A stretch of 64,000 nt of DNA from Cupriavidus pinatubonensis (GTDB lineage Bacteria > Pseudomonadota > Gammaproteobacteria > Burkholderiales > Burkholderiaceae). Location of the stretch: assembly GCF_019602855.1 (NCBI RefSeq), contig NZ_CP080767.1:558001-622000 (forward strand), written 5' to 3'. Position numbers and translations under genes: made by a program. This document shows positions 1 to 64,000 of the stretch, in pieces; within the stretch, counting starts at the first letter, position 1, and every line of letters begins with the position of its first letter. The notes beneath the pieces are model-generated. The model saw only the letters and a program-made list of their open reading frames with translations. It ran no database searches and had not been told where the DNA came from.

Positions 1-804
1 GACCGGGCCGCCGGGCACCTGCGCAAAGCGCCCGCGCGCGATGCTGGCGGCGCGCAGGAACAATGCCCCGACGATGCCGGCGGCCACCCCCAGCGCCGCC
101 GCGGCCAGCATCAATTGCGGACGCACGTCGGCTGCGATGTGCAGGCCGGGATACAGCGGCTGCAGGCCGCCATGCCACTGGCTGACCATGGCGCCCGCCA
201 CCGAGGCCAGGAACAGCGGCATCAGGCGCTGCACGGCCAGTGCTCCGAACACCACTTCGGCGACGAACACGGCCGCGGACAGCGGCGTGTGGTAGACCGT
301 GGCCAGGCCAGCGGCAGCGCCACACGCAGTCAGCATGCGCCGCATGTTCGAAGCGCCGTGGGGCTGTCCGATGCGCGTGGATGGAAACAGCGCGCCGCAC
401 AACGCAGCGAGCTGGATCATGGCGCCTTCCTTGCCGACCGAAGCCCCGCTGACGATGGAGCAAAACGACGATAGCGACCGCAGCAGCGTAACGCGCACGG
501 GCAGGCGGCCCGTGCCGTTGGCTACGGCCTCCATGTAGTCGGTCGCGCCGCCGCTGCCAGCGAGCCGGTTAGCGGCTTGTAGCAGCAGCCCGGCCACCGC
601 GCCTCCGACCGCCGGCACCACGATGCGCCATGCCAGCGCCAGCGCCGCAAAGATCGCGACGATATCCGCGTTGCTGGAAAAGATGACGATGCCGGCCCCC
701 TCCAGCGCTTCCTTGAAGAGGGTGGTCGCAATCGCAGCAAGAATGCCGACCGGAATCGCCGCAAACAGCGTGACTTCCTGGTCTTCGAGAAATCGGAACC
801 GCAT
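1..804 (-). CDS. ClC-family chloride channel/transporter (partial, 3' end outside window)
   Basis: The visible 268 residues read in one open frame to the window edge, so the C-terminus is missing. The protein is a hydrophobic multi-helix ClC-type anion channel or H+/Cl- exchanger. Two ClC signatures are visible: GSGGATDY, matching the helix D selectivity motif GSGIP, and [11 protein letters not shown], matching GKEGP at helix F. The start ATG at 804 follows an in-frame upstream stop, so no long extension is possible. It is divergent from the rhlE helicase. Substrate and channel versus exchanger mode cannot be decided from this half. The family call is firm; ClcB-like is only a guess. Confidence 0.85.
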
Positions 805-1099
805 GGGTGCTGGCGCCGGCCGCGCGGCGGCGCGGCTTTCAGCGTTCGGGGGCAGATGGTGGCCGCATGATAGCGCAGGGCCACACTCCCGCAACGTAGC
901 GTGTGTAGCAACCGGCATGCATCACCATGTGATCAATAGGTTTGCGCTTGGCTGTTACACTACCGACCTTTGTTTCGTCAGCGGACGCCTCGCGCCGCTA
1001 TGCCGGTCCCCCGACTGGTTTTGTGTCAGATCACCCAGGCTGCCTGCAGGCTGGCGCGCCCAGCGCCCAGCGCGCAACGGACGGCCGAAGCATTCATTC
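805..1099. promoter_or_regulatory. Divergent intergenic region between ClC channel and rhlE
   Basis: No gene is supported in these 295 bases, which must hold the promoters of two divergent genes. The one clear structure is an inverted repeat ATCAC-cat-GTGAT at 921-933. No convincing -35/-10 pair was found by eye on either strand. Confidence 0.4.
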
Positions 1100-2620
1100 A
1101 TGTCTTTCTCCGAACTCGGCTTGTCCGACAAGCTTGTGCGGGCCGTGGCCGAACAGGGCTACACCACCCCCACCCCCATCCAGGCCCAGGCAATTCCCGC
1201 CATCCTCAAAGGTGGCGACCTGCTTGCCGGCGCGCAGACCGGTACCGGCAAGACGGCAGGCTTTACGCTGCCGATGCTGCAGCTGCTGTCCGAATCGGCG
1301 CCACAGCGCCAGGGCAAGCCGGCGGTGCGCGCACTGGTGCTGACGCCGACGCGTGAACTGGCCGCGCAGGTGGAAGAAAGCGTGCGCAACTACGGCAAGT
1401 ACGTGCGGTTGCGCTCGATGGTCATGTTCGGCGGCGTGGGCATCAACCCGCAGATCGAACAGCTGCGCCGTGGCGTGGAAATCGTCGTGGCAACGCCGGG
1501 CCGCCTGCTGGATCACGTGTCCCAGCGCACGATCGACCTTTCCAGCGTGGAACTGCTGGTACTCGATGAAGCCGACCGCATGCTCGACATGGGCTTCATC
1601 CACGACATCCGCAAGATCCTCAACGTCCTGCCGCCCAAGCGTCAGAACCTGCTGTTCTCGGCAACGTTCTCGGACGATATCCGCGCGCTGGCGGACCGCC
1701 TGCTGAACAACCCGGCATCGATCGAGGTCGCGCGCCGCAACACCACGGCCGAAACCGTGGCGCAGCGCGTCTACCCGGTGGACCGCGAACGCAAGCGCGA
1801 ATTGCTCGCCCACCTGGTGCGCGAGCATGATTGGCACCAGGTGCTGGTCTTCACGCGGACCAAGCACGGCGCCAACCGGCTCGCCGAGCAGTTGACCAAG
1901 GACGGCCTGTCCGCGCTGGCGATCCACGGCAACAAGAGCCAGTCGGCGCGCACGCGCGCGCTGTCCGAGTTCAAGGCCGGCACGCTGCGGCTGCTGGTGG
2001 CCACCGATATCGCCGCGCGCGGCATCGACATCGACCAGTTGCCGCACGTGGTCAACTTCGACCTGCCCAACGTGCCGGAAGACTACGTGCACCGCATCGG
2101 CCGTACCGGCCGCGCCGGCGCAGAGGGTGAGGCGATCTCGCTGGTCTGCGTGGACGAGCATGGCCTGCTGCGCGACATCGAACGCCTGATCAAGCGCAAG
2201 CTCGAACAGACGGTGCTGACGGGCTTCGAAGTCGATCCGACCATCGCGGCGGAGCCGATCCAGAAGGGTCGCCAGCAGCGAGGCGGCGGGCAGGGCGGTG
2301 GACAAGGTGGTGGACGTGGCCGTGCGCAGGCAAAGCCTGCGGCGCCAGCGGCAGCCAAGCCGTCGCAGGGCCAGCCGCGTCAGCGCCCGGCCCAGAACGC
2401 ACCGCGTGGCGCCAGCCAGGCCGGGGGCGAGGCAGCCCGTGGCCACGGCGGCGCAAACCGCAACGCCGGCCAGGCTCAGCCGCGCAACCCGCAACGCAAC
2501 GGCGGCGGCCAGGCGCGGCCTGCTCAGGACGCCACTGGCGCCCCGGCGCGCCACAACAACCGCCGCCCGGCCTCGCAGGCCGCACTGCTTGGCGGCGCGC
2601 GGGCTAAGCCGGCGCGCTGA
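1100..2620 (+). CDS. rhlE: DEAD-box ATP-dependent RNA helicase RhlE
   Basis: A 506-residue RNA helicase, probably acting on structured RNA in ribosome assembly or mRNA decay. All core motifs are present: Q motif near residue 25, AQTGTGKT at 45-52 (Walker A), PTRELA at 83-88, TPGR at 132-135, DEAD at 156-159, SAT at 187-189 and HRIGRTGR at 331-338. From about residue 385 the protein becomes a Gly/Arg/Gln/Ala-rich disordered tail of about 120 residues, typical of RhlE-type proteins and probably RNA-binding. The ATG at 1100 was chosen because the core begins with MSFSELGL as in family members; the frame stays open upstream but that part has no similarity to the family. srkA follows after 19 bases. 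Confidence 0.93.
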
Positions 2621-2639
2621 TCCGATCGGCTATCCAACC

Positions 2640-3680
2640 ATGAGCGCGCATCAGGCATCCGGCGACAGCGACATCCCGTTCGCAGGGCTGACGCCAGAAC
2701 TGATCCTCGATGCGCTGGATTCGTCGGGCATGCGCACCGACGGCCGGCTGCTGGCGCTCAACAGCTACGAGAACCGCGTCTGGCAGGTCGGCATCGAGGA
2801 CGCCGCGCCCGTGGTGGCCAAGTTCTACCGGCCCGGCCGCTGGACGGACGCCGCCATCCTCGAAGAGCACGCCTTCGTGCAGCAGCTCGCCGATGCGGAG
2901 ATCCCGGCGGTGCCCGCGCTGCCCGGGCCGGACGGCAGCACGCTGCAACACCATGCCGGCTTCCGCTTCGCGGTCTTCGCGCGCTGCGGTGGCCGCGAGC
3001 CCGAGCTGGATCGTGCGGATACGCTGACCTGGCTCGGCCGCTTCATCGGCCGCATCCATGCCGTTGGCGCGATGAACGCCTATCAGGCACGTCCGGCGCT
3101 CGATCCGGATACGTTCGGGGTGGCATCGCGCGACTGGCTGCTCGCCCACAACTGCATTCCTGCCGATCTGCTCGCTCCATGGCAGGCGGTCGTCGATCTT
3201 GCGCTGGACGGCGTGCGCCGCTGCTATGACCGCGCCGGCGACGTCCGCCTGCTGCGCGTGCATGGCGATTGCCATCGCGGCAATGTGCTGTGGATCGACG
3301 GCGACGACGTCCGGTCTACGGGCCTTACCGCAGCAGGGCCGCATTTCGTCGACTTCGACGACAGCCGCATGGCTCCGGCCGTGCAGGACCTGTGGATGCT
3401 GCTCGAAGGCGACCGTGCCGCCATGCAGGACCAGCTCGCGGATATCGTCGCGGGCTATGAAGATTTTGCCGAGTTCGCGCCGCGCGAACTCTGGCTCGTG
3501 GAAGCGCTGCGCACCCTGCGCCTGCTCCACTACAGCGCGTGGCTGGCCAGCCGCTGGCGCGATCCCGCGTTTCCGGCGGCGTTCCCGTGGTTCGGGACGG
3601 CGCGCTACTGGCAGGACCGCATCCTGGAGCTGCGCGAGCAAGTCGCGCTGATGGAGGAAGCGCCCCTGTGGGGCGCCTGA
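2640..3680 (+). CDS. srkA: Stress response kinase A (SrkA/RdoA/YihE family)
   Basis: A 346-residue protein kinase-like fold of the SrkA (YihE/RdoA) family, known in enterobacteria as a Ser/Thr kinase that protects against stress-induced death. Visible motifs are the ATP-binding lysine in VVAKFYRPGRW (Lys61), the catalytic loop HGDCHRGN at 208-215 and the metal-binding DFDD at 238-241, which replaces the DFG motif. The length is close to the E. coli protein (328 residues). The gene starts 19 bases after rhlE on the same strand, so the two are probably co-transcribed. Substrates are unknown. Confidence 0.9.
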   Translation: MSAHQASGDSDIPFAGLTPELILDALDSSGMRTDGRLLALNSYENRVWQVGIEDAAPVVAKFYRPGRWTDAAILEEHAFVQQLADAEIPAVPALPGPDGSTLQHHAGFRFAVFARCGGREPELDRADTLTWLGRFIGRIHAVGAMNAYQARPALDPDTFGVASRDWLLAHNCIPADLLAPWQAVVDLALDGVRRCYDRAGDVRLLRVHGDCHRGNVLWIDGDDVRSTGLTAAGPHFVDFDDSRMAPAVQDLWMLLEGDRAAMQDQLADIVAGYEDFAEFAPRELWLVEALRTLRLLHYSAWLASRWRDPAFPAAFPWFGTARYWQDRILELREQVALMEEAPLWGA

Positions 3681-3725
3681 AGCATCAGGGCGGCCGCATT
3701 GGCGTCAGCCCCCGGCCTGTTCCGG

Positions 3726-4163
3726 TCAGGACTTCTGGGGTGCCTTGACCAGCAACACCGGGCAATCGCTCTGCGCGAGAACGCGCCCGGCGACCGAACC
3801 GATCACTGCATCAAAGAACGAGCCACGGCCGTGCGTGCCCATGATGATGGCCTGCGCATCCACCGAGCGCGCGTAGGTCACGATGCGCTCGGGCGCGAAC
3901 CCGTGCAGCGCATGGCGCTCGAACGGCACGCCGGCCCCCGACAGGATGTCGCACACGCCGGCCATGGCCTTGTCGCTGGCCTCCTGGTGCCAGGCGTCGA
4001 TGGTTTCCTTACTGACGAAGGCGCGGACCTGGCCGCTGACTTCGGGCGCGACGTGCACCACGTGCACGGTGAAGCCGGTCTGCAGCAGCTTGCCTTCGGC
4101 GATGAAGCGGGCGGCAGCGTCACTGAAGGCCGAACCGTCGGTCGCGAGCACGATATTGGACAT
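3726..4163 (-). CDS. Universal stress protein, UspA family
   Basis: A 145-residue single-domain universal stress protein. It begins with the strand SNIVLATDGS, and near the C-terminus it carries the ATP-binding signature of the nucleotide-binding subclass: GTHGRGS followed by a Gly-containing stretch ending in VLAQSDCPVLLVK. This pattern predicts ATP binding, as in MJ0577, rather than the non-binding UspA subclass. It lies convergent to srkA with a 45-base gap. Its precise role cannot be told from sequence. Confidence 0.9.
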   Translation of the reverse strand: MSNIVLATDGSAFSDAAARFIAEGKLLQTGFTVHVVHVAPEVSGQVRAFVSKETIDAWHQEASDKAMAGVCDILSGAGVPFERHALHGFAPERIVTYARSVDAQAIIMGTHGRGSFFDAVIGSVAGRVLAQSDCPVLLVKAPQKS

Positions 4164-4525
4164 GGCGGGAATCTCCTGGATGGGGGCGCTGTACGGATAC
4201 GCCAGGTTTTAGGATAGGCAGGATCGGCCACCGCGTGGTTCCAGGTGCGGTGACGGGCTGTCTGGCACCATCATCGCAGCAAGTCTTTCGTCACAATCCG
4301 ACACAGATCAAGAAATTCGGAATTCTCCTATGGGCCCTATGGGCGGGAGAGTTCGGATTGGTCAAGACATCTGACACATTTGGCCATTGCTGGCCCGCCA
4401 CGCGCCCGTTTAGCATGGGCCCAACCCGGCTTGGGCCCGCGACATGGCGCCCGGCCTTTTCATCCCAGAACACAGGGCAATCGCGCCAGGCCTGGCCGCC
4501 GCGATGCCTGGACGGAGACAGCAAC
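4164..4525. other. Divergent intergenic region, no gene seen
   Basis: These 362 bases separate the divergent universal stress and racemase genes. No coding sequence is supported. It contains the palindrome GGAATTC and AT-richer stretches around 4290-4380 that could hold promoters, but I see no convincing -35/-10 pair. An open frame runs in from upstream into the racemase gene, but the family-like N-terminus begins only at 4526. Confidence 0.4.
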
Positions 4526-5587
4526 ATGAGCGAGCGCGGCAACCTCCTGCCCCTGCGTGGCATCAAGGTAGTGGAATTCGAAGGTATCGGCCCGGGCCCG
4601 CTGTGCGGCGCCATGCTCGCTGGCCTTGGTGCGGAGGTCACGCTGGTGACGCGCCCGGTTGCCCCCGATGCGCGCCGCATCCTGCGCGGCCAGGATGTGC
4701 CGGCCGAGATGGAACTCGAACACGGCAAGGCCGTGGTGCAGCTCAACCTGAAGTCCGCTGAAGGCGTCGCCGCCGCGCTGGACCTGGTGGCGGGCGCCGA
4801 CGCGCTGATCGAGGGGCTGCGCCCCGGCGCAATGGAGCGCCTGGGCCTGGGCCCGGCCGAATGCCATGCGCGCAACCCGCGGCTCGTGTACGGCCGCATG
4901 ACCGGCTGGGGCCAGACCGGCCCGCTCGCGCAGAGCGCCGGGCATGACCTCAACTACATCGCGCTGACCGGCCTGCTGTCGATGGCCGCGCGCGACGACG
5001 CGCTGCCGATGGTGCCACCCACTGTGGTCGGTGATGCCACCGGCGCGCTTGGCCTGGCGTTCGGCATCACCAGCGCCATTCTGAACGCGCGCTCGAGCGG
5101 GCAGGGCTGCGTGGTCGATGCTGCCATCACCGATATCGTCGCCATGCTGGGCTCGCTGGTGCAGGTGTCGCGTGCGGCCGGAACGCTCGGCGGGCCGCAG
5201 CCCAGCGCATTCCATGACTCGCCGTTCTACGACGTCTTTGCCTGTTCCGATGGCCGCGCGATCACGCTCGGCGCGCTCGAGCCGCAGTTCTATCGTGAAC
5301 TGCTCGAGCGGCTCGAACTGACCGACATCGATCCGGCCGCGCAGTACGACCGCGCCCAATGGCCGGCGGTGAAGGCGCGCATGACGGCCCTCATTGCTTC
5401 GAAGCCCAGCACGCACTGGGAATCGCTGCTCGGCGGCACCGATGTCTGCTTTGCCCGCGTCCTGACACTGGACGAGGCCGCACGCCATCCGCACAACCAG
5501 GCGCGCGGCACCTACCGCCTGTACCAGCAGGGGGATCGCGAAGTAGCGCGCTCCACACCGGCGCCGCGCTTCACTGCGGCCAAGTAA
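4526..5587 (+). CDS. Alpha-methylacyl-CoA racemase (family III CoA-transferase fold)
   Basis: A 353-residue protein of the CaiB/BaiF fold. It probably racemises 2-methylacyl-CoA thioesters in branched-chain or sterol side-chain catabolism. The racemase catalytic residues known from the Mycobacterium enzyme have clear equivalents: His140 in GHDLNY, Asp170 in VVGDATGA and Glu252 in GALEPQFY. These distinguish it from the CoA-transferase members, which use an aspartate nucleophile elsewhere. The ATG at 4526 is preceded by GGAGACAGCAAC. A carboxymuconolactone-decarboxylase-family gene follows after 76 bases on the same strand. Confidence 0.87.
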   Translation: MSERGNLLPLRGIKVVEFEGIGPGPLCGAMLAGLGAEVTLVTRPVAPDARRILRGQDVPAEMELEHGKAVVQLNLKSAEGVAAALDLVAGADALIEGLRPGAMERLGLGPAECHARNPRLVYGRMTGWGQTGPLAQSAGHDLNYIALTGLLSMAARDDALPMVPPTVVGDATGALGLAFGITSAILNARSSGQGCVVDAAITDIVAMLGSLVQVSRAAGTLGGPQPSAFHDSPFYDVFACSDGRAITLGALEPQFYRELLERLELTDIDPAAQYDRAQWPAVKARMTALIASKPSTHWESLLGGTDVCFARVLTLDEAARHPHNQARGTYRLYQQGDREVARSTPAPRFTAAK

Positions 5588-5663
5588 GCCGGACTGGCGT
5601 CGCGCCGGCAGGCGCGGGCAGACCTTCGGATACCATGCGGCATCCATCATCCGGAGATCTGCC

Positions 5664-6074
5664 ATGACCACGCCAGTCGATACATCCGCCTATACCGACA
5701 ACCCGGCCTTCGAGGCCGGCGTCAACGCGCGCACGGAAGTCCTGGGCCCGGCCCACGTGCAGCGCGCGCTGGACGCCGCCGCCCAGCAGGGCGATACGAG
5801 CCTGCAGCAACTGGTGACCGAGTTTGCATGGGGCACGGTCTGGACCCGCGAAGGACTGGACCGCAAGCAGCGCAGCCTGGCGACGGTGTCGATGCTGATC
5901 GCGCTGAACCGTCCGCAAGAACTGGCCGGCCACCTGCGCGGCGCGCTGGCCAACGGCGTCACGCCGCAGGAACTGCGCGAACTGATGGTGCATAGCGCGG
6001 TGTACTGCGGCTTTCCAGCCGCGCTTGACGCCAGCCGCAAGCTCACCGAAGTGCTGGAAGCCGCGGGCGCATAG
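5664..6074 (+). CDS. Carboxymuconolactone decarboxylase family protein (PcaC-like)
   Basis: A 136-residue all-helical CMD-fold protein. It contains the PcaC-like core EFAWGTVWTREGLDRKQRSL, then a segment with an ELAGHLRGAL motif and a HSAVYCGFPAALDA motif. It lacks the CxxC redox pair of the AhpD branch, so it looks like a decarboxylase or hydrolase rather than an alkylhydroperoxidase. There is no protocatechuate pathway gene nearby, so gamma-carboxymuconolactone itself is not established as the substrate. The upstream racemase suggests a catabolic context. Confidence 0.8.
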   Translation: MTTPVDTSAYTDNPAFEAGVNARTEVLGPAHVQRALDAAAQQGDTSLQQLVTEFAWGTVWTREGLDRKQRSLATVSMLIALNRPQELAGHLRGALANGVTPQELRELMVHSAVYCGFPAALDASRKLTEVLEAAGA

Positions 6075-6224
6075 CTACCCGGCCTTGGGCCGGAAAAAGA
6101 TTCTGAAGCGGAAATTCTCGCAACGCGTCGCGACGGCTTCGCGTTCGGATGCAGCCGTTTCAGCGCTCGGGCGTGACGCGCTGAGCCTAACCTTCGCGGT
6201 ATCCATTCACCAAGGAGCCGCGAG

Positions 6225-6863
6225 TTGGACCCCATCCCGTTTGATGAAGCCCTGATCGTCGATGCGCGGCCGGTGCCGCCCGGCGAGGCGTCGTGGCAGC
6301 TTGCCCACGCGCTCGGTGCGCGCCGGACGCTGCTGGCCGACAATGTGCGGCAGGCCCAGCAGATGGTGCGGGAGCGCCAGCCGGGGCTGGTGGTCGTCGA
6401 GCTGGACGCGCTGGGGCAGGCCGGCATCACGCTGATCAAGCGTCTGGCTGCGCGCCATCCGGACGTGCGGCTGTTGGTGTTGTCCGACAGCGATGCGACG
6501 ATGGCGCCCGTTCAGGCGCTGCGCGCCGGCGCCCACGGCTTCGTGCCGCGGCAGCGCGATCTCGCGGAAATGGTCCAGGCCGCGCGCGGCGTGATGTCCG
6601 GCTACCTGGTCTTTCCGACGCATACGCTGGACGCCGCGCGCAAGTTGCGCCTGCCATCGGCCGGCAAGCTCGCGCGGCTGACCGCGCGCGAACTCACGGT
6701 GCTCCAGTACCTCGCGCGTGGCCATTCCAACAAGACGATCGGCGCGCGGCTGCTGATCAGCAGCAAGACCGTCAGCACCCACAAGACCAACATCATGTGC
6801 AAGCTCAACGTGGGGTCGGTGGTCGAGATGGTCGACTATGCGCGCCAGCACCGGTTGCTGTGA
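6225..6863 (+). CDS. LuxR/BvgA-type response regulator with degenerate receiver
   Basis: A 212-residue regulator. Residues 8-120 align with a receiver domain and residues 150-210 form a LuxR-type helix-turn-helix (LTARELTVLQYLARGHSNKT, then KTVSTHK). Compared with BvgA-like proteins, the receiver has lost key residues: one of the two acidic-pocket aspartates is Ala14 beside Asp13, the phospho-acceptor position is Glu59, and the conserved lysine is Arg109. It therefore may act without phosphorylation. The TTG start at 6225 is supported by AAGGAG at 6211-6216. No kinase gene is adjacent. A strong terminator follows. Confidence 0.82.
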   Translation: MDPIPFDEALIVDARPVPPGEASWQLAHALGARRTLLADNVRQAQQMVRERQPGLVVVELDALGQAGITLIKRLAARHPDVRLLVLSDSDATMAPVQALRAGAHGFVPRQRDLAEMVQAARGVMSGYLVFPTHTLDAARKLRLPSAGKLARLTARELTVLQYLARGHSNKTIGARLLISSKTVSTHKTNIMCKLNVGSVVEMVDYARQHRLL

Positions 6864-6916
6864 TGGCTCTGGGCGGAGACGTCGATCTGCAGCGAGACAT
6901 CGGACGCCGGCAAAGC

Positions 6917-6952
6917 AAAAAGCCGCGAACCCTTGCGGGATCGCGGCTTTTC
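6917..6952 (+). terminator. Rho-independent terminator after the LuxR-type regulator
   Basis: The sequence AAAAAGCCGCGA pairs with TCGCGGCTTTT across a short loop. It would work on the plus strand for the regulator and, because both flanks are A/T tracts, could also work for minus-strand transcripts leaving the tRNA gene. Confidence 0.75.
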
Positions 6953-6959
6953 AAATAGA

Positions 6960-7036
<77 letters not shown>

Positions 7037-7108
7037 AACGAAGACCGCTATTGTACTGGTATTTTCGTGACTGTCAACACCTTATCGAGAAGATGTTTGC
7101 AGGGCGCC

Positions 7109-7142
7109 GAAAAGAAAACCGGCAGGCCTTGCGGCCTGCCGG
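7109..7142 (-). terminator. Rho-independent terminator of the MHS transporter gene
   Basis: On the minus strand CCGGCAGGCC-gcaa-GGCCTGCCGG forms a perfect 10-bp stem, followed by TTTTCTTTT. It sits about 45 bases past the transporter stop codon. Confidence 0.85.
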
Positions 7143-7186
7143 CTGGAGCGACCGATTACCGGGTCGGTCTCGCCTTAACCTGTTGC

Positions 7187-8884
7187 TCAGTCGTGGGCGT
7201 AGATGTCCACGTCCTTGGTTTCACGCACGAACAGGGCACCGACCACGAAGGTGACGGCGGCGATGATGATCGGGTACCAGAGGCCGTAGTAGATGTTGCC
7301 GTTCTGGGCGACCAGCGCGAACGAGATGGTCGGCAGCAGCCCGCCGAACCAGCCGTTGCCGATATGGTAGGGCAGCGACATCGACGAGTAGCGGATACGC
7401 GTCGGGAACATTTCCACCAGCATGGCGGCGATCGGCCCGTACACCATCGTCACATAGATCACCAGAATCACCAGGACCACCAGCACCATGATGGTGTTCA
7501 TCTGCGCCGGATCAGCCTTGGTCGGGTAGCCTGCCGCGGCCATGGACTCGCCGACCTCCTTCTTGAACGCGGCGATCTGCTTCTTGCTGGCATCGTCGAA
7601 GCTGTGGCCGCCCGTGACGGTAGCGTCGAACGCCTTGATCTCCTTGTCGCCGATCTTCACCGAAGCGACCGTGCCGGCCGGAGCCTGCACCACTTCATAG
7701 CTTGCCGATGCCTGGGCCAGCGTACGCTTGACGATATCGCAGGAGCTGCGGAAGTCGATTTCACGTGCGATCGGGCTGCCCTGGAACGAGCACTGCTTCG
7801 GGTCGGCGGTGACAACGATCTGCGCGGTTTGCTGCGCACGCTCGAGCGCCGGGTTTGCATAGTGCGTCAGGGCCTTGAACAGCGGGAAGTAAGTCAGCAC
7901 GGCGAGCGCGCAGCCCAGCATGATGATCCACTTGCGGCCGATCTTGTCCGACAGCGAGCCGAAGAACAGGAAGAACGGTGTGCCGATCACCAGCGCGCCG
8001 GCGATCAGCAGGTTGGCCGTCTTGGCATCGACCTTGAGCACCTGCGTCAGGAAGAACAGCGAGTAGAACTGGCCGGTGTACCAGACCACGGCCTGGCCCG
8101 CGGTCAGGCCCACCAGCGCCACGATCACGATCTTCAGGTTGCGCCACTGGCCGAACGCTTCGGTCAGCGGAGCCTTCGAGGTCTTGCCCTCGGCCTTCAT
8201 GCGCTGGAACGCCGGCGACTCGCTCATCGACAGGCGGATGTACACCGACATGGCCAGCAGCAGGATCGAGACCAGGAACGGAATACGCCAGCCCCAGGCT
8301 TCGAAGTTGGCACCGGTCAGCTCGCGGCACAGCAGGATCACGATCAGCGACAGGAACAGGCCCAGCGTCGCGGTGGTCTGGATCCAGGCCGTGTAGGAAC
8401 CGCGTTTGCCGTGCGGCGCATGCTCGGCCACGTACGTGGCGGCACCGCCGTACTCGCCGCCGAGCGCGAGGCCCTGCAGCATGCGCAGCGCGATCAGGAT
8501 GATCGGGGCGGCCCAGCCGATGGTGGCGTAGCCCGGGAGCAGCCCGACGATGAACGTCGACAGGCCCATGATCAGGATCGTCACCAGGAAGGTGTACTTG
8601 CGGCCGATCATGTCGCCGAGGCGGCCGAACACCAGCGCGCCGAACGGGCGCACGATGAAGCCTGCCGCGAATGCCAGCAGGGCGAAGATGAACGCAGAGG
8701 TCGGGTCCAGGCCGGCGAAGAACTGCTTGGCGATCACTGCCGCCAGCGAGCCGTACAGGTAAAAGTCATACCACTCGAACACCGTGCCGAGCGACGAGGC
8801 CAGAATGACCTTCTTCTCCTCGGTTGTCATCGGTGCGTTCTGCGCGCCTCCGCCGGGCATCGCTACGTTTTGCGTGTTTGCCAT
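7187..8884 (-). CDS. MFS transporter, metabolite:H+ symporter (MHS) family
   Basis: A 565-residue inner-membrane transporter. The N-terminus has EWYDFYLYGSLA and the loop 2-3 motif GRLGDMIGRK, both typical of the MHS family (ProP, KgtP, ShiA relatives). Members are usually about 430-450 residues. The extra length is mainly a soluble insert of roughly 110 residues between two late helices (about residues 345-455), which contains two cysteines in PKQCSFQG and SSCDIVK that could form a disulfide if periplasmic. The start at 8884 follows GGAGGAGACAAC; an upstream in-frame ATG at 8941 has no such site. Substrate unknown. Confidence 0.87.
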   Translation of the reverse strand: MANTQNVAMPGGGAQNAPMTTEEKKVILASSLGTVFEWYDFYLYGSLAAVIAKQFFAGLDPTSAFIFALLAFAAGFIVRPFGALVFGRLGDMIGRKYTFLVTILIMGLSTFIVGLLPGYATIGWAAPIILIALRMLQGLALGGEYGGAATYVAEHAPHGKRGSYTAWIQTTATLGLFLSLIVILLCRELTGANFEAWGWRIPFLVSILLLAMSVYIRLSMSESPAFQRMKAEGKTSKAPLTEAFGQWRNLKIVIVALVGLTAGQAVVWYTGQFYSLFFLTQVLKVDAKTANLLIAGALVIGTPFFLFFGSLSDKIGRKWIIMLGCALAVLTYFPLFKALTHYANPALERAQQTAQIVVTADPKQCSFQGSPIAREIDFRSSCDIVKRTLAQASASYEVVQAPAGTVASVKIGDKEIKAFDATVTGGHSFDDASKKQIAAFKKEVGESMAAAGYPTKADPAQMNTIMVLVVLVILVIYVTMVYGPIAAMLVEMFPTRIRYSSMSLPYHIGNGWFGGLLPTISFALVAQNGNIYYGLWYPIIIAAVTFVVGALFVRETKDVDIYAHD

Positions 8885-9145
8885 GTTGTCTCCTCCGTCT
8901 GAATGGGTCACCGGTGAGGCCGCGGACGCACCGCAAGACATGGCGCGCTGCGGAGCCGCAGCACCGGAGCTGAAACGATTCTGGGAGGCGAAACTTACTG
9001 AGTTCTGACAAATTTCCGTGCTATTGCACGCAAAAGGTCGGGGTATACGCTAGCCCGCGCAGCGCCTGTAACGGCACCTGTCGTGCTGCACTGCGAGCGA
9101 TAATGTGCAGCAAACGGCGTGCCGTCGCGCTATCCGGGTGTGACG
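8885..9145 (-). promoter_or_regulatory. Intergenic region upstream of the MHS transporter
   Basis: These 261 bases separate the DUF4212 gene from the transporter on the same strand. The strong ribosome binding site GGAGGAGA lies at its left end. It probably holds a separate promoter for the transporter, but no clear -35/-10 pair was recognised. Confidence 0.35.
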
Positions 9146-9466
9146 CTATGCAGCATCCTTGCTGACATCGCCGGGATTGCCCTGCGGAAGTGGGGGGGCG
9201 TCGCGAACGCCCGTGTCAGCTTCGTCGTCAGCCCGGTTCATACGCCAGGCATAGAGCGCCGTCATCAGGACATAGACGACCAGCGCGCCCTGGGCACCCA
9301 CCCAGAACGAGAACGGCCAGCCGAAGAAATCGAAGCGCAGGTCGCGCGCGAACCAGCTCACGACAAAGGTCACGACGAACCAGACCGCGAGCAGCGCGCA
9401 GATCCAGCGCCGGTTGCGCTGCCACGAGCGTTTGAGTGCCGGATCGACGGGCGGATGCGCGCTCAC
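9146..9466 (-). CDS. DUF4212 small membrane protein (sodium:solute symporter small subunit type)
   Basis: A 106-residue protein with two predicted membrane helices (about residues 21-41 and 52-72) and a short charged tail. The pattern RSWQRNRR, then WFARDLRF and FGWPFSFWVGAQGAL is characteristic of DUF4212, usually encoded just upstream of a large sodium:solute symporter. Here the next gene is an MHS transporter and no large subunit is present. The ATG overlaps the stop of the upstream histidine kinase by four bases (ATGA at 9463-9466), so the two are translationally coupled. This placement suggests a role linked to signalling or a lost partner. Confidence 0.8.
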   Translation of the reverse strand: MSAHPPVDPALKRSWQRNRRWICALLAVWFVVTFVVSWFARDLRFDFFGWPFSFWVGAQGALVVYVLMTALYAWRMNRADDEADTGVRDAPPLPQGNPGDVSKDAA

Positions 9467-11016
9467 GCTGATGCCTCCGGTGCGGGACGGCGCAGCGTGA
9501 CGCGGAATCGCGCGCCGGCCAGCCGGGGCTCCTGCTGGTAGACGTGGTCCTCGATGCGGACTTCACCGCCGTGCTGCTGCACGATCTCGCGCACGATCGC
9601 CAGGCCCAGGCCGCTGCCTTCGGTGTTGGTGCCGAGCACGCGGTAGAAACGTTCCATCACGCGCTCGCGGTCCGCCGCCGCAATCCCGGGGCCGGTGTCT
9701 TCCACGTCGAGATATGCGAACGGCTCGAAGGCATCGGCGGTGACGCGCACGGTGGCGTGGCCGCCGATCGGCGTATAGCGGATGGCGTTATCGATCAGGT
9801 TGTTCAGCATTTCCGTGAGCATCAGCCGGTTGCCCTGCACCATGACCGGGTGATCGTCGGCATCGAGTCCCAGGTCGATCTGACGGGCCCAAGCGCGCGG
9901 CAGCCAGTCCTTCACGACCTCGCGCGCGAGCGCGGCCAGGTCCAGCGCCGCCATGCTGCCGGCGCCGGCCAGGTTTTCCATGCGCGCAAGCGACAGCAAT
10001 TGCGTGACCAGGTGCGCCGTGCGTTCCGAACTGCCGGCGATCTGCGCGAGCGAGCGGCGCAATTCCTCGGGCGACTGTTCGCGCTGGGCCAGTTCCGCCT
10101 GCATGCGCAGTCCGGCCAGCGGCGTTTTCATCTGGTGCGCGGCATCGGCAATGAAGCGCTTCTGCGTCTGCACCGACTGGTCCAGCCGCGCGAGCAGTTC
10201 GTTGAACGATGCGACCAGCGGCGTGATTTCCTGCGGCGCCGCGCGTTCGTCGATGGGGCTGGTGTCGCCGGGATTGCGCGCGCGGATGCGTTGCTGGATC
10301 GCCGTGAGCGGCGCCAGTCCGCGCGAGAGCCCGAACCACACGAGCACCACAGCCAGCGGCAGGATCACGAACTGCGGCAGGATCACGCCCTTGATGATTT
10401 CGTTGGCCAGGCGCGCGCGCTTGTCGAGGGTCTCGGCCACCTGCACCAGCACGGGCTGGTTGCCGCCTACGTTCTTGAGATCGATATAGGTATAGGCCAC
10501 GCGCACGTCGTTGCCCGACACGCGGTCATCGCGCAGCGATACCAGGCCGGGATGGCCCTCGTCCTCCTCGGACGGCAGTGGCAGGTCGTGGTCGCCGGCC
10601 ACATACTCACCGCGCTTGCCGACGATCTGGTAGTAAATGTTGTCGGTTTCGTCCGCGCGCAGGATCTCGCGCGCCGACAGCGGCAGCTGCAGCGTGACGC
10701 GGCCGTTCACTTCGCGGACCTGCTGCGACAGCACGATGGCGCTGGCCTCCAGCGCGCGGTCGAACGGCCCGTTGGCGATGGATTTCGCCACCAGATACGT
10801 GACGGCGATGCTCATCGGCCAGAGCAGCAGCAGCGGCGCCAGCATCCAGTCCAGGATCTCGCCGAACAGCGAGCGCGGAGCAGGTTGGCCGGTGCTCTCC
10901 TCCAGGTGGGGCAGAGCATCGGCCAGGTCGTCCGGGTCGTCCGGCGTGGCGGCACCGGGGGGAGGGACGGGATCCTTTGCGGGCGGATGTCGCCATGGCA
11001 GTCGCAGCAAGCTCAT
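9463..11016 (-). CDS. Sensor histidine kinase, TctE-like
   Basis: A 517-residue membrane kinase. A proline-rich cytoplasmic leader is followed by a first helix near residues 58-77, a periplasmic 2CSK_N-type sensor region, a second helix near 210-230, HAMP, then the phospho-acceptor His at about 294 in AAHQMKTPLAG. The ATPase has the N box (NNLIDNAIRYTP), G1 (DTGPGI) and G2 (GSGLGLAI) boxes. The architecture matches TctE kinases that control uptake of organic acids. Its partner response regulator ends 75 bases upstream, and its stop overlaps the DUF4212 start. The ligand is unknown. Confidence 0.9.
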   Translation of the reverse strand: MSLLRLPWRHPPAKDPVPPPGAATPDDPDDLADALPHLEESTGQPAPRSLFGEILDWMLAPLLLLWPMSIAVTYLVAKSIANGPFDRALEASAIVLSQQVREVNGRVTLQLPLSAREILRADETDNIYYQIVGKRGEYVAGDHDLPLPSEEDEGHPGLVSLRDDRVSGNDVRVAYTYIDLKNVGGNQPVLVQVAETLDKRARLANEIIKGVILPQFVILPLAVVLVWFGLSRGLAPLTAIQQRIRARNPGDTSPIDERAAPQEITPLVASFNELLARLDQSVQTQKRFIADAAHQMKTPLAGLRMQAELAQREQSPEELRRSLAQIAGSSERTAHLVTQLLSLARMENLAGAGSMAALDLAALAREVVKDWLPRAWARQIDLGLDADDHPVMVQGNRLMLTEMLNNLIDNAIRYTPIGGHATVRVTADAFEPFAYLDVEDTGPGIAAADRERVMERFYRVLGTNTEGSGLGLAIVREIVQQHGGEVRIEDHVYQQEPRLAGARFRVTLRRPAPEASA

Positions 11017-11091
11017 CTCGGCAAAGTGTGGGCGGATTCGGTCGAGTGATCGGCTGCTCGGTAACGTGGCGGGAAGCGCTGCGGATGCGCG

Positions 11092-11781
11092 TCAGCTATG
11101 CGCGGCCACGCTTGGCTGGAACTTCTCCAGGCAGTAGCCAAGCCCGCGTACCGTGGCAATGCGGATGCCACCAACTTCGATCTTTTTGCGCAGCCGGTGC
11201 ACGTAGACCTCGATCGCGTTGTTACTGACCTCTTCGCCCCACTCGCACAGATGGTCCACGAGCTGTTCCTTGGAGACCAGCCGCCCGCAGCGAGTGAGGA
11301 GGATCTCGAGCAGCCCGACCTCGCGTGCCGACAAGTCCAGCATCTGCTCGTTCATATAGGCAATGCGACCGACCTGGTCGAATGCGAGCGGCCCGTGGCG
11401 CATCAGCGTCGCGCCGCCGCCGGCGCCGCGGCGCACCAGCGCGCGCACCCGGGCTTCGAGTTCGGACAACGCAAACGGTTTTGCCATATAGTCGTCAGCA
11501 CCGAGGTCCAGTCCCTTGACGCGCTCATCGACGCCGTCGGCAGCGGTCAGGATCAGCACCGGCAGCATGGCGCCGCGCGCGCGCAGGCGCTTGAGCACTT
11601 CCAGACCCGGCATGCGCGGCAGGCCAAGATCCAGGATCAGCAGGTCGAAAGTCTGGGTCGACAGCGCGGAATCGGCCTCGAGGCCATTCGCGACATGGTC
11701 GACCGCATAGCCGGAGTGACGCAGCGAGCGCGTCAGGCCGTCGGCAAGCACATCGTCATCTTCGGCAATCAGAATGCGCAT
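11092..11781 (-). CDS. OmpR-family response regulator, TctD-like
   Basis: A 229-residue response regulator. The receiver has the acidic pair in EDDD, the phospho-acceptor in LLILDLGLPRM (about Asp51) and the lysine in MAKPF. The C-terminal winged helix ends with YVHRLRKKIE and the RGLGYCLE motif. The ATG at 11781 was preferred because it gives the normal receiver start MRILIAEDD and has GGTGGAGACAACC before it; the frame is open further upstream into the recA control region. It pairs with the kinase at 9463-11016 and probably controls a transport gene nearby. Confidence 0.9.
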   Translation of the reverse strand: MRILIAEDDDVLADGLTRSLRHSGYAVDHVANGLEADSALSTQTFDLLILDLGLPRMPGLEVLKRLRARGAMLPVLILTAADGVDERVKGLDLGADDYMAKPFALSELEARVRALVRRGAGGGATLMRHGPLAFDQVGRIAYMNEQMLDLSAREVGLLEILLTRCGRLVSKEQLVDHLCEWGEEVSNNAIEVYVHRLRKKIEVGGIRIATVRGLGYCLEKFQPSVAAHS

Positions 11782-11838
11782 GGTTGTCTCCACCACGGCC
11801 GGCATTGCCAGTCGCCACGCAAACGATGCGGACAGGGC

Positions 11839-11868
11839 TTGCCAAGCATACTGTTTTTTTATACAGTA
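11839..11868 (+). promoter_or_regulatory. recA promoter with overlapping LexA (SOS) box
   Basis: TACTGTTTTTTTATACAGTA at 11849-11868 matches the enterobacterial LexA consensus CTG-N10-CAG exactly. A -35 element TTGCCA at 11839-11844 and a -10 element TACAGT at 11862-11867 lie 17 bases apart, so the box covers the promoter spacer and -10. This predicts SOS repression of recA. The start codon lies about 170 bases further on, giving a long 5' leader. Confidence 0.85.
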
Positions 11869-12042
11869 CCCGCACATTCCGCGCAGGCCGCCGCAGAAGG
11901 CGGCTGTGCAGGCAGTCGGGTGATTTTGTAGTTGAGGCGCACTGATCCGGAAGTCGATCGGAACAATCGGAAAAAGCCGGTGTCGCGCCACATTCGACTT
12001 ATTTATACCACCATTGACTCAACATTTGACTCAAGGACCACC

Positions 12043-13104
12043 ATGGATGACAAGAAGGCAGGTGCCGGCCTGAGCGCCGAGAAGCAGAAGGCGCTTGCCG
12101 CCGCGCTCTCGCAGATCGAGAAGCAGTTTGGCAAGGGCTCGATCATGCGCATGGGCGACGGCGAGGTCGAGAAGGACATCCAGGTGGTCTCCACCGGCTC
12201 CCTCGGCCTTGACATCGCGCTGGGCGTCGGCGGCCTGCCGCGCGGCCGCGTGGTCGAGATCTACGGCCCGGAATCGTCGGGCAAGACCACGCTGACGCTG
12301 CAGGTCGTTGCCGAAATGCAGAAGCTTGGCGGCACCTGCGCCTTTATCGATGCCGAGCACGCGCTCGACGTCAACTACGCCTCCAAGCTTGGCGTGGACG
12401 TGGGCGAGCTGCTGATCTCCCAGCCGGACACTGGCGAACAAGCGCTCGAAATCACCGATGCGCTGGTGCGCTCGGGCTCGATCGACCTGATCGTGATCGA
12501 CTCGGTGGCCGCGCTGGTGCCGAAGGCTGAAATCGAAGGCGAAATGGGTGATTCGCTGCCCGGCCTGCAGGCCCGCCTGATGAGCCAGGCGCTGCGCAAG
12601 CTGACCGGCACCATCAAGCGCACCAACTGCCTGGTGATCTTCATCAACCAGATCCGTATGAAGATCGGTGTGATGTTCGGTTCGCCTGAAACGACCACGG
12701 GCGGCAATGCGCTGAAGTTCTACGCTTCCGTGCGCCTGGACATCCGCCGCATCGGCTCGATCAAGAAGGGCGACGACGTGATCGGCAACGAGACCAAGGT
12801 CAAGGTGGTCAAGAACAAGGTATCGCCGCCGTTCCGCGAGGCCTTCTTCGACATCCTCTATGGCCAGGGCATCTCGCGCCAGGGCGAGATCATCGACCTC
12901 GGCGTGGACGCCAAGATCGTCGAGAAGTCGGGCGCCTGGTACAGCTACAACGGCGACAAGATCGGGCAGGGCAAGGACAATGCGCGCGAGTACCTGCGCG
13001 AAAATCCCGACATCGCTCAGGAAATCGAGAACAAGGTCCGCGCCGCGCTGGGCGTTGCGCCGATGAACAGTGTTCCGGCGGCCGAGGTCGTGACGGAAGA
13101 CTGA
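12043..13104 (+). CDS. recA: Recombinase RecA
   Basis: A 353-residue RecA, the usual length. It forms nucleoprotein filaments on single-stranded DNA for strand exchange and triggers LexA self-cleavage. Visible features are Walker [10 protein letters not shown] at residues 75-83, the [15 protein letters not shown] segment (Walker B and loop 1), QALRKLTG and the loop 2 stretch [18 protein letters not shown]. The C-terminal acidic tail is short. Start ATG is at 12043 behind TCAAGGACCACC. A LexA box lies upstream and a strong terminator separates it from recX. Confidence 0.99.
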
Positions 13105-13130
13105 GCGCCGGCCGGCAGGCACGCTCCCAA

Positions 13131-13165
13131 GGGCTGGCGCATCGCCGATGCGCCAGCCTTTTTTG
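13131..13165 (+). terminator. Rho-independent terminator of recA
   Basis: GGCTGGCGCATC-gcc-GATGCGCCAGCC is a perfect 12-bp stem followed by six T residues. It lies between recA and recX, so recX expression would depend on read-through or its own promoter. Confidence 0.92.
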
Positions 13166-13205
13166 TTTCCTCTTGCTTGATCCCTCGTTTTCCTGAACCG
13201 CGCTG

Positions 13206-13676
13206 ATGTCCACCCGCCCCCCGCTATCCCTGAAGGCCCGCGCCGTGGGTTACCTCTCGCGCCGCGAGCATAGCCGCGCCGAACTGGCGCGCAAGCTTGC
13301 GCCGCACGCGGAATCGCCGGAGCAGCTCGAACAGTTACTGGATGCGCTGGAGCGCGAAAACTGGCTGTCCAACCAGCGTTTTGCCGACAGCCTGCTGCAC
13401 CGGCGTGGCAGCCGCTATGGCGCTGCGCGTGTGCTGCAGGAGGCCAAGAACCACAAGCTTGGCAGTGAGCAGCTCGGCGAACTGCAGGAGCGGCTGCGCG
13501 AAACCGAATCCGACCGCGCACGCGAGGTCTGGCGCAAGCGCTTCGGCACCCCGCCGGCGACGCCGGAAGAGCGGGCCAAGCAGATCCGTTTCATGATGGC
13601 CCGCGGATTTTCGCGTTCGGTGATCGGCAAGGTGATTCAGGGCGCGGAGGACGAACTGCCTGACGATTTCGAGTAA
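13206..13676 (+). CDS. recX: Regulatory protein RecX
   Basis: A 156-residue RecX, a three-helix-repeat protein that binds in the groove of the RecA filament and limits its activity. The segments LSRREHSRAELARKL, ENWLSNQRFADSLLHRR and MMARGFSRSVIGKVI match the three repeat units. It lies 101 bases after recA beyond a terminator, the usual arrangement in Burkholderiaceae. Confidence 0.95.
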   Translation: MSTRPPLSLKARAVGYLSRREHSRAELARKLAPHAESPEQLEQLLDALERENWLSNQRFADSLLHRRGSRYGAARVLQEAKNHKLGSEQLGELQERLRETESDRAREVWRKRFGTPPATPEERAKQIRFMMARGFSRSVIGKVIQGAEDELPDDFE

Positions 13677-13967
13677 ATCGAGTGCGCGGGCGGTCGCCCT
13701 TCGGGCCGGTTTAAAAGGGAATACCAGTACTGGCTACATGTGTATTCGACCGTATGCCCGAGAGCGCGAGGCGGCTCCGGCGCCGGGTGCGCCGCATACG
13801 GCGTGTATTCCCCGATTTTCCCTTTCTGGTTGGCCGACAATCCGCCACCGACAGTTCGCGCGTGCCGATGTTCCCGGGCAAAGCGCCCCGGCATGTTAAA
13901 CTCCTCGGGTTTTTCGGCGCCGCAGCGTTTGCGCGGTACCTCGCACCTGTATTCCCCCAGCCTGGTC
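13677..13967. other. Intergenic region after recX, no gene seen
   Basis: These 291 bases hold no supported gene. They include the short palindrome CCAGTACTGG at 13724-13733 and an AT-richer stretch around 13880-13915 that may contain the promoter of the DUF2889 gene. No clear terminator was found for recX. Confidence 0.35.
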
Positions 13968-14642
13968 ATGCCTCTTTCCCAGCCCGTCAACCGCTCCCCG
14001 CGCCATACCCGCGCCATTACGGCCCAGGCTTACCTCAGGGAAGACGGCTTGTGGGACATCGAGGTGCGCCTGACCGACACCAAGCCCCGTGATATCGCCC
14101 TGGCGGGCGACCGCATCCGACCGGTCGGGCAGCCGTTGCACGACCTGTGGCTGCGCGTCACGATCGACGAGGCGTTGAACGTGCTGGACGCGGAGGCTTG
14201 CTCCGACTGGGTGCCTTATCCGGGATACTGCGATCAGATCGGTCCGGCTTACCGCAAGCTGATCGGGCTGAATCTGCGCAAGGGTTTCCGCAAGGCGGTC
14301 AAGGAGCGCCTGTCCGGTATCCAGGGCTGCTCGCATCTGACCGAAGCTGCGGGCGTGCTGCCGAGTACAGCGATCCAGGCTTTCGCCGGCGAAGTCATCA
14401 GCATTCGCGATGGCGCCGACCACGATCCCAATCCCGAACCACCTTACCAGTTGAACGGCTGCCACGCGCTGCGTTTCGACGGCGAGGTGGTCCGAGAGTT
14501 TTACCCGCGCTGGTATGGTCACCAGCCGAAGCCCAAGGTTCGGGCCGAGGCGGAGCAGGCCGCTGCGAACACGCCTCAGGCGCAAGCGGCAGCCGGCAAC
14601 GGCAATGTTCCGTACGACCGGCCAACCGGCACTTCCGGCTGA
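13968..14642 (+). CDS. DUF2889 domain-containing protein
   Basis: A 224-residue soluble protein of unknown function. The DUF2889 pattern is visible: RHTRAITAQAYLREDGLWDI and the later cysteine-containing PYPGYCDQI, then QGCSHLTEAAG. The final 35 residues are Ala/Gln-rich and probably disordered. The ATG at 13968 begins the conserved part (MPLSQPVNRSPRHTRAI). It lies 87 bases upstream of sucC on the same strand. No biochemical function is known to me for the family. Confidence 0.8.
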   Translation: MPLSQPVNRSPRHTRAITAQAYLREDGLWDIEVRLTDTKPRDIALAGDRIRPVGQPLHDLWLRVTIDEALNVLDAEACSDWVPYPGYCDQIGPAYRKLIGLNLRKGFRKAVKERLSGIQGCSHLTEAAGVLPSTAIQAFAGEVISIRDGADHDPNPEPPYQLNGCHALRFDGEVVREFYPRWYGHQPKPKVRAEAEQAAANTPQAQAAAGNGNVPYDRPTGTSG

Positions 14643-14729
14643 TTCTCAGGATCGGCCACGGACGAGAGAGTTCGTCTTTTTCAGATTCTTCCCCTTCTAC
14701 CTTTTACGCCTACCCGAAAGGAAACACGC

Positions 14730-15899
14730 ATGAATATCCATGAGTACCAAGGCAAGGAAATCCTGCGCAAATACAATGTGCCGGTTCCGCGCGGCATCCC
14801 CGCGTTCTCGGTCGCCGAGGCCCTGAAGGCCGCAGAAGAGCTTGGCGGCCCGGTTTGGGTGGTCAAGGCGCAAATTCATGCGGGTGGCCGCGGCAAGGGC
14901 GGCGGCGTGAAGGTTGCCAAGAGCATCGACGACGTCAAGACCTACGCCACCAACATCCTGGGCATGCAACTGGTCACGCACCAGACCGGTCCGGAAGGCA
15001 AGAAGGTCAACCGCCTGCTGATCGAAGAAGGCGCCGACATCAAGAAGGAACTGTACGTTTCGCTGGTGGTGGACCGCGTTTCGCAGAAGATCGCCCTGAT
15101 GGCATCGAGCGAAGGCGGCATGGACATCGAGGAAGTCGCTGCCCACACCCCGGAAAAGATCCACACGCTGATCATCGAGCCGTCGACCGGCCTGACCGAC
15201 GCTGACGCTGACGACATCGCCCGCAAGATCGGCGTGCCCGACGCTTCGGTTGCCCAGGCTCGCCAGGCCCTGCAAGGCCTGTACAAGGCGTTCTACGACA
15301 CCGACGCTTCGCTGGCCGAAATCAACCCGCTGATCCTGACCGGCGAAGGCAAGGTCATCGCGCTGGACGCGAAGTTCAACTTCGACTCGAACGCGCTGTT
15401 CCGTCATCCGGAAATCGTCGCCTACCGCGACCTGGATGAGGAAGACGCCAACGAAATCGAAGCCTCGAAGTTCGACCTGGCCTACATCTCGCTGGACGGC
15501 AACATCGGCTGCCTGGTGAACGGCGCTGGCCTGGCCATGGCCACCATGGACACCATCAAGCTGTTCGGCGGCGAGCCGGCCAACTTCCTCGACGTGGGCG
15601 GCGGTGCCACCACCGAGAAGGTGACCGAAGCCTTCAAGCTGATGCTCAAGAACCCGAACGTGGAAGCCATCCTGGTGAACATCTTCGGCGGCATCATGCG
15701 CTGCGACGTGATCGCCGAAGGCGTGATCTCGGCGTCGAAGGCCGTGAACCTGACGGTACCGCTGGTCGTGCGCATGAAGGGCACCAACGAAGATCTGGGC
15801 AAGAAGATGCTGGCCGATTCGGGCCTGCCGATCATCGCCGCAGACACGATGGAAGAAGCCGCCCAGAAGGTCGTGGCCGCTGCCGCCGGCAAGAAGTAA
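14730..15899 (+). CDS. sucC: Succinyl-CoA synthetase, beta subunit (ADP-forming)
   Basis: A 389-residue ATP-grasp subunit of the TCA-cycle enzyme that converts succinyl-CoA to succinate with nucleotide phosphorylation. Visible are [12 protein letters not shown] at the start, the nucleotide-binding loop [16 protein letters not shown] and the C-terminal [13 protein letters not shown]. Length matches the E. coli subunit (388). GAAAGGAAACACGC precedes the ATG. sucD follows after 89 bases. Confidence 0.98.
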
Positions 15900-15988
15900 G
15901 CCGGGCGCCGATACCAAACACAAGCGCACTTGGGCAGCGCGCGTGGCTTCGTGCCCGCGCTGCCAAAGGCCAAGCAAAGGACTAAAGC

Positions 15989-16870
15989 ATGTCGATTCTG
16001 ATCAACAAAGACACCAAGGTCATCACCCAGGGCATCACTGGCAAGACCGGCCAGTTCCACACCCGTGGCTGCCGTGACTACGCCAACGGCAAGAACTGCT
16101 TCGTCGCTGGCGTGAACCCGAAGAAGGCCGGCGAAGACTTCGAAGGCATTCCCATCTACGCGAGCGTCAAGGACGCCAAGGCCCAGACCGGCGCCACGGT
16201 TTCCGTGATCTACGTGCCGCCCGCAGGCGCCGCTGCCGCCATCTGGGAAGCCGTTGACGCCGACCTGGACCTGGTGGTCTGCATCACCGAAGGCATCCCC
16301 GTGCGCGACATGATGGAAGTCAAGGACCGCATGCGCCGCGAGAACAAGAAGACCCTGCTGCTGGGACCGAACTGCCCGGGCCTGATCACGCCGGACGAAA
16401 TCAAGATCGGCATCATGCCGGGTCACATCCACCGCAAGGGCCGCATCGGCGTGGTGTCGCGCTCGGGCACGCTGACGTACGAAGCCGTGGGCCAGCTGAC
16501 CGCGCTGGGCCTGGGCCAGTCGTCGGCTGTCGGTATCGGCGGCGACCCGATCAACGGCCTGAAGCACATCGACGTCATGAAGATGTTCAACGACGATCCG
16601 GAAACGGACGCCGTGGTCATGATCGGTGAAATCGGCGGTCCGGACGAAGCCAACGCGGCTTACTGGATCAAGGACAACATGAAGAAGCCGGTGGTTGGCT
16701 TCATCGCTGGCGTGACCGCGCCTCCGGGCAAGCGCATGGGCCACGCCGGCGCGCTGATCTCGGGTGGTGCCGACACCGCCCAGGCCAAGCTGGAAATCAT
16801 GGAAGCCTGCGGTATCACGGTGACCAAGAACCCGTCGGAAATGGCTCGCCTGCTGAAGGCAAAGCTGTAA
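15989..16870 (+). CDS. sucD: Succinyl-CoA synthetase, alpha subunit
   Basis: A 293-residue alpha subunit carrying the CoA-binding Rossmann domain ([15 protein letters not shown]) and the phosphorylated active-site histidine, His252 in [12 protein letters not shown]. It forms a complex with SucC. It is in an operon with sucC. Unlike many proteobacteria, the sucAB genes are not upstream here. Confidence 0.98.
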
Positions 16871-16948
16871 GCAACACCATCGTGCCTTGCGCGTCACGTG
16901 GCGCCCAGGGCCAGTGTTGAACCGCCCCGGACTTCGGCCGGGACGGGT

Positions 16949-16974
16949 TTGCCCCCGCCATTGTGCGGGGGCAA
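16949..16974 (+). terminator. Possible terminator hairpin after sucD
   Basis: TTGCCCCCGC pairs with GCGGGGGCAA across a six-base loop. The stem is strong but the following bases (TGTCATTGT) are not a proper T tract, so termination is uncertain. Confidence 0.45.
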
Positions 16975-17062
16975 TGTCATTGTGGCGACGTGCTTCCTAG
17001 GGTATTTCCGGAGTCGATTGCCCGTGATTTGAAACCGAATCGAAAGGTTCGCGCGATATACA

Positions 17063-17080
17063 TGTCTGTTTTCTCAGACA
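17063..17080 (+). promoter_or_regulatory. Inverted repeat in the terC leader
   Basis: TGTCTG-ttttct-CAGACA forms a six-pair hairpin about 60 bases upstream of the TerC gene, and a related TGTCGGACA occurs at about 17104. It could be an operator or part of a leader structure. I could not match it to the yybP-ykoY manganese riboswitch consensus. Confidence 0.35.
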
Positions 17081-17141
17081 TCCGAACTGCCGCAATCGGG
17101 CGGTGTCGGACATATAGATAGAAACCTAGAGGAGCACTGCC

Positions 17142-17837
17142 GTGGAACTGCTGTCTTCCACCACGTTCTGGATTGCGTTGGGATCGATCATCCTGACCAA
17201 CATCGTCCTGTCAGGCGACAACGCGGTGGTGATCGCGCTCGCCTCGCGCAATCTGCCGCCCAAGCAGCAGAAGAAGGCCATTTTCTGGGGCAGCGCCGCC
17301 GCCATCATCATGCGGGTCGTGCTGACCGTGGCAGCCGTCAAGCTGCTGAGCCTGCCGTACCTGAAGATCATCGGCGCCGTGCTGCTCGTCTATATCGGCG
17401 TGCAACTGCTGACTGGCGAAGATGACGAAGACGGTCACGACGCCAAGGACAATATCTGGGCCGCCATCCGCACGATCCTGATCGCCGACCTGGTGATGTC
17501 GCTCGACAACGTGGTCGCCGTCGCCGCCGCCGCGCAGAAGGGCCCCGAAGGCAGCCAGCTGATGCTTCTGATCCTGGGCCTGGGCCTGTCGATCCCGCTG
17601 ATCGTGTTCGGCAGCACCATCCTGCTGAAGGTCATGGAGCGCTTCCCGGTCATCATCGTGCTGGGCGCCGCGCTGCTGGGCTATCTGGCTGGCGAAATGC
17701 TGGTGAGCGATCCGGTCGACGCAGCCTGGTTTGAAGTGCACGTGCCGCATGCCCATCTGGTGTTCGGCGCCATCGGCGCGATCCTGGTGGTGGTCGTCGG
17801 CAAGCTGATGAGCCGTCGGACGGCACAGACGGCTTAA
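17142..17837 (+). CDS. TerC family membrane protein (YjbE-like)
   Basis: A 231-residue inner-membrane protein with about seven helices. TerC signature acidic motifs are present twice: NIVLSGDNAVVIAL in the first helix and DLVMSLDNVVAV in the middle, which are linked to metal (manganese) export in related proteins. The GTG start at 17142 follows AGAGGAG at 17128-17134 with good spacing. The loop after the third helix is acidic (GEDDEDGHDAKD). A terminator follows. Metal specificity is inference. Confidence 0.87.
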   Translation: MELLSSTTFWIALGSIILTNIVLSGDNAVVIALASRNLPPKQQKKAIFWGSAAAIIMRVVLTVAAVKLLSLPYLKIIGAVLLVYIGVQLLTGEDDEDGHDAKDNIWAAIRTILIADLVMSLDNVVAVAAAAQKGPEGSQLMLLILGLGLSIPLIVFGSTILLKVMERFPVIIVLGAALLGYLAGEMLVSDPVDAAWFEVHVPHAHLVFGAIGAILVVVVGKLMSRRTAQTA

Positions 17838-17859
17838 CGCAGGCAAGCGTCCACAAAGC

Positions 17860-17888
17860 AAAGGGCAGCCCTGGTGGCTGCCCTTTCT
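17860..17888 (+). terminator. Rho-independent terminator of the TerC gene
   Basis: AAAGGGCAGCC-ctggt-GGCTGCCCTTT forms a strong stem ending in a short T-rich tail, 22 bases past the stop codon. Confidence 0.8.
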
Positions 17889-18061
17889 GCTGATGCAGCG
17901 CCGGAAAATGCGGAACTAACTTATGTGAGTTATCGCACATTTTGTCGGTCTGGCACGAGACATTGGCAGACAACTGACAATTTTTGGTGCTGGGGCACCG
18001 TGCGCGCTCACCAAGTGACGAAATTTGTCGCCTAACCCCCGATTCGTGGGGTATCGGTGCC

Positions 18062-18077
18062 TGGCACAGTACCTGCT
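18062..18077 (+). promoter_or_regulatory. Sigma-54 promoter of pilA
   Basis: TGGCACAGTACCTGCT has the -24 GG and -12 GC elements exactly ten bases apart, as required for RpoN. The only departure is CTGC instead of TTGC at -12. Type IV pilin genes are often RpoN- and PilR-dependent. The predicted transcript start is near 18088, about 60 bases before the pilin ATG. Confidence 0.75.
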
Positions 18078-18150
18078 CTAGCCTCCCCGCACTTCACAAA
18101 ATCGAAGACGTGCAGTGCATCAACCTAAAATCTCTTCGAGGGGTCATCTC

Positions 18151-18669
18151 ATGCAACGGGTACAACAAATCAAGAAGCTGGGCCGTCGGGTTCAGAAGGG
18201 CTTTACGCTGATCGAACTGATGATCGTGGTGGCGATTATTGGTATTTTGGCGGCGATTGCTATTCCTGCTTATCAAGATTATCTGGTTCGATCGCGTGTC
18301 AGCGAAGGCCTGTCGCTTGCGGAATCGGCAAAGACGTCAGTTACTGAAAATGCCGCAAACGGGGTGGCTTTTGCTAGTGGTTGGACCGCACCTTCGGCTA
18401 CTCAAAACGTTACGAGTGTTGGTATCACCGCTGCTACCGGCGAAATCACGATCACTTATCCTGCTCGTGCAGGTGGCGGCACGCTGGTGCTCGTTCCTTC
18501 CTCAGCAGCAGCTAACTTGGCCGTTGGCACCGTTCCCACTGGCGGGTCAGTGACGTGGGAATGCTTCTCGGCTGCTAAGGCCGCTTCCACGTTGCCGACT
18601 GCTGGCCCGGCCCCTACCGCAGCAGGTACGCTGGCGGGCAATTTCGCTCCGGCAGCCTGCCGTACCTAA
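18151..18669 (+). CDS. pilA: Type IV pilin PilA
   Basis: A 172-residue type IVa major pilin. The leader is basic, and the prepilin peptidase site is [19 protein letters not shown], giving a mature protein that starts with Phe18 and has Glu22 at position +5. The hydrophobic helix continues to [12 protein letters not shown]. Two C-terminal cysteines (WECFSAAK and PAACRT) would close the D-loop. The loop between them is rich in Ala, Thr, Ser and Pro and is a candidate O-glycosylation site. Codon use is less G/C-biased than in the neighbours. The ATG at 18151 follows CGAGGGG; an in-frame ATG 36 bases upstream lacks a good site. Confidence 0.95.
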
Positions 18670-18683
18670 ATCTGGTAGCCGAT

Positions 18684-18712
18684 GCAAAAAGCGCCTTCGG
18701 GCGCTTTTTCTT
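18684..18712 (+). terminator. Rho-independent terminator of pilA
   Basis: AAAAAGCGCC-ttcg-GGCGCTTTTT with a UUCG-type tetraloop followed by CTTT. It separates pilA from the oligosaccharyltransferase gene. Confidence 0.92.
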
Positions 18713-18760
18713 TGCCTACTCACCAAGCTATCATCCGCCTTTTCCCCAACAAGGCGCCGC

Positions 18761-20557
18761 ATGCCGCAGCCCAAGACCGCCATTCCGGCGATCTTTCTTG
18801 TTCTCACGATTGCCTTCCCGCTGCTCGTATCCCGCCACACGCTGCCGATGGCTACGTTCTATGGCGAGTGGGTAGCAGCGGTAGTGTTCCTGCTACTGGC
18901 AGGATTGCTCACGGCATTCGCACTCCAGTCTTCGCGCCGATCGGATGCAAACATCCCGTGGATCGCAAGCCTTCCGCTGTGGCTCATCGTTCTCGGTGCC
19001 ATCCAGTGCGCCTCGGGCTTCGATGACGTCACCGGCAGCCGCTTTGCAACGCAACTCACGCTCGGTCTCGGCGCGGCGCTCATACTCGCGGTCTGGCGTT
19101 ACCGTTTGTCTGCTTCGCCTGACGCACGCTCGGCAATCACTGACGCCCTCGCCACCGCCTTCCTCCTCGCAGGCCTCCTCGGCACCATTTCCCAATGGGT
19201 CCAGCTCTTTCACCTGGAGTCCCGCTCCTTCGGCCTTGTCTCCTCCTATTTCTACGACGACAACCGCCGCCTCTGGGGCAACCTGAACCAGCCGAATCAC
19301 CAGGCCACCGTCGAAGGCATGGCGCTTGTCGCAGCGACCTGGCTCGCCTCACGCGGCAAGCTTCGATTCCCGATGTGGCTGATTGCCGTGGTGCTGTTGG
19401 AAAGCGGCATCATCTTGTCCGGTTCCCGCACCGGCGTGCTCCACGTGGGATTCGCAGCGCTGTACGCCGTCATCGCCGCGTGGCTCGCGCGCGATACTCG
19501 CCGGGATGCCGATCCGATGCGCCGGCCCGCGGGCTTGCTTGTCGCAGCGGTGGCGATCGTCGCCGTCTTGCTGGTCCTGCAGCCCATCATCAAGGCAGCC
19601 GGCAACGCTTTCGACTGGCGCCTGTTCGACACCCTTGCGCAACTGCAGGCCGCAGACCAGATGTCCGCCCGCAGCGCGCTGTGGACGCACGCGTGGGCGA
19701 TGTTTCGATCGAACCCATGGCTCGGTGTCGGCTGGGGCGAATTCGGTTGGGCCCAGTTCCAGCAGTTGCCGCAGGTCGGCGTAAAGGTCGAGATGTCACT
19801 GCATGCGCACAACGCAGTGCTCGATTTGCTGGCGAAGACCGGCATCGTCGGTACGGCCGGTGTCGCGCTGGTACTGCTGGGATGGCTGTGGCGCGTGGTG
19901 CGTGTGCGCATCTGGCACGCGGATAACGAAGGAAGGGCGCAAGCCATCGTCGTGCTCACATGGCTGGCCATGCTGTGCGCGCATTCGATGCTCGAGTACC
20001 CGCTGCACTACCTGTACTTCTTCCTGCCGTTCTGCTTCATGCTGGGCTGGCTGGAGCCGGCCGGCTTTGGACGCTGGCATCTGCCGCGCTGGTTATCGCT
20101 CGGGCTGCTGGCAGGCTTTGCGGCGGTCAGTGCGATCGTGCTCGCGACGATGTGGCAGGACTACCGGCGGGCCGAGGCGCGAGAGTATGCCCCCCGCGAA
20201 CGGCGTGCCACGCTGCCGATGCCGGCATACTGGTTTCGCCCGTATGCATCGGCCGATGTAGCCGAACGGGTCATCATCACCCCCGGCAATGCGGCGGATT
20301 TGCTGCCTGCCCATATCGCAGCGGTGCATCTGCTGCCGACGCCGACGATGATTGCCCGTACCGCCTGGCTGATGGCACTGACGGGCGATGCCGCGCAGGG
20401 TCGCGCATGGCTGGAACGCCTGCGCTACTACTATCTTGGCGATGAACCGAACCAGTACGCCACGCTGGACAACGCTTGCCACGAGCTAGCGGAGGCCGAA
20501 CGGCCGCGCGAGTTCTGCAGATGGATCCGCGAACAGGCGCGACGCATGCCGGAATAG
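18761..20557 (+). CDS. PglL/TfpO-like O-oligosaccharyltransferase (Wzy/O-antigen ligase family)
   Basis: A 598-residue protein with about 12 membrane helices and a soluble C-terminal region. Features of the PglL branch are visible: the GNLNQPNHQATV motif, a periplasmic loop ending in SLHAHNAVLDLLAKTG, and LEYPLHYLYFFLPF. These enzymes transfer lipid-linked glycans to pilins or other periplasmic proteins. Its place 92 bases behind pilA resembles the pilA-tfpO pair of Pseudomonas, so pilin is the likely acceptor. An O-antigen ligase role cannot be ruled out, but the downstream soluble domain and context favour protein glycosylation. AAGGCGCCGC precedes the ATG. Confidence 0.85.
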   Translation: MPQPKTAIPAIFLVLTIAFPLLVSRHTLPMATFYGEWVAAVVFLLLAGLLTAFALQSSRRSDANIPWIASLPLWLIVLGAIQCASGFDDVTGSRFATQLTLGLGAALILAVWRYRLSASPDARSAITDALATAFLLAGLLGTISQWVQLFHLESRSFGLVSSYFYDDNRRLWGNLNQPNHQATVEGMALVAATWLASRGKLRFPMWLIAVVLLESGIILSGSRTGVLHVGFAALYAVIAAWLARDTRRDADPMRRPAGLLVAAVAIVAVLLVLQPIIKAAGNAFDWRLFDTLAQLQAADQMSARSALWTHAWAMFRSNPWLGVGWGEFGWAQFQQLPQVGVKVEMSLHAHNAVLDLLAKTGIVGTAGVALVLLGWLWRVVRVRIWHADNEGRAQAIVVLTWLAMLCAHSMLEYPLHYLYFFLPFCFMLGWLEPAGFGRWHLPRWLSLGLLAGFAAVSAIVLATMWQDYRRAEAREYAPRERRATLPMPAYWFRPYASADVAERVIITPGNAADLLPAHIAAVHLLPTPTMIARTAWLMALTGDAAQGRAWLERLRYYYLGDEPNQYATLDNACHELAEAERPREFCRWIREQARRMPE

Positions 20558-20567
20558 GGCGGCGTTG

Positions 20568-21098
20568 TCAGTACGGCCTGACGTAGCCGGGCGGCGGAGG
20601 CGGCGGAGGGTAGTAGTACGACGCCGCCGGCCGCGTAACCGTTGAGACGTTGCCGTAGACCGGCACGCGGTGGCCGCTGGCATACATGCACTGGAGGTAA
20701 GCCGCGTCATACTGGTGCTGCGTGCCGTAGCCCGAGTACTGCGCATTGCTTGCCCCAAATGCTGCGCCGGTCAGGAGGCCTACGCCGGCACCCACGGCCG
20801 CGCCTTCGCCGCCGCCGAATGCTGCGCCCGCGGCCGCTCCCAGCGCGGTACCGACCACTGTACTGCCCACAGCACTGGTATTCGCCGCCTGCGCCGAACT
20901 GACGCCGCCGACCTGCCCGAACGCGTACTGCCGGCAGTTGCCGTCATCGGCGCGGAACTGGTCAAACGTCTTGCCGGTGCCGGGCAAAACCGTTACGGAG
21001 GGGCCCGATGGCAGCACGGCGCAGGCACCCAATGCCACCGTCGCAGCGGACATCGCTACGACGAGCGAGCGGCTGACGGATTGGACACGTGCCTTCAT
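20568..21098 (-). CDS. Glycine-zipper lipoprotein
   Basis: A 176-residue secreted protein. A signal peptide ends at the lipobox-like VALGAC, so it is probably an outer-membrane lipoprotein. The middle (about residues 75-120) is a glycine-zipper of the YMGG type (GTALGAAAGAAFGGGEGAAV and repeats). The C-terminus has YDAAYLQCMYASGHRVPV and ends in a polyproline/tyrosine tail. The start overlaps the stop of the upstream gene by four bases (21095-21098), so the two are co-translated. Function unknown; similar proteins occur widely in Burkholderiales. Confidence 0.8.
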   Translation of the reverse strand: MKARVQSVSRSLVVAMSAATVALGACAVLPSGPSVTVLPGTGKTFDQFRADDGNCRQYAFGQVGGVSSAQAANTSAVGSTVVGTALGAAAGAAFGGGEGAAVGAGVGLLTGAAFGASNAQYSGYGTQHQYDAAYLQCMYASGHRVPVYGNVSTVTRPAASYYYPPPPPPPGYVRPY

Positions 21099-21583
21099 GA
21101 TGACATCCTCGACTCAGGTGCTTCGGAGCTGGATGGCGGCTGTGCCGGCACCCGCTGCCAGCCGCCCGGGCATGCATGGATATACGGGTAGTAGCCTTCC
21201 GGCTGGTTGCAGTGGTACCACCACGCCTGGTCCGGCGTTTGTGGGGCGGCCTGTTCAGGCCCCGGCGCAGGCACAGGACCGTTCGGACCCTGTTCGATGT
21301 ATTGCGGCGGCGATGCAGGCGCCGCCATGACGGCAGGCGGATAGTAGTACGGGTATGGGTAGCCATAGCCGTATGGGTAGCCACCATACCAGCCTGGCCC
21401 GAAGTACACCCCCACCGATGGGTAGAACCCGTGATAGTAGCCACCGTGATAGTAGCCACCGTGATAGTAGCCGCCGCCATGGTAACCACCACCATGGTAG
21501 TAGCCCCGGCCCGCAATCGCGGCGCCGGTGGCGGTGACCGCCGCGAGGGCCAGCGCCAACTGGCAAAGCTTGCGCCCGTTCAT
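21095..21583 (-). CDS. Secreted His/Gly/Tyr-rich protein
   Basis: A 162-residue protein with a signal peptide (MNGRKLCQLALALAAVTATG, cleavage near GAAIAG). The next 35 residues are YYHGG-type repeats, then a Tyr/Pro/Gly-rich region, then QAWWYHCNQPEGYYPYIHAC and CPGGW with two or three cysteines. The histidine repeats could bind metal, but that is inference. The ATG at 21583 was chosen because it directly precedes the signal peptide; the frame is open upstream to 21823. It is translationally coupled to the lipoprotein gene. Confidence 0.75.
   Translation of the reverse strand: MNGRKLCQLALALAAVTATGAAIAGRGYYHGGGYHGGGYYHGGYYHGGYYHGFYPSVGVYFGPGWYGGYPYGYGYPYPYYYPPAVMAAPASPPQYIEQGPNGPVPAPGPEQAAPQTPDQAWWYHCNQPEGYYPYIHACPGGWQRVPAQPPSSSEAPESRMSS
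21431..21475. repeat. Three tandem 15-bp repeats inside the His/Gly/Tyr-rich gene
   Basis: The unit GTGATAGTAGCCACC occurs at 21431-21445 and 21446-21460, with one change in the third copy at 21461-21475. On the coding strand each unit encodes GGYYH. Such perfect repeats can change in number by slippage. Confidence 0.9.
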
Positions 21584-21894
21584 GGAATCCACCCTTTGCG
21601 AAGGTTCCAGGCTGCGGCACTGCAGTGCAACAGCCTTTCCGGCCATGCCGGCCTGATTGGTATTGAATACCAATTTACGCCTGCCGGCGGTGCCGCATCG
21701 GCTGGCGAAATGCAGCGTTACCTTTATTACGGTGCGCTGCGGTGGCGGTACGCATTGGGAAGATGTTGCAAGAATCGAGGCATCGTCAACGGTACTTCGA
21801 GGCCTCGGGCCGTGCATCATCACGTCCCGGCCGACTGCCTTGGCCGGGTGTTAATACAGATATTTGCGCGACAGTGGCGGAAGTCGCCCGACCG
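21584..21894. promoter_or_regulatory. Intergenic region with a perfect 19-bp palindrome
   Basis: No gene is supported in these 311 bases. The notable element is ATTGGTATTGAATACCAAT at 21656-21674, a perfect inverted repeat around one central base, about 75 bases upstream of the His/Gly/Tyr-rich gene. It is a likely operator for that two-gene operon. Confidence 0.5.
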
Positions 21895-22482
21895 CTATCT
21901 GGAAAAAGCGCTAGTACACCACTGGGATTCACAGGGTATGCCATCGCTATCGCCGTCCATCTGAGTGTTTGGACAGCTGTTCAGGAAAAACTTGGCTTCA
22001 CTGCAGGAGGTCATTTGCGAACAATGTGTCCTGCCATCACAACTGAATGCGGTGGACGCTGCCGAGATTGGGGCCATATTTGCCTCCAAGGACAAAGTTT
22101 CCGATGCGCCGGACTTGGGGGCGAAGTACTTGTATCCAAAAGCGCAAAGTGCAGCAACAGTGACCAATCCGACCAGGCGAGATCCAAGTGATTTTTCCTG
22201 GCGCGCCGGCGGTTTCATACGACTTCGGTATGGTGCCGTCAGAGGGACCCCCGGCCGTTGAACGTTGATGGCCTTATTCTTCCCGTCCTGGTTCAGCGTG
22301 ACAAGGAACGTCAATGACTCACCAATCTTTGGCATGCCACCCTGCCTCGGGTAGTCCGAAATATGAACGAAGATGTCCCGACCACCATTCGACGGGGCAA
22401 TAAACCCGAACCCCTTGTCCTTGTTCCAGCTTTTGAGGGTGCCGCTGATGCGTGTGTTCATGCGTTTTGAGGGTGCAGCCAT
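21895..22482 (-). CDS. Cold-shock domain, membrane helix and Excalibur domain fusion
   Basis: A protein of about 195 residues with three parts. The N-terminus is a cold-shock domain (GTLKSWNKDKGFGFI and RDIFVHISDY, the RNP1 and RNP2 motifs). A membrane helix follows (LVGLVTVAALCAFGYKYF). The C-terminal 45 residues are an Excalibur calcium-binding domain with its cysteines and the loop DGDSDGIPCE. The nucleic-acid-binding part would be cytoplasmic and the Excalibur part periplasmic. Start is uncertain: ATG 22482 or ATG 22461, neither with a clear ribosome site. It lies 13 bases behind the nuclease gene. G+C is visibly lower than the chromosome. Confidence 0.8.
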   Translation of the reverse strand: MAAPSKRMNTRISGTLKSWNKDKGFGFIAPSNGGRDIFVHISDYPRQGGMPKIGESLTFLVTLNQDGKNKAINVQRPGVPLTAPYRSRMKPPARQEKSLGSRLVGLVTVAALCAFGYKYFAPKSGASETLSLEANMAPISAASTAFSCDGRTHCSQMTSCSEAKFFLNSCPNTQMDGDSDGIPCESQWCTSAFSR

Positions 22483-22495
22483 TGTGGGGGCGAAG

Positions 22496-23440
22496 TTACG
22501 CCGCGCGGGCAAGCTTGAACCGGCACCCCTTTGAGTAGTTACGGCAACCCCAGAACGAACCGTCCCTACGTTGCCGCTCTACCATCTTCACGCCGCAGGC
22601 TGCACAGGTCGGCGTCTGGTAGTCACCTTCAAATGCTCGCGCAAGCAGCTTGATCTGCTTGTCAGCGTCCAGGGCGCGGATTCGCTCGACGATGGCAGGG
22701 CCGTCGAGTAGTTGGATGCCCGCCTCGGCGGCATAGGTTTGCACTGGCTGGCCGATGTACCCGGTCAATGACCAGAACACGCCCCTCTTCACTTTGTTCG
22801 AGTGCATGACTCCACCAAGCGCCCGAACCGGTTCGACCCTGACTGGTGAACGCCATGCCTTGCATTGGACGACGGCGATCGGCGCCGGCAGCCCATCCTT
22901 GTACAGGGTTGCATCGATACCCCCGTCGGCCCCATGGGGAACCGTTTTGACAGCGAACCCCATAGCCTCGTAGTACCACACGCAAAGCGTCTCAAACCGC
23001 TTCCATTCCAGTTGCCTGAGCGCATCCAGCGACCAGTCCTCCGGTATTGCAGAGGGAGCCATCTGATGCACAACCGGGGGTGTCTCACCGATCCGATCTT
23101 TCGCCTTGGGAGTTTTATTGGCGAGGGAGCCGGGATCAGGAACTGCTCGTAAGGTGCGCTCCCTGCGTTCAGCGCCGCCAGGAACCCTGCCGGCCTGCGT
23201 TTGGCGTTTTCGTGCACGCAGATAGGCCAGCAGCCCGAGAAAGCCGAATATCGCAGCCGGAACCCATGCGAGGGAGCGGCTGACCATGGCAAGGCCGATC
23301 AAGAATGGATTTGAGGCGAGCGAGGCGGGCAGAATGGCATGGAACCCGATGTAGCTGGCGAATGCCAACGCAGCCGAAACCGACCATGGCGCATCCAGCA
23401 GAGCCTCGCTTAGAGGCGATTGTCTTTTCCTCCGACCCAT
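22496..23440 (-). CDS. Membrane-anchored Mrr-type restriction endonuclease with C-terminal zinc ribbon
   Basis: A 314-residue protein. Two membrane helices lie near residues 20-40 and 45-72. A charged linker is followed by the Mrr-type catalytic domain: LEWKRFETLCVWYYEAMGF, the metal-binding GADGGIDATLY and VVQCKAW, the D-(x)n-QxK pattern. The C-terminus is a topoisomerase-like zinc ribbon with CAACGVKM and GCRNYSKGC. The nuclease domain should face the cytoplasm. ATG 23440 has GAGG seven bases upstream; the frame is open further upstream but without similarity. No methylase is present, so it may be a methylation-dependent or defence nuclease. Confidence 0.83.
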   Translation of the reverse strand: MGRRKRQSPLSEALLDAPWSVSAALAFASYIGFHAILPASLASNPFLIGLAMVSRSLAWVPAAIFGFLGLLAYLRARKRQTQAGRVPGGAERRERTLRAVPDPGSLANKTPKAKDRIGETPPVVHQMAPSAIPEDWSLDALRQLEWKRFETLCVWYYEAMGFAVKTVPHGADGGIDATLYKDGLPAPIAVVQCKAWRSPVRVEPVRALGGVMHSNKVKRGVFWSLTGYIGQPVQTYAAEAGIQLLDGPAIVERIRALDADKQIKLLARAFEGDYQTPTCAACGVKMVERQRRDGSFWGCRNYSKGCRFKLARAA

Positions 23441-23591
23441 TGATTTACCTCGTTTTTGTTCAAATCGTTTGAGGCCAAATCTAGCAGAAGTAACAGGGCT
23501 TGCCGGTTGCTCCAACCCAACACCCCACGTCGTGGCTACTCCCCCGTCGTGCATGTCTAATGATACAAACATGGATTGATGGATACTTTCC

Positions 23592-23723
23592 ATGGCATCC
23601 GGAAAATCCCACGCCGCTGAAAGCGTCGAGTTCAGCGGCATGTTCGAGGGCGGTCCGCACCTTGCAATGATCGAAGTCGCTTTACATGGCAAGGCAGCCG
23701 CAGAACTGCCTGCATTACCTTGA
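23592..23723 (+). CDS. Candidate 43-residue ORF coupled to the diguanylate cyclase
   Basis: An ATG-started frame of 43 codons (MASGKSHAAESVEFSGMFEG and onward, ending ELPALP) stops with TGA overlapping the TTG start of the next gene in the four bases TTGA. The overlap suggests translational coupling and would explain why the cyclase has no ribosome site of its own. There is no recognisable domain and only a weak ribosome site, so it may not be real. Confidence 0.3.
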   Translation: MASGKSHAAESVEFSGMFEGGPHLAMIEVALHGKAAAELPALP

Positions 23724-24937
23724 ATCTCGATTCCATCACTGAATTCGCGATCGATCCGCTGCGCCTGGAGTTCCGAAGCGCGGAAACGGAACTGGCGTTC
23801 CAGCGCCACCATCTGGATCGCAGTCGGGCGAGCCTGCGCCTGACACTGACTTTCTGCTCCGTCTTCTATCTGGCCTTTGCCATGACGGATGTGGCGGTGC
23901 TGGGCTATGGACGCGAGGCGCTGATCCTGTTCGCCGCGCGCATGCTGGTCGCGATCACCGCAACCATGGGCTTGTTCCTGATCCGCAACCAGCAGGAGCC
24001 CATTGCGGGTCTCTGGTTCGTTGCCAGTGCCGCCGAGATCGTGGGCATGACCACCTTCATGCTTATCGTCTGGTACCGCCCCAGTGAAATTCCGTGGCAT
24101 GGGATGTCGCTGTGCATCATGCTGATCGTCGTCTACATCTTCATCCCTAACCGGCTGATCATCGCAAAGGGCATCGCGATTGCCTCGACGGCGGCGTTCG
24201 TTCTCGTCGCGGTGGAGAAAGGAACGGGCCCGGCCGCCGGTACGCTGACCATGTCGATGCTATTGCTGCTTGCCAACAGCTTCGGGCTCGTAGCAGCGCG
24301 TCGTTACCATCGCCTGTGGCGAGACGAATATCGCGTCCTCATGGACCTGAAGCAGGTGTCCCTGAGAGACCATCTGACCGATTGCTACAACCGACGCCAT
24401 CTGCATGAGACGCTGCTCCCCACGGAAATCGCGAGGGCGCGCCGGTATCAGCACTGGCTGACCATGGTGGTCTGTGACATTGACCACTTCAAGTCGATCA
24501 ACGACACGCATGGCCACCAGTCCGGTGACGCCGTGCTGCAGCACATCGCGGCCGTTCTCCGGGCCACCACCCGCAGGCACGTGGACAGCGTGGTCCGCTA
24601 TGGCGGCGAAGAATTCCTGCTGCTCCTGCCGCAAACGGGCCCGGACGGTGCCTCGTATGTGGCGGAGCGGCTCAGGACTTCGATCGCGGGCAGTCCGACG
24701 ATCGATGGCGCTGGCCGAAGCATCGAAGCGACGGCCAGCTTTGGAGTGCTGGCGGTCGATTTCTCGTCCGTTGGAAGTGACGTCACCGAAACGTCGTTGA
24801 TCGCTGCCGCCGATGCGCTGCTTTACGAAGCCAAGGCATCCGGCCGGAACAGCATCCGCTTCCGGGAATGGCCCGGCAAATCGCGGGAACAGGACGTCAA
24901 TGTTCTTGTGCTGGCTGCCTCCGATGCGCCGGGATGA
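23720..24937 (+). CDS. Diguanylate cyclase (GGDEF domain) with multi-helix membrane sensor
   Basis: A 405-residue protein. Six hydrophobic helices between about residues 40 and 195 form a membrane sensor, followed by a GGDEF domain from residue 215. The active site is GGEEF at 295-299 and the domain start is RDHLTDCYNRRHL. The inhibitory I-site RxxD is present at 286-289, five residues before GGEEF, so product inhibition by c-di-GMP is expected. No EAL domain. The start is a TTG without a visible ribosome site; no ATG is available upstream in frame. It ends 43 bases from the convergent moaC. Confidence 0.88.
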   Translation: MNLDSITEFAIDPLRLEFRSAETELAFQRHHLDRSRASLRLTLTFCSVFYLAFAMTDVAVLGYGREALILFAARMLVAITATMGLFLIRNQQEPIAGLWFVASAAEIVGMTTFMLIVWYRPSEIPWHGMSLCIMLIVVYIFIPNRLIIAKGIAIASTAAFVLVAVEKGTGPAAGTLTMSMLLLLANSFGLVAARRYHRLWRDEYRVLMDLKQVSLRDHLTDCYNRRHLHETLLPTEIARARRYQHWLTMVVCDIDHFKSINDTHGHQSGDAVLQHIAAVLRATTRRHVDSVVRYGGEEFLLLLPQTGPDGASYVAERLRTSIAGSPTIDGAGRSIEATASFGVLAVDFSSVGSDVTETSLIAAADALLYEAKASGRNSIRFREWPGKSREQDVNVLVLAASDAPG

Positions 24938-24980
24938 CGCCATGGCCGCCGGCCCGGGCAGACCCAGGCTTATGGAACCA

Positions 24981-25466
24981 TTAGCCGGCCGGTGTGGAAA
25001 CCCAATCCCCCGACTTCCCGCCGTGCTTCTCCAGCAGCTTCACATTGCCCATCACCATGCCGCGGTCCACCGCCTTGCACATGTCATAGATGGTGAGCAG
25101 CGCGACCTGCACGCCGGTCAGCGCCTCCATCTCCACGCCGGTCTGCCCGCGCGTTTCGGTGCGGACGGTGCAGGTAATGCTGGAGCCGGCCTCGTCCAGC
25201 GCGAAGTCCACCGCGACCTTGGTCAGCCCGATCGGGTGGCATAGCGGGATCAGGTCGGCGGTGCGCTTGGTTGCCATGATCGCCGCGACCCGCGCGATGC
25301 CCAGCACGTCGCCTTTTTTTGCGTTGCCGTCGCGCACCAGCGCAAACGTGTCGGGCAGCATCGTGATGGTGCCGGTTGCCACAGCCACGCGGTGCGTGCT
25401 GGCCTTGTCGCCGACATCCACCATGTGGGCCTGTCCGGCGGTATCGAAATGGGTGAGCTGCGTCAT
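24981..25466 (-). CDS. moaC: Cyclic pyranopterin monophosphate synthase MoaC
   Basis: A 161-residue MoaC. With MoaA it converts GTP to cyclic pyranopterin monophosphate, the first steps of molybdenum cofactor synthesis. Visible are [15 protein letters not shown] near the start, the [13 protein letters not shown] active-site segment and [20 protein letters not shown], all strongly conserved. It is divergent from the BepA-like gene, with 72 bases between the starts. Other moa genes are not in the window. Confidence 0.97.
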
Positions 25467-25538
25467 GGCTGGATCCTGTACGGCAAGGGCGTGCAACCGC
25501 GGATGGGAACGGGTTGCGGAGGCCGCTATCATAGCAAC

Positions 25539-27323
25539 ATGCCCAAGACCCCATTGCTTCGCAGGCCAGGCGCCGCCGGCCTTTCCGGACCGCAAGGCGC
25601 CATGCCTGCCGGCCCGGCATCACATGGCTCCGCGCGAAATGCGGGGCCATGGCGCCGTTCGCTGGTTGCTGTGATCGCGCTGACCATGGTGACGCCGGCG
25701 TGGCCGCAGGGAACAGCGCCCGCTGCGCCATCCGGCACCACGGCCAAGGCGGCCACCGTGCCGGTGGAAACCAGCGATCAGGTCTACGACAACCTGAGCC
25801 GCAGCGTGCGGGCAGGGCAGAAATCGGAGTTCGGGCTGCGCACCAACAATGCCGTTGTCGATGCCGGCGGCGTGCAATTGCCCGATATGGGCGATCCGTC
25901 CACCGCGGCGCTGTCGCCCGACATGGAAAAGCGCCTCGGCGACCGCATCATCCGTGACATCCGGCGCGATCCCCAGTATGTGCCCGATCCGCTGCTGTCC
26001 GACTATCTGAATGCGTTGGGCTATCGGCTGGTGCAGGCCGCACGGCGGCAGAACATCTCGGGATCGACTGGTGCCGGGACCTTTGCCACGGGTTTCGACC
26101 TCTTTGCCGTGCGTGACCGCAGCATCAACGCGTTCGCGTTGCCGGGCGGCTATATCGGCGTACATACCGGGCTGCTGGTGCAGTCGGAGACCGAATCGGA
26201 ACTCGCGTCGGTGCTCGGCCACGAAATTGGCCACGTGATGCAGCGCCATATCGCACGCGGCATCACGCAGCAGGACCAGTCGATGTGGATCGCGCTGGCC
26301 TCGATGGTGCTGGCGGGGCTCGCGGCCACGCGCAGTCCCGACGCCGCCGCCGCGCTGGCGATGGGCGGGCAGGGCGCGGCCATCGCCAACCAGCTTTCAT
26401 TCTCGCGCGGGGCTGAGCGCGAGGCCGACCGGGTCGGCTTCCAGATCATGACCGCGGCTGGTTTCGATCCGCAGGGCATGCCGGATTTCTTCCAGCGGCT
26501 CCAGCGGGCGTCGGGCACGGCGGAGAATTCGGTGCCGTCCTACGTGCGGACCCACCCGCTCACCTCCGAGCGGATTGCGGACATGCAGGATCGCGTCAGC
26601 CACGTGTCGGCGCGCAAGGTGCCCAATACGCCCGAATACGAGTTCGCGCGCGTGCGGGCCCGCGTGATCCAGGAAACCTCGCCCAGCGAACTGCAGAACC
26701 TGCGCGCGGCGATACGTTCGCAACTGGCAAATGCCTCGGCGCTGCGCGCGCCGGCGCTGCACTATGGCCTGGCCTTCGTCGAGCAGCGCCTCGGCCGCTA
26801 TCCGGCGGCCGAGCAGGAACTGGCCGAAACGCGCCGGCTGTACGGCAACATTCCCGGGGCCACGTCGGGTAGCCCCATGCTCGATGTGATGGCGATCGAG
26901 CTCTCGCGCCAGCAGGGCCGCTTGCCCGAAGCGATGAGCCAGGCCACGGCATCGATGAAGGCGTTCCCGCTGTCGCACGCCGTGGCGCTGGCCTATGCGG
27001 ATACGCTGCTCGGCACTGGCCAGTTCGACGCGGCGGTGACGTTCCTGCGCGAACGCACACGGGAGGAAACCACGCGCAGCGAGTGGTGGGAAATGCTGGC
27101 GCGGGCCTATGCCGGACAGGGCAAGCGGGTGCAGCAGCACCAGGCACTGGCGGAGAAGTATGCGATGGACGGCGCCTACCAGGCCGCGATCGAACAGCTG
27201 CAGATCGCGCGCAAGGCCGGCGATGGCGATTTCTACACGTTGTCCGAAGTCGATGCGCGCCTGCACCAGCTCCAGCGCCAGTACCGCGAGGAAAAGCAGG
27301 ACAACAAGGGCATGCCGAACTGA
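25539..27323 (+). CDS. M48 family periplasmic metalloprotease, BepA-like
   Basis: A 594-residue protein. A long basic leader is followed by a signal peptide ([16 protein letters not shown], about residues 42-57). The M48 peptidase core has the zinc motif HEIGH at 228-232 and the third-ligand region [12 protein letters not shown] near 290-301. The C-terminal half is helical with TPR-like repeats. This is the BepA (YfgC) arrangement, a periplasmic protease/chaperone that controls outer-membrane protein and LptD assembly. The N-terminal extension before the signal peptide is long, so the real start may be an internal codon. Confidence 0.88.
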
Positions 27324-27332
27324 GCGGCGCGG

Positions 27333-27908
27333 TCAGGCGGCCGGTGGCTGCGGATCGCGCACGAAGCCGAAGCGCTTCGGGACTTCGGCGGCGGCAATCG
27401 GTTCGATCGGAATGTCGCGTCCGTCGTGACGGAAGATGCCGAGATCCGCGCCGCACGCATCGCCATGCCATTCGCTTGCGCCGCTGAAAAGATCGAGGTC
27501 ATGGTCATGCAGCAGCGCTGCGTGCAGGCCATCTTCCCCGTCGATTGTGCCGGCCAGAACGACATTGCCGTCTTCGTCGGCGAAACAGGACTGCACGGCA
27601 AACGCACGCTGCGTGGTCGTGCTCAGCTTGCCTTCATGCAGGCGCACGATCCACGGCGCATAGCCGAGCGACACGAACACGCGCTGCGGTCCGTTCTGGA
27701 AGTACCACGCGCCGCGCTCGTCGCGCAGGTAGTTGCGCGCGATGAATGCGATCAGCGTTTCATGCCGGATGGGGTCGCCCGACAGGTCGTGCTCCTGCGC
27801 GAATTCATTGCGCAAGCGCCATTGTCCGCGGCGATCAAGCGCAAGCCAGCCGTAGCAGTTGGGCACATTGGGCCAGCGCGCCATCGCTTGCCGGACTGAT
27901 TCATCCAT
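27333..27908 (-). CDS. Conserved protein of unknown function
   Basis: A 191-residue soluble protein without signal peptide or helices. The N-terminal segment has RWPNVPNCYGWLALDRRGQW and GAWYFQNGPQRVFVSLGYAP, patterns I associate with a conserved Burkholderiales protein, but I cannot name a function. Coding potential is good: the frame shows the expected G/C-biased third positions and has a normal ATG. It lies between the BepA-like gene, with which it is convergent, and the YheT-like hydrolase on the same strand, 45 bases away. Confidence 0.75.
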   Translation of the reverse strand: MDESVRQAMARWPNVPNCYGWLALDRRGQWRLRNEFAQEHDLSGDPIRHETLIAFIARNYLRDERGAWYFQNGPQRVFVSLGYAPWIVRLHEGKLSTTTQRAFAVQSCFADEDGNVVLAGTIDGEDGLHAALLHDHDLDLFSGASEWHGDACGADLGIFRHDGRDIPIEPIAAAEVPKRFGFVRDPQPPAA

Positions 27909-27953
27909 CGTGGTGTCTCCTTGTTGCGCTTGGCGCGCAGCGATGTGCCGGCT

Positions 27954-29021
27954 TCAGGCCATGCTGTCGAAGAAGCGCAGAATCCGCGCGGGCAGCCATT
28001 CGATATGCCCGCTGAACGGCAGCAGCGGCAACTGTGCCAGCAGGCCGGCAGGTGGTGTCATGAAGCCGACGTGGCCGCCGTGTTCGGGCTGCTCCAGCCA
28101 GACCTGCGGACTGACGTCGGCGGGGCCGGGCAGGTGCCGGGCCGGCAGGAACGGGTCGTTGCGCGCGTTAAGCACCAGCGTCGGCACGGCAATCTCGCCG
28201 AGCACGGGTTTGCTCGCGGCGCGCTTCCAGTAGTCGTTGGTATCGCGAAAGCCGTGCAGCGGCGCGGTGACGACGTTGTCGAACGCGTACAGGTCGCGGC
28301 TGGCCAGCATGGTGTCCCGGTCGAACAGGCCTGGAAACTGTTCGAGCTTGGCCAGCGACTTGCGCTTGAGCGTCTGCAGGAACATGCGCGTGTAGAGCAT
28401 GTTGAAGCCTTCTGACAGCGCAGCGCCGCCGGCGGCCAGGTCCAGCGGCGCGGAGATCGACGCGGCCGCTGTCACGAAGTCGGCCGTGCTGCCCTGTTCG
28501 CCAAGGTAGCGCAGCAACGCGTTGCCACCCAGCGATATGCCGACCACCAGCATCTTGCGGTCACCCGCGCAGTGTTCGCGGCGCAGGCGTTCGAGTACCC
28601 AGCGGATCTCGGCGGAATCGCCGGAATGATAGAAGCGCGGCGCGCGATTGAGCTCGCCCGAGCAGCCACGGAAGTGTGGGATCACGCCCTGCCAGCCGCG
28701 TGGCCGCAGTGCATGCATCAGCGCCTGTGCGTAGTGGCTGCCGGAATCGCCTTCGAGCCCATGGAACATCACCAGCAGCGGCGAGCCGTCATGGACCGCG
28801 TGCGTGGTCCAGTCGAGGTCGATGAAGTCCTGGTCGGGCGTGTCCCAGCGCTCGCGGCGAAAGTGCACGCGCGGCGGACGGCGCGTAAAGCGCGCGGGAA
28901 TAATGGTCTGGGCGTGGCCGCCACGCAGCCACCAGGGCATGGCGATGCTGTCGCCATAAGCGTGGCCCGTGGCGTCGGCCTGGGTGGTGGATGGCAGGCG
29001 ATGGTGCGGAAGCTGCGTCAT
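27954..29021 (-). CDS. Alpha/beta hydrolase, YheT family
   Basis: A 355-residue alpha/beta hydrolase. The N-terminal LRGGHAQTIIPARFTRR is the hallmark of YheT/ABHD1-type hydrolases. The nucleophile is Ser163 in VGISLGGN. The acid is probably Asp in NARNDPFLP, and the base His lies in EHGGHVGFM. Substrates of the family are poorly known; lipid esters are the usual guess. It lies upstream of the conserved unknown gene and downstream of an NTF2-like gene on the same strand. Confidence 0.87.
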   Translation of the reverse strand: MTQLPHHRLPSTTQADATGHAYGDSIAMPWWLRGGHAQTIIPARFTRRPPRVHFRRERWDTPDQDFIDLDWTTHAVHDGSPLLVMFHGLEGDSGSHYAQALMHALRPRGWQGVIPHFRGCSGELNRAPRFYHSGDSAEIRWVLERLRREHCAGDRKMLVVGISLGGNALLRYLGEQGSTADFVTAAASISAPLDLAAGGAALSEGFNMLYTRMFLQTLKRKSLAKLEQFPGLFDRDTMLASRDLYAFDNVVTAPLHGFRDTNDYWKRAASKPVLGEIAVPTLVLNARNDPFLPARHLPGPADVSPQVWLEQPEHGGHVGFMTPPAGLLAQLPLLPFSGHIEWLPARILRFFDSMA

Positions 29022-29076
29022 GCCGGCATCGGTCGTGCGAAGGGCCGGGCGCGACGGCCCGGAGCCTGTGTTGCGT

Positions 29077-29517
29077 TCAGTGCAGGGCCTGCCCCGGGGC
29101 AGCGGCCACGGTGGCTACCTGCACGGCGTTGGCCGGGCTGCAGTGGATATGCGCGAGGCGCCAGCCCTCATGGTTTTGCATCAGCACGTATGTCGTGTGC
29201 ACGTACAGGTCGGCCTCGACGCGGTCCGTGCCGAAGCGCAGGGCCTCGGTCACGTCGAAGATCGATACGCCCAGCGACGCATGGCTGCTGGTCTCGATCG
29301 CATCGATCAGCACCGGCTGCTCTTCGAGCAATTGCGAGAACGCCTGGCGCAGGTGTTCATGGCCGATCAGGCGCTGCCCGTCAGGCATCACGCAGGTGAC
29401 CGAGTCTTCGTCGAGCCACAGTCGCAGCGCGCCGTCGGCATCGCGCAGTTTCATGGCCTCGCGGAAGGCCTGGACAATGTCTTCCGCGGAATCGAACAGA
29501 CGGGCAAAACGGGGCAT
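29077..29517 (-). CDS. NTF2-like (SnoaL/DUF4440-type) protein
   Basis: A 146-residue protein with the cone-shaped NTF2-like fold pattern: N-terminal helix FREAMKLRDADGALRLWLDE, the central IGHEHLRQAFSQLL, and C-terminal strands ending EGWRLAHIHCSP. Members can be small enzymes or binding proteins, and no catalytic residue set can be assigned here. It ends 55 bases before the hydrolase gene and starts 17 bases after waaF, all on the minus strand, so it is likely in one transcript. Confidence 0.8.
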   Translation of the reverse strand: MPRFARLFDSAEDIVQAFREAMKLRDADGALRLWLDEDSVTCVMPDGQRLIGHEHLRQAFSQLLEEQPVLIDAIETSSHASLGVSIFDVTEALRFGTDRVEADLYVHTTYVLMQNHEGWRLAHIHCSPANAVQVATVAAAPGQALH

Positions 29518-29534
29518 GGTCGCGATTTCAGGGG

Positions 29535-30557
29535 TCAGGGCCGGTGCAGCAGCTTGCGCAGTTCAACGAACACCATTTCGGGCTCGATGTCCTTCAGGCA
29601 GCGCATGTGTCCCAGGGGACACTCGTGTTTGAGGCACGGACTGCATTCGAGTTGCAGCCACATGATACTCGCTGCCTGTGACAGGGGCGGCGTCTGGCGC
29701 GGATCGCTCGAGCCGAACACCGCAACTTGCGGGCGGTTCAGCGCCGCGGCGATGTGCATGAGGCCGGTGTCGTTGCATACGGCCGCTTCGGACAGCGCGA
29801 GCAGGTCGATGGCATCGTCGAGCGAAGTCTTGCCGCACAGGTTGCGCACGAACGGCGCTTCGCTCGTGATCTCCGCAGCGGCGTCCGCATCGGCGGCCGC
29901 GCCCAGCGTGATCATCTGGGCATACGGGTACGAGCGCCTCAGCATCTGTGCGAGCTTCGCGAAATGCGCGGCAGGCCAGCGACGGGCGGGGCCGAAGCCA
30001 GCGCCCGGGCAGAACGCGATCACGCGTGTCTGCGGCGGGATGCCGAAGCGCTCGGCCGTGGCGGCGATCCGGACGGCATCGGTACGCAGGCGCGGTTCGG
30101 GCAATTCCGCCGGCGGCTTTGCGCCGGGCCGCAGCGCCAGGCGCGCGTAATGCTCGGCCATGACCGGGCGGCCGTTGCGCGGCGGGTTGGCATGGCGCAC
30201 GTTCAGCATGCCAAAGCGAGACTCGCCGCGATAGCCGACGCGCAGCGGAATGCCTGCCAGCCACGGAATCAGCGCCGACTTGAGCGAATCCGGCAGCACG
30301 TAGGCCATGTCGTAGCCTTCGTTCTTGAGCTGCTGGGCGAACATGAACCGTGCCGAAAGCTGCAGCTTCCCGTGCGTCAGGTCGCTCGGGAAGACCCTGC
30401 CCATCTCCGGCATGCGCGCCAGCACCGGGCCGACCCATTTGGGTGCAAGGGCGTCGATGACCAGCCGCGGATGGCGCGCCTTGAGCAGCCCGAGCAGCGG
30501 CTGGGCCATCAGGGCGTCGCTGATCCGGTCAGGGGCGATGACGAGGGCTTTTTTCAT
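29535..30557 (-). CDS. waaF: ADP-heptose:LPS heptosyltransferase II
   Basis: A 340-residue GT9-family glycosyltransferase that adds the second heptose to the lipopolysaccharide inner core at the cytoplasmic face of the inner membrane. Visible are the N-terminal ALVIAPDRISDALMAQPLL, FCPGAGFGPARRWP (ADP-heptose binding) and NDTGLMHIAAALNRPQVAVF, with the C-terminal cysteine-containing ECSPCLKHECPLGH. Length and motifs match WaaF rather than WaaC. Neighbours are a zinc-finger gene upstream and the NTF2-like gene downstream. Confidence 0.94.
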   Translation of the reverse strand: MKKALVIAPDRISDALMAQPLLGLLKARHPRLVIDALAPKWVGPVLARMPEMGRVFPSDLTHGKLQLSARFMFAQQLKNEGYDMAYVLPDSLKSALIPWLAGIPLRVGYRGESRFGMLNVRHANPPRNGRPVMAEHYARLALRPGAKPPAELPEPRLRTDAVRIAATAERFGIPPQTRVIAFCPGAGFGPARRWPAAHFAKLAQMLRRSYPYAQMITLGAAADADAAAEITSEAPFVRNLCGKTSLDDAIDLLALSEAAVCNDTGLMHIAAALNRPQVAVFGSSDPRQTPPLSQAASIMWLQLECSPCLKHECPLGHMRCLKDIEPEMVFVELRKLLHRP

Positions 30558-30665
30558 GAGTGGGGCGAAGCTTGCCCGCCGTCAGTGGCGGGCGGAAATG
30601 CCAACGCCCCGGGGCGCCGCCAGGCGGCCCGGAGCGTCGGAGTGCTGCAGGAGCGTGTGGGCCGC

Positions 30666-30860
30666 TCAGTGGTGGCCCTTCAGCACGGTGCCCGGCTTGA
30701 GCTTGTACACGGTGCCGCAGTACGGGCACTTGGCTTCGCCGGTGTCGACCACGTCCAGGAACACGCGCGGATGGTAGTTCCACGCCGGCGTGTTGGCCGT
30801 GGGGCAGTGCAGGGGAATGTCTTCGGCGCCGATTTCGACGATGGTGGCGGTTTGCGTCAT
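30666..30860 (-). CDS. Small zinc-finger protein (zf-CHCC type)
   Basis: A 64-residue protein resembling the C-terminal zinc-binding domain of NDUFS6. The zinc ligands are probably Cys19 (PLHCPT), His30 (NYHPRVFL) and the pair in KCPYCGTVYKL. In betaproteobacteria a gene like this often sits between ilvE and waaF; here waaF is present and ilvE is not in the window. Function is not established. Confidence 0.88.
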   Translation of the reverse strand: MTQTATIVEIGAEDIPLHCPTANTPAWNYHPRVFLDVVDTGEAKCPYCGTVYKLKPGTVLKGHH

Positions 30861-31087
30861 GGTGTTGCGGGGTGTCGTGCTTCGGGATTCGGTCGTGCTG
30901 CCGCCTTGCCGGGCGTCAGCCGCTTCTTGTCTGGCTTGCCGGTTCCGCCGGATATCCGGGGTGCGGCAAAAGCATACATTGTAAGCTGCGGGGGCATGGG
31001 TGCCAACGCGGCAACTCGCGAAAGGCGGTCTAAAATGCCCGCTTTCGCGTCGTTCTTCCCCAATTTCCTGATTCCGGACCTGTTTCT

Positions 31088-34054
31088 GTGCAATCCGCCA
31101 CCCTTCCCGGCTCCGATGCTGCCCCCGGCAGCAGCCTTCCCGCCTGGCAACAGGCACTGGAAGCCCTGCAAGGGCTGGCGGCGGGCGCTGAGGGCGTGGG
31201 CATTGCAACGGATCGCCGCCTGCTGTGGGCACTGACCCTGGACGCCGACGGTGCCGTCGGCGCCATCGAGCCGCTGGAGCAGGTCCGCGGCGCGCGCGGT
31301 TGGGGCAAGCCGCGCCCGGTGCCCTTGGCGCGCGTGGCGGAGGACGGGCAACTGCCAGCATGGGATACACGCGTGGCGCATGCCATCCGGCGCGACCAGT
31401 CGCACAACCGGCGCTATGTGCTCGATCGCGCAGCCGCCATCGCGGCGCTGGTGGGCCACCCCGCGGTCGTGCTGGCCCGTTCGCCGGAACAGGTGCTGGA
31501 AGTGACCGAAGGCACGCCAGCGCTCGAAGCCGTGCATACCGACGGCCGTTACCTGCTGCGGATCTACCCGCCGCTGCGCGAAGCGCCCGCGATGGAAGCC
31601 TACCTGCCGGCGGCGGCACGCCAGGATGCCGAGGCGCTGCGCCATATCACGGTGCTGCGTGATGGCCCGCAGCGGTTGCGCGTCATCCGCTTTACGCCGG
31701 CGCAACTAGGCGCCGCGCAGCTCGTTGCCGATGGCCTTTCGATTCCCGAAGCCGGCCGCGCGCAACTTGACCGCACGCTGCGCGCGCTGGCGGGGCACTT
31801 CCAGGTCGAGGCCGACCCGACCGGCGCCGTGCGCGAACTGGAGCCCGAAGCGCGGCTGCGCGCCGAGGTGGCGCCGCATGGACGCGGCATCGCGCTGCGG
31901 CTCGTGGTCACGCCACTCGGACCGCTCGGTCCACGTCTGGCGCCCGGCGCGGGCCGCGAGCGGCTGATGGCCACCGTGCGCGGCGAAACGCTCGCGACGC
32001 AGCGCGATCTCGATGCCGAACTGGCGAACGTGGCCGAGGTATTTGCCGAACTGCCGTTTCTCGTCCCGCTGGCTCCGCCCGATGGCGAGCATAGCTGGGT
32101 GCTTGACGATCCCGAGGACGCATTGGCCGTGGTCGAAGCGCTGCCGCGCCTGGCCGGCGTGCAGGCGCTCGAGTGGCCGCGCGGCAAGGAGATGCGCGTG
32201 GTCGCCGCCGACCTGCCGCAACTCAGCGTGACGGTCGAAACGCGCAACACGTGGTACCGGCTGGTTGGCGAGCTGCGTGTGGCCGAAGGGCTCGTGCTGG
32301 AACTCGGCAAGCTGATCGACTGGACCAGCAGCCACGCGGGCCGTTTCGTGCCGATGGGGCAGGGCGTGTACATTGCGCTCACGCGCACGCTGCGGGGCCG
32401 CCTACGCGATCTGGCCAGTGTTGCCGACCAGGTCCCCGATGGTATCCGCGTCCCGTTGATGGCTACGCCATGGCTCGACGATGTGCTGGCCGGCGCGGGG
32501 GTCGATCCTGATGCGCATTTCCGCCAGCGGCTGGCACGATTGCGGACCGCGCGAGAGACCGATATCACGCTCCCGCCGAATCTGGCCGCCGAGCTGCGAC
32601 CCTACCAGTACGACGGCTACCGCTGGGCGATGACGCTGGCCTCCGCAGGCCTCGGCGCTTGTCTTGCCGACGACATGGGCCTCGGCAAGACGCTGCAGGC
32701 ACTGGCGGTGCTGCTGGCGCGCGCGGGCGGCGGCGCGGGCCTGGTGATCGCGCCGACTTCGGTCTGCGGCAACTGGGCCGCTGAAGCGCGACGCTTCGCG
32801 CCGACGCTCAATGTGCACGTCTATGCCGAAGGCGAGCGCGAAGCCCTGCTGGCCCAGGCGGGCGCAGGCGATCTCGTCATCGTCTCGTACACGCTGCTGC
32901 AGCAGGCGCGCCAGGCATTCTGCGCGCGCGAGTGGCACACGGTAGTGGCCGACGAAGCGCAGGCGATCAAGAACGCCGCATCGCGCCGTGCGCAGGCATT
33001 GTTCGATCTGCCATCGGGATTCCGCATGGTGCTTTCGGGCACGCCCATCGAAAACCGGCTGGCCGAACTCTGGTCGGTCATGCGTTTCTGCAACCCGGGC
33101 TTGCTCGGCTCGCTGGCCCGCTTCAACGAGCATTTCGCGAACCCCATCGAGCGCAGTGGCGCACGAGAAGTCCGTCAGCGGCTGGGGCGCATGATCGCGC
33201 CCTTCGTGCTGCGCCGGACCAAGGCGCAGGTGCTCGACGAACTGCCGCCGCGCACCGAACTTGTCATCCGCGTCGAGCCGGCACCGGTCGAGGCCGCGCA
33301 CTACGAGGCATTGCGACGGCAGGCGCAGTCCCAGGCCGAAGCTGCGCTCGCACGCGTCGAAGCTGCGCGCAAGGCTACGCGCGGCGCTCCCGAGGGCGCG
33401 CGCGCGAGGGCAGTGGCACAGGCCCAGTTTCAGGCGGAGGCCCGCATCCACGTGCTCGCGCAACTGATGCGGCTGCGTCGCGCGGCCTGCGATGCGCGGC
33501 TCGTGACGCCGGAGGTGGGTCAGGCAGGCGCCAAGGTGCGGACCTTTGTCGACCTTGCCGGCGAACTCGCGGCCAATGGCCACAAGGTGCTGGTGTTCAG
33601 CCAGTTCGTGGATTTCCTGCAATTGCTCAGGCAGGGCATCGAACAAGCGGGACTCGCGCTGCAGTACCTGGACGGCGCCACGCCAGCTGCCGAACGCACA
33701 CGGCGCGTGGCCGCGTTCCAGGCGGGCGAGGGCGATGTCTTCCTGATCAGCCTGAAGGCCGGTGGTTTCGGCCTGAACCTGACGGCGGCCGACTACGTGA
33801 TCATCGCCGATCCGTGGTGGAATCCGGCCGCGGAAGACCAGGCCATGGGCCGCGCCCATCGTATCGGCCAGCAGCGTCCCGTTACCGTGTACCGGCTCAT
33901 CACCGCGGGGACCATCGAGGAGCGTATCGTCGAACTGCACAAGGACAAGCGCGCGCTGGCCGACGGCTTGCTCGATGCCGATGACGAAGCCGCGTCGGGC
34001 ATCGGCGCACCGCTGCCCGACGTGGATGAACTGGTCGGGCTGCTGCGGCGCTGA
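31088..34054 (+). CDS. SNF2/HepA-family DEAD/DEAH helicase
   Basis: A 988-residue Swi2/Snf2 ATPase. Residues 1-490 form a large N-terminal region without a motif I recognise. The ATPase core begins near residue 496 (LRPYQYDGYRWAM), with DDMGLGKT near 529 (Walker A), DEAQAIKN near 622 (Walker B) and SGTPIENRLAELWS. The second lobe has LKAGGFGLNLTAADYV and DPWWNPAAEDQAMGRAHRIG near 908. These enzymes move along double-stranded DNA and remodel protein-DNA complexes. The GTG at 31088 is the first codon consistent with the frame's coding character; it has only a weak ribosome site. RapA itself has a different N-terminus. Confidence 0.88.
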   Translation: MQSATLPGSDAAPGSSLPAWQQALEALQGLAAGAEGVGIATDRRLLWALTLDADGAVGAIEPLEQVRGARGWGKPRPVPLARVAEDGQLPAWDTRVAHAIRRDQSHNRRYVLDRAAAIAALVGHPAVVLARSPEQVLEVTEGTPALEAVHTDGRYLLRIYPPLREAPAMEAYLPAAARQDAEALRHITVLRDGPQRLRVIRFTPAQLGAAQLVADGLSIPEAGRAQLDRTLRALAGHFQVEADPTGAVRELEPEARLRAEVAPHGRGIALRLVVTPLGPLGPRLAPGAGRERLMATVRGETLATQRDLDAELANVAEVFAELPFLVPLAPPDGEHSWVLDDPEDALAVVEALPRLAGVQALEWPRGKEMRVVAADLPQLSVTVETRNTWYRLVGELRVAEGLVLELGKLIDWTSSHAGRFVPMGQGVYIALTRTLRGRLRDLASVADQVPDGIRVPLMATPWLDDVLAGAGVDPDAHFRQRLARLRTARETDITLPPNLAAELRPYQYDGYRWAMTLASAGLGACLADDMGLGKTLQALAVLLARAGGGAGLVIAPTSVCGNWAAEARRFAPTLNVHVYAEGEREALLAQAGAGDLVIVSYTLLQQARQAFCAREWHTVVADEAQAIKNAASRRAQALFDLPSGFRMVLSGTPIENRLAELWSVMRFCNPGLLGSLARFNEHFANPIERSGAREVRQRLGRMIAPFVLRRTKAQVLDELPPRTELVIRVEPAPVEAAHYEALRRQAQSQAEAALARVEAARKATRGAPEGARARAVAQAQFQAEARIHVLAQLMRLRRAACDARLVTPEVGQAGAKVRTFVDLAGELAANGHKVLVFSQFVDFLQLLRQGIEQAGLALQYLDGATPAAERTRRVAAFQAGEGDVFLISLKAGGFGLNLTAADYVIIADPWWNPAAEDQAMGRAHRIGQQRPVTVYRLITAGTIEERIVELHKDKRALADGLLDADDEAASGIGAPLPDVDELVGLLRR

Positions 34055-34117
34055 GCGTTGCCGCGATACGACTGATCACACCATATGCCGGCGCGGCATA
34101 CCTTCAAGTGAACTCGG

Positions 34118-34176
34118 TCGTTTGGTTTTGCCGCGAACATTGCTATCGTGTGGTCTTGGCCCAGGGCGCCAAGACC
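34118..34176 (+). promoter_or_regulatory. Possible promoter and inverted repeat upstream of the Bug gene
   Basis: A weak -35/-10 pair TTGGTT and TATCGT with a 16-base spacer is followed immediately by a perfect 9-bp inverted repeat GGTCTTGGC-ccagggc-GCCAAGACC at 34152-34176. It could be an operator or a leader hairpin. Confidence 0.35.
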
Positions 34177-34249
34177 CTGGCCCGTGATGGCGTCGTCCCT
34201 GCAGATGGTAATGGCGCCGTTGTCCTTCACTTTCCACGACGGTGCCCCT

Positions 34250-35254
34250 ATGTCCCGCCTGCCCCTGCGTTTGTCCTTCCGCTCCGCACTCAAACTGACC
34301 GCTGGCCTCGCCGCGGCCTGCGCCATTGCCGCGCCCGCGCTTGCACAAGGCGAATGGCCGACGCAGCCGGTGACCATCCTGATGGGTTTCACCGCGGGCT
34401 CCGGTGTGGACATGGTGGGCCGCACGCTGCAGGAATCGCTGCAGAAGTCGCTCAAGACGACCATCATCTACGACTACCGTCCGGGCGCGGGCGGCAACGT
34501 GGCCTCGGAAGTCGTGGCCCACGCCAAGCCGGACGGCTACACACTGCTGCTCGGCACGGCCGCCACGCACGGCATCAACCCGGCGCTGTACAAGACCCTG
34601 CCGTTCGATGCCGACGCCGATTTCACGCCGATCGCGCCGCTGGTCGAAGTCTCGAACGTGCTGACTATCAACCCGGCCGTGATCGATGTGAAGTCGGTCA
34701 AGGAGTTCATCGAGAAGATCAAGGCCAATCCGGGCAAGTACAACTACGCGTCGACGGGCAACGGCACGGGCACGCATTTGGCGTTCGCCGAGTTCAACGC
34801 ACGTGCGGGTCTCGACATGGTCCACGTGCCGTACAAGGGCGGCCCCGACGCACTGCAGGCCGTGCTCAAGGGCGAGGTCTGCTGCATCTTCAACCAGGTC
34901 CAGAGCGTGCTGCCGCAATATCGCGCGGGCAAGGTGCGCTTGCTTGGCGTGAGCACGAACAAGCGCGTGCCGGTCATTCCTGAAGTGCCGGCCATTGCCG
35001 AAAGCGGCCTGCCCGGCTTCAACAGCACGATCTGGTTTGGCTTCTTCGGTCCGAAGGGCCTGGACCCGAAGATCGCGCGCAAGATCAATGACGCGGTGAA
35101 AGTTGCGCTGGAAAACCCGGCGATTCGCCAGAAGCTGATCGATGCCGGCAACACGCCGCGCGTGGAGACCGTCGATCAGTTCAAGGCTACGGTGAAGGCG
35201 GACCGCCAGAAGTGGGCGGGCGTGGTGAAGACGGTTGGGGCGTCGATCGATTGA
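34250..35254 (+). CDS. Tripartite tricarboxylate transporter substrate-binding protein (Bug/TctC family)
   Basis: A 334-residue periplasmic binding protein. The signal peptide ends AAPALAQ|GEWP. The Bug-family pattern is clear: PTQPVTILMGFTAGSGVDMVG, RPGAGGNVASEVVAHAKPDG, then VPYKGGPDALQAVLKGEV. Members bind carboxylic acids or similar small ligands; many are orphans with no membrane partners nearby, as here. The ATG at 34250 gives a normal signal peptide; upstream in-frame starts would only lengthen it. Ligand unknown. Confidence 0.92.
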   Translation: MSRLPLRLSFRSALKLTAGLAAACAIAAPALAQGEWPTQPVTILMGFTAGSGVDMVGRTLQESLQKSLKTTIIYDYRPGAGGNVASEVVAHAKPDGYTLLLGTAATHGINPALYKTLPFDADADFTPIAPLVEVSNVLTINPAVIDVKSVKEFIEKIKANPGKYNYASTGNGTGTHLAFAEFNARAGLDMVHVPYKGGPDALQAVLKGEVCCIFNQVQSVLPQYRAGKVRLLGVSTNKRVPVIPEVPAIAESGLPGFNSTIWFGFFGPKGLDPKIARKINDAVKVALENPAIRQKLIDAGNTPRVETVDQFKATVKADRQKWAGVVKTVGASID

Positions 35255-35314
35255 TCGGGGTTTGAACGAGACGCGCCCGCGAAGGTGCGGGCGCGTCGGG
35301 CGCTGCGTGCACGG

Positions 35315-35627
35315 CTAAGACAAATAGAGGTAGATCTGCTTCCACAGCTTGCCGTGGCGTAAAGAGTCGAGGGGAAGCAAGGAGAGCGGAAGAAGCGCAA
35401 TGCACAGGAGCCAGAGTGCCCGCTGTCCCACGGACCGACCCAACGCCATCACCGCGCCTGCAGCGAAGGGGGGCCACGATGGCGTAGACCCGGACCCACG
35501 TCGGACAGTCTTCGGCACAGGAGTGGAGCTTCAATACTCCTGCGACATACGTCGGCCCGAGGTCAATCAGGCAACCCAGGCCAAAGCCGATGATGAAGAG
35601 TATGGTTTTCGCAAAGAATGTCTTCAT
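35315..35627 (-). pseudogene. Frameshifted small membrane protein, paralog of the next gene
   Basis: The frame opens at ATG 35627 with MKTFFAKTILFIIGFGLGCL and is lost at a run of six G on the plus strand (35468-35473). Removing one base restores a 103-residue protein ending KLWKQIYLYLS at 35315; the corrected length (312 bases) is an exact multiple of three. It has an N-terminal membrane helix, a C-x3-C motif (HSCAEDCP) and further hydrophobic segments. The first 55 residues closely resemble the intact gene at 35724-36044. Pseudogene or sequencing error cannot be told apart here. Confidence 0.65.
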
Positions 35628-35723
35628 GATTGGCTGATCAGCGGAATTCCTCGGGCATTGGTCAGGTAGTTGCAAGGATTCCCTGTGCTTTCCATGACCG
35701 AAGAGACTTTGTGTGCGACTCGA

Positions 35724-36044
35724 TTAGAAGTGGGAGAGGATCCGCCGCAGCAGTCCGATCTGATACGCATGGCTGAGCCACGCTAATGAGCAATGCGCGA
35801 GTGCCAGCAAGAGCAAGATGACCGCCCATTGCCTAACTGTGCGCATCCAGGCCAGAGCGAAGGAAAGAGCAAATGGCGTCAGCAGGTATAGGAAGATGGC
35901 GCTTGCCTGAATCCACGAAGGGCATCCCTCCGAGCATGATGAGATATTCAGCGTTTCCTCCACATAGGTTGGTACAAGATCAAACAGGCAGCCGAGGAAA
36001 AAGCCAATCAAGAGCAGGAAAGTCCTTGCAAGAATTGCTTTCAT
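35724..36044 (-). CDS. Small membrane protein, candidate immunity protein of the Tae4 island
   Basis: A 106-residue protein of unknown family. It has an N-terminal membrane helix (FLLLIGFFLGCLFDL), a C-x3-C motif (SCSEGCPSW) and two further hydrophobic segments, so probably three helices. The gene begins 10 bases after the broken Tae4-type amidase stop, on the same strand, and a frameshifted paralog lies just downstream. The position is where an immunity gene is expected, but it does not look like Tai4, which is a soluble periplasmic protein. G+C is clearly lower than in the flanking chromosome. Confidence 0.6.
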   Translation of the reverse strand: MKAILARTFLLLIGFFLGCLFDLVPTYVEETLNISSCSEGCPSWIQASAIFLYLLTPFALSFALAWMRTVRQWAVILLLLALAHCSLAWLSHAYQIGLLRRILSHF

Positions 36045-36054
36045 GGCTATCGGG

Positions 36055-36692
36055 CTAGCTGATTTCGAAGAACCAAATCACTCTTGCCTTGCCCAGATCG
36101 GCGTACGTACGACGAATGCTACGGATGCCTACACGGAATCTCAGAAAGTTGTGAAAGGCGCCGATGATGCCATTTGCCGTGAGCGTGGCGCCATTCCACA
36201 GGTCGATATGCCCCCCCTGTTGCCGCATCGGCCGATTCATCATGGCGCTGCCAGTATTCACCAAAGAAGATAATCCCGGTCCGGCCCCTCACCTTGTCGT
36301 GCCAGTCCGGCCCAGTCACCACATCGGGCCTTTCCGGTAATCCCGCAAACGGCTTCAGACACAACCACTGAGCCATTTCGTCCGCACGCGTAGCGGTCGG
36401 TTTTCCATCCAGAAGGATGCGCCCGAGCGTTGATTTCCCCCGGCCCGGCCTGACGTTCTTCTGGGAAAAGGACTTCATGTCGATGCCGATGCGATGCAGG
36501 GGTCGCGCTGAGCCGGATGGCGCACTGATTGGTGTGAGTCCTCTCCGGATCGCTATAGGGCTTGCCTGTGACGTAGTTGTCCCACAGTTGTCGGAAGGTA
36601 ACTGGCTGAATTTTCAGACTGATGGTCGAGCCAGCAACGGGGTTTGTCCGGATCGTACGGGCGCCGGCGGCAGGTAAGGATTGCGTCGGCAT
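36055..36692 (-). pseudogene. Type VI secretion amidase effector, Tae4-type, disrupted by two frameshifts
   Basis: Three successive frames together make one Tae4-like peptidoglycan amidase. The first (ATG 36692) carries FRQLWDNYVTGKPY and the catalytic cysteine in NQCAIRLS (codon 36532-36534). The second resumes as MKSFSQKNVRPGRGKSTLG through DEMAQWLCLKP and GRTGIIFFGEYW. The third carries the catalytic histidine in GGHIDLWNG (codon 36208-36210) and ends ARVIWFFEIS. Each break is one extra base in a G/C run: GGGG at 36499-36502 and CCCCCCC at 36211-36217. With both corrected the gene is 636 bases, 211 residues. It starts two bases after the PAAR gene. Confidence 0.75.
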
Positions 36693-36694
36693 GG

Positions 36695-37258
36695 TCAGCC
36701 TCGCGCCAGGGCATCATCGCCCCAAAAAATCTCGTAAGCGCCGAGGCTTTCCGTGGCGATGCGGGGCATCTGCCCGGTCGCGTCGAGTTTCCCACTAAAT
36801 CGGCGGCCATCAGCGGTTTCAATGAAGAACGGCAGCCCGGCAAGGCAGGCCGGTTCAGCGCCGGCGGACAGATGGACCGCCTCGTCGTAGTGCCCGGACT
36901 CTCCCGGGAAATCGCTTTGTACTGGATGTTTGGCGAACCCTTGCGCAACAAGCTCGTCGTGCGTCAGGACGTGGGACATGCCCGTCATGGAGTGAATCAG
37001 CCGCGGCGAGGGATCGCACCGGCAGACACAGAGATCGCCTTCGAGTGCGTCCTTTCTGCCATGGAATGAATTACTGTGCCGTGGACCGATGCAGAGGATA
37101 TGTCCCGTTGTCTTGCAGGCCGGACACCAGACGGCGTCGCCCTCCAGGGCTAGGGGTACGCCCATCTGGGTCATTCGGGCATCATTGGCGCCAACCACCA
37201 TGCCATTAGCGGTGGTCTTGTCGCCTTGTACGAGGTTGTACCGGATGTGTCGATGCAT
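36695..37258 (-). CDS. PAAR domain-containing protein
   Basis: A 187-residue protein. Residues 1-90 form a PAAR domain, the conical tip that caps the VgrG spike of type VI secretion systems: GDKTTANGMVVGANDARM, then GVPLALEGDAVWCPACKTTG and ALEGDLCVCRCD. The C-terminal 90 residues form a small extension ending GQMPRIATESLGAYEIFWGD, seen in other PAAR proteins that carry adaptor or linker regions. The ATG at 37258 has AAGGAG six bases upstream, which decides against the earlier ATG at 37273. No vgrG or tss genes are in the window, so this is an orphan spike-effector unit. Confidence 0.83.
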   Translation of the reverse strand: MHRHIRYNLVQGDKTTANGMVVGANDARMTQMGVPLALEGDAVWCPACKTTGHILCIGPRHSNSFHGRKDALEGDLCVCRCDPSPRLIHSMTGMSHVLTHDELVAQGFAKHPVQSDFPGESGHYDEAVHLSAGAEPACLAGLPFFIETADGRRFSGKLDATGQMPRIATESLGAYEIFWGDDALARG

Positions 37259-37471
37259 GGGATGCTCCTTCATTGCCTGAGAAGGGGGCGCATCCATGCG
37301 TATAGCGCCGATAAGGCGCGTTTGGAATCGACAAATTCCTAAAGTCGCTGAGGAAAAGGCTGAATTTCAGTGGAGGTGTCGCGTGTATATGGCGCTTCTG
37401 GCGAACGGCTGGAGGGCTTTCTGGACTGCCGCATAGCAGTCGGTACTGCTCAGGCGAAGAGCCAGGAAGGC

Positions 37472-38458
37472 CTATCCCCCGAACGCGGCTGCGGCCCTCT
37501 GCAGCCGATCCCTGACCCCAGCCCACTCATGCCCCTCTGGCAGCGGCTCAAACACCAGCTGCGTGAAGCCCTGCTTGTCCAGCTTGCGCAGCAGTCGGTA
37601 GAGTTCCCGCGCATAGGCGGTGGCATCCGCAGGCGCCTGCACCCACGTGCAGCGCGGATCTTCGATCGGGGCACGTCCTACCCACGCCACGCGGGCATCG
37701 GCAGCAAGCGAGGGCAGTTGTGCCGCGAGCTCGGCCGCGTCGGCCAGCACCAGCGGGGTATGCGGAGCGTAGTGAGCCTTCAGCGTGCCCGACGCACGGG
37801 GGGCCGCGGCATCAGGCGGCAGCGGCGCTTCGCCGAGCACCTTCGCCATCATCGCTGGCGTGATCGCACCCGGTCGCAGCAGGACCGGGCCGATGCCCTG
37901 GTCGAGCCTTGAAAGATCGACGATCGTCGATTCGATGCCGACTTCCACGCCATCGCCTTCCAGCACATAGACCGCATCGCCGAATTCGTCGCGCACGTGT
38001 TGCGCAGTGGTCGGGCTGACCTGGCCAAACTTGTTGGCAGAAGGCGCGGCAATGCCGCCGCGGCCGCGCTTGAAGCGCGACAGCAGTGCCTGCGCGACGG
38101 GGTGCGACGGGCAGCGTAGTCCGATGCTGTCCTGGCCGCCGGCCACTGCCGCGTGGATGTGCGAGGCGCGCTTGAGGATCAGCGTGAGCGGGCCCGGCCA
38201 GAACGCTTCGATCAGCTTTGTCGCGGCTTCGGGCACCTCGTCGACCCAGTAGCCGATGTCGGCGCCGTCAACCACATGCACGATGACCGGATGGTTCGAC
38301 GGCCGGCCCTTGAGCGCGAAGATGCGCGCGACCGCTTCCGGACTTTCGGCGTCGGCGCCGAGCCCGTAGACGGTTTCAGTGGGAAAGGCGACCAGCTGGC
38401 CGGCCTCCAGCAGGCGGACGGCTTCGTCCAGTTCGGCGGCCGTGGGCATGCGCGACAT
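37472..38458 (-). CDS. tsaC: L-threonylcarbamoyladenylate synthase (Sua5 type)
   Basis: A 328-residue enzyme making threonylcarbamoyl-AMP from threonine, bicarbonate and ATP for the tRNA modification t6A. The YrdC domain shows FPTETVYGLGADA, ALKGRPSNHPVIVHV, WPGPLTLIL and AAPSANKFGQVSPTTA. A second Sua5 domain follows a linker (RPGAITPAMM and SGTLKAHYAPHTPL), so it is the longer Sua5 form. AAGGAACACG precedes ATG 38458. It ends the purC-purE-purK run after a 42-base gap. Confidence 0.94.
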   Translation of the reverse strand: MSRMPTAAELDEAVRLLEAGQLVAFPTETVYGLGADAESPEAVARIFALKGRPSNHPVIVHVVDGADIGYWVDEVPEAATKLIEAFWPGPLTLILKRASHIHAAVAGGQDSIGLRCPSHPVAQALLSRFKRGRGGIAAPSANKFGQVSPTTAQHVRDEFGDAVYVLEGDGVEVGIESTIVDLSRLDQGIGPVLLRPGAITPAMMAKVLGEAPLPPDAAAPRASGTLKAHYAPHTPLVLADAAELAAQLPSLAADARVAWVGRAPIEDPRCTWVQAPADATAYARELYRLLRKLDKQGFTQLVFEPLPEGHEWAGVRDRLQRAAAAFGG

Positions 38459-38500
38459 CGTGTTCCTTGAAGCGGGCGAGACGGATAGGGTCAGATTGGA

Positions 38501-39745
38501 TCAGAGCGGGATGTGCAGCGCCTTCGCAGCGACATCGAACGCTTGCGCGGCGGCCTCGGCATGCTCGCCAATGCAGTTTACATGGCCCATCTTGCGCGAC
38601 GGGCGCGCGTCGCTCTTGCCGTACAGGTGCAGCTTGGCGCCGGGCTGGGCCAGCACTTCATCCCATGCCGGCGTGCGCTCCAAACCGAACTCGAACCATA
38701 CATCGCCAAGCAGGTTCAGCATCTTGCCGGCCGAATGCTGGCGCGTGCTGCCCAGCGGCAGGCGGGCCATGGCACGCACCTGTTGCTCGAACTGGCTGGT
38801 CTCGCACGCGTCCATGGTGATGTGACCGGAGTTGTGCGGACGCGGCGCCATTTCATTGGCGATCAGCGAGCCGTCGGTGAGCACGAAGAATTCGATGCAC
38901 AGCACGCCCACATAGCCCATTTCCGTGGCGATGGTCGCGGCGGCGGTACGGGCGCGGTCGGCGATGTCGGCCGACACGCTGGCCGACGGCATCTCCGTCG
39001 AGAACAGGATGCCGTCGCGATGCACGTTCTCGGCCAGCGGCCAGGTGGCGGTGCTGCCATCGGCGGCGCGTGCGGCCAGCACCGAGACCTCGTAGGCCAG
39101 CGGCAGCATCTGCTCGAGCACGCATGGCACGTGCTGCATGGCCTTCCATGCCGCGCGCACGTCTTCGCGCGTCTTCACGCGGGCCTGGCCCTTGCCGTCG
39201 TAGCCCATCCGCGCGGTCTTGAGGATGCCGGGCAGCACCGTGTCGGGCAACTGGTCGACGTCCGCATCGTGCTGGATCACCCAGTGCGGTGCGGTTGGCA
39301 CGCCGGTACGCTCGGCGCACGAGGCAAAGAACTTCTTCTCGCCGATGCGGTTCTGCGCAATCGACACGCAATAGCCGCGCGGCGCGACAAAGGCGCCTAG
39401 CTGTTCGAGCCGGTCCAGCGATAGCGATGGCACGTTTTCGAATTCCGTGCTGACGGCCTGGCACAGCTTTGCCATCTCGGCGAGCGCGGCCTCATCGGTG
39501 TAGGGTGCGCAGATATGCTTGTCGGCCACGGAGCCGGCAGGGCTGTCCTGGTCCGGGTCGAGCACGCAGACGCGATAGCCCATGCTCTGCGCCGCATGCG
39601 TGAACATGCGGCCAAGCTGACCGCCGCCGAGCATGCCGAGCCAGGCGCCGGGCAGGATGGGCGCGCTGGGGTTGTCGACGCCAAATTCGGCGCGCGACTC
39701 CGGCGTGTGGGCTTCGGAGAGGTAGGGATGGATATCGGTCGGCAT
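38501..39745 (-). CDS. purK: 5-(carboxyamino)imidazole ribonucleotide synthase PurK
   Basis: A 414-residue ATP-grasp enzyme that makes N5-CAIR from AIR, bicarbonate and ATP in purine synthesis. Visible are the dinucleotide-like start [14 protein letters not shown], the DPDQDSPAG segment, YDGKGQ in the ATP-binding loop and [11 protein letters not shown] in the active site. About 30 residues precede the usual start, so the N-terminus is longer than in E. coli (355 residues). It lies 40 bases after purE in the operon. Confidence 0.96.
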
Positions 39746-39785
39746 TGCTCGGTTCCGTGGTTTCCGGGGGTTACTGCGCGATGGA

Positions 39786-40283
39786 TTACAGCGGCAGCGT
39801 CATCGCGCGCGCGGCTTCGGTCTGCCTGGCGCGGAATGCTTCCAGCGCGCTGGCCAGCGCGTCGTCGGTGGTGGCCAGCGTGGCGATCGCATGCAGCGCC
39901 GCATTGGCCGCGCCGGCTTCGCCGATCGCGAACGTCGCGACGGGCACGCCCTTGGGCATCTGCACGATCGACAGCAGCGAGTCCTCGCCGCGCAGGTACT
40001 TGGACGGCACCGGCACGCCGAACACCGGCACGATGGTCTTGGCGGCGATCATGCCCGGCAGATGCGCGGCACCGCCGGCACCGGCGATGATCGCGCGGAT
40101 GCCACGGCTGCGCGCGGTCTCCGCATAGCGGAACATGTCGTCGGCCATGCGGTGCGCCGAAACGACCTGTGCCTCGAACGGCACGCCGAAATCCTTCAGC
40201 ATGGCCACGGCGTGCTGCATCACGTCCCAGTCGGAACTGCTGCCCATTACGACGCCGACGACCGGCTTTTCTTGCTTGCTCAC
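39786..40283 (-). CDS. purE: N5-CAIR mutase PurE
   Basis: A 165-residue class I PurE converting N5-CAIR to CAIR. The motifs [22 protein letters not shown] and [11 protein letters not shown] are diagnostic. Start choice: the GTG at 40283 ([10 protein letters not shown]) is preceded by GGAG eight bases upstream and starts like family members, while the other candidate GTG at 40316 lies inside purC. It begins 16 bases after purC and is followed by purK. Confidence 0.96.
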
Positions 40284-40299
40284 GTCTTGTTCTCCGGGC

Positions 40300-41208
40300 T
40301 TACTGGAGTTCTTCACCCGTCAAGCGGGTCAGCGCTTCACGGTACTTGGCGGCGGTCTTTTCGATCACGTCATCCGGGAGCTTTGGCGCCGGCGCGGTCT
40401 TCGGCCACGGCTTGCCGTCGATGCGCACGGCTTCAAGCCAGTCGCGCACGAACTGCTTGTCGAACGACGGCGGGTTGGTGCCGACCTGGTACGAATCGGC
40501 CGGCCAGAAGCGCGACGAATCGGCGGTCAGCACTTCGTCCATCAGCGTGAGAGTGCCGTTTTCATCCAGGCCGAACTCGAACTTGGTGTCGGCGATGATG
40601 ATGCCGCGCGTGGCGGCGAATTCGGCCGCTTCCTTGTACAGCCGGATCGAGATGTCGCGCATCTGGCGGGCCAGCGCGATGCCGATGCGCTCTTCCACTT
40701 CGCCGAACGAGATGTTCTCGTCGTGCTCGCCCATCTCGGCCTTGGCGGCCGGCGTGAAGATCGGTTCGGGCAGCTTCTGCGCGTTCTGCAGGCCGGCCGG
40801 CAGTTCGATGCCGCAGACCTTGCCCGTCGCCTGGTAGTCCTTCCAGCCGCTGCCAGCCAGGTAGCCGCGCACCACGGCTTCGACCAGGATCGGCTTCAGG
40901 CGCTTGACCACCACGGCGCGGCCCTTGACCTGTTCCACTTCTGCGGGCGCGACGACGGTTTCGGCAGCAACGCCGGTCTCGTGGTTCGGCACGATATGCG
41001 CGAGCTTGCGGAACCAGAAATTCGCCATCTGGTTCAGCACGCGGCCCTTGTCGGGAATCGGCTCGCCCATGATGACGTCGAAGGCCGACAAGCGGTCCGT
41101 GGTGACGATGAGCAGCTTGTCTTCGCCGACGGCGTAGTTGTCGCGCACCTTGCCGTGGCCAAGCAGCGGCAGGGAAGAGATGGAGGACTGGTAGAGAGCG
41201 TTGGACAT
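40300..41208 (-). CDS. purC: Phosphoribosylaminoimidazole-succinocarboxamide synthase PurC
   Basis: A 302-residue SAICAR synthetase that joins CAIR and aspartate using ATP. Visible are [35 protein letters not shown], the [20 protein letters not shown] motif and [13 protein letters not shown]. The length is that of the longer bacterial/plant-like branch rather than the 237-residue E. coli form. It starts the purC-purE-purK-tsaC run, about 100 bases after fba. Confidence 0.96.
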
Positions 41209-41310
41209 GGTGGTTCCGATAAAACGGCGAAGCCGCCGGGCACTGAATGCTGCCGCGGCGGCCGGAACGTCAAACCGCCTTCCGCTTGCGCGGATGGCGG
41301 TCAGGGGACA

Positions 41311-42375
41311 TTACTGCACAACCTGGGCAAGCTTGCCCGACTTGTACTGGCTGGCGATATCGGTCAGCGACACCGGCTTGATCTTGCCGGCCTGGCCTTC
41401 GCAGCCGAAGGCGATGTAGCGGGCCTTGCAAACCTGCTTGGCGGCTTCGCGGGCCGGCTTCAGGTATTCGCGCGGGTCGAACTTGCTCGGGTTCTCGACG
41501 AAGAAGCGGCGGATCGCGCCGGTCATGGCCAGGCGGATATCGGTGTCGATGTTGATCTTGCGCACGCCGTACTTGATGGCTTCCTGGATTTCCTCGACCG
41601 GCACACCGTAGGTTTCCTTCATGTCGCCGCCGAACTTGCGGATTTCTTCCAGCAGTTCCTGCGGGACCGACGACGAGCCGTGCATCACCAGGTGGGTGTT
41701 CGGGATGCGCGCGTGGATTTCCTTGATGCGGTTGATCGCCAGGATGTCGCCCGTGGGCTTGCGCGTGAACTTGTACGCGCCGTGCGAGGTGCCGATGGCG
41801 ATGGCGAGCGCGTCGAGTTGCGTGGCCTTGACGAAGTCGGCGGCCTGCTCGGGGTCGGTCAGCAGCATGGAGTGGTCCAGCTTGCCTTCGGCGCCGATGC
41901 CGTCTTCTTCGCCGGCTTCACCGGTTTCGAGCGAGCCCAGGCAGCCCAGTTCGCCTTCGACGGTCACGCCGATCGCGTGCGATAGTTGCACGACCTTGCG
42001 GGTCACGTCGACGTTGTACTCGTAGTCGGCCGGAGTCTTGCCGTCTTCGCGCAGCGAGCCGTCCATCATCACCGACGAGAAGCCCAGGTCGATCGCGGCC
42101 TGGCAGATCGCCGGCGACTGGCCGTGATCCTGGTGCATCACCACCGGGATGTGCGGGTAGGCTTCGACCGCGGCTTCGATCAGGTGGCGCAGGAAGTGTT
42201 CGCCGGCGTATTTGCGGGCACCGGCGGAGGCCTGCATGATCACCGGCGCGTTGACCTCGTCGGCCGCCTGCATGATGGCCTGGACCTGCTCGAGGTTGTT
42301 CACGTTGAATGCCGGCAGACCATAGCCGTTTTCGGCAGCGTGGTCGAGCAGCTGGCGCATCGATACGAGTGGCAT
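41311..42375 (-). CDS. fba: Class II fructose-1,6-bisphosphate aldolase
   Basis: A 354-residue zinc-dependent aldolase that cleaves fructose-1,6-bisphosphate. The zinc ligands and active site are seen in [39 protein letters not shown] and [13 protein letters not shown]. The length and sequence match the Calvin-cycle-type (CbbA) class II enzymes of betaproteobacteria. The ATG at 42375 follows CAGGAG. It lies 126 bases after pyk and is followed by purC. Confidence 0.97.
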
Positions 42376-42501
42376 GTCAAAACTCCTGAAGGTAAATGGT
42401 GTGTCTCTGAATCTTGTTCTGCTGGCGCGGGCCAAGCCTGCGGCGCAGCGCATTTTGCACCGCTTGCCGTAGTGCTTCTGCCCGCCGCCGCACAAATGGC
42501 T

Positions 42502-43938
42502 TCAACTTCCCACCCTGACGATCTTGAGGGTGTTGGTGCCGCCGGGCTGGCCCATGGGCTCGCCGATGGTCAGCACGATGAAATCGCCGCGCTGCACCAC
42601 GCCCTGCGCGAGCAGCAGCTCTTCGGCCTGCTCCAGCGCGGTGTCGCGGTCGGTGCTGGCGTCAAGCGGCAGCGGCACGACGTTGCGGTACAGCTGCATC
42701 TTGCGCTGCGACGCCACGTTGGGCGTCATCGCGTAGATCGGCACGTGGATGCGGTGACGGCTCATCCACAGCGCAGTCGCGCCCGAATCGGTCAGTGCGG
42801 CAATCGCCTTCACCTGCAAATGATAGGCGGTGAACAGCGCACCCATTGCCACCGACTGGTCGATGCGCGAAAAGGTCTGATTGAGGAAGTCCGTGTCGAG
42901 CTGCACGACTTCGGACTTCTCGGCTTCGATGCAGACTGCGGCCATGGCCTCGACCGTCTCGACCGGATAGCGCCCGGCGGCGGTCTCGGCCGACAGCATG
43001 ACGGCGTCGGTGCCGTCGAGCACGGCGTTGGCCACGTCGGACACCTCGGCGCGCGTCGGCACCGGGTTCACGATCATGCTTTCCATCATCTGCGTGGCGG
43101 TGATTGTCAGCTTGTTGGCCTCGCGCGCGAGCTTGATCATGCGCTTCTGCAGTGCCGGCACCGCGGCATTGCCGACTTCCACGGCCAGGTCGCCACGCGC
43201 GACCATGATGCCGTCAGACGCCTGCAGGATTTCTTCAAGCACGCCCGGGTTGATCGCTTCGGCGCGCTCGATCTTGGCGATCATGCGCGCCTTGCGGCCA
43301 TACGGCTGGCCTGCGACCGCTGCGAGCTGGCGCGCCATTTCCATATCGGTGGCGTTCTTCGGGAAGCTCACCGCGACATAGTCCGCGCCCAGGGCCATGG
43401 CGGTCTTGATGTCGTCCATGTCCTTGGCCGTCAGCGCCGGCGCCGACAGCCCGCCGCCCTGGCGGTTGATGCCCTTGTTGTTCGACAGGTCGCCGCCGAT
43501 GCGCACGGTGGTGAAGATCTCCGTGCCGAGCACACGGTCCACGACCAGCACGATCAGGCCGTCGTTGAGCAGCAGCAGGTCGCCTGGGCCCACGTCGCGC
43601 GGCAGGTCCTGGTAGTCCAGGCCGACGCGTTCCTGGTTGCCGAGCTGGCACGACGAGTCGAGCACGAACGGGTCGCCCGGCTTGAGCGTGACCTTGCCGC
43701 TCTCGAACTTGCCCACGCGGATCTTCGGGCCCTGCAGGTCGGCCATGATGGCCACTTCGCGCCCGCAGGCCTGCGCGGCTTCGCGCACCAGCGTGGCGCG
43801 GTCGATATGGTCCTGCGCGGTGCCGTGCGAGAAATTCAGCCGCACCACGTCGACCCCCGCGGCAATCATGCGCGTCAGCACTTCCAGCGAGCTGGAAGCG
43901 GGGCCGATGGTGGCGACGATCTTGGTGGAGCGGGTCAT
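42502..43938 (-). CDS. pyk: Pyruvate kinase
   Basis: A 478-residue pyruvate kinase that makes pyruvate and ATP from phosphoenolpyruvate. It starts RSTKIVATIGPASSS and shows RLNFSHGT, ADLQGPKIRVG, the catalytic MIAKIERAEAI, VARGDLAVE and MLSAETAAGRYP. It lies 38 bases after pgk on the minus strand, so it is co-transcribed. AAGGATCCCCCGCC precedes the ATG. Confidence 0.97.
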   Translation of the reverse strand: MTRSTKIVATIGPASSSLEVLTRMIAAGVDVVRLNFSHGTAQDHIDRATLVREAAQACGREVAIMADLQGPKIRVGKFESGKVTLKPGDPFVLDSSCQLGNQERVGLDYQDLPRDVGPGDLLLLNDGLIVLVVDRVLGTEIFTTVRIGGDLSNNKGINRQGGGLSAPALTAKDMDDIKTAMALGADYVAVSFPKNATDMEMARQLAAVAGQPYGRKARMIAKIERAEAINPGVLEEILQASDGIMVARGDLAVEVGNAAVPALQKRMIKLAREANKLTITATQMMESMIVNPVPTRAEVSDVANAVLDGTDAVMLSAETAAGRYPVETVEAMAAVCIEAEKSEVVQLDTDFLNQTFSRIDQSVAMGALFTAYHLQVKAIAALTDSGATALWMSRHRIHVPIYAMTPNVASQRKMQLYRNVVPLPLDASTDRDTALEQAEELLLAQGVVQRGDFIVLTIGEPMGQPGGTNTLKIVRVGS

Positions 43939-43976
43939 GGCGGGGGATCCTTGTCCGGACGCGGGCCAGCGCGGCC

Positions 43977-45173
43977 TCAGCCTGCTGCGCGTTGCTCCAG
44001 CACTTCGAATGCGGGCAGCTTCTTGCCTTCCAGGAACTCCAGGAACGCGCCGCCGCCGGTCGAGATATAGCCCACGCGGTCGGCAATGCCGTACTTGGCG
44101 ATGGCGGCCAGCGTGTCGCCGCCGCCGGCGATCGAGAATGCCTTGGAATCGGCGATGGCTTCGGCCAGCACCTTGGTGCCGTTGCCGAACTGGTCGAACT
44201 CGAACACGCCCACCGGGCCGTTCCACACGATGGTACCGGCAGCCTTGAGCTGGTCGGCCAATTGCGCGGCGGTCTTCGGCCCGATGTCGAGGATCATGTC
44301 GTCGTCGGCCACGTCCTTGACGTCCTTGACGGTGGCGGCCGCGGTGGCGCTGAACGCCTTGGCGCACACGACGTCGACCGGAATGGGTACCGAGGCACCG
44401 CGCTTGGCCATGATGTCGATGATGGTCTTGGCATCGGCCACCAGGTCGGCTTCGGCCAGTGACTTGCCGATCTTCAGGCCGGCGGCCAGCATGAAGGTGT
44501 TGGCGATGCCGCCGCCGACGATCAGGTTGTCCACCTTGTCGGCCAGCGACTTCAGGATGGTCAGCTTGGTCGAGACCTTCGAGCCGGCCACGATGGCGAC
44601 CAGCGGACGCGCCGGCTGGCCCAGCGCCTTGCCCAGTGCGTCGATCTCGGCAGCCAGCAGCGGGCCGGCGCAGGCGATCGGCGCGTACTTGGCGATGCCG
44701 TGCGTGGTCGCTTCGGCGCGGTGAGCGGTGCCGAACGCGTCATTGACGTACACGTCGCACAGCTTGGCCATCTTCTGCGCCAGTTCGTCGCTGTTCTTCT
44801 TTTCGCCCTTGTTCACGCGGCAGTTTTCCAGCAGCACCACCTGACCCGGAGCGACCTCCACGCCATCGACCCAGTTCTGCACCAGCTTCACCGGCTTGCC
44901 CAGCAGTTCGGAGAGGCGCGTGGCAATCGGCGCCAGCGAATCGGCCGGCTTGAACTCGCCTTCGGTCGGGCGGCCCAGGTGCGACGTGACCATCACGGCG
45001 GCGCCAGCAGCCAGGCAGGCCTCGATGGCCGGCACCGAAGCGCGGATGCGGGTGTCCTCGGTGATATTGCCGGCGTCATCCTGCGGCACATTCATGTCGG
45101 CGCGGATAAAAACACGCTTGCCGGAGATTTTGCCTTGGGAGATGAGGTCGGATAGACGCAGGACGGAGGTCAT
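43977..45173 (-). CDS. pgk: Phosphoglycerate kinase
   Basis: A 398-residue phosphoglycerate kinase interconverting 1,3-bisphosphoglycerate and 3-phosphoglycerate with ADP/ATP. Visible are [50 protein letters not shown] and [13 protein letters not shown], ending in the [11 protein letters not shown] hinge motif. The ATG at 45173 is preceded by GAAATTTCAGC and gives the normal N-terminus; the frame is open 45 bases further. First gene of the pgk-pyk-fba run. Confidence 0.98.
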
Positions 45174-45515
45174 GACGGTGTGATGGCGCGAGATTTCGCT
45201 GAAATTTCGGGGAAACAATCATTTTACCTGATCGCAGTCATTGCTTAGCCGGTTTGGGACCGGGCGCAACGACGGCTGTGCCTGACTCGGCACAATGGCG
45301 AGCCGTAATGTGTTGCGGCCCGCGCCGATCCCCACGAAAGCGGGGTGAGGGGTATGTCGTGCTTGCGGCCCGAGTGGGTTAATGTATGTAAAGTCTGCAA
45401 TGGCAGACACGCAGACTGACAGAGCCGGTGTGAAGCGGCCATAACAATAAGCCTGCCCGGGCGAGCCACAAGCATGCCGGGGCGGACAATTCGTCGTGAA
45501 TGCAGGGGATTGCAG
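45174..45515. promoter_or_regulatory. Divergent intergenic region between pgk and the LuxR-type regulators
   Basis: These 342 bases hold no supported gene. They include the short hairpin CCCCACGAAAGCGGGG near 45335 and a candidate plus-strand promoter TTGCGG-N16-TATGTA near 45365-45395. Both genes presumably start transcription here. Confidence 0.4.
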
Positions 45516-46625
45516 ATGAACGAAGCGGACATGCACGGAGCGATCCGTGGCTTGTACGAGGGCATTCTTGACCCTGGGGCGTGGCAGAAGAGCCTGCACA
45601 CCCTGACGCAGATGGCCGGTACCGCCCACGCCTCGATGATGGTGTGGGACACCGTGCGCGACCAGGTCACCGTCAACGAGATCGTCAACCCGGTGGTGGA
45701 GCTTTTCACCGAGTACGAATCCGATTTCCAGTCGATCGATCCGGCCAAGCAGTTCGCGCCGCGCATGAAGCCGGGCGAGTGGTATATCGACGCGCGCGAC
45801 CTCGGCGAAGGCGCTATGTCGCGCCATCCGTTCTACCGCGACTTCTTTAACCGGTTCGACCTGCGTTCCTACGTGGCCTGCCTGGTCGCGCGCCAGCCGC
45901 ACTACGAAGTCTATTTCTCGATGCAGCGCGCCATGTCGCAACCGGTGTTCTCCACCGACGATGTACGTGGCCTGTCCTGGGTGATCCCGCACATGCGCGG
46001 CGCCATGGCCCTGCGCGACCGCACGCAGAGCCTGTCGGCGCTGGCCAGCCTGTCGTCGCAGGTCGTGGAGCGCCTGAGCTTCGCGTTGCTGGTCATGTCG
46101 CCGCGGCGCCAGGTGCTGATGAGCAACCGCGCCGGCGAGCAATGGGCGCGGCGCCTGGACCCGGCCGGCAAGGTGTCCGAATGGACGCTGTCGCGCTCGT
46201 TCGGCGACATGCTGCAGGCTGCGTGCGATCCGCAGCGTGCCGCCGCGGCGCAGGCCGCACGCGCCACCGATAGCCAAGGCAACTGCGCGCAGGTAATCGT
46301 GCTGCCGTTGCCGCCCGCGCATGCGTTCGCCACCGAATGGCAGGAGCCTGCTGCGCTCGTCGTCGTCCATGAAGACGGCACGCCTCCGCCGATGCTGGGC
46401 ACGGTCCTGCGCGAGTTGTACGGCCTGACGCCGGCGGAGACCCGCGTGGCTACCGCGCTTGCCGGCGGCCAGGGCCTGCCCGAGGCCAGCGAGCAGTTGC
46501 GCATCCGCCACGAAACCGCCCGTACCCAGCTCAAGTCCGTATTCCAGAAGACCGGCACAGGCAGCCAGGCGCAGCTTTCGCATTTGCTGTCGCGGCTGGC
46601 GGCGGCGCTGGAAGGGACTGAGTAG
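45516..46625 (+). CDS. LuxR-type HTH transcriptional regulator (first of tandem pair)
   Basis: A 369-residue regulator. The first 300 residues have no domain I can name but show PAS-like or GAF-like character. The C-terminus carries a LuxR-type helix-turn-helix: ELYGLTPAETRVATALAGGQ, then HETARTQLKSVFQKTGTGSQ. It is clearly paralogous to the next gene over its whole length (both start MNE-x-x-MH and share QPHYEV, WYID, RTQLKS). The ATG at 45516 follows AGGGGATTGCAG. The ligand and target are unknown. Confidence 0.82.
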   Translation: MNEADMHGAIRGLYEGILDPGAWQKSLHTLTQMAGTAHASMMVWDTVRDQVTVNEIVNPVVELFTEYESDFQSIDPAKQFAPRMKPGEWYIDARDLGEGAMSRHPFYRDFFNRFDLRSYVACLVARQPHYEVYFSMQRAMSQPVFSTDDVRGLSWVIPHMRGAMALRDRTQSLSALASLSSQVVERLSFALLVMSPRRQVLMSNRAGEQWARRLDPAGKVSEWTLSRSFGDMLQAACDPQRAAAAQAARATDSQGNCAQVIVLPLPPAHAFATEWQEPAALVVVHEDGTPPPMLGTVLRELYGLTPAETRVATALAGGQGLPEASEQLRIRHETARTQLKSVFQKTGTGSQAQLSHLLSRLAAALEGTE

Positions 46626-46665
46626 CCCGGCAATTGCCCTGAAAAAAGAAAAAGAAGGGAAGGCA

Positions 46666-47829
46666 ATGAACGAAGACGAGATGCACGAGACGATTCGGGC
46701 GCTCTACCAGGGCATCTTCGATGCCGATGCCTGGCAGCGCAGTCTCGCCGCGCTATGCCAGTCCAGCGGCAGCATGCATGCCGCGCTGGTGGTGCGCGAT
46801 ACGGTGCGCGACCGCGTGCTGGTCAACCAGGTGGTCAACCCGGTGCCCGAAGAAGTGGCGGCCTACCGCGATTACTACGAGGCCGTGGACCCGGCGATCC
46901 CATTCGTATCGCAGCTGGCCGTGGGCAACTGGTACATCGACTCGCGCGAGCTTGGCGAGCAGGCTATGCGCAGCCTGCCGTTCTATGGCGAGTTCTTCCG
47001 TCAGTTCGGCATGTCGTCGCTGATGGCCTGCCTGATCGAGCGCCAGCCGCACTACGAAGTCTTCCTGTCGCTGCAGCGGCCGCAAGGTCGCGCGCACTAT
47101 TCGCAGGAGGACGCACGCGCGCTCGACTGGGCCATTCCGCATGTGCGCCACGCCATTGCGCTGCGCGACCGCACACGCCAGGTATCGACGCTTGCGCATG
47201 TCTCGGCCGAACTGCTGGAACGGTTGCCATTCGCGGTGATCGTCTTTGCCGAGGACGGCAAGGTGTTGATTGCAAATCGTGCCGGCGAGGCGTGGGCCCG
47301 CACGCTGCTTCCCGTGGCGGCGGTCGGCGCCGTCGGGGCGGCCGGCAATCCCAAGGCTGACGAATGGCGCCTGTCGCGGGCGTTTCCGGACGTGCTGCGG
47401 GCCGCCAACGACCCGGCCGTTGCCCAGCCGGCACAGGCACTGCGCGCCACCGGCCCCGGCGGACGGGAGGCCCAGGTCGTGGTGCTGCCGCTGCCGGCGG
47501 CGCACCATCTCGCGGTCGACTGGCAGCATCCGGCCGTGCTGGTTGCCGTGCACGAGGCCGGGGCCCCGGCCATGGGGATTGGCGGCGTGCTGCGGGAACT
47601 GTATGGCCTCACGCCCGCCGAGATCCGGTTGGCCATGCTGCTGACCACCGGCATCGGCCTGCCCGAGGCCTGCGAGCAGCTCGGCATCCGGCGCGAGACC
47701 AGTCGCACCCAGCTCAAATCGATTTTCACCAAGACCGGCACCGGCACGCAGGCACAGCTTGCGCACCTGCTCACGCGCCTCGGCGTGGTGCTGGGGGCAG
47801 GGAATGCGGAGTCAGGCGAGCAGCCGTAG
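46666..47829 (+). CDS. LuxR-type HTH transcriptional regulator (second of tandem pair)
   Basis: A 387-residue paralog of the preceding gene, which it follows after 40 bases. It has the same unnamed N-terminal region (WYIDSRELGEQAM, RQPHYEVFLSLQ) and a C-terminal LuxR-type HTH (LYGLTPAEIRLAMLL, RRETSRTQLKSIFTKTGTG). The linker is longer and Ala/Gly/Val-rich. AAGGGAAGGCA precedes ATG 46666. Its last 18 bases overlap the end of the convergent azlD gene. Confidence 0.82.
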   Translation: MNEDEMHETIRALYQGIFDADAWQRSLAALCQSSGSMHAALVVRDTVRDRVLVNQVVNPVPEEVAAYRDYYEAVDPAIPFVSQLAVGNWYIDSRELGEQAMRSLPFYGEFFRQFGMSSLMACLIERQPHYEVFLSLQRPQGRAHYSQEDARALDWAIPHVRHAIALRDRTRQVSTLAHVSAELLERLPFAVIVFAEDGKVLIANRAGEAWARTLLPVAAVGAVGAAGNPKADEWRLSRAFPDVLRAANDPAVAQPAQALRATGPGGREAQVVVLPLPAAHHLAVDWQHPAVLVAVHEAGAPAMGIGGVLRELYGLTPAEIRLAMLLTTGIGLPEACEQLGIRRETSRTQLKSIFTKTGTGTQAQLAHLLTRLGVVLGAGNAESGEQP

Positions 47830-48135
47830 CGCGGTGTAGACCGCCATGCCGACGGCGATCATGCCCACCATGCGGCGCGTGAACAGATAGAACAGCGCCG
47901 CGGCGGCGCCCGCCACGAGCTTGTAGTTGGACGGCGACAGCGTGAAATGCCCGTGCCAGGTCATCAGATCCGGCAGGATGATGGCCGCCAGCGCCGCGGC
48001 CGGCGCATAGCGCAGCGCGCGCTGGAGCCGGTCCGGCACCGTCACGTGTTCGCCCGCCATCAGGAACAGCGCGCGTGTGACGATGGTGACCACGGCCATG
48101 CCGGCGAGCGCAATCCAGATATCGGTGTGACTCAT
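47812..48135 (-). CDS. azlD: AzlD-type branched-chain amino acid exporter small subunit
   Basis: A 107-residue protein with four predicted helices, typical of AzlD. The segments IWIALAGMAVVTIVTRALF and RALRYAPAAALAAIILPDL match the family. With AzlC it forms a two-component amino acid exporter in the inner membrane. The ATG overlaps the azlC stop by four bases. Its end overlaps the convergent LuxR-type gene by 18 bases, so the two transcripts collide. Confidence 0.9.
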   Translation of the reverse strand: MSHTDIWIALAGMAVVTIVTRALFLMAGEHVTVPDRLQRALRYAPAAALAAIILPDLMTWHGHFTLSPSNYKLVAGAAAALFYLFTRRMVGMIAVGMAVYTALRLLA

Positions 48136-48962
48136 GCCTGGTCTCCCTGTCCTGCCTGCGAGGCAGGCACGGCCTGAGTGGCGGCCTTGCCTGCCGCCTT
48201 GCGGCTGTGGATGCGCCGCAGCGTGGCGCGCGCGGCCAGTTCGTCGCTGGCCATGCCCGCCGCGATGGCGCCGATCACGGCCACCACCAGGCTCAGCCGG
48301 TAGGGCAGGTCGAAGCACAGCAGCGCGAGCATCGCCGACACCACCACCGCCAGCAGCGTGGAACGCGAATTGATCGTGGCGATCATTACCGGGATCAGGG
48401 CCAGCGTGCCCGCCAGTCCCAGTCCCCAGCTGTCCGGGAACAGGCTGGCCAGCACGATGCCGATGATCGACGACGTCTGCCACATCGCGAAGTTCGACAG
48501 CGCCATGCCCCAGAAATAGCCTTCCTTGCCCGCCTCATAGCCCGGCGTGCTGTAGCGTTGCATGAAATAGACGAAATGCAGGTCGCCGTTGAACGAGCCG
48601 AGTATCGTGCGCCGCCAGAGCGGCATGTAGCTGAAGTGCGGCTGCAGTGCCGCGCTGAAGATCACGAAGCGCAGATTCACGATGGCCGCGGTCAGCCACA
48701 CCGTCCATAACGGCAGCCCTGCCGCGAACAGCGGCAGCACGGCGAGCTGGGCCGAGCCCGCATAGACCAGCAGCGACATGCCGATGGCCTCGGGCACCGT
48801 CATCACGGATTTGCTCATCGCCACCCCGGTGACCAGGCCCCACGAGAATACGGCGGGCAGGGATGGCGCGAAGAAGCGGACGCCTTCGATAAAAGCGGTC
48901 CGTTCGGCGGGTGCGATGCGATGCCAGAGTCGCAACCAGGCCGAGGGTTGTGGGGAAGTCAT
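48132..48962 (-). CDS. azlC: AzlC-type branched-chain amino acid exporter large subunit
   Basis: A 276-residue inner-membrane protein. AzlC features are visible: EGVRFFAPSLPAVFSWGLVTG, the LLVYAGSAQLAVLPL segment, and NLRFVIFSAALQPHF. A basic C-terminal tail (LRRIHSRKAAGKAATQ) follows the last helix. The ATG at 48962 is used; the TTG two codons upstream is less likely. azlD is translationally coupled to it. Related exporters move branched-chain amino acids and analogues. Confidence 0.91.
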   Translation of the reverse strand: MTSPQPSAWLRLWHRIAPAERTAFIEGVRFFAPSLPAVFSWGLVTGVAMSKSVMTVPEAIGMSLLVYAGSAQLAVLPLFAAGLPLWTVWLTAAIVNLRFVIFSAALQPHFSYMPLWRRTILGSFNGDLHFVYFMQRYSTPGYEAGKEGYFWGMALSNFAMWQTSSIIGIVLASLFPDSWGLGLAGTLALIPVMIATINSRSTLLAVVVSAMLALLCFDLPYRLSLVVAVIGAIAAGMASDELAARATLRRIHSRKAAGKAATQAVPASQAGQGDQA

Positions 48963-49036
48963 GGGCAATGTCGGGGGATGCGACGACTAGGCGCGGCCTA
49001 GGCGCAGACAGGGCCGGCGCAGCGGGGGCTGCCGGC

Positions 49037-49083
49037 ATCGCACCATTATAGGGTCGGACGCGGCGCTGGTAAGTAGATACTTA
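49037..49083 (-). promoter_or_regulatory. azlCD promoter and possible operator
   Basis: On the minus strand a consensus -10 TATAAT (49049-49044) lies about 75 bases upstream of the azlC ATG. An inverted repeat TAAGTA-ga-TACTTA at 49070-49083 overlaps the -35 region. It is a good place for a repressor or Lrp-type regulator. Confidence 0.5.
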
Positions 49084-49148
49084 ACAAGTTCCCGGGCGGC
49101 GTTGGCCGGCGCCCACGCCGGCCTGCGCATCCCCGTGCCGCTGGTGCT

Positions 49149-50663
49149 TCAGGGTGCGCCGCGATACACCCACTGCATCAGCGCATCATGGGCTTCCTGC
49201 GCCTGTGAGGCGTTCGGGTGGTTGATAAAGCTCACCACCACGTAACGTTCGCCATTGAGCGCATCGACATAGCCGGCCAGCGCGCGTACGTCCTGCAGCG
49301 TGCCGGTCTTGAGGTAAGCATTGCCGGCGGCGTTGGCGCGCGTGAGCCGGTTGCGCAAGGTGCCGTCGACGCCCAGGATCGGCAGCGAATCGACCAGCGT
49401 CGGCCCGACGTTGCTCGCGGCCGCCTGCTGCAGCAGCCGCGCCATGTCGTAGGCGCTGATACGTTCGTCGCGCGACAGGCCCGAGCCGTTGTCGAGCACC
49501 AGTCCCTGCATATCCAGGCCCTGGCGGCTCAGCCAGCGCTGCACTACGCGCGTGGAGCGCGCGGTGCTGGCCGGCCCGCTGCGATCCATCTCCGCGCCGA
49601 TGGTCAGGAACAGCTGGCGCGCCATCACGTTGTTCGAATACTTGTTGATGTCGCGCACGATCGCGCCGAGCGGCTGGCCGTAGTGGCGCGCCAGCAGCAC
49701 CGCGCCGCGCGGGACGGAGCCGCTGCGCATCGCCGGCACGTGCGTGAAACGGCCGCCCGCGGCCTGCCACTCGGCCACGAAGCCGCCCCACGTGAACTCG
49801 GCATGCGACAGCGCCGCGATATTGAGCACGTGCTCGCCGCAGTCGCTCGAATAGTTGCCCGAGAACGACGCCAGCACCGTGCCGTCGGCCTGCGGCGCCA
49901 CGGTCGGCGTGGCGCTCGATTGCCAGTCGCCGCAGCGGCCATTGGTCAGCGTCAGGCGGTTGTCCAGGCGCAGTTGCGCGAGCGCCGGCGTGACCGAGAC
50001 CGCCACGGTCTGGCTGGCATCGTTGGGGGTGAGCGTGAACGACAGCGTCTTGAACGCGTACAGCAGTGCGTCGGGGCTGACGTTGTACGCGCGCTGGACT
50101 TCGCCATCGATGGTGCCGTTCCCGTTCAGGCCATCGGCAAAGAAGCTGCGGTCAAGCACCAGGTCGCCATTGATCGTGGTGGCGCCGGCCGCGCGCGCGG
50201 TGGCGACGAGCTTGGCCATTTCCTCCGGCACCAGCTTCGGGTCGCCGCGTCCGCGCAGGTAGACATTGCCGTTGACCGTCCCGTCGCCGGCGGGCTGGCT
50301 GTCGGCATAGAGCGAGGTCTGCCAGCGGTAGTCGGGGCCCAGCAACTGCAGTCCGGCAAACGTGGTGACCAGCTTCATGGTCGAAGCGGGGTTCATCGGC
50401 TGCTGCGCGTTCCAGCTTGCGCGCGCCTGCGGCGCCCCGATTTTCACGACATAGAAACTGGCCGCGCTGGCCGGCACGTGCGCGCGCTGCAGCGCCGTGG
50501 CGACCGGGGCCGGCAAGCCGGCGCGTACGAGCGCACCATCCGCCCGCGCGCTGGCGGAAGTCTTGATCGCCTTGGCCGGGCGGGCCAGAACGGGCGGCTG
50601 GGTGGCGGCGAGCAGCAGGGCTGCCGCACAAAATACGGTGATTCTTTTTGGCATGGCGGCCAT
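49149..50663 (-). CDS. dacB: D-alanyl-D-alanine carboxypeptidase/endopeptidase (PBP4, DacB)
   Basis: A 504-residue penicillin-binding protein of the S13 family that trims peptidoglycan peptides in the periplasm. A signal peptide (FCAAALLLAATQPPVLA) is followed by the SxxK box PASTMKL (Ser94), the SxN motif in YSNNVMARQLF and the KTG box in LKTGTLQDV. The length is in the usual range (about 470-500). Start is ATG 50663 or 50654, both directly before the signal peptide and neither with a clear ribosome site. Confidence 0.93.
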   Translation of the reverse strand: MAAMPKRITVFCAAALLLAATQPPVLARPAKAIKTSASARADGALVRAGLPAPVATALQRAHVPASAASFYVVKIGAPQARASWNAQQPMNPASTMKLVTTFAGLQLLGPDYRWQTSLYADSQPAGDGTVNGNVYLRGRGDPKLVPEEMAKLVATARAAGATTINGDLVLDRSFFADGLNGNGTIDGEVQRAYNVSPDALLYAFKTLSFTLTPNDASQTVAVSVTPALAQLRLDNRLTLTNGRCGDWQSSATPTVAPQADGTVLASFSGNYSSDCGEHVLNIAALSHAEFTWGGFVAEWQAAGGRFTHVPAMRSGSVPRGAVLLARHYGQPLGAIVRDINKYSNNVMARQLFLTIGAEMDRSGPASTARSTRVVQRWLSRQGLDMQGLVLDNGSGLSRDERISAYDMARLLQQAAASNVGPTLVDSLPILGVDGTLRNRLTRANAAGNAYLKTGTLQDVRALAGYVDALNGERYVVVSFINHPNASQAQEAHDALMQWVYRGAP

Positions 50664-50735
50664 GTTAACGCATGGCCGGTGGCTGACGGATGACACCCGT
50701 GCCGGCGCTGATGGTTCAGTCAGACCGGCCTGCGG

Positions 50736-51317
50736 CTACTCCGGGCGCGGCGGCGCCAGGCGCGCGAGCAGCGACTTGAGCGTGGCCTGTTCCTGTTCGG
50801 TCAGCGCCGAGGCCACGTGCGCGTCATGGGCGATGACGGCCTGCTTCGCCGCCGCCAGCGTGCGCTTGCCCGCAGGCGTGAGCACCAGGCTGTAGGCGCG
50901 GCGGTCGCCGGGGGCAGGGCGCCGTGCGACCAGGCTCATCTCCTGCAAGGCATCGACGAGCAACACCGCACCGGACCGCGCAATGCCGAGGATATGCGCG
51001 AGTTCGGTCAGCTTCAGTTTGGGGTTGCGCGAGATGATCACCAGCGCGGAAAAGCGTGGCGGCGTGATCTGCCATTGCGCGAGCGACGCCACGAAATCTT
51101 CGTAGATGCGGATCTGCGCGCGGCGGATGGCATAGCCGATCAGGCTGTCGAGCACGCCGTAGTCGATATCCGGCACATGCGGATCGAAGCCGCCTTCGGC
51201 GCCTGCACCTCCCGCCGCGGGCTCGGCTGCAAGCGGGTCGGCCGGCTTGCGCAGCGTTCGCGCGGACCGTGTGACCTTCGATGTGCCAGCGGCGGCGTCC
51301 GACGAGTCAGGGCTCAT
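50736..51317 (-). CDS. MarR-family transcriptional regulator
   Basis: A 193-residue regulator. The first 50 residues are Ala/Gly/Pro-rich and probably disordered. The MarR winged helix follows: ITPPRFSALVIISRNPKLKL, TELAHILGIARSGAVLLVDAL and the wing RRPAPGDRRAYSLVLTPAG. The DxRxxxLxLT pattern of the wing is intact. It lies 72 bases upstream of dacB on the same strand. Ligand and targets are unknown. Confidence 0.88.
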   Translation of the reverse strand: MSPDSSDAAAGTSKVTRSARTLRKPADPLAAEPAAGGAGAEGGFDPHVPDIDYGVLDSLIGYAIRRAQIRIYEDFVASLAQWQITPPRFSALVIISRNPKLKLTELAHILGIARSGAVLLVDALQEMSLVARRPAPGDRRAYSLVLTPAGKRTLAAAKQAVIAHDAHVASALTEQEQATLKSLLARLAPPRPE

Positions 51318-51672
51318 TTGAGCAGCTTCCAGTTGCCATTCCCGAGCGTGAGCATAGCGCGCCCGCGCTGGTCAAAGCCATAGTGGTTTTGCAGGGGTGT
51401 CATGTGGCGGGGCCATCGTTGTCGTTGTTGCCGCGTGGCTCAGCGCCGGCTCGCCTGCAGCGACTGCGGATCGAAGCCCGCGAGCCGCTTGGAGCGCAGT
51501 GCAATGGCTTTCAGTTCGGCGCGCGGAATGACCTGTCCGATATCGGCAAAGCCGTGTGGCGCGCGTTCGTCTGTCCAATCAGCTCAAAATTTGTTATGGC
51601 GTATAACTATTTGAGAGGGGCCGGACAAGCCGCCAATGGATGGGGAAATGCCCGCGTGCGCGGGCCGGCGGG
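51318..51672. other. Intergenic region between MarR and PACE genes, no gene seen
   Basis: In these 355 bases I see no gene or strong regulatory element. Short open frames have no coding character. The AT-richer patch TTTGTTATGGCGTATAAC near 51590-51607 may be a promoter for the MarR gene. Confidence 0.35.
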
Positions 51673-52122
51673 TCAGCCCAGCGCGGTGCCGCCTTCCGGC
51701 TTTGCCTTCAGCGACGGCACCGGGAAGACGATGTCATACAGCCAGTTGTAGATCAGCGCGTAGACCATGTAGAAGCCGGCTACGGCGATATCCATGATCA
51801 GTGCATCGAGCAGGCTGATGTCCAGGTACCACGCCACCGACGGCAGGAATACGATCAGCAGCCCCAGTTCGAACAGGATGGCGTGCAGAACGCGCACAAT
51901 GACCGACTTGCGCAACTGCCCGGTGAACCGAAGCATGGCCTTGTCAAAGAGCAGGTTGTAGAGATAGTTCCAGCCGGCGGCGATCAGCGAGGCCACCGCG
52001 CCGATCAGTCCCATCTGGTGCAGCTCGTACCCGAACACCCAACTCGCGAGCGGGGCAAACGCCAGCAGGCCGATGACTTCAAAGCCAATGGCGTGGCGGA
52101 TCCGGTCACGGGTGTCGCGCAT
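51673..52122 (-). CDS. PACE-family efflux transporter (AceI-like)
   Basis: A 149-residue, four-helix inner-membrane protein of the proteobacterial antimicrobial compound efflux family. It has two tandem BTP repeats. Hallmarks are visible: the functional glutamate at residue 15 (HAIGFEVIG), as in AceI, and WNYLYNLLFD, matching the WNxxxNxxFD motif, with YNWLYDIVF in the second repeat. Known members export biocides such as chlorhexidine and short diamines. ATG 52122 follows CAGGAGAGTCTC. The gene is divergent from a LysR regulator, as for aceI/aceR. Confidence 0.92.
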   Translation of the reverse strand: MRDTRDRIRHAIGFEVIGLLAFAPLASWVFGYELHQMGLIGAVASLIAAGWNYLYNLLFDKAMLRFTGQLRKSVIVRVLHAILFELGLLIVFLPSVAWYLDISLLDALIMDIAVAGFYMVYALIYNWLYDIVFPVPSLKAKPEGGTALG

Positions 52123-52190
52123 GAGACTCTCCTGCAAATGAAGCGATGGGATGGAGTCTATCTGGTTTGACGGGATTGCCAAGTTAGGTA

Positions 52191-52209
52191 GTATCGCAAA
52201 ATCCGATAC
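52191..52209. promoter_or_regulatory. LysR-type operator between PACE and LysR genes
   Basis: GTATCGCAAAATCCGATAC is an inverted repeat with the LysR-type pattern ATC-N9-GAT (T-N11-A). It lies 20 bases upstream of the regulator gene and about 70 from the transporter, the usual place for an auto-repressing, co-inducer-dependent site. Confidence 0.75.
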
Positions 52210-52228
52210 ATCATCCGCAGCATCCATC

Positions 52229-53131
52229 ATGTCGCTTTCCATCGACCAGTTGCAGGCTTTTGCCGCGGCAGCCGAAACCGGCTCGTTCTCTGCCGCTGCG
52301 CGCAGGCTCGGCAAGGCGCAGTCGGTCATCAGCGCGGCGGTGGCCAATCTCGAGATCGACGTTGGCAACGCGCTGTTCGACCGTACTGGTCGCTATCCCG
52401 TCCTGACGCCGGTCGGCGAGCGTCTGCTGGCAGAGGCGCGGGTGATCCTGGAGCGCTGCGAGCACTTTCGCGGCGTGGCCATGAGCCTCGGGGAGGGCGT
52501 GGAGACCCGCCTTGTCCTGGCTGTGGACGAACTCTATCCGGAAGAAACGCTTGGCGGGCTGCTGGAAGAATTCTCGGGCCTGTTTCCCGCCGTCGAGCTG
52601 GAGTTGCTGTTTCCACTGATGGAGGACGTCAGCCGGCTGGTGCTGGAAGGCGGCGCTGACCTCGGCATCATGTGGCGACAGGAGGTCCTGCCGCCGGCGC
52701 TCGGCTTTCACGCGCTCGGGTGGGTGCCGATGCAGCTGGTATGTGCGCCCGATCATCCGCTGGCTGGCGGCCAGCGGATCGACTGGGAAGAGCTCAAGCG
52801 CTACCGTCAGCTGATGGTCGCTACGCGGACCGACAGCGAGGAAAAGATGCGGCTGCGGGTGGCCTCCGATGTGTGGTGGGTGGAAAGCCAGTGGGTGATT
52901 GTCGAACTCGTCAAACGCCGACTTGGCTGGGCCTTTGTGCCGTGGCACGTCGTGGCGAACTCGCCCGCTGCGGCGAAACTGGTATCGCCGCCCTTGGCGT
53001 TTCAGGAACAGGATTGGCCGGTGGCGATGGAGCTTGTCTGGCTCAAGCAGCGGCCGGCTGGGAAGGCGGCCCGGTGGTTAAGGGACAGGATTTGTGGGCA
53101 GGTCTTGCCGCGGCCGAGTGGGGTGAAGTGA
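52229..53131 (+). CDS. LysR-family regulator of the divergent PACE transporter
   Basis: A 300-residue LysR-type regulator. The winged HTH is at residues 1-65 (LQAFAAAAETGSFSAAARRL, SVISAAVANLEIDVGNALFD), followed by a substrate-binding domain of normal length. The effector domain has the expected two-lobe pattern but no residue pointing to a ligand. Together with the divergent transporter and the ATC-N9-GAT site it resembles AceR/AceI. The ATG at 52229 gives the standard N-terminus MSLSIDQLQAF. Confidence 0.9.
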   Translation: MSLSIDQLQAFAAAAETGSFSAAARRLGKAQSVISAAVANLEIDVGNALFDRTGRYPVLTPVGERLLAEARVILERCEHFRGVAMSLGEGVETRLVLAVDELYPEETLGGLLEEFSGLFPAVELELLFPLMEDVSRLVLEGGADLGIMWRQEVLPPALGFHALGWVPMQLVCAPDHPLAGGQRIDWEELKRYRQLMVATRTDSEEKMRLRVASDVWWVESQWVIVELVKRRLGWAFVPWHVVANSPAAAKLVSPPLAFQEQDWPVAMELVWLKQRPAGKAARWLRDRICGQVLPRPSGVK

Positions 53132-53153
53132 TGGGAGGGCGCGTTCACACCAT

Positions 53154-53199
53154 CTTCTTGTCGCTCGGACAAGAAGTAAGTCGCCGGCTACGCCGGCGA
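53154..53199. other. Two consecutive hairpins between convergent genes
   Basis: CTTCTTGTC-gctcg-GACAAGAAG at 53154-53176 and TCGCCGGC-tac-GCCGGCGA at 53181-53199. They lie between lysR and the outer-membrane factor gene, which converge. Neither has a T tract. They may act as a bidirectional transcript end. Confidence 0.55.
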
Positions 53200-53235
53200 A
53201 ACAGCGGCACTAGCCAAGAACGATAACCACGCAAA

Positions 53236-54696
53236 TCACCGCTGTCCCACAGTCTCCACCCCACCATCCCCCTGATGCCACCCCCCGCCGAGCGCCTTGA
53301 TCAGCACCACGCTAGCGGTGTATTGGCGTCCCATCAGGGTCAACGCAGTCCGCTCCGCCGTATAAGCCGTCGTCTGGGCGACCAGCACATCAAGCAAGCT
53401 GGCGGTGCCGGCGCGATACCGGTTATTGACGAGCGCTAACGCCTCCCGCGCCGCCCGTACCGCATCATTCTGCACAACCGATTCCTGCTCCAGCAGCCGC
53501 TGCGCAGCAAGGTTGTCCTCAACCTCCTGGAACGCCCCCAACACCGTCTGCCGATAGTTGGCCACGGTCTGGTCATAGGCCGCCACCGCCTGCGCCTTCG
53601 CAGCACTGCGCAGCCCACCATCAAACAGCGTCCCAGTCAGCCCGGCACCCACCGACCAGATCCTGTCGGGCAGCGACACCCAGCGCGCAAGCGTGCTCGC
53701 AGTCAGCCCGCCGCTGGCGGACAGCGACAGCGTCGGATAGTACGCAGCCTGTGCCACGCCGATCTGCGCATTCGCGGACGCCATCCGACGCTCGGCCGCA
53801 CCAATGTCCGGCCGCCGTTCCAGAAGCTGCGACGGCACGGCCACCGGCACACGCGGCGGCGTGGAAGCGAAATCAGCCTGCCCGACCGACAGTTCCGCAG
53901 GCGGCTTGCCGATCAGCACGGCGATCGCATGTTCGAGCTGCGCGCGCGTGATCTGGATATCGAGCTGCTGCGCCTGCGCGCTCTTGAGCTGCGTTTCGGA
54001 CTGCAGCACGTCAGACCTTTGCGCCGTGCCGGCCTTGTACTGGTTCTGGACCAGCTGCAGCGATTTCGCGTAGTCCGCCACCGTGCGGTCCAGTAGCGCT
54101 TTTTGCGCGTCGGCGATGCGCAGCAGGAAATAGCTTTGCGCGAGCGTTGCTTGCGTCGACAGCAGCGTCGAGGCAAGGTCTGCCTGGCTTGCCTGCGCGT
54201 TCGCTTCGCTGCTTTCCACCTGGCGACGTACGCGACCCCAGACGTCGAGTTCCCACGTGGCGCCGAGTGTGACGCTTTGGCCGCTGATCGTATTGCCGCT
54301 TGCGCCGCGCGCGCGCGACACGCCGGCCTGGGCATCGACGGTTGGGAAGAAGCCGGCCCGCGCTGCCTGCAGCGATGCCAGCGCCTGCCGGTACTGCGCC
54401 TCGGCGGCCTTGATGTTCTGGTTCGAGATCTGTACCTGCGACATCAGCCCGTCGAGCTGGCTGTCGCCGAATACCTGCCACCATTGTGGGCGGGCGTGCG
54501 CGTCCTGCGGCTCGGCGGTCTTCCACTCGCCGGTCCACCCTTCGGCGTCGGCGGGGGCTTCCTTGAAAGCGGGCGATGTCGGCGCGTCGGGCCGCTGGTA
54601 ATCGGGGCCGACGGCGCAGCCGGCGAGCAGGAGCGCGCAGGCCAGCGGCACGGCGCCAAGGGAGAGGAAACGGGAAAGCGGATTCATCTTCATCAT
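53236..54696 (-). CDS. Outer-membrane factor lipoprotein of RND efflux (NodT/OprM family)
   Basis: A 486-residue outer-membrane channel. The signal peptide ends in a lipobox (LLLAGCAVGPDYQRP), so it is lipid-anchored. The two OEP repeats are visible, for example LERRPDIGAAERRMASANAQ and the terminal LALVNNRYRAGTASLLDVL. It closes the efflux operon; its first ATG overlaps the stop of the second RND pump (TGATG). Three methionines near the start (54696, 54693, 54687) are all possible. Confidence 0.93.
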   Translation of the reverse strand: MMKMNPLSRFLSLGAVPLACALLLAGCAVGPDYQRPDAPTSPAFKEAPADAEGWTGEWKTAEPQDAHARPQWWQVFGDSQLDGLMSQVQISNQNIKAAEAQYRQALASLQAARAGFFPTVDAQAGVSRARGASGNTISGQSVTLGATWELDVWGRVRRQVESSEANAQASQADLASTLLSTQATLAQSYFLLRIADAQKALLDRTVADYAKSLQLVQNQYKAGTAQRSDVLQSETQLKSAQAQQLDIQITRAQLEHAIAVLIGKPPAELSVGQADFASTPPRVPVAVPSQLLERRPDIGAAERRMASANAQIGVAQAAYYPTLSLSASGGLTASTLARWVSLPDRIWSVGAGLTGTLFDGGLRSAAKAQAVAAYDQTVANYRQTVLGAFQEVEDNLAAQRLLEQESVVQNDAVRAAREALALVNNRYRAGTASLLDVLVAQTTAYTAERTALTLMGRQYTASVVLIKALGGGWHQGDGGVETVGQR

Positions 54697-57600
54697 CAGG
54701 ATTCGGTGCCGGCAGCCGGTGCGGAGCCGTGCGGGTTGCCGCGGCGGCGTTCGCGCCAGGCCTTCACTTTCAGGCGCCAGCGATCCAGCGTCAGGTAGAC
54801 CACCGGCGTGGTGTACAGGGTCAGCAGTTGGCTCACCACCAGCCCGCCCACGATCGAGATGCCCAGCGGCGCGCGCAGCTCGGCACCGTCGCCACGGCCG
54901 ATGGCCAGCGGTATCGCGCCCAGCAGCGCCGCCATGGTCGTCATCAGGATCGGGCGGAAGCGCAGCAGGCAGGCGCGGTGGATGGCATCGCGCGGGGACA
55001 GGCCTTCGCGCCGCTCTGCATCGATCGCGAAGTCGATCATCATGATCGCGTTCTTCTTCACGATGCCGATCAGCAGGATCACGCCGATCAGCGCGATGAT
55101 GCTGAACTCCGTCTTGAACGCGAGCAGCGCCAGCAGCGCGCCCACGCCCGCCGAGGGCAGCGTGGACAGGATCGTCAGCGGATGGACGTAGCTTTCGTAC
55201 AGCACGCCGAGCACGATGTAGATCGTGATGATCGCAGCGAGAATCAGGATCGGCTGGCTCTTTAGCGAGTCCTGGAACGCCTTGGCGCCGCCCTGGAAGT
55301 TCGCCTGCAGCGTCTCGGGCGCGCCGATCTGCGCCATGGCGCGCTTGATCGCATCGGTGGCCTGCGACAGCGAGAAGCCTTCTGCAAGGTTGAACGAGAT
55401 CGTCGACGCCGCGAACTGGCCCTGGTGGTTCACGCCCAGAGGCGTACTGGTAGGCATCACCGAGGCGAACGCGGACAGCGGCACGCGGCGGCCGTTGCCC
55501 GTGACCACGTAGATATCGTGCAGCGCTTGCGGTCCCTGCAGGTACTCCTGGCTCAGCTCCATGACGACGCGGTACTGGTTGAGCGGGTTGTAGATGGTCG
55601 ATACCAGGCGCTGGCCGAACGCGTCGTTGAGCACGGCGTCGACCTGCTGCGCCGTCACGCCGAGGCGCGATGCCGCGTCGCGGTCGATGATGACCGAGGT
55701 CTGCAGGCCCTTGTCGTTGGTGTCGGTGTCGACGTCTTCGATGCCCTTGATGTTGGAGATCGCTGCGCGCACCTTCGGCTCCCAGTCGCGCAGCACCTGC
55801 AGGTCGTCGGACTGCAGGGTGAACTGGTATTGCGAACTGCTCTGCCGACCGCCGACACGGATGTCCTGTACGGCCTGCAGGAACAGGTTGGCGCCCGGCT
55901 CCTTGGACAGCTTGACGCGCAACCGCGCAATGATGGCGTCGGCGCTTTCCTTGCGTTGCGACAGCGGCTTGAGCGTGACGAACATCTGGCCGGTATTGCG
56001 CTGCGAACCGCCGGTGAATCCGGTGACGTTCTCCACCGCCGGATCTGACTGGACGATCCGGATGAAGTTGTCCAGCTTGGGCTGCATGGCCTGGAACGAG
56101 GTAGCCTGGTCCGCGCGGATAAAGCCGATCAGCCGGCCCGTGTCCTGCTGCGGGAAGAAGCCCTTCGGCACGATCACGTAGAGCCACACATTGAGTGCCA
56201 CGGTGGCCAGCAGGACCAGCCACACGACCGCGCTGTAGCGCAACGCGACGGCCAGCGTGCGTGCGTAGCTGTCATGCAGCCAGCGGAACACGTGTTCGCT
56301 CGCGCGGAAGAAGCGGCCCCGTTCTTCCTCGGGCACAGGCGTGCGCAGCAGGCGTGCGCACATCATCGGCGTGGTCGTCAGCGACACTACCAGCGAAACC
56401 AGGATCGACACCGACAGCGTGATCGCGAATTCCTGGAACAGGCGTCCGACAATGCCGCCCATCATCAGCAGCGGAATGAACACCGCGATCAGCGACAGGC
56501 TCATCGACAGCACCGTGAAGCCGACTTCACGGGCACCGCGCAGCGCGGCGGCCAGCGGCTTCATGCCTTCCTCGATATGGCGCGAGATGTTCTCGAGCAC
56601 CACGATCGCATCGTCCACCACGAAGCCGGTGGCAATCGTCAGCGCCATCAGCGACAGGTTGTTCAGCGAGAACCCCGCCAGGTACATCACCCCGAACGTG
56701 CCGATCAGCGAAACCGGCACTGCCACGCTGGGGATGAACGTCGCGCGCACATTGCGCAGGAACAGGAACACCACCATGATCACCAACGCCACCGAGATCA
56801 TCAGCGTGTGCTCGACTTCACGCAGCGACGCACGGATGGTCGGCGTGCGGTCCATCATCACTTCCATCGAGATGGCCCCGGGGATCATCTTCTGCAGCGT
56901 TGGCAGCATGTCGCGCACGCGGTCGACGGTCTCGATGATGTTCGCGCCCGGCGAGCGGTTGAGCACCAGCAGCACGGACGGCTTGCCGTTGGCGGAGCCC
57001 GCGTTGCGGATGTCCTGCACCGAGTCGACGACGCTTGCCACGTCCTGCAGGCGCACGGGCACGGCGAAGGAATTGGGACCGCTCGTCGTGTTGTTGCCGC
57101 CCGTGGCGCCACTGGTGACGGTGGTCGTGCCGCTGCTGGTCGTGATGGTGGTCACGGTCACACCGTTGACGACCTTGGTGCTCACGCCGCCCACTGCGGT
57201 CGCATTCGCGGTGCTGGCGATCAGCGCGCCGGCCGATGCCGACGAGAACGTGCCCGGCGTGGCGTAGCGGATGATCAGCGGCATGTAGTCGCTCGCCTTC
57301 ATCGCCTGGTCGTTGGCGTAGACCTGCCAGTTGTTCGTGCGGTTCTCGACCGTGCCCAGCGGCCGGTTGGCGTTGGTGGCGCTGATGGTATTGCGCACAT
57401 CCTCGAGCGAGATGCCGTACTTGTTCAGCGCCGTCGGGTTCAGTTCGACGCGCACCGCCGGCAACGACGAACCGCCAATCGTTACCTGGCCAACGCCTTC
57501 CACCTGCGACAGCTTCTGCGAAAGGATGGTCGACGCCGCGTCATAGAGCTGTCCACGCGTCATGGTCGGCGACGTCAGCGCAATGATCATGATCGGCGCG

Positions 57601-58007
57601 TCGGCCGGGTTCACCTTGCGGTAAGTCGGGTTGTTCGGCAGGCTGGTCGGCAGCGTCGCGCGCGACGCATTGATGGCCGCCTGCACATCGCGCGCGGCGC
57701 CGTCGATGTCGCGCGACAGGTCGAACTGCAGCGTCACGCGGGTCGAGCCGAGCGAGCTGCTCGACGTGATTTCCGTCACGCCCGCGATGGTGCCCAACGC
57801 GCGTTCCAGCGGCGTGGCCACCGTGGCGGCCATGGTCTCGGGGCTAGCGCCGGGCAGCGATGCCGAGACCGAAATGGTCGGGAAATCCACCTGCGGCAGC
57901 GGCGACACCGGCAGCAGCCGCAGCGCCGCCAGGCCCGCCAGCAAGATGCCGATGGTGAGCAGCGCCGTCGCGACCGGCCGGTGGATGAAGGTGGCGGACA
58001 GGTTCAT
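54696..58007 (-). CDS. RND efflux pump inner-membrane subunit, MdtC-like
   Basis: A 1103-residue RND transporter, with 12 helices and two large periplasmic loops. It starts [20 protein letters not shown], carries the proton-relay segment [14 protein letters not shown] in helix 4, and ends in the usual repeats ([20 protein letters not shown]). It has an extra segment of about 60 residues, Ser/Thr/Gly/Asn-rich, inserted in the first periplasmic domain (about residues 248-310, between [10 protein letters not shown] and [11 protein letters not shown]). The start overlaps the stop of the previous pump by four bases. MdtB/MdtC pairs work as a heterotrimer in E. coli. Confidence 0.93.
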
Positions 58008-61000
58008 CGCGGCCCCGCTGACGACGGATCGCCTTCATCGGTGCCGCCTTCTTCCGGATCACCGAAGCGGCGCTTGCGCCAGTCCTTGAGGCGGAAAGCC
58101 ACGCGGTCGAAGGCCAGGTAGATCACCGGCGTGGTGAACAGCGTCAGCACCTGGCTCACGAGCAGGCCGCCGACCATGGTCACACCGAGCGGGCGGCGCA
58201 GTTCCGAGCCGATGCCGGTGCCGAGCATCATGGGCAGTGCCGCGAGCAGTGCGGCCATGGTGGTCATCAGGATCGGGCGGAAACGCAGCAGGCAGGCCTG
58301 GAAGATCGCCTCGCGCGGGGCCATGCCGCCTTCGCGCTCGGCTTCGAGCGCGAAGTCGATCATCATGATCGCGTTCTTCTTGACGATACCGATCAGCAGG
58401 ATGATGCCAATGATCGCGATGATGCCGAGGTCCTGCCCCGCGAGCAGCAGCGCCAGCAGCGCGCCCACGCCGGCCGACGGCAGCGTGGACAGGATGGTCA
58501 CCGGATGGATCGTGCTTTCATACAGCACGCCCAGCACGATATACATCGTCACCACGGCGGCCAGGATCAGCCACAGCGTGTTGGACAACGACGCGCGGAA
58601 CGCCAGCGCGGCGCCCTGGAACTCGGTTTGCATCGAGATCGGCAGGCCCAGCTCGTTTTCCACCTTGGTGATCTTGTCGACCGCGGCGCCCAGCGATTCG
58701 CCCGGCGCCAGGTTGAACGAGATGGTCGCGGCCGGGAACTGGCCCTGGTGGTTGATCACGAGCGGACCCGTCCGTTCACTGATGCGCGCGAACGCGCCCA
58801 GCGGCACTTGTCCGCCGGACGAGGAGGGCAGGCGCAGTTCGGCGAGCGACTGCGGGTCCTTGCGGAACTCGGGCATGGTTTCCAGCACCACGCGGTATTG
58901 GCTCGACTGCGTGAAGATGGTCGATACCAGCCGCTGGCCGAATGCGCTGTACAGCGCGCTGTCGATCACGGCAGTCGTGATGCCGAAACGCGCGGCGGCG
59001 TCGCGATCGATGTCTACGTAGGCGCGCAGGCCGTTGTTCTGCTGATCGCTGGCGACATCGCGCAGTTCGGGCTCCTGGCGCAGGCGCTCGACCAGGCGCG
59101 GCACCCACGTCGCCAGGTTCTGCGGATCGGGGTCTTCCACCGTGAACTGGTACTGCGTGCGCGCGACGCGGTCTTCGATCGTCAGGTCTTGCACCGGTTG
59201 CGTGTACAGCGAGATGCCGCCGAGCTTTTCCACCGCGTGCTGCAGGCGCTGCGAGACCACGTCGATCGAATCGCGCTCGCCCTTGGGCTTGAGGTTGATC
59301 AGCATGCGCCCGGCGTTGAGCGTGGTGTTGGAGCCGTCCACGCCGATGAACGACGATACGCTCGCCACAGCAGGGTCTTCCGCGACCACCTTCGCCGCGG
59401 CCTGCTGCTTGATGCCCATGGCCTGGAACGAGGTGGTCTGCGTGGCTTCGGTGATGCCCTGAATCAGGCCGGTGTCCTGCACCGGGAAGAAGCCTTTGGG
59501 CACGAGCATGTACAGCAGCACGGTCAGCACCAGCGTGGCGACAGCGACCACCAGCGTTGCCTTCTGCCGATCCAGCACCCATTCGAGCGCCACGCCGTAG
59601 CGGTGGATCACGTTGTCGAAGAAACGCCCGGTCGCCTTGTGGAAGCGCGACTGCTGGTCTTCCGGCACATGGCGCAGCAGCCGCGCGCACATCATCGGCG
59701 TGAGCGTCAGCGACACCACGGCCGAGATCAGGATCGACACCGCCAGCGTGATCGCGAACTCGCGAAACAGGCGGCCGACCACATCGCCCATGAACAGCAG
59801 CGGGATCAGCACAGCCACCAGCGAAAACGTCAGCGAGATGATGGTGAAGCCGATCTGCTTCGAGCCCTTGAGCGCGGCTTCCATCGGGGAATCGCCTTCC
59901 TCGATGTAGCGCATGATGTTCTCGATCATGACGATGGCGTCGTCAACGACGAAGCCCGTGGCGATGGTCAGCGCCATCAGCGTCAGGTTGTTGATCGAGA
60001 AGCCGGCCATGTACATCACGCCGAACGTGCCGACGAGCGACAGCGGCACCGCCACACCGGGGATGATGGTGGCGGAGACGTTGCGCAGAAACACGAAGAT
60101 GACCATCACCACGAGTGCGATGGCCAGGAACAGCTCGAATTCCACGTCATGCACCGACGCGCGAATTGTCGTCGTGCGATCGGTCATGAGCTGCGCGTGG
60201 ACCGAAGCCGGCAGCGCGGTCTGCAGCTGCGGCAGCAGCGTCTTGATACGGTCCACCACCTCGATCACGTTGGCGCCCGGCTGGCGCTGGATATTGAGGA
60301 TGATCGAAGGGTTGCCGTTGGCCCAGGCGGCCAGCCGGTTGTTTTCGGGACCGTCGACGATCTCGGCGACGTCGGTGATGCGGATCGGCGCGCCGTTCTG
60401 GTACGCGATGATGATCTGCTTATACTCGTCGGCCGAACGCAGCTGGTCGTTGGCGTCGATGGTGGAAGCGCGCGCCGGGCCGTCGAAGCTGCCCTTGGCG
60501 CCGTTCACGTTGGCCGCGCCGATGGCTGTGCGCAGGTCATCGATCGACATGCCCAGCGACGCGAGCGCGGTGGGGTTCGCCTGGATGCGCACGGCGGGGC
60601 GCTGCCCGCCGCTGATCGTGACCAGACCCACGCCCTGGATCTGCGAAATCTTGGCCGCTACGCGGGTGTCCACCATGTCCTGCAGCTTGGGTAGCGGCAG
60701 CGTGTCGGACGTCATCGCAATGGTCATGATCGGCGCGTCGGCCGGATTGACCTTGCTGTAGACCGGCGGCATCGGCAGGTCCGACGGCAGCAGGTTGCTG
60801 CCGGCATTGATGGCCGCCTGCACCTCCTGCTCGGCCACGTCCAGCGGCAGCGTCAGTTCGAACTGCAGCGTGATCACCGACGCGCCGCCCGACGAGGACG
60901 ACGACATCTGCTTGAGCCCCGGCATCTGCCCGAACTGCCGCTCCAGCGGCGCGGTGATCGACGAGGTCATCACGTCGGGGCTCGCGCCCGGATAGAGCGT

Positions 61001-61144
61001 GGTGACCTGGATGGTGGGGTAGTCCACCTCGGGCAGCGCGGACAGCGGCAGCAGCCGGTAGGCCACCAGCCCCGAGAGCAGGATGGCCAGCATCAGCAGC
61101 GCCGTGGCTACCGGGCGCTCGATGAAGAGGCGTGACGGGTTCAT
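58004..61144 (-). CDS. RND efflux pump inner-membrane subunit, MdtB-like
   Basis: A 1046-residue RND transporter of normal length. It starts [20 protein letters not shown] and has the helix 4 motif [14 protein letters not shown], the [20 protein letters not shown] segment and the C-terminal [19 protein letters not shown]. It is the first of two tandem pump genes, nine bases after the MdtA-like adaptor. The two pumps are paralogs and lie in the same order as mdtB and mdtC. Confidence 0.94.
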
Positions 61145-61153
61145 GCGGATTCC

Positions 61154-62650
61154 TTACGGCTGGCGGCGCGGAGCAGGAGCCTCGGCCGCGGCGCCGCTCG
61201 CATCGGCGCCGGACCCGGCACCTTCGCGCTGGCGGCGATGTTCACCCTGCGGCGCGCTGGCGCCGCGCTCTCCACGTTCTCCTTGAGCGCCGCTGGCGCC
61301 GCCCCAGCTGCCGCCATCGCGGCGGCGTCCGCGCCCGCGCGGCTGGCTGGCCGGCACGAGTTGGGCCGCGCGGGCGGCCGGGTCCACAGCTTCCACGGTC
61401 ATGCCTTCCTTGAGGCGATCGGCGCCGTCCACTACCACGCGCTGGCCGGGCTCCACGCCCTTGAGCACAGCGGTACGGTTGCCGTCGCTGGGACCGAGCG
61501 TGACGACCTGCACCCTGACCTTGCTGCTGTCGTCGACGACGTAGACGAAGGTGCCTTGCTGTCCGCGCTGCACGGCCGCGACCGGGATCACGGTCGCGTC
61601 CTTGAGCGTGTCCACGCGCGTGCGCACATTGACGAACTGGTTAGGGAACAGCATGCCGTCGGCGTTCGGGAAGATGGCCTTCATCTTGACCGTGCCGGTG
61701 GTGGTGTCGATCTGGTTGTCGGTGGTCAGCAGCGTGCCGTCGCCAAGCTGGTTGCGCATCTGGCGGTCCCAGGCCTGCACCGGCATTTTCTCGCCCGAAT
61801 TGAGCTTTTTCAGCACAGCGGGCAGGCTGTCCTCGGGAATGGTGTAGAGCACGGCAATCGGCTGGATTTGCGTGATCAGCGCAATGCCGTTGGTATCCGA
61901 CGTATTGACGATATTGCCGGGATCCACCTGGCGCAGGCCGATGCGGCCCGACACCGGCGCCACGACCTTGGTGTAGCCGAGCTGCAACCGCGCATTGTCC
62001 ACATTGCCCTGGTCGGTCTTGACCACGCCTTCATACTGGCGCACCAGCGCATCCTGCGTATCGACCTGCTGGCTGGAAATCGAATCCTGCTGCAGCAGCG
62101 TGCGGTAGCGCTTCTGGTCCAGCCGTGCGTTCTGCAGCAGCGCCTGGTCGCGCGCGAGCTGGCCCACGGCCTGGTCGAACGCGGCCTGGAACGGACGCGG
62201 GTCGATTTCCGCGAGCACGTCGCCGGCCTTGACCATCTGGCCTTCCTTGAACAGCACCTTGAGCAGCGGCCCCGACACCTGGGCGCGCACGGTGACGTTG
62301 GACACGGGTGTGACGTTGCCCAGGCCGTTCAGGGTCACGTCCATGTCGCGCTGCGCGACCGTGGACACGACCACCGGTGAGCGCGGGGCACCGGGGCCGC
62401 CCGGCCCGCCGCGGCCACCGGCGCCCGGGCCACTTGCGCCCCCCGGCCCGCCGGGCCCGCGCGCGCCCTGTGTCCCCTGTGCGTCCGCACCGGCGCCGCG
62501 ATGGCTGTACCAGTACCAGCCGCCGCCGGCAAGCAGTACGACGAGGGCCGCGGCGATCAGCTTGCGCCGTGGCGAACCGGCCGGGCCGGGGACCTCCGGC
62601 GGGCGGGACGGCGGGATAGGTTGTTGTTGGCCTTGTTCGGGGTTGGGCAT
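61154..62650 (-). CDS. RND periplasmic adaptor (membrane fusion protein), MdtA-like
   Basis: A 498-residue adaptor that bridges the pumps and the outer-membrane channel. A signal-anchor helix lies at about residues 30-46. It is followed by an unusual Gly/Pro-rich linker of about 40 residues (52-90) made of Gly-X-Y triplets. The normal adaptor parts follow: lipoyl-like halves (NVTVRAQVSGPLLKVLFKEG, GYTKVVAPVSGRIGLRQVDP), a short helical hairpin and the beta-barrel (NQFVNVRTRVDTL). The C-terminus is another Gly/Arg/Gln-rich, low-complexity tail of about 60 residues. Start ATG 62650. Confidence 0.92.
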   Translation of the reverse strand: MPNPEQGQQQPIPPSRPPEVPGPAGSPRRKLIAAALVVLLAGGGWYWYSHRGAGADAQGTQGARGPGGPGGASGPGAGGRGGPGGPGAPRSPVVVSTVAQRDMDVTLNGLGNVTPVSNVTVRAQVSGPLLKVLFKEGQMVKAGDVLAEIDPRPFQAAFDQAVGQLARDQALLQNARLDQKRYRTLLQQDSISSQQVDTQDALVRQYEGVVKTDQGNVDNARLQLGYTKVVAPVSGRIGLRQVDPGNIVNTSDTNGIALITQIQPIAVLYTIPEDSLPAVLKKLNSGEKMPVQAWDRQMRNQLGDGTLLTTDNQIDTTTGTVKMKAIFPNADGMLFPNQFVNVRTRVDTLKDATVIPVAAVQRGQQGTFVYVVDDSSKVRVQVVTLGPSDGNRTAVLKGVEPGQRVVVDGADRLKEGMTVEAVDPAARAAQLVPASQPRGRGRRRDGGSWGGASGAQGERGERGASAPQGEHRRQREGAGSGADASGAAAEAPAPRRQP

Positions 62651-62988
62651 TTCCGGAATCCTGGAAGCGGCGCGCAATGCGCCGGCGTTCTTCGCGCCGT
62701 CGTGGGCGCGGCGATGCTGCAGTATGCCGCATCAGGTGCGGCACTCGCCCCATCTGGCGTGGGGTTCTGCCCAAGCGGGCAGCGGCCTTGTGGGTTTGGC
62801 CGCGGCAGAGTAAGAACCGGGTTCTGAACCTGCCATGCCGCAAGGATAATGTGAGACGCCGGATGCACGTGTTTCCGCGAAGCCCGCGTTTATTACAGAG
62901 AATTACCAGCCCCGCCTGTGTAATCTCCAGAAACAAAGCCGCGAGCCGGATTCGGCAGGACAGCGGCCAGCCTGACTATCATGTGCCT
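62651..62988. promoter_or_regulatory. Divergent control region between the efflux operon and its OmpR-type regulator
   Basis: These 338 bases hold no supported gene. Near 62890-62930 are related AT-rich half sites TTACAGAGAATTACC and TGTGTAATCTCC that could be regulator binding sites. Both divergent promoters should lie here. Confidence 0.45.
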
Positions 62989-63720
62989 ATGCGAACGAAC
63001 CAGCCCACCCAGATCCTTGTCGTCGACGACGACCCTGAATTGCGCGATCTGCTGCGCGAGTACCTGACCCAGCAAGGGTTTGCGGTCTCGGTACTGCACG
63101 ATGGCGATGGCCTGCAGGCGCGCCTCGAGCGCGAGCGCCCGGCGCTGATCGTGCTGGACCTGATGATGCCGAAGGTCGATGGACTGACTGCACTGCGCAA
63201 TCTGCGTGCCAAGAACGACGACATTCCGGTGATCCTTTTGACCGCGCGCAGCGACGAGATCGACCGCATCGTCGGCCTCGAGATCGGCGCCGACGATTAC
63301 CTTGGCAAGCCGTTTTCGCCACGCGAGCTGCTCGCGCGCATCAATGCCGTGCTGCGCCGCAAGCTCGCACGGCCGGCGGCCGCACCGGAAGACCGCGAAT
63401 CGATCGCGTTCGGGCCGTTCCGCGTGAACTTCCGCCAGCGCTCGCTGCAGCGAGCGGGCCAGGTGCTGTCGATCAGCGACACAGAATTCGCGCTGCTCAA
63501 GCTGCTGCTGATGCATCCGCTCGAAGTGCTCTCGCGCGAGCGCATTGTTGAGCTGATGTATGGCACCGCCAGCGGCATCAGCGACCGCGGCATCGATGTG
63601 CAGATCTGGCGCTTGCGCCGGCTGCTCGACGAAGACGCTCAGCGCCCGCGCTACATCCAGACCGTGCGCGGACGCGGCTACACGTTCGTACCGGACGAAG
63701 CCGAAGAAATTCCGCAGTAA
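62989..63720 (+). CDS. OmpR-type response regulator
   Basis: A 243-residue response regulator close to OmpR in sequence: VVDDDPELRDLLREYLTQQG, the phospho-acceptor in IVLDLMMPKVDGL, VGLEIGADDYLGKPFSPREL and the lysine in GKPF. The winged-helix ends SDRGIDVQIWRLRRLLDED and RGRGYTFVP. It is divergent from the mdtA-like gene and followed by a kinase gene, so it likely controls the efflux operon or responds to envelope stress. The ATG at 62989 gives the typical OmpR-like N-terminus. Confidence 0.92.
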   Translation: MRTNQPTQILVVDDDPELRDLLREYLTQQGFAVSVLHDGDGLQARLERERPALIVLDLMMPKVDGLTALRNLRAKNDDIPVILLTARSDEIDRIVGLEIGADDYLGKPFSPRELLARINAVLRRKLARPAAAPEDRESIAFGPFRVNFRQRSLQRAGQVLSISDTEFALLKLLLMHPLEVLSRERIVELMYGTASGISDRGIDVQIWRLRRLLDEDAQRPRYIQTVRGRGYTFVPDEAEEIPQ

Positions 63721-63760
63721 CGCCTGTCGCCTCTGTCGCCCGTCCGGCGGCAGGGCGGCA

Positions 63761-64000
63761 ATGACGAGTCCTGACATGAAGTTGCGTATTGATACCCTGT
63801 TTGGCCGCATAGCACTGCTGATTGCCGCCGTGCTGGTGATCAGCCATTTCTCGTGGCTGGCAATCCTGCGCATGGACCGGCGCCAGCAGCAGGTCGACTA
63901 TTCGGTCGAGCAGATGCTGTTCCAGTTCGCCAGCATCCAGCGCGCGCTCGACGCGCGCCCGCCCGTGCCGCTGCCAAGCCTGGTCGAAGTGGCCAGCGAG
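63761..64000 (+). CDS. Sensor histidine kinase, N-terminal part (runs off the window)
   Basis: The first 80 codons are visible. They contain a membrane helix (IALLIAAVLVISHFSWLAIL) followed by a polar region (MDRRQQQVDYSVEQMLFQFA), the start of a periplasmic sensor domain. The catalytic part lies outside the window. It starts 40 bases after the OmpR-type regulator and is its probable partner. The start may be ATG 63761 or ATG 63776. Confidence 0.75.
   Translation, partial: MTSPDMKLRIDTLFGRIALLIAAVLVISHFSWLAILRMDRRQQQVDYSVEQMLFQFASIQRALDARPPVPLPSLVEVASE

What the first reader, a model, noticed from the sequence alone, without database searches (positions are those of the whole stretch)
35315..36044. 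Two paralogous small membrane proteins as a possible new immunity type for a Tae4 effector
Right behind the amidase are two related genes (one intact, one frameshifted) coding for about 105-residue proteins with an N-terminal helix and a conserved C-x3-C. Known Tae4 immunity (Tai4) is a soluble periplasmic protein. Duplicated immunity genes next to effectors are common. A membrane-embedded immunity to an amidase would be new.
Basis: inference. Interest (0 to 1): 0.65.

Follow-up and report, generated by a model that had tools for sequence, protein, structure and literature searches.

The report
Membrane immunity proteins for T6SS amidase
The two small genes behind a broken antibacterial wall-cutting toxin gene belong to a group of tiny, unnamed membrane proteins that accompany one branch of this toxin family and most likely protect the producer, whereas the well-known branch is guarded by an unrelated soluble protein.

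Summary
Window 35724-36044(-) encodes an intact 106-aa protein; 35315-35627(-) is a frameshifted paralogue. Both lie behind a Tae4 gene broken into three reading frames and an intact PAAR gene. The protein is predicted to have three membrane helices, with its C-x3-C in a short periplasmic loop.

I examined 148 Tae4 places in 101 Burkholderiaceae genomes. Tae4 falls into two branches. Intact genes of the window's branch ("Tae4-M", my name) have a small membrane protein downstream in 92 of 92 cases and Tai4 in none. Of 38 intact genes scored as classical, 33 have Tai4 and none a membrane partner. A PAAR gene related to the window's lies upstream of 93 of 105 Tae4-M and 0 of 43 classical places. 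Tae4-M also lacks the tail Cys pair of classical Tae4 (0 of 91, against 35 of 35).

I found no Pfam or NCBIfam family above cut-off for the members tested and no report of the pairing in my searches. Protection itself is not shown. Precedent: a tested 3-TM immunity protein to a colicin-M-like T6SS effector. Verdict: new variant of a known kind.

The parts
36695..37297 (-). PAAR-motif protein (200 aa as read from the first start codon), probable T6SS spike tip of the module, intact
   Evidence: Pfam PAAR_motif E 1.8e-10. A related PAAR ORF lies upstream of 93 of 105 Tae4-M places and 0 of 43 classical ones.
36055..36692 (-). Tae4 amidase effector gene of the Tae4-M branch, broken into three reading-frame pieces (36501-36653, 36212-36499, 36061-36228)
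   Evidence: Pfam Tae4 on two pieces; profile A7 positions 1-49, 50-144 and 139-198 in three pieces. Intact relatives exist (L050, L006, L007).
35724..36044 (-). Intact small three-helix membrane protein (106 aa), proposed cognate membrane immunity protein; CSEGC in the first periplasmic loop
   Evidence: homologues directly behind Tae4 in L006, L007, L008 and L050.
35315..35627 (-). Frameshifted paralogue of the immunity protein (CAEDC); its two pieces are nearer to the intact L050 protein (58% and 68%) than to the window's first copy (54% and 36%)

Best explanation
This is a decayed T6SS effector module: PAAR tip, Tae4-M peptidoglycan amidase, and tandem immunity genes. Shown by sequence: Tae4-M is a separate branch of Tae4 whose downstream gene, usually starting in a 4-bp overlap with the effector's stop, encodes a small protein with two or three membrane helices. 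Predicted topology of the window protein: N-terminus inside, helix 1, a short periplasmic loop with acidic residues and a Cys pair, helix 2, a basic cytoplasmic loop, helix 3. Inferred: a sibling's T6SS injects the amidase into the periplasm; the Cys-paired loop and the periplasmic ends of the helices bind the enzyme at the outer face of the inner membrane and block or hold it, so that the producer's wall is spared. In this genome the effector and one immunity copy are broken; the intact copy would persist as an orphan immunity gene against kin that still carry the weapon.
For: (1) Exclusive pairing: intact Tae4-M 92 of 92 with a membrane partner and 0 with Tai4; intact genes scored as classical 33 of 38 with Tai4 and 0 with a membrane partner; in the 54 places fetched after the profiles were built 33 of 33 and 16 of 18. 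The partner profile starts within 30 bp of the Tae4 stop in 90 of 92 and 33 of 33. (2) Tree on 122 shared columns: the 18 Tai4-partnered rows on one side of a branch (100/99), the 59 membrane-partnered rows on the other, one change. (3) Thirteen genomes hold both kinds. (4) First partners of intact Tae4-M: 90 of 92 have 2-3 hydrophobic segments; Tai4 partners have 0 or 1. (5) Positive residues at the N-terminus and between helices 2 and 3; acidic residues and the Cys pair in loop 1. (6) Behaviour of immunity genes: tandem copies in 14 of 105 Tae4-M places, presence beside 11 of 13 broken or partial Tae4-M, orphan copies. (7) Two TssC loci in the genome. (8) Effector and immunity distances correlate, r 0.46, 0 of 2000 permutations as high, n=37.
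Against: No protection, binding or membrane insertion has been measured. The immunity model is moderate (pLDDT 77.7, pTM 0.48) and no complex was modelled. The membrane partners form several sequence groups; 14 of 92 first partners have no Cys pair in a polar loop, 13 of them in one 2-TM group, so a common binding mode is not established. Class-1 proteins with the window group average 26% identity against 60% for their Tae4-M, an imbalance I do not explain. Twelve of 20 fetched Tae4-less copies show no effector remnant. Linkage alone would give some co-divergence. Outside the family the membrane rule is less clean.
Confidence: 0.78

Rival explanations
1. Same pairing, different logic: Tae4-M works at the membrane surface on lipid-linked peptidoglycan precursor or freshly made glycan, and the immunity protein guards that site rather than only binding the free enzyme.
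For: Tae4-M differs from classical Tae4 by inner insertions, a longer tail without the Cys pair and, against the solved Tae4 chains, about 28 extra N-terminal residues. In Aeromonas a small 3-TM immunity protein protects against a DUF3289 effector (PMC12135965), proposed elsewhere to resemble colicin M, which acts on lipid II (PMC11148199).
Against: The fold is plainly Tae4 (VIA Z 14.4 to 6ijf_C, best non-Tae4 chain 6.1). The extra tail is not more amphipathic than shuffled sequence (median rank 0.22).
Confidence: 0.15
2. The membrane protein is a delivery or export helper (holin-like partner or chaperone of the amidase), not an immunity protein.
For: Small 2-3 TM protein next to a wall hydrolase; the PAAR association points to delivery.
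Against: It takes the place that Tai4 has behind classical Tae4, with the same 4-bp start overlap (86 of 92 and 28 of 33). Copies are duplicated in 14 of 105 places and are present beside broken or partial effectors and, as orphans, without one.
Confidence: 0.08
3. The small ORFs are conserved for an unrelated membrane function and merely travel with Tae4.
For: Orphan copies exist: 12 of 20 fetched Tae4-less hits lack effector remnants.
Against: 78 of 102 family hits lie behind Tae4, 61 of them at 9-15 bp from the edge of the Tae4 profile match; co-divergence with Tae4-M; strict split by Tae4 branch.
Confidence: 0.04

Closest known systems
Tae4-Tai4 (Rap1a/Rap2a of Serratia; PF14113/PF16695)
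   Same: Same effector family and fold; immunity gene directly downstream, mostly with the same 4-bp overlap.
   Different: Rap/Tai4 are Sec-exported soluble periplasmic dimers (PMC3533786, passages seen). The partner here has 2-3 membrane helices and no PF16695 match. Tae4-M has a related PAAR gene upstream, extra segments and no tail Cys pair.
3-TM immunity protein of the DUF3289 (colicin-M-like) T6SS effector, Aeromonas jandaei
   Same: 95 aa, three predicted membrane helices, directly downstream of a T6SS effector proposed to act in the periplasm; protection shown there (PMC12135965, passages).
   Different: Effector family is not the Tae4 amidase. I did not fetch or compare the immunity sequences.
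Immunity proteins of pore-forming T6SS effectors (for example Ssp6)
   Same: Membrane-embedded immunity (recalled; only search listings and abstract starts seen).
   Different: There the toxin itself acts in the membrane; here it is a peptidoglycan amidase.

Membership tests
Tai4 (PF16695) | Profile match above cut-off | tested here: not met
   No PF16695 match for the window protein, the 38 class-1 members, L006, L008 or five other-group members; two Tai4 controls score 131.8 and 65 bits against cut-off 27.1.
Tai4 (PF16695) | Soluble periplasmic protein with Sec signal | tested here: not met
   Three hydrophobic segments with charge pattern; three long helices in the model. Prediction only.
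Tai4 (PF16695) | Gene directly behind Tae4 | tested here: met
   Window 10 bp behind; relatives within 30 bp in 90 of 92.
Tai4 (PF16695) | Binds and inhibits Tae4 as a dimer | not testable with these tools
   No complex modelling or assay available.
Tae4 (PF14113) | Profile match above cut-off | tested here: met
   29.7 bits against 27 on one piece of the broken window gene; 32.8 bits in the genome search.
Tae4 (PF14113) | Tae4 fold, in the intact same-branch relative L050 | tested here: met
   Nine Tae4 entries at Z 13.0-14.4, next chain 6.1.
Tae4 (PF14113) | Catalytic-type Cys and His | tested here: met
   C57 in 56 of 57 aligned Tae4-M (one gap) and H161 in 57 of 57; equated with Ssp1 C50 by alignment, catalytic role recalled.
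Tae4 (PF14113) | Cys pair in the tail (disulfide required for toxicity in Ssp2 and E. cloacae Tae4; PMC5792426, passages) | tested here: not met
   0 of 91 intact Tae4-M against 35 of 35 intact classical ones in which the His motif was located; 1 and 3 not located. Shown for enterobacterial members only, so not strictly defining.
T6SS effector-immunity pair | T6SS machinery in the genome and a spike gene at the locus | tested here: met
   Two TssC/VipB loci; PAAR gene.
T6SS effector-immunity pair | Cognate gene protects from the effector | not testable with these tools
   Needs an assay.
DUF3289-type 3-TM immunity | Sequence relationship to the Aeromonas protein | not tested
   Sequence not fetched.

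The most novel reading that the evidence does not exclude
Tae4 has split into two weapon types. Tae4-M is a PAAR-linked, DsbA-independent amidase that acts at the outer face of the inner membrane, on lipid-linked or nascent peptidoglycan, and is therefore countered by polytopic membrane immunity proteins built on a shared helix-loop-helix, usually with a Cys-paired periplasmic loop.
Probability: 0.15. Interest if true: 0.82.

Novelty: new variant of a known kind. Interest (0 to 1): 0.62.

Why it matters
Immunity type is usually treated as fixed for an effector family. Here one amidase family divides into two branches with unrelated immunity proteins in different compartments, a different upstream gene and a different tail chemistry. 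Open questions become testable: how a wall-cutting enzyme is stopped from within a membrane, whether Tae4-M bypasses DsbA in target cells, and whether membrane immunity reflects where the toxin cuts. It also proposes a role for a family of small genes that no curated model I tried recognises.

Tried and rejected
Close-relative scan of genome contigs with the single protein: nothing; with alignment A2: only Paraburkholderia sartisoli and P. saeva. tblastn of the protein against plasmids: no match. Pfam hits of the membrane proteins are all below cut-off and scattered; NCBIfam was run only on the window protein and class 1, not on the other groups. PDB sequence search with A6: one weak hit to a CHAT protein, E 0.021. 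Foldseek with the immunity model: nothing at E<=0.001. Idea that the longer Tae4-M tail is a membrane-binding amphipathic helix: best helical moments not clearly above shuffles (median rank 0.22; 6.5% of 46 tails below 0.05), rejected. Sequencing error as cause of the breaks: not excluded, but the long neighbouring genes read through intact.

Rows dropped and limits. Tree: 83 of 92 Tae4 loci, without loci with several Tae4 frames or under 100 aa; the tool warns that long branches meet there. Survey: 148 distinct places from the 150 rows as I transcribed them; one search says further matches are not listed, and G081 and G110, which it counts, were not seen. 'Intact' means one frame over at least 80% of the profile. 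The partner may start up to 1.6 kb downstream; one search shows that nearly all start within 30 bp. The branch profiles were built from loci whose partner I already knew, so the 54 later places are the fairer test. The PAAR profile was seeded with the window's own PAAR, so an unrelated PAAR near a classical Tae4 would be missed. A first, looser count of Cys pairs gave 80 of 92; two of these lie in hydrophobic stretches, and 78 of 92 is the better number. A2's four weak hits at E 0.005-0.007: one lies beside Tae4 (G214:C90); the other three are outside the Tae4 list and look like chance. Five loci scored as intact classical Tae4 have no partner (L100, L101, L102, L242, L244); they score about equally with both branch profiles, four of the five carry the tail Cys pair, and L100-L103 form their own group in the tree.

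Outside the family (274 genomes, 6 with a match, the own genome among them) the partners I read looked 2-TM in L174, L176 and L182, multi-TM in L175, and signal-peptide or lipoprotein-like in L180, L185 and L186; L182 and L179 lie near contig ends and were hard to read, and no partner was made out for L178 and L179.

Full report
WHAT IS THERE. On the minus strand, between a TctC-type receptor gene and a Sua5/YrdC gene, lies a short stretch of lower G+C (61.5% and 61.2% in the bins 34-36 and 36-38 kb, against 68.7% and 67.6% in the flanking bins). In reading order it holds a PAAR protein (36695-37297), a Tae4 amidase gene broken over three frames (36055-36692), an intact 106-aa ORF (35724-36044) and a frameshifted paralogue of it (35315-35627). 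The genome (7.5 Mb, 4 contigs, unnamed) has two TssC loci, hence probably two T6SSs, and no other copy of the small gene (one further hit at E 0.53).

RELATIVES. In 200 genomes of the same family the protein found three clear relatives elsewhere, L006, L007 and L008 (E 3.5e-10 or better). Each is directly behind a Tae4, with a 4-bp overlap; L006 and L007 also have PAAR upstream. L050, in the window's genus, carries an intact relative behind an intact Tae4; it is nearer to the window's broken copy (58% and 68% over its two pieces) than the window's first copy is (54% and 36%).

SURVEY. PF14113 matched 103 of 398 genomes. I read 148 distinct places from its list (window), in 101 genomes. In the first 92 Tae4 loci the downstream genes fell into groups: class 1 (about 110 aa, 3 TM; 38 loci), the window's group (4), a group of about 200 aa with 3 TM and a C-terminal domain (11), two groups of about 70-150 aa with mostly 2 TM (6 and 5), Tai4 (19), other or none (9). 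Profile comparison links the window's group to class 1 (probability 96.1, E 3.7e-9) and class 1 to the 200-aa group (91.3, 9.4e-7); window group to 200-aa group is weaker (82.0, 1.1e-5). The 2-TM groups were not compared by profile. Across 42 members of the window group and class 1, G14, C37, C41 and P57 are invariant.

TWO BRANCHES. On 122 columns shared by both types, the 18 Tai4-partnered Tae4 proteins form one side of a branch (100/99) and the 59 membrane-partnered ones lie on the other; a single change explains the partner type. Among all partner classes 12 changes are needed, so related Tae4-M proteins can have partners of different groups. With branch profiles applied to 148 places: intact Tae4-M 92, of which 92 have a membrane partner and 0 Tai4 (90 of 92 with a partner over at least 70% of its profile); broken or partial Tae4-M 13, of which 11 have one; intact genes scored as classical 38, of which 33 have Tai4, 5 none, 0 membrane; partial classical 5, of which 4 have Tai4. 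The partner profile starts within 30 bp of the Tae4 stop in 90 of 92 and 33 of 33, and a start codon sits in the 4-bp overlap in 86 of 92 and 28 of 33. In the 54 places fetched after the profiles were made: 33 of 33 intact Tae4-M with membrane partner, 16 of 18 intact classical with Tai4. Thirteen genomes hold intact examples of both, so the split is not just taxonomy.

WHAT ELSE SEPARATES THEM. An ORF related to the window's PAAR lies within 1.6 kb upstream on the same strand in 93 of 105 Tae4-M and 0 of 43 classical places. Tae4-M has insertions relative to classical Tae4, a longer tail after the conserved His (median 50 against 30 residues) and about 28 more N-terminal residues than the solved Tae4 chains. 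The tail Cys pair is present in 35 of 35 classical and 0 of 91 Tae4-M where the tail could be located; the 35 are 31 Tai4-partnered ones and 4 without a partner. In Ssp2 that disulfide is required for toxicity, and in E. cloacae Tae4 it orients the catalytic Asp (PMC5792426, passages). I infer that Tae4-M does not need DsbA in the target cell. Still, Tae4-M is Tae4 by fold: an AlphaFold model of the intact L050 protein (pLDDT 85, pTM 0.82) matches nine Tae4 entries at Z 13.0-14.4, the next chain at 6.1.

THE SMALL PROTEIN. Three hydrophobic peaks; K/R at residues 2-3 and between helices 2 and 3; acidic residues and the Cys pair between helices 1 and 2; model helices 2-32, 43-66, 70-105 (pLDDT 77.7, pTM 0.48). 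By the positive-inside rule (established knowledge) loop 1 is periplasmic. Of 92 first partners of intact Tae4-M, 90 have 2-3 hydrophobic segments and 78 carry a Cys pair in a polar stretch near the N-terminus; one 2-TM group (13 loci) lacks it. No curated family reached its cut-off in Pfam for the window protein, class 1 and single members of the other groups, or in NCBIfam for the window protein and class 1.

WHY IMMUNITY. It occupies the place of Tai4; no Tai4 is found beside the 92 intact effectors; it occurs in tandem in 14 of 105 places; it is present beside 11 of 13 broken or partial effectors, the window among them; orphan copies exist (12 of 20 fetched). Effector and immunity distances correlate (r 0.46, n=37), although neighbours would co-vary by linkage too. 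No experiment supports protection.

LITERATURE. In the listings and abstract starts of my searches of the open library and in the passages I read, I saw no report of a membrane protein as Tae4 immunity or of a split of Tae4 by immunity type; most subscription papers are not held, and I read no paper in full. Rap1a/Rap2a are Sec-exported periplasmic dimers (PMC3533786, passages); Tae4/Tai4 is described as a heterotetramer (PMC10763514, passages); B. cenocepacia BCAM1464-1465 is named a Tae4-Tai4 pair (PMC6612558, passages). The nearest precedent is a 95-aa 3-TM immunity protein to a DUF3289 effector in Aeromonas, with protection shown (PMC12135965, passages); DUF3289 was proposed to resemble colicin M (PMC11148199, passages). 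In two named records, Robbsia andropogonis and Paraburkholderia sprentiae, the Tae4 is annotated and the membrane gene behind it is not listed; the plasmid gene table is incomplete by its own description.

VERDICT. The module in the window looks dead as a weapon; its intact immunity gene is probably a leftover shield.

Noticed in passing
L049 (G385:C178:461-4817): Same-genus locus whose Tae4-M reading frame is open but whose membrane immunity gene is broken by frame changes; the assembly is only 86% complete, so an assembly error is possible.
   Followed up: partly
L100, L101, L102, L103, L242, L244: A small group of Tae4-like genes that score about equally with both branch profiles and have no recognised immunity partner; four of them carry the classical tail Cys pair.
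   Followed up: partly
L155:1718-4324: Orphan class-1 membrane protein in an island that looks like T6SS cargo by eye: PAAR-like proteins, a lysozyme-like putative effector and a small protein with a signal-peptide-like start (no profile search was run).
   Followed up: no
window 36695-36990: The roughly 100 residues behind the PAAR motif are similar in the L006 and L007 PAAR proteins; they may be a cargo-binding domain (a transthyretin-like domain is recalled, not tested).
   Followed up: no
alignments A6 and A7: Tae4-M proteins average 60% identity while their partners average 26% (n=37), a striking imbalance for an effector-immunity pair.
   Followed up: partly
L191 (Burkholderia arboris plasmid pla_1): Two membrane partners of different groups in tandem behind one Tae4-M; also in L193, L198, L206, L228 and L229.
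   Followed up: partly
window 22001-24000: G+C falls to 58%, another possible acquired stretch.
   Followed up: no
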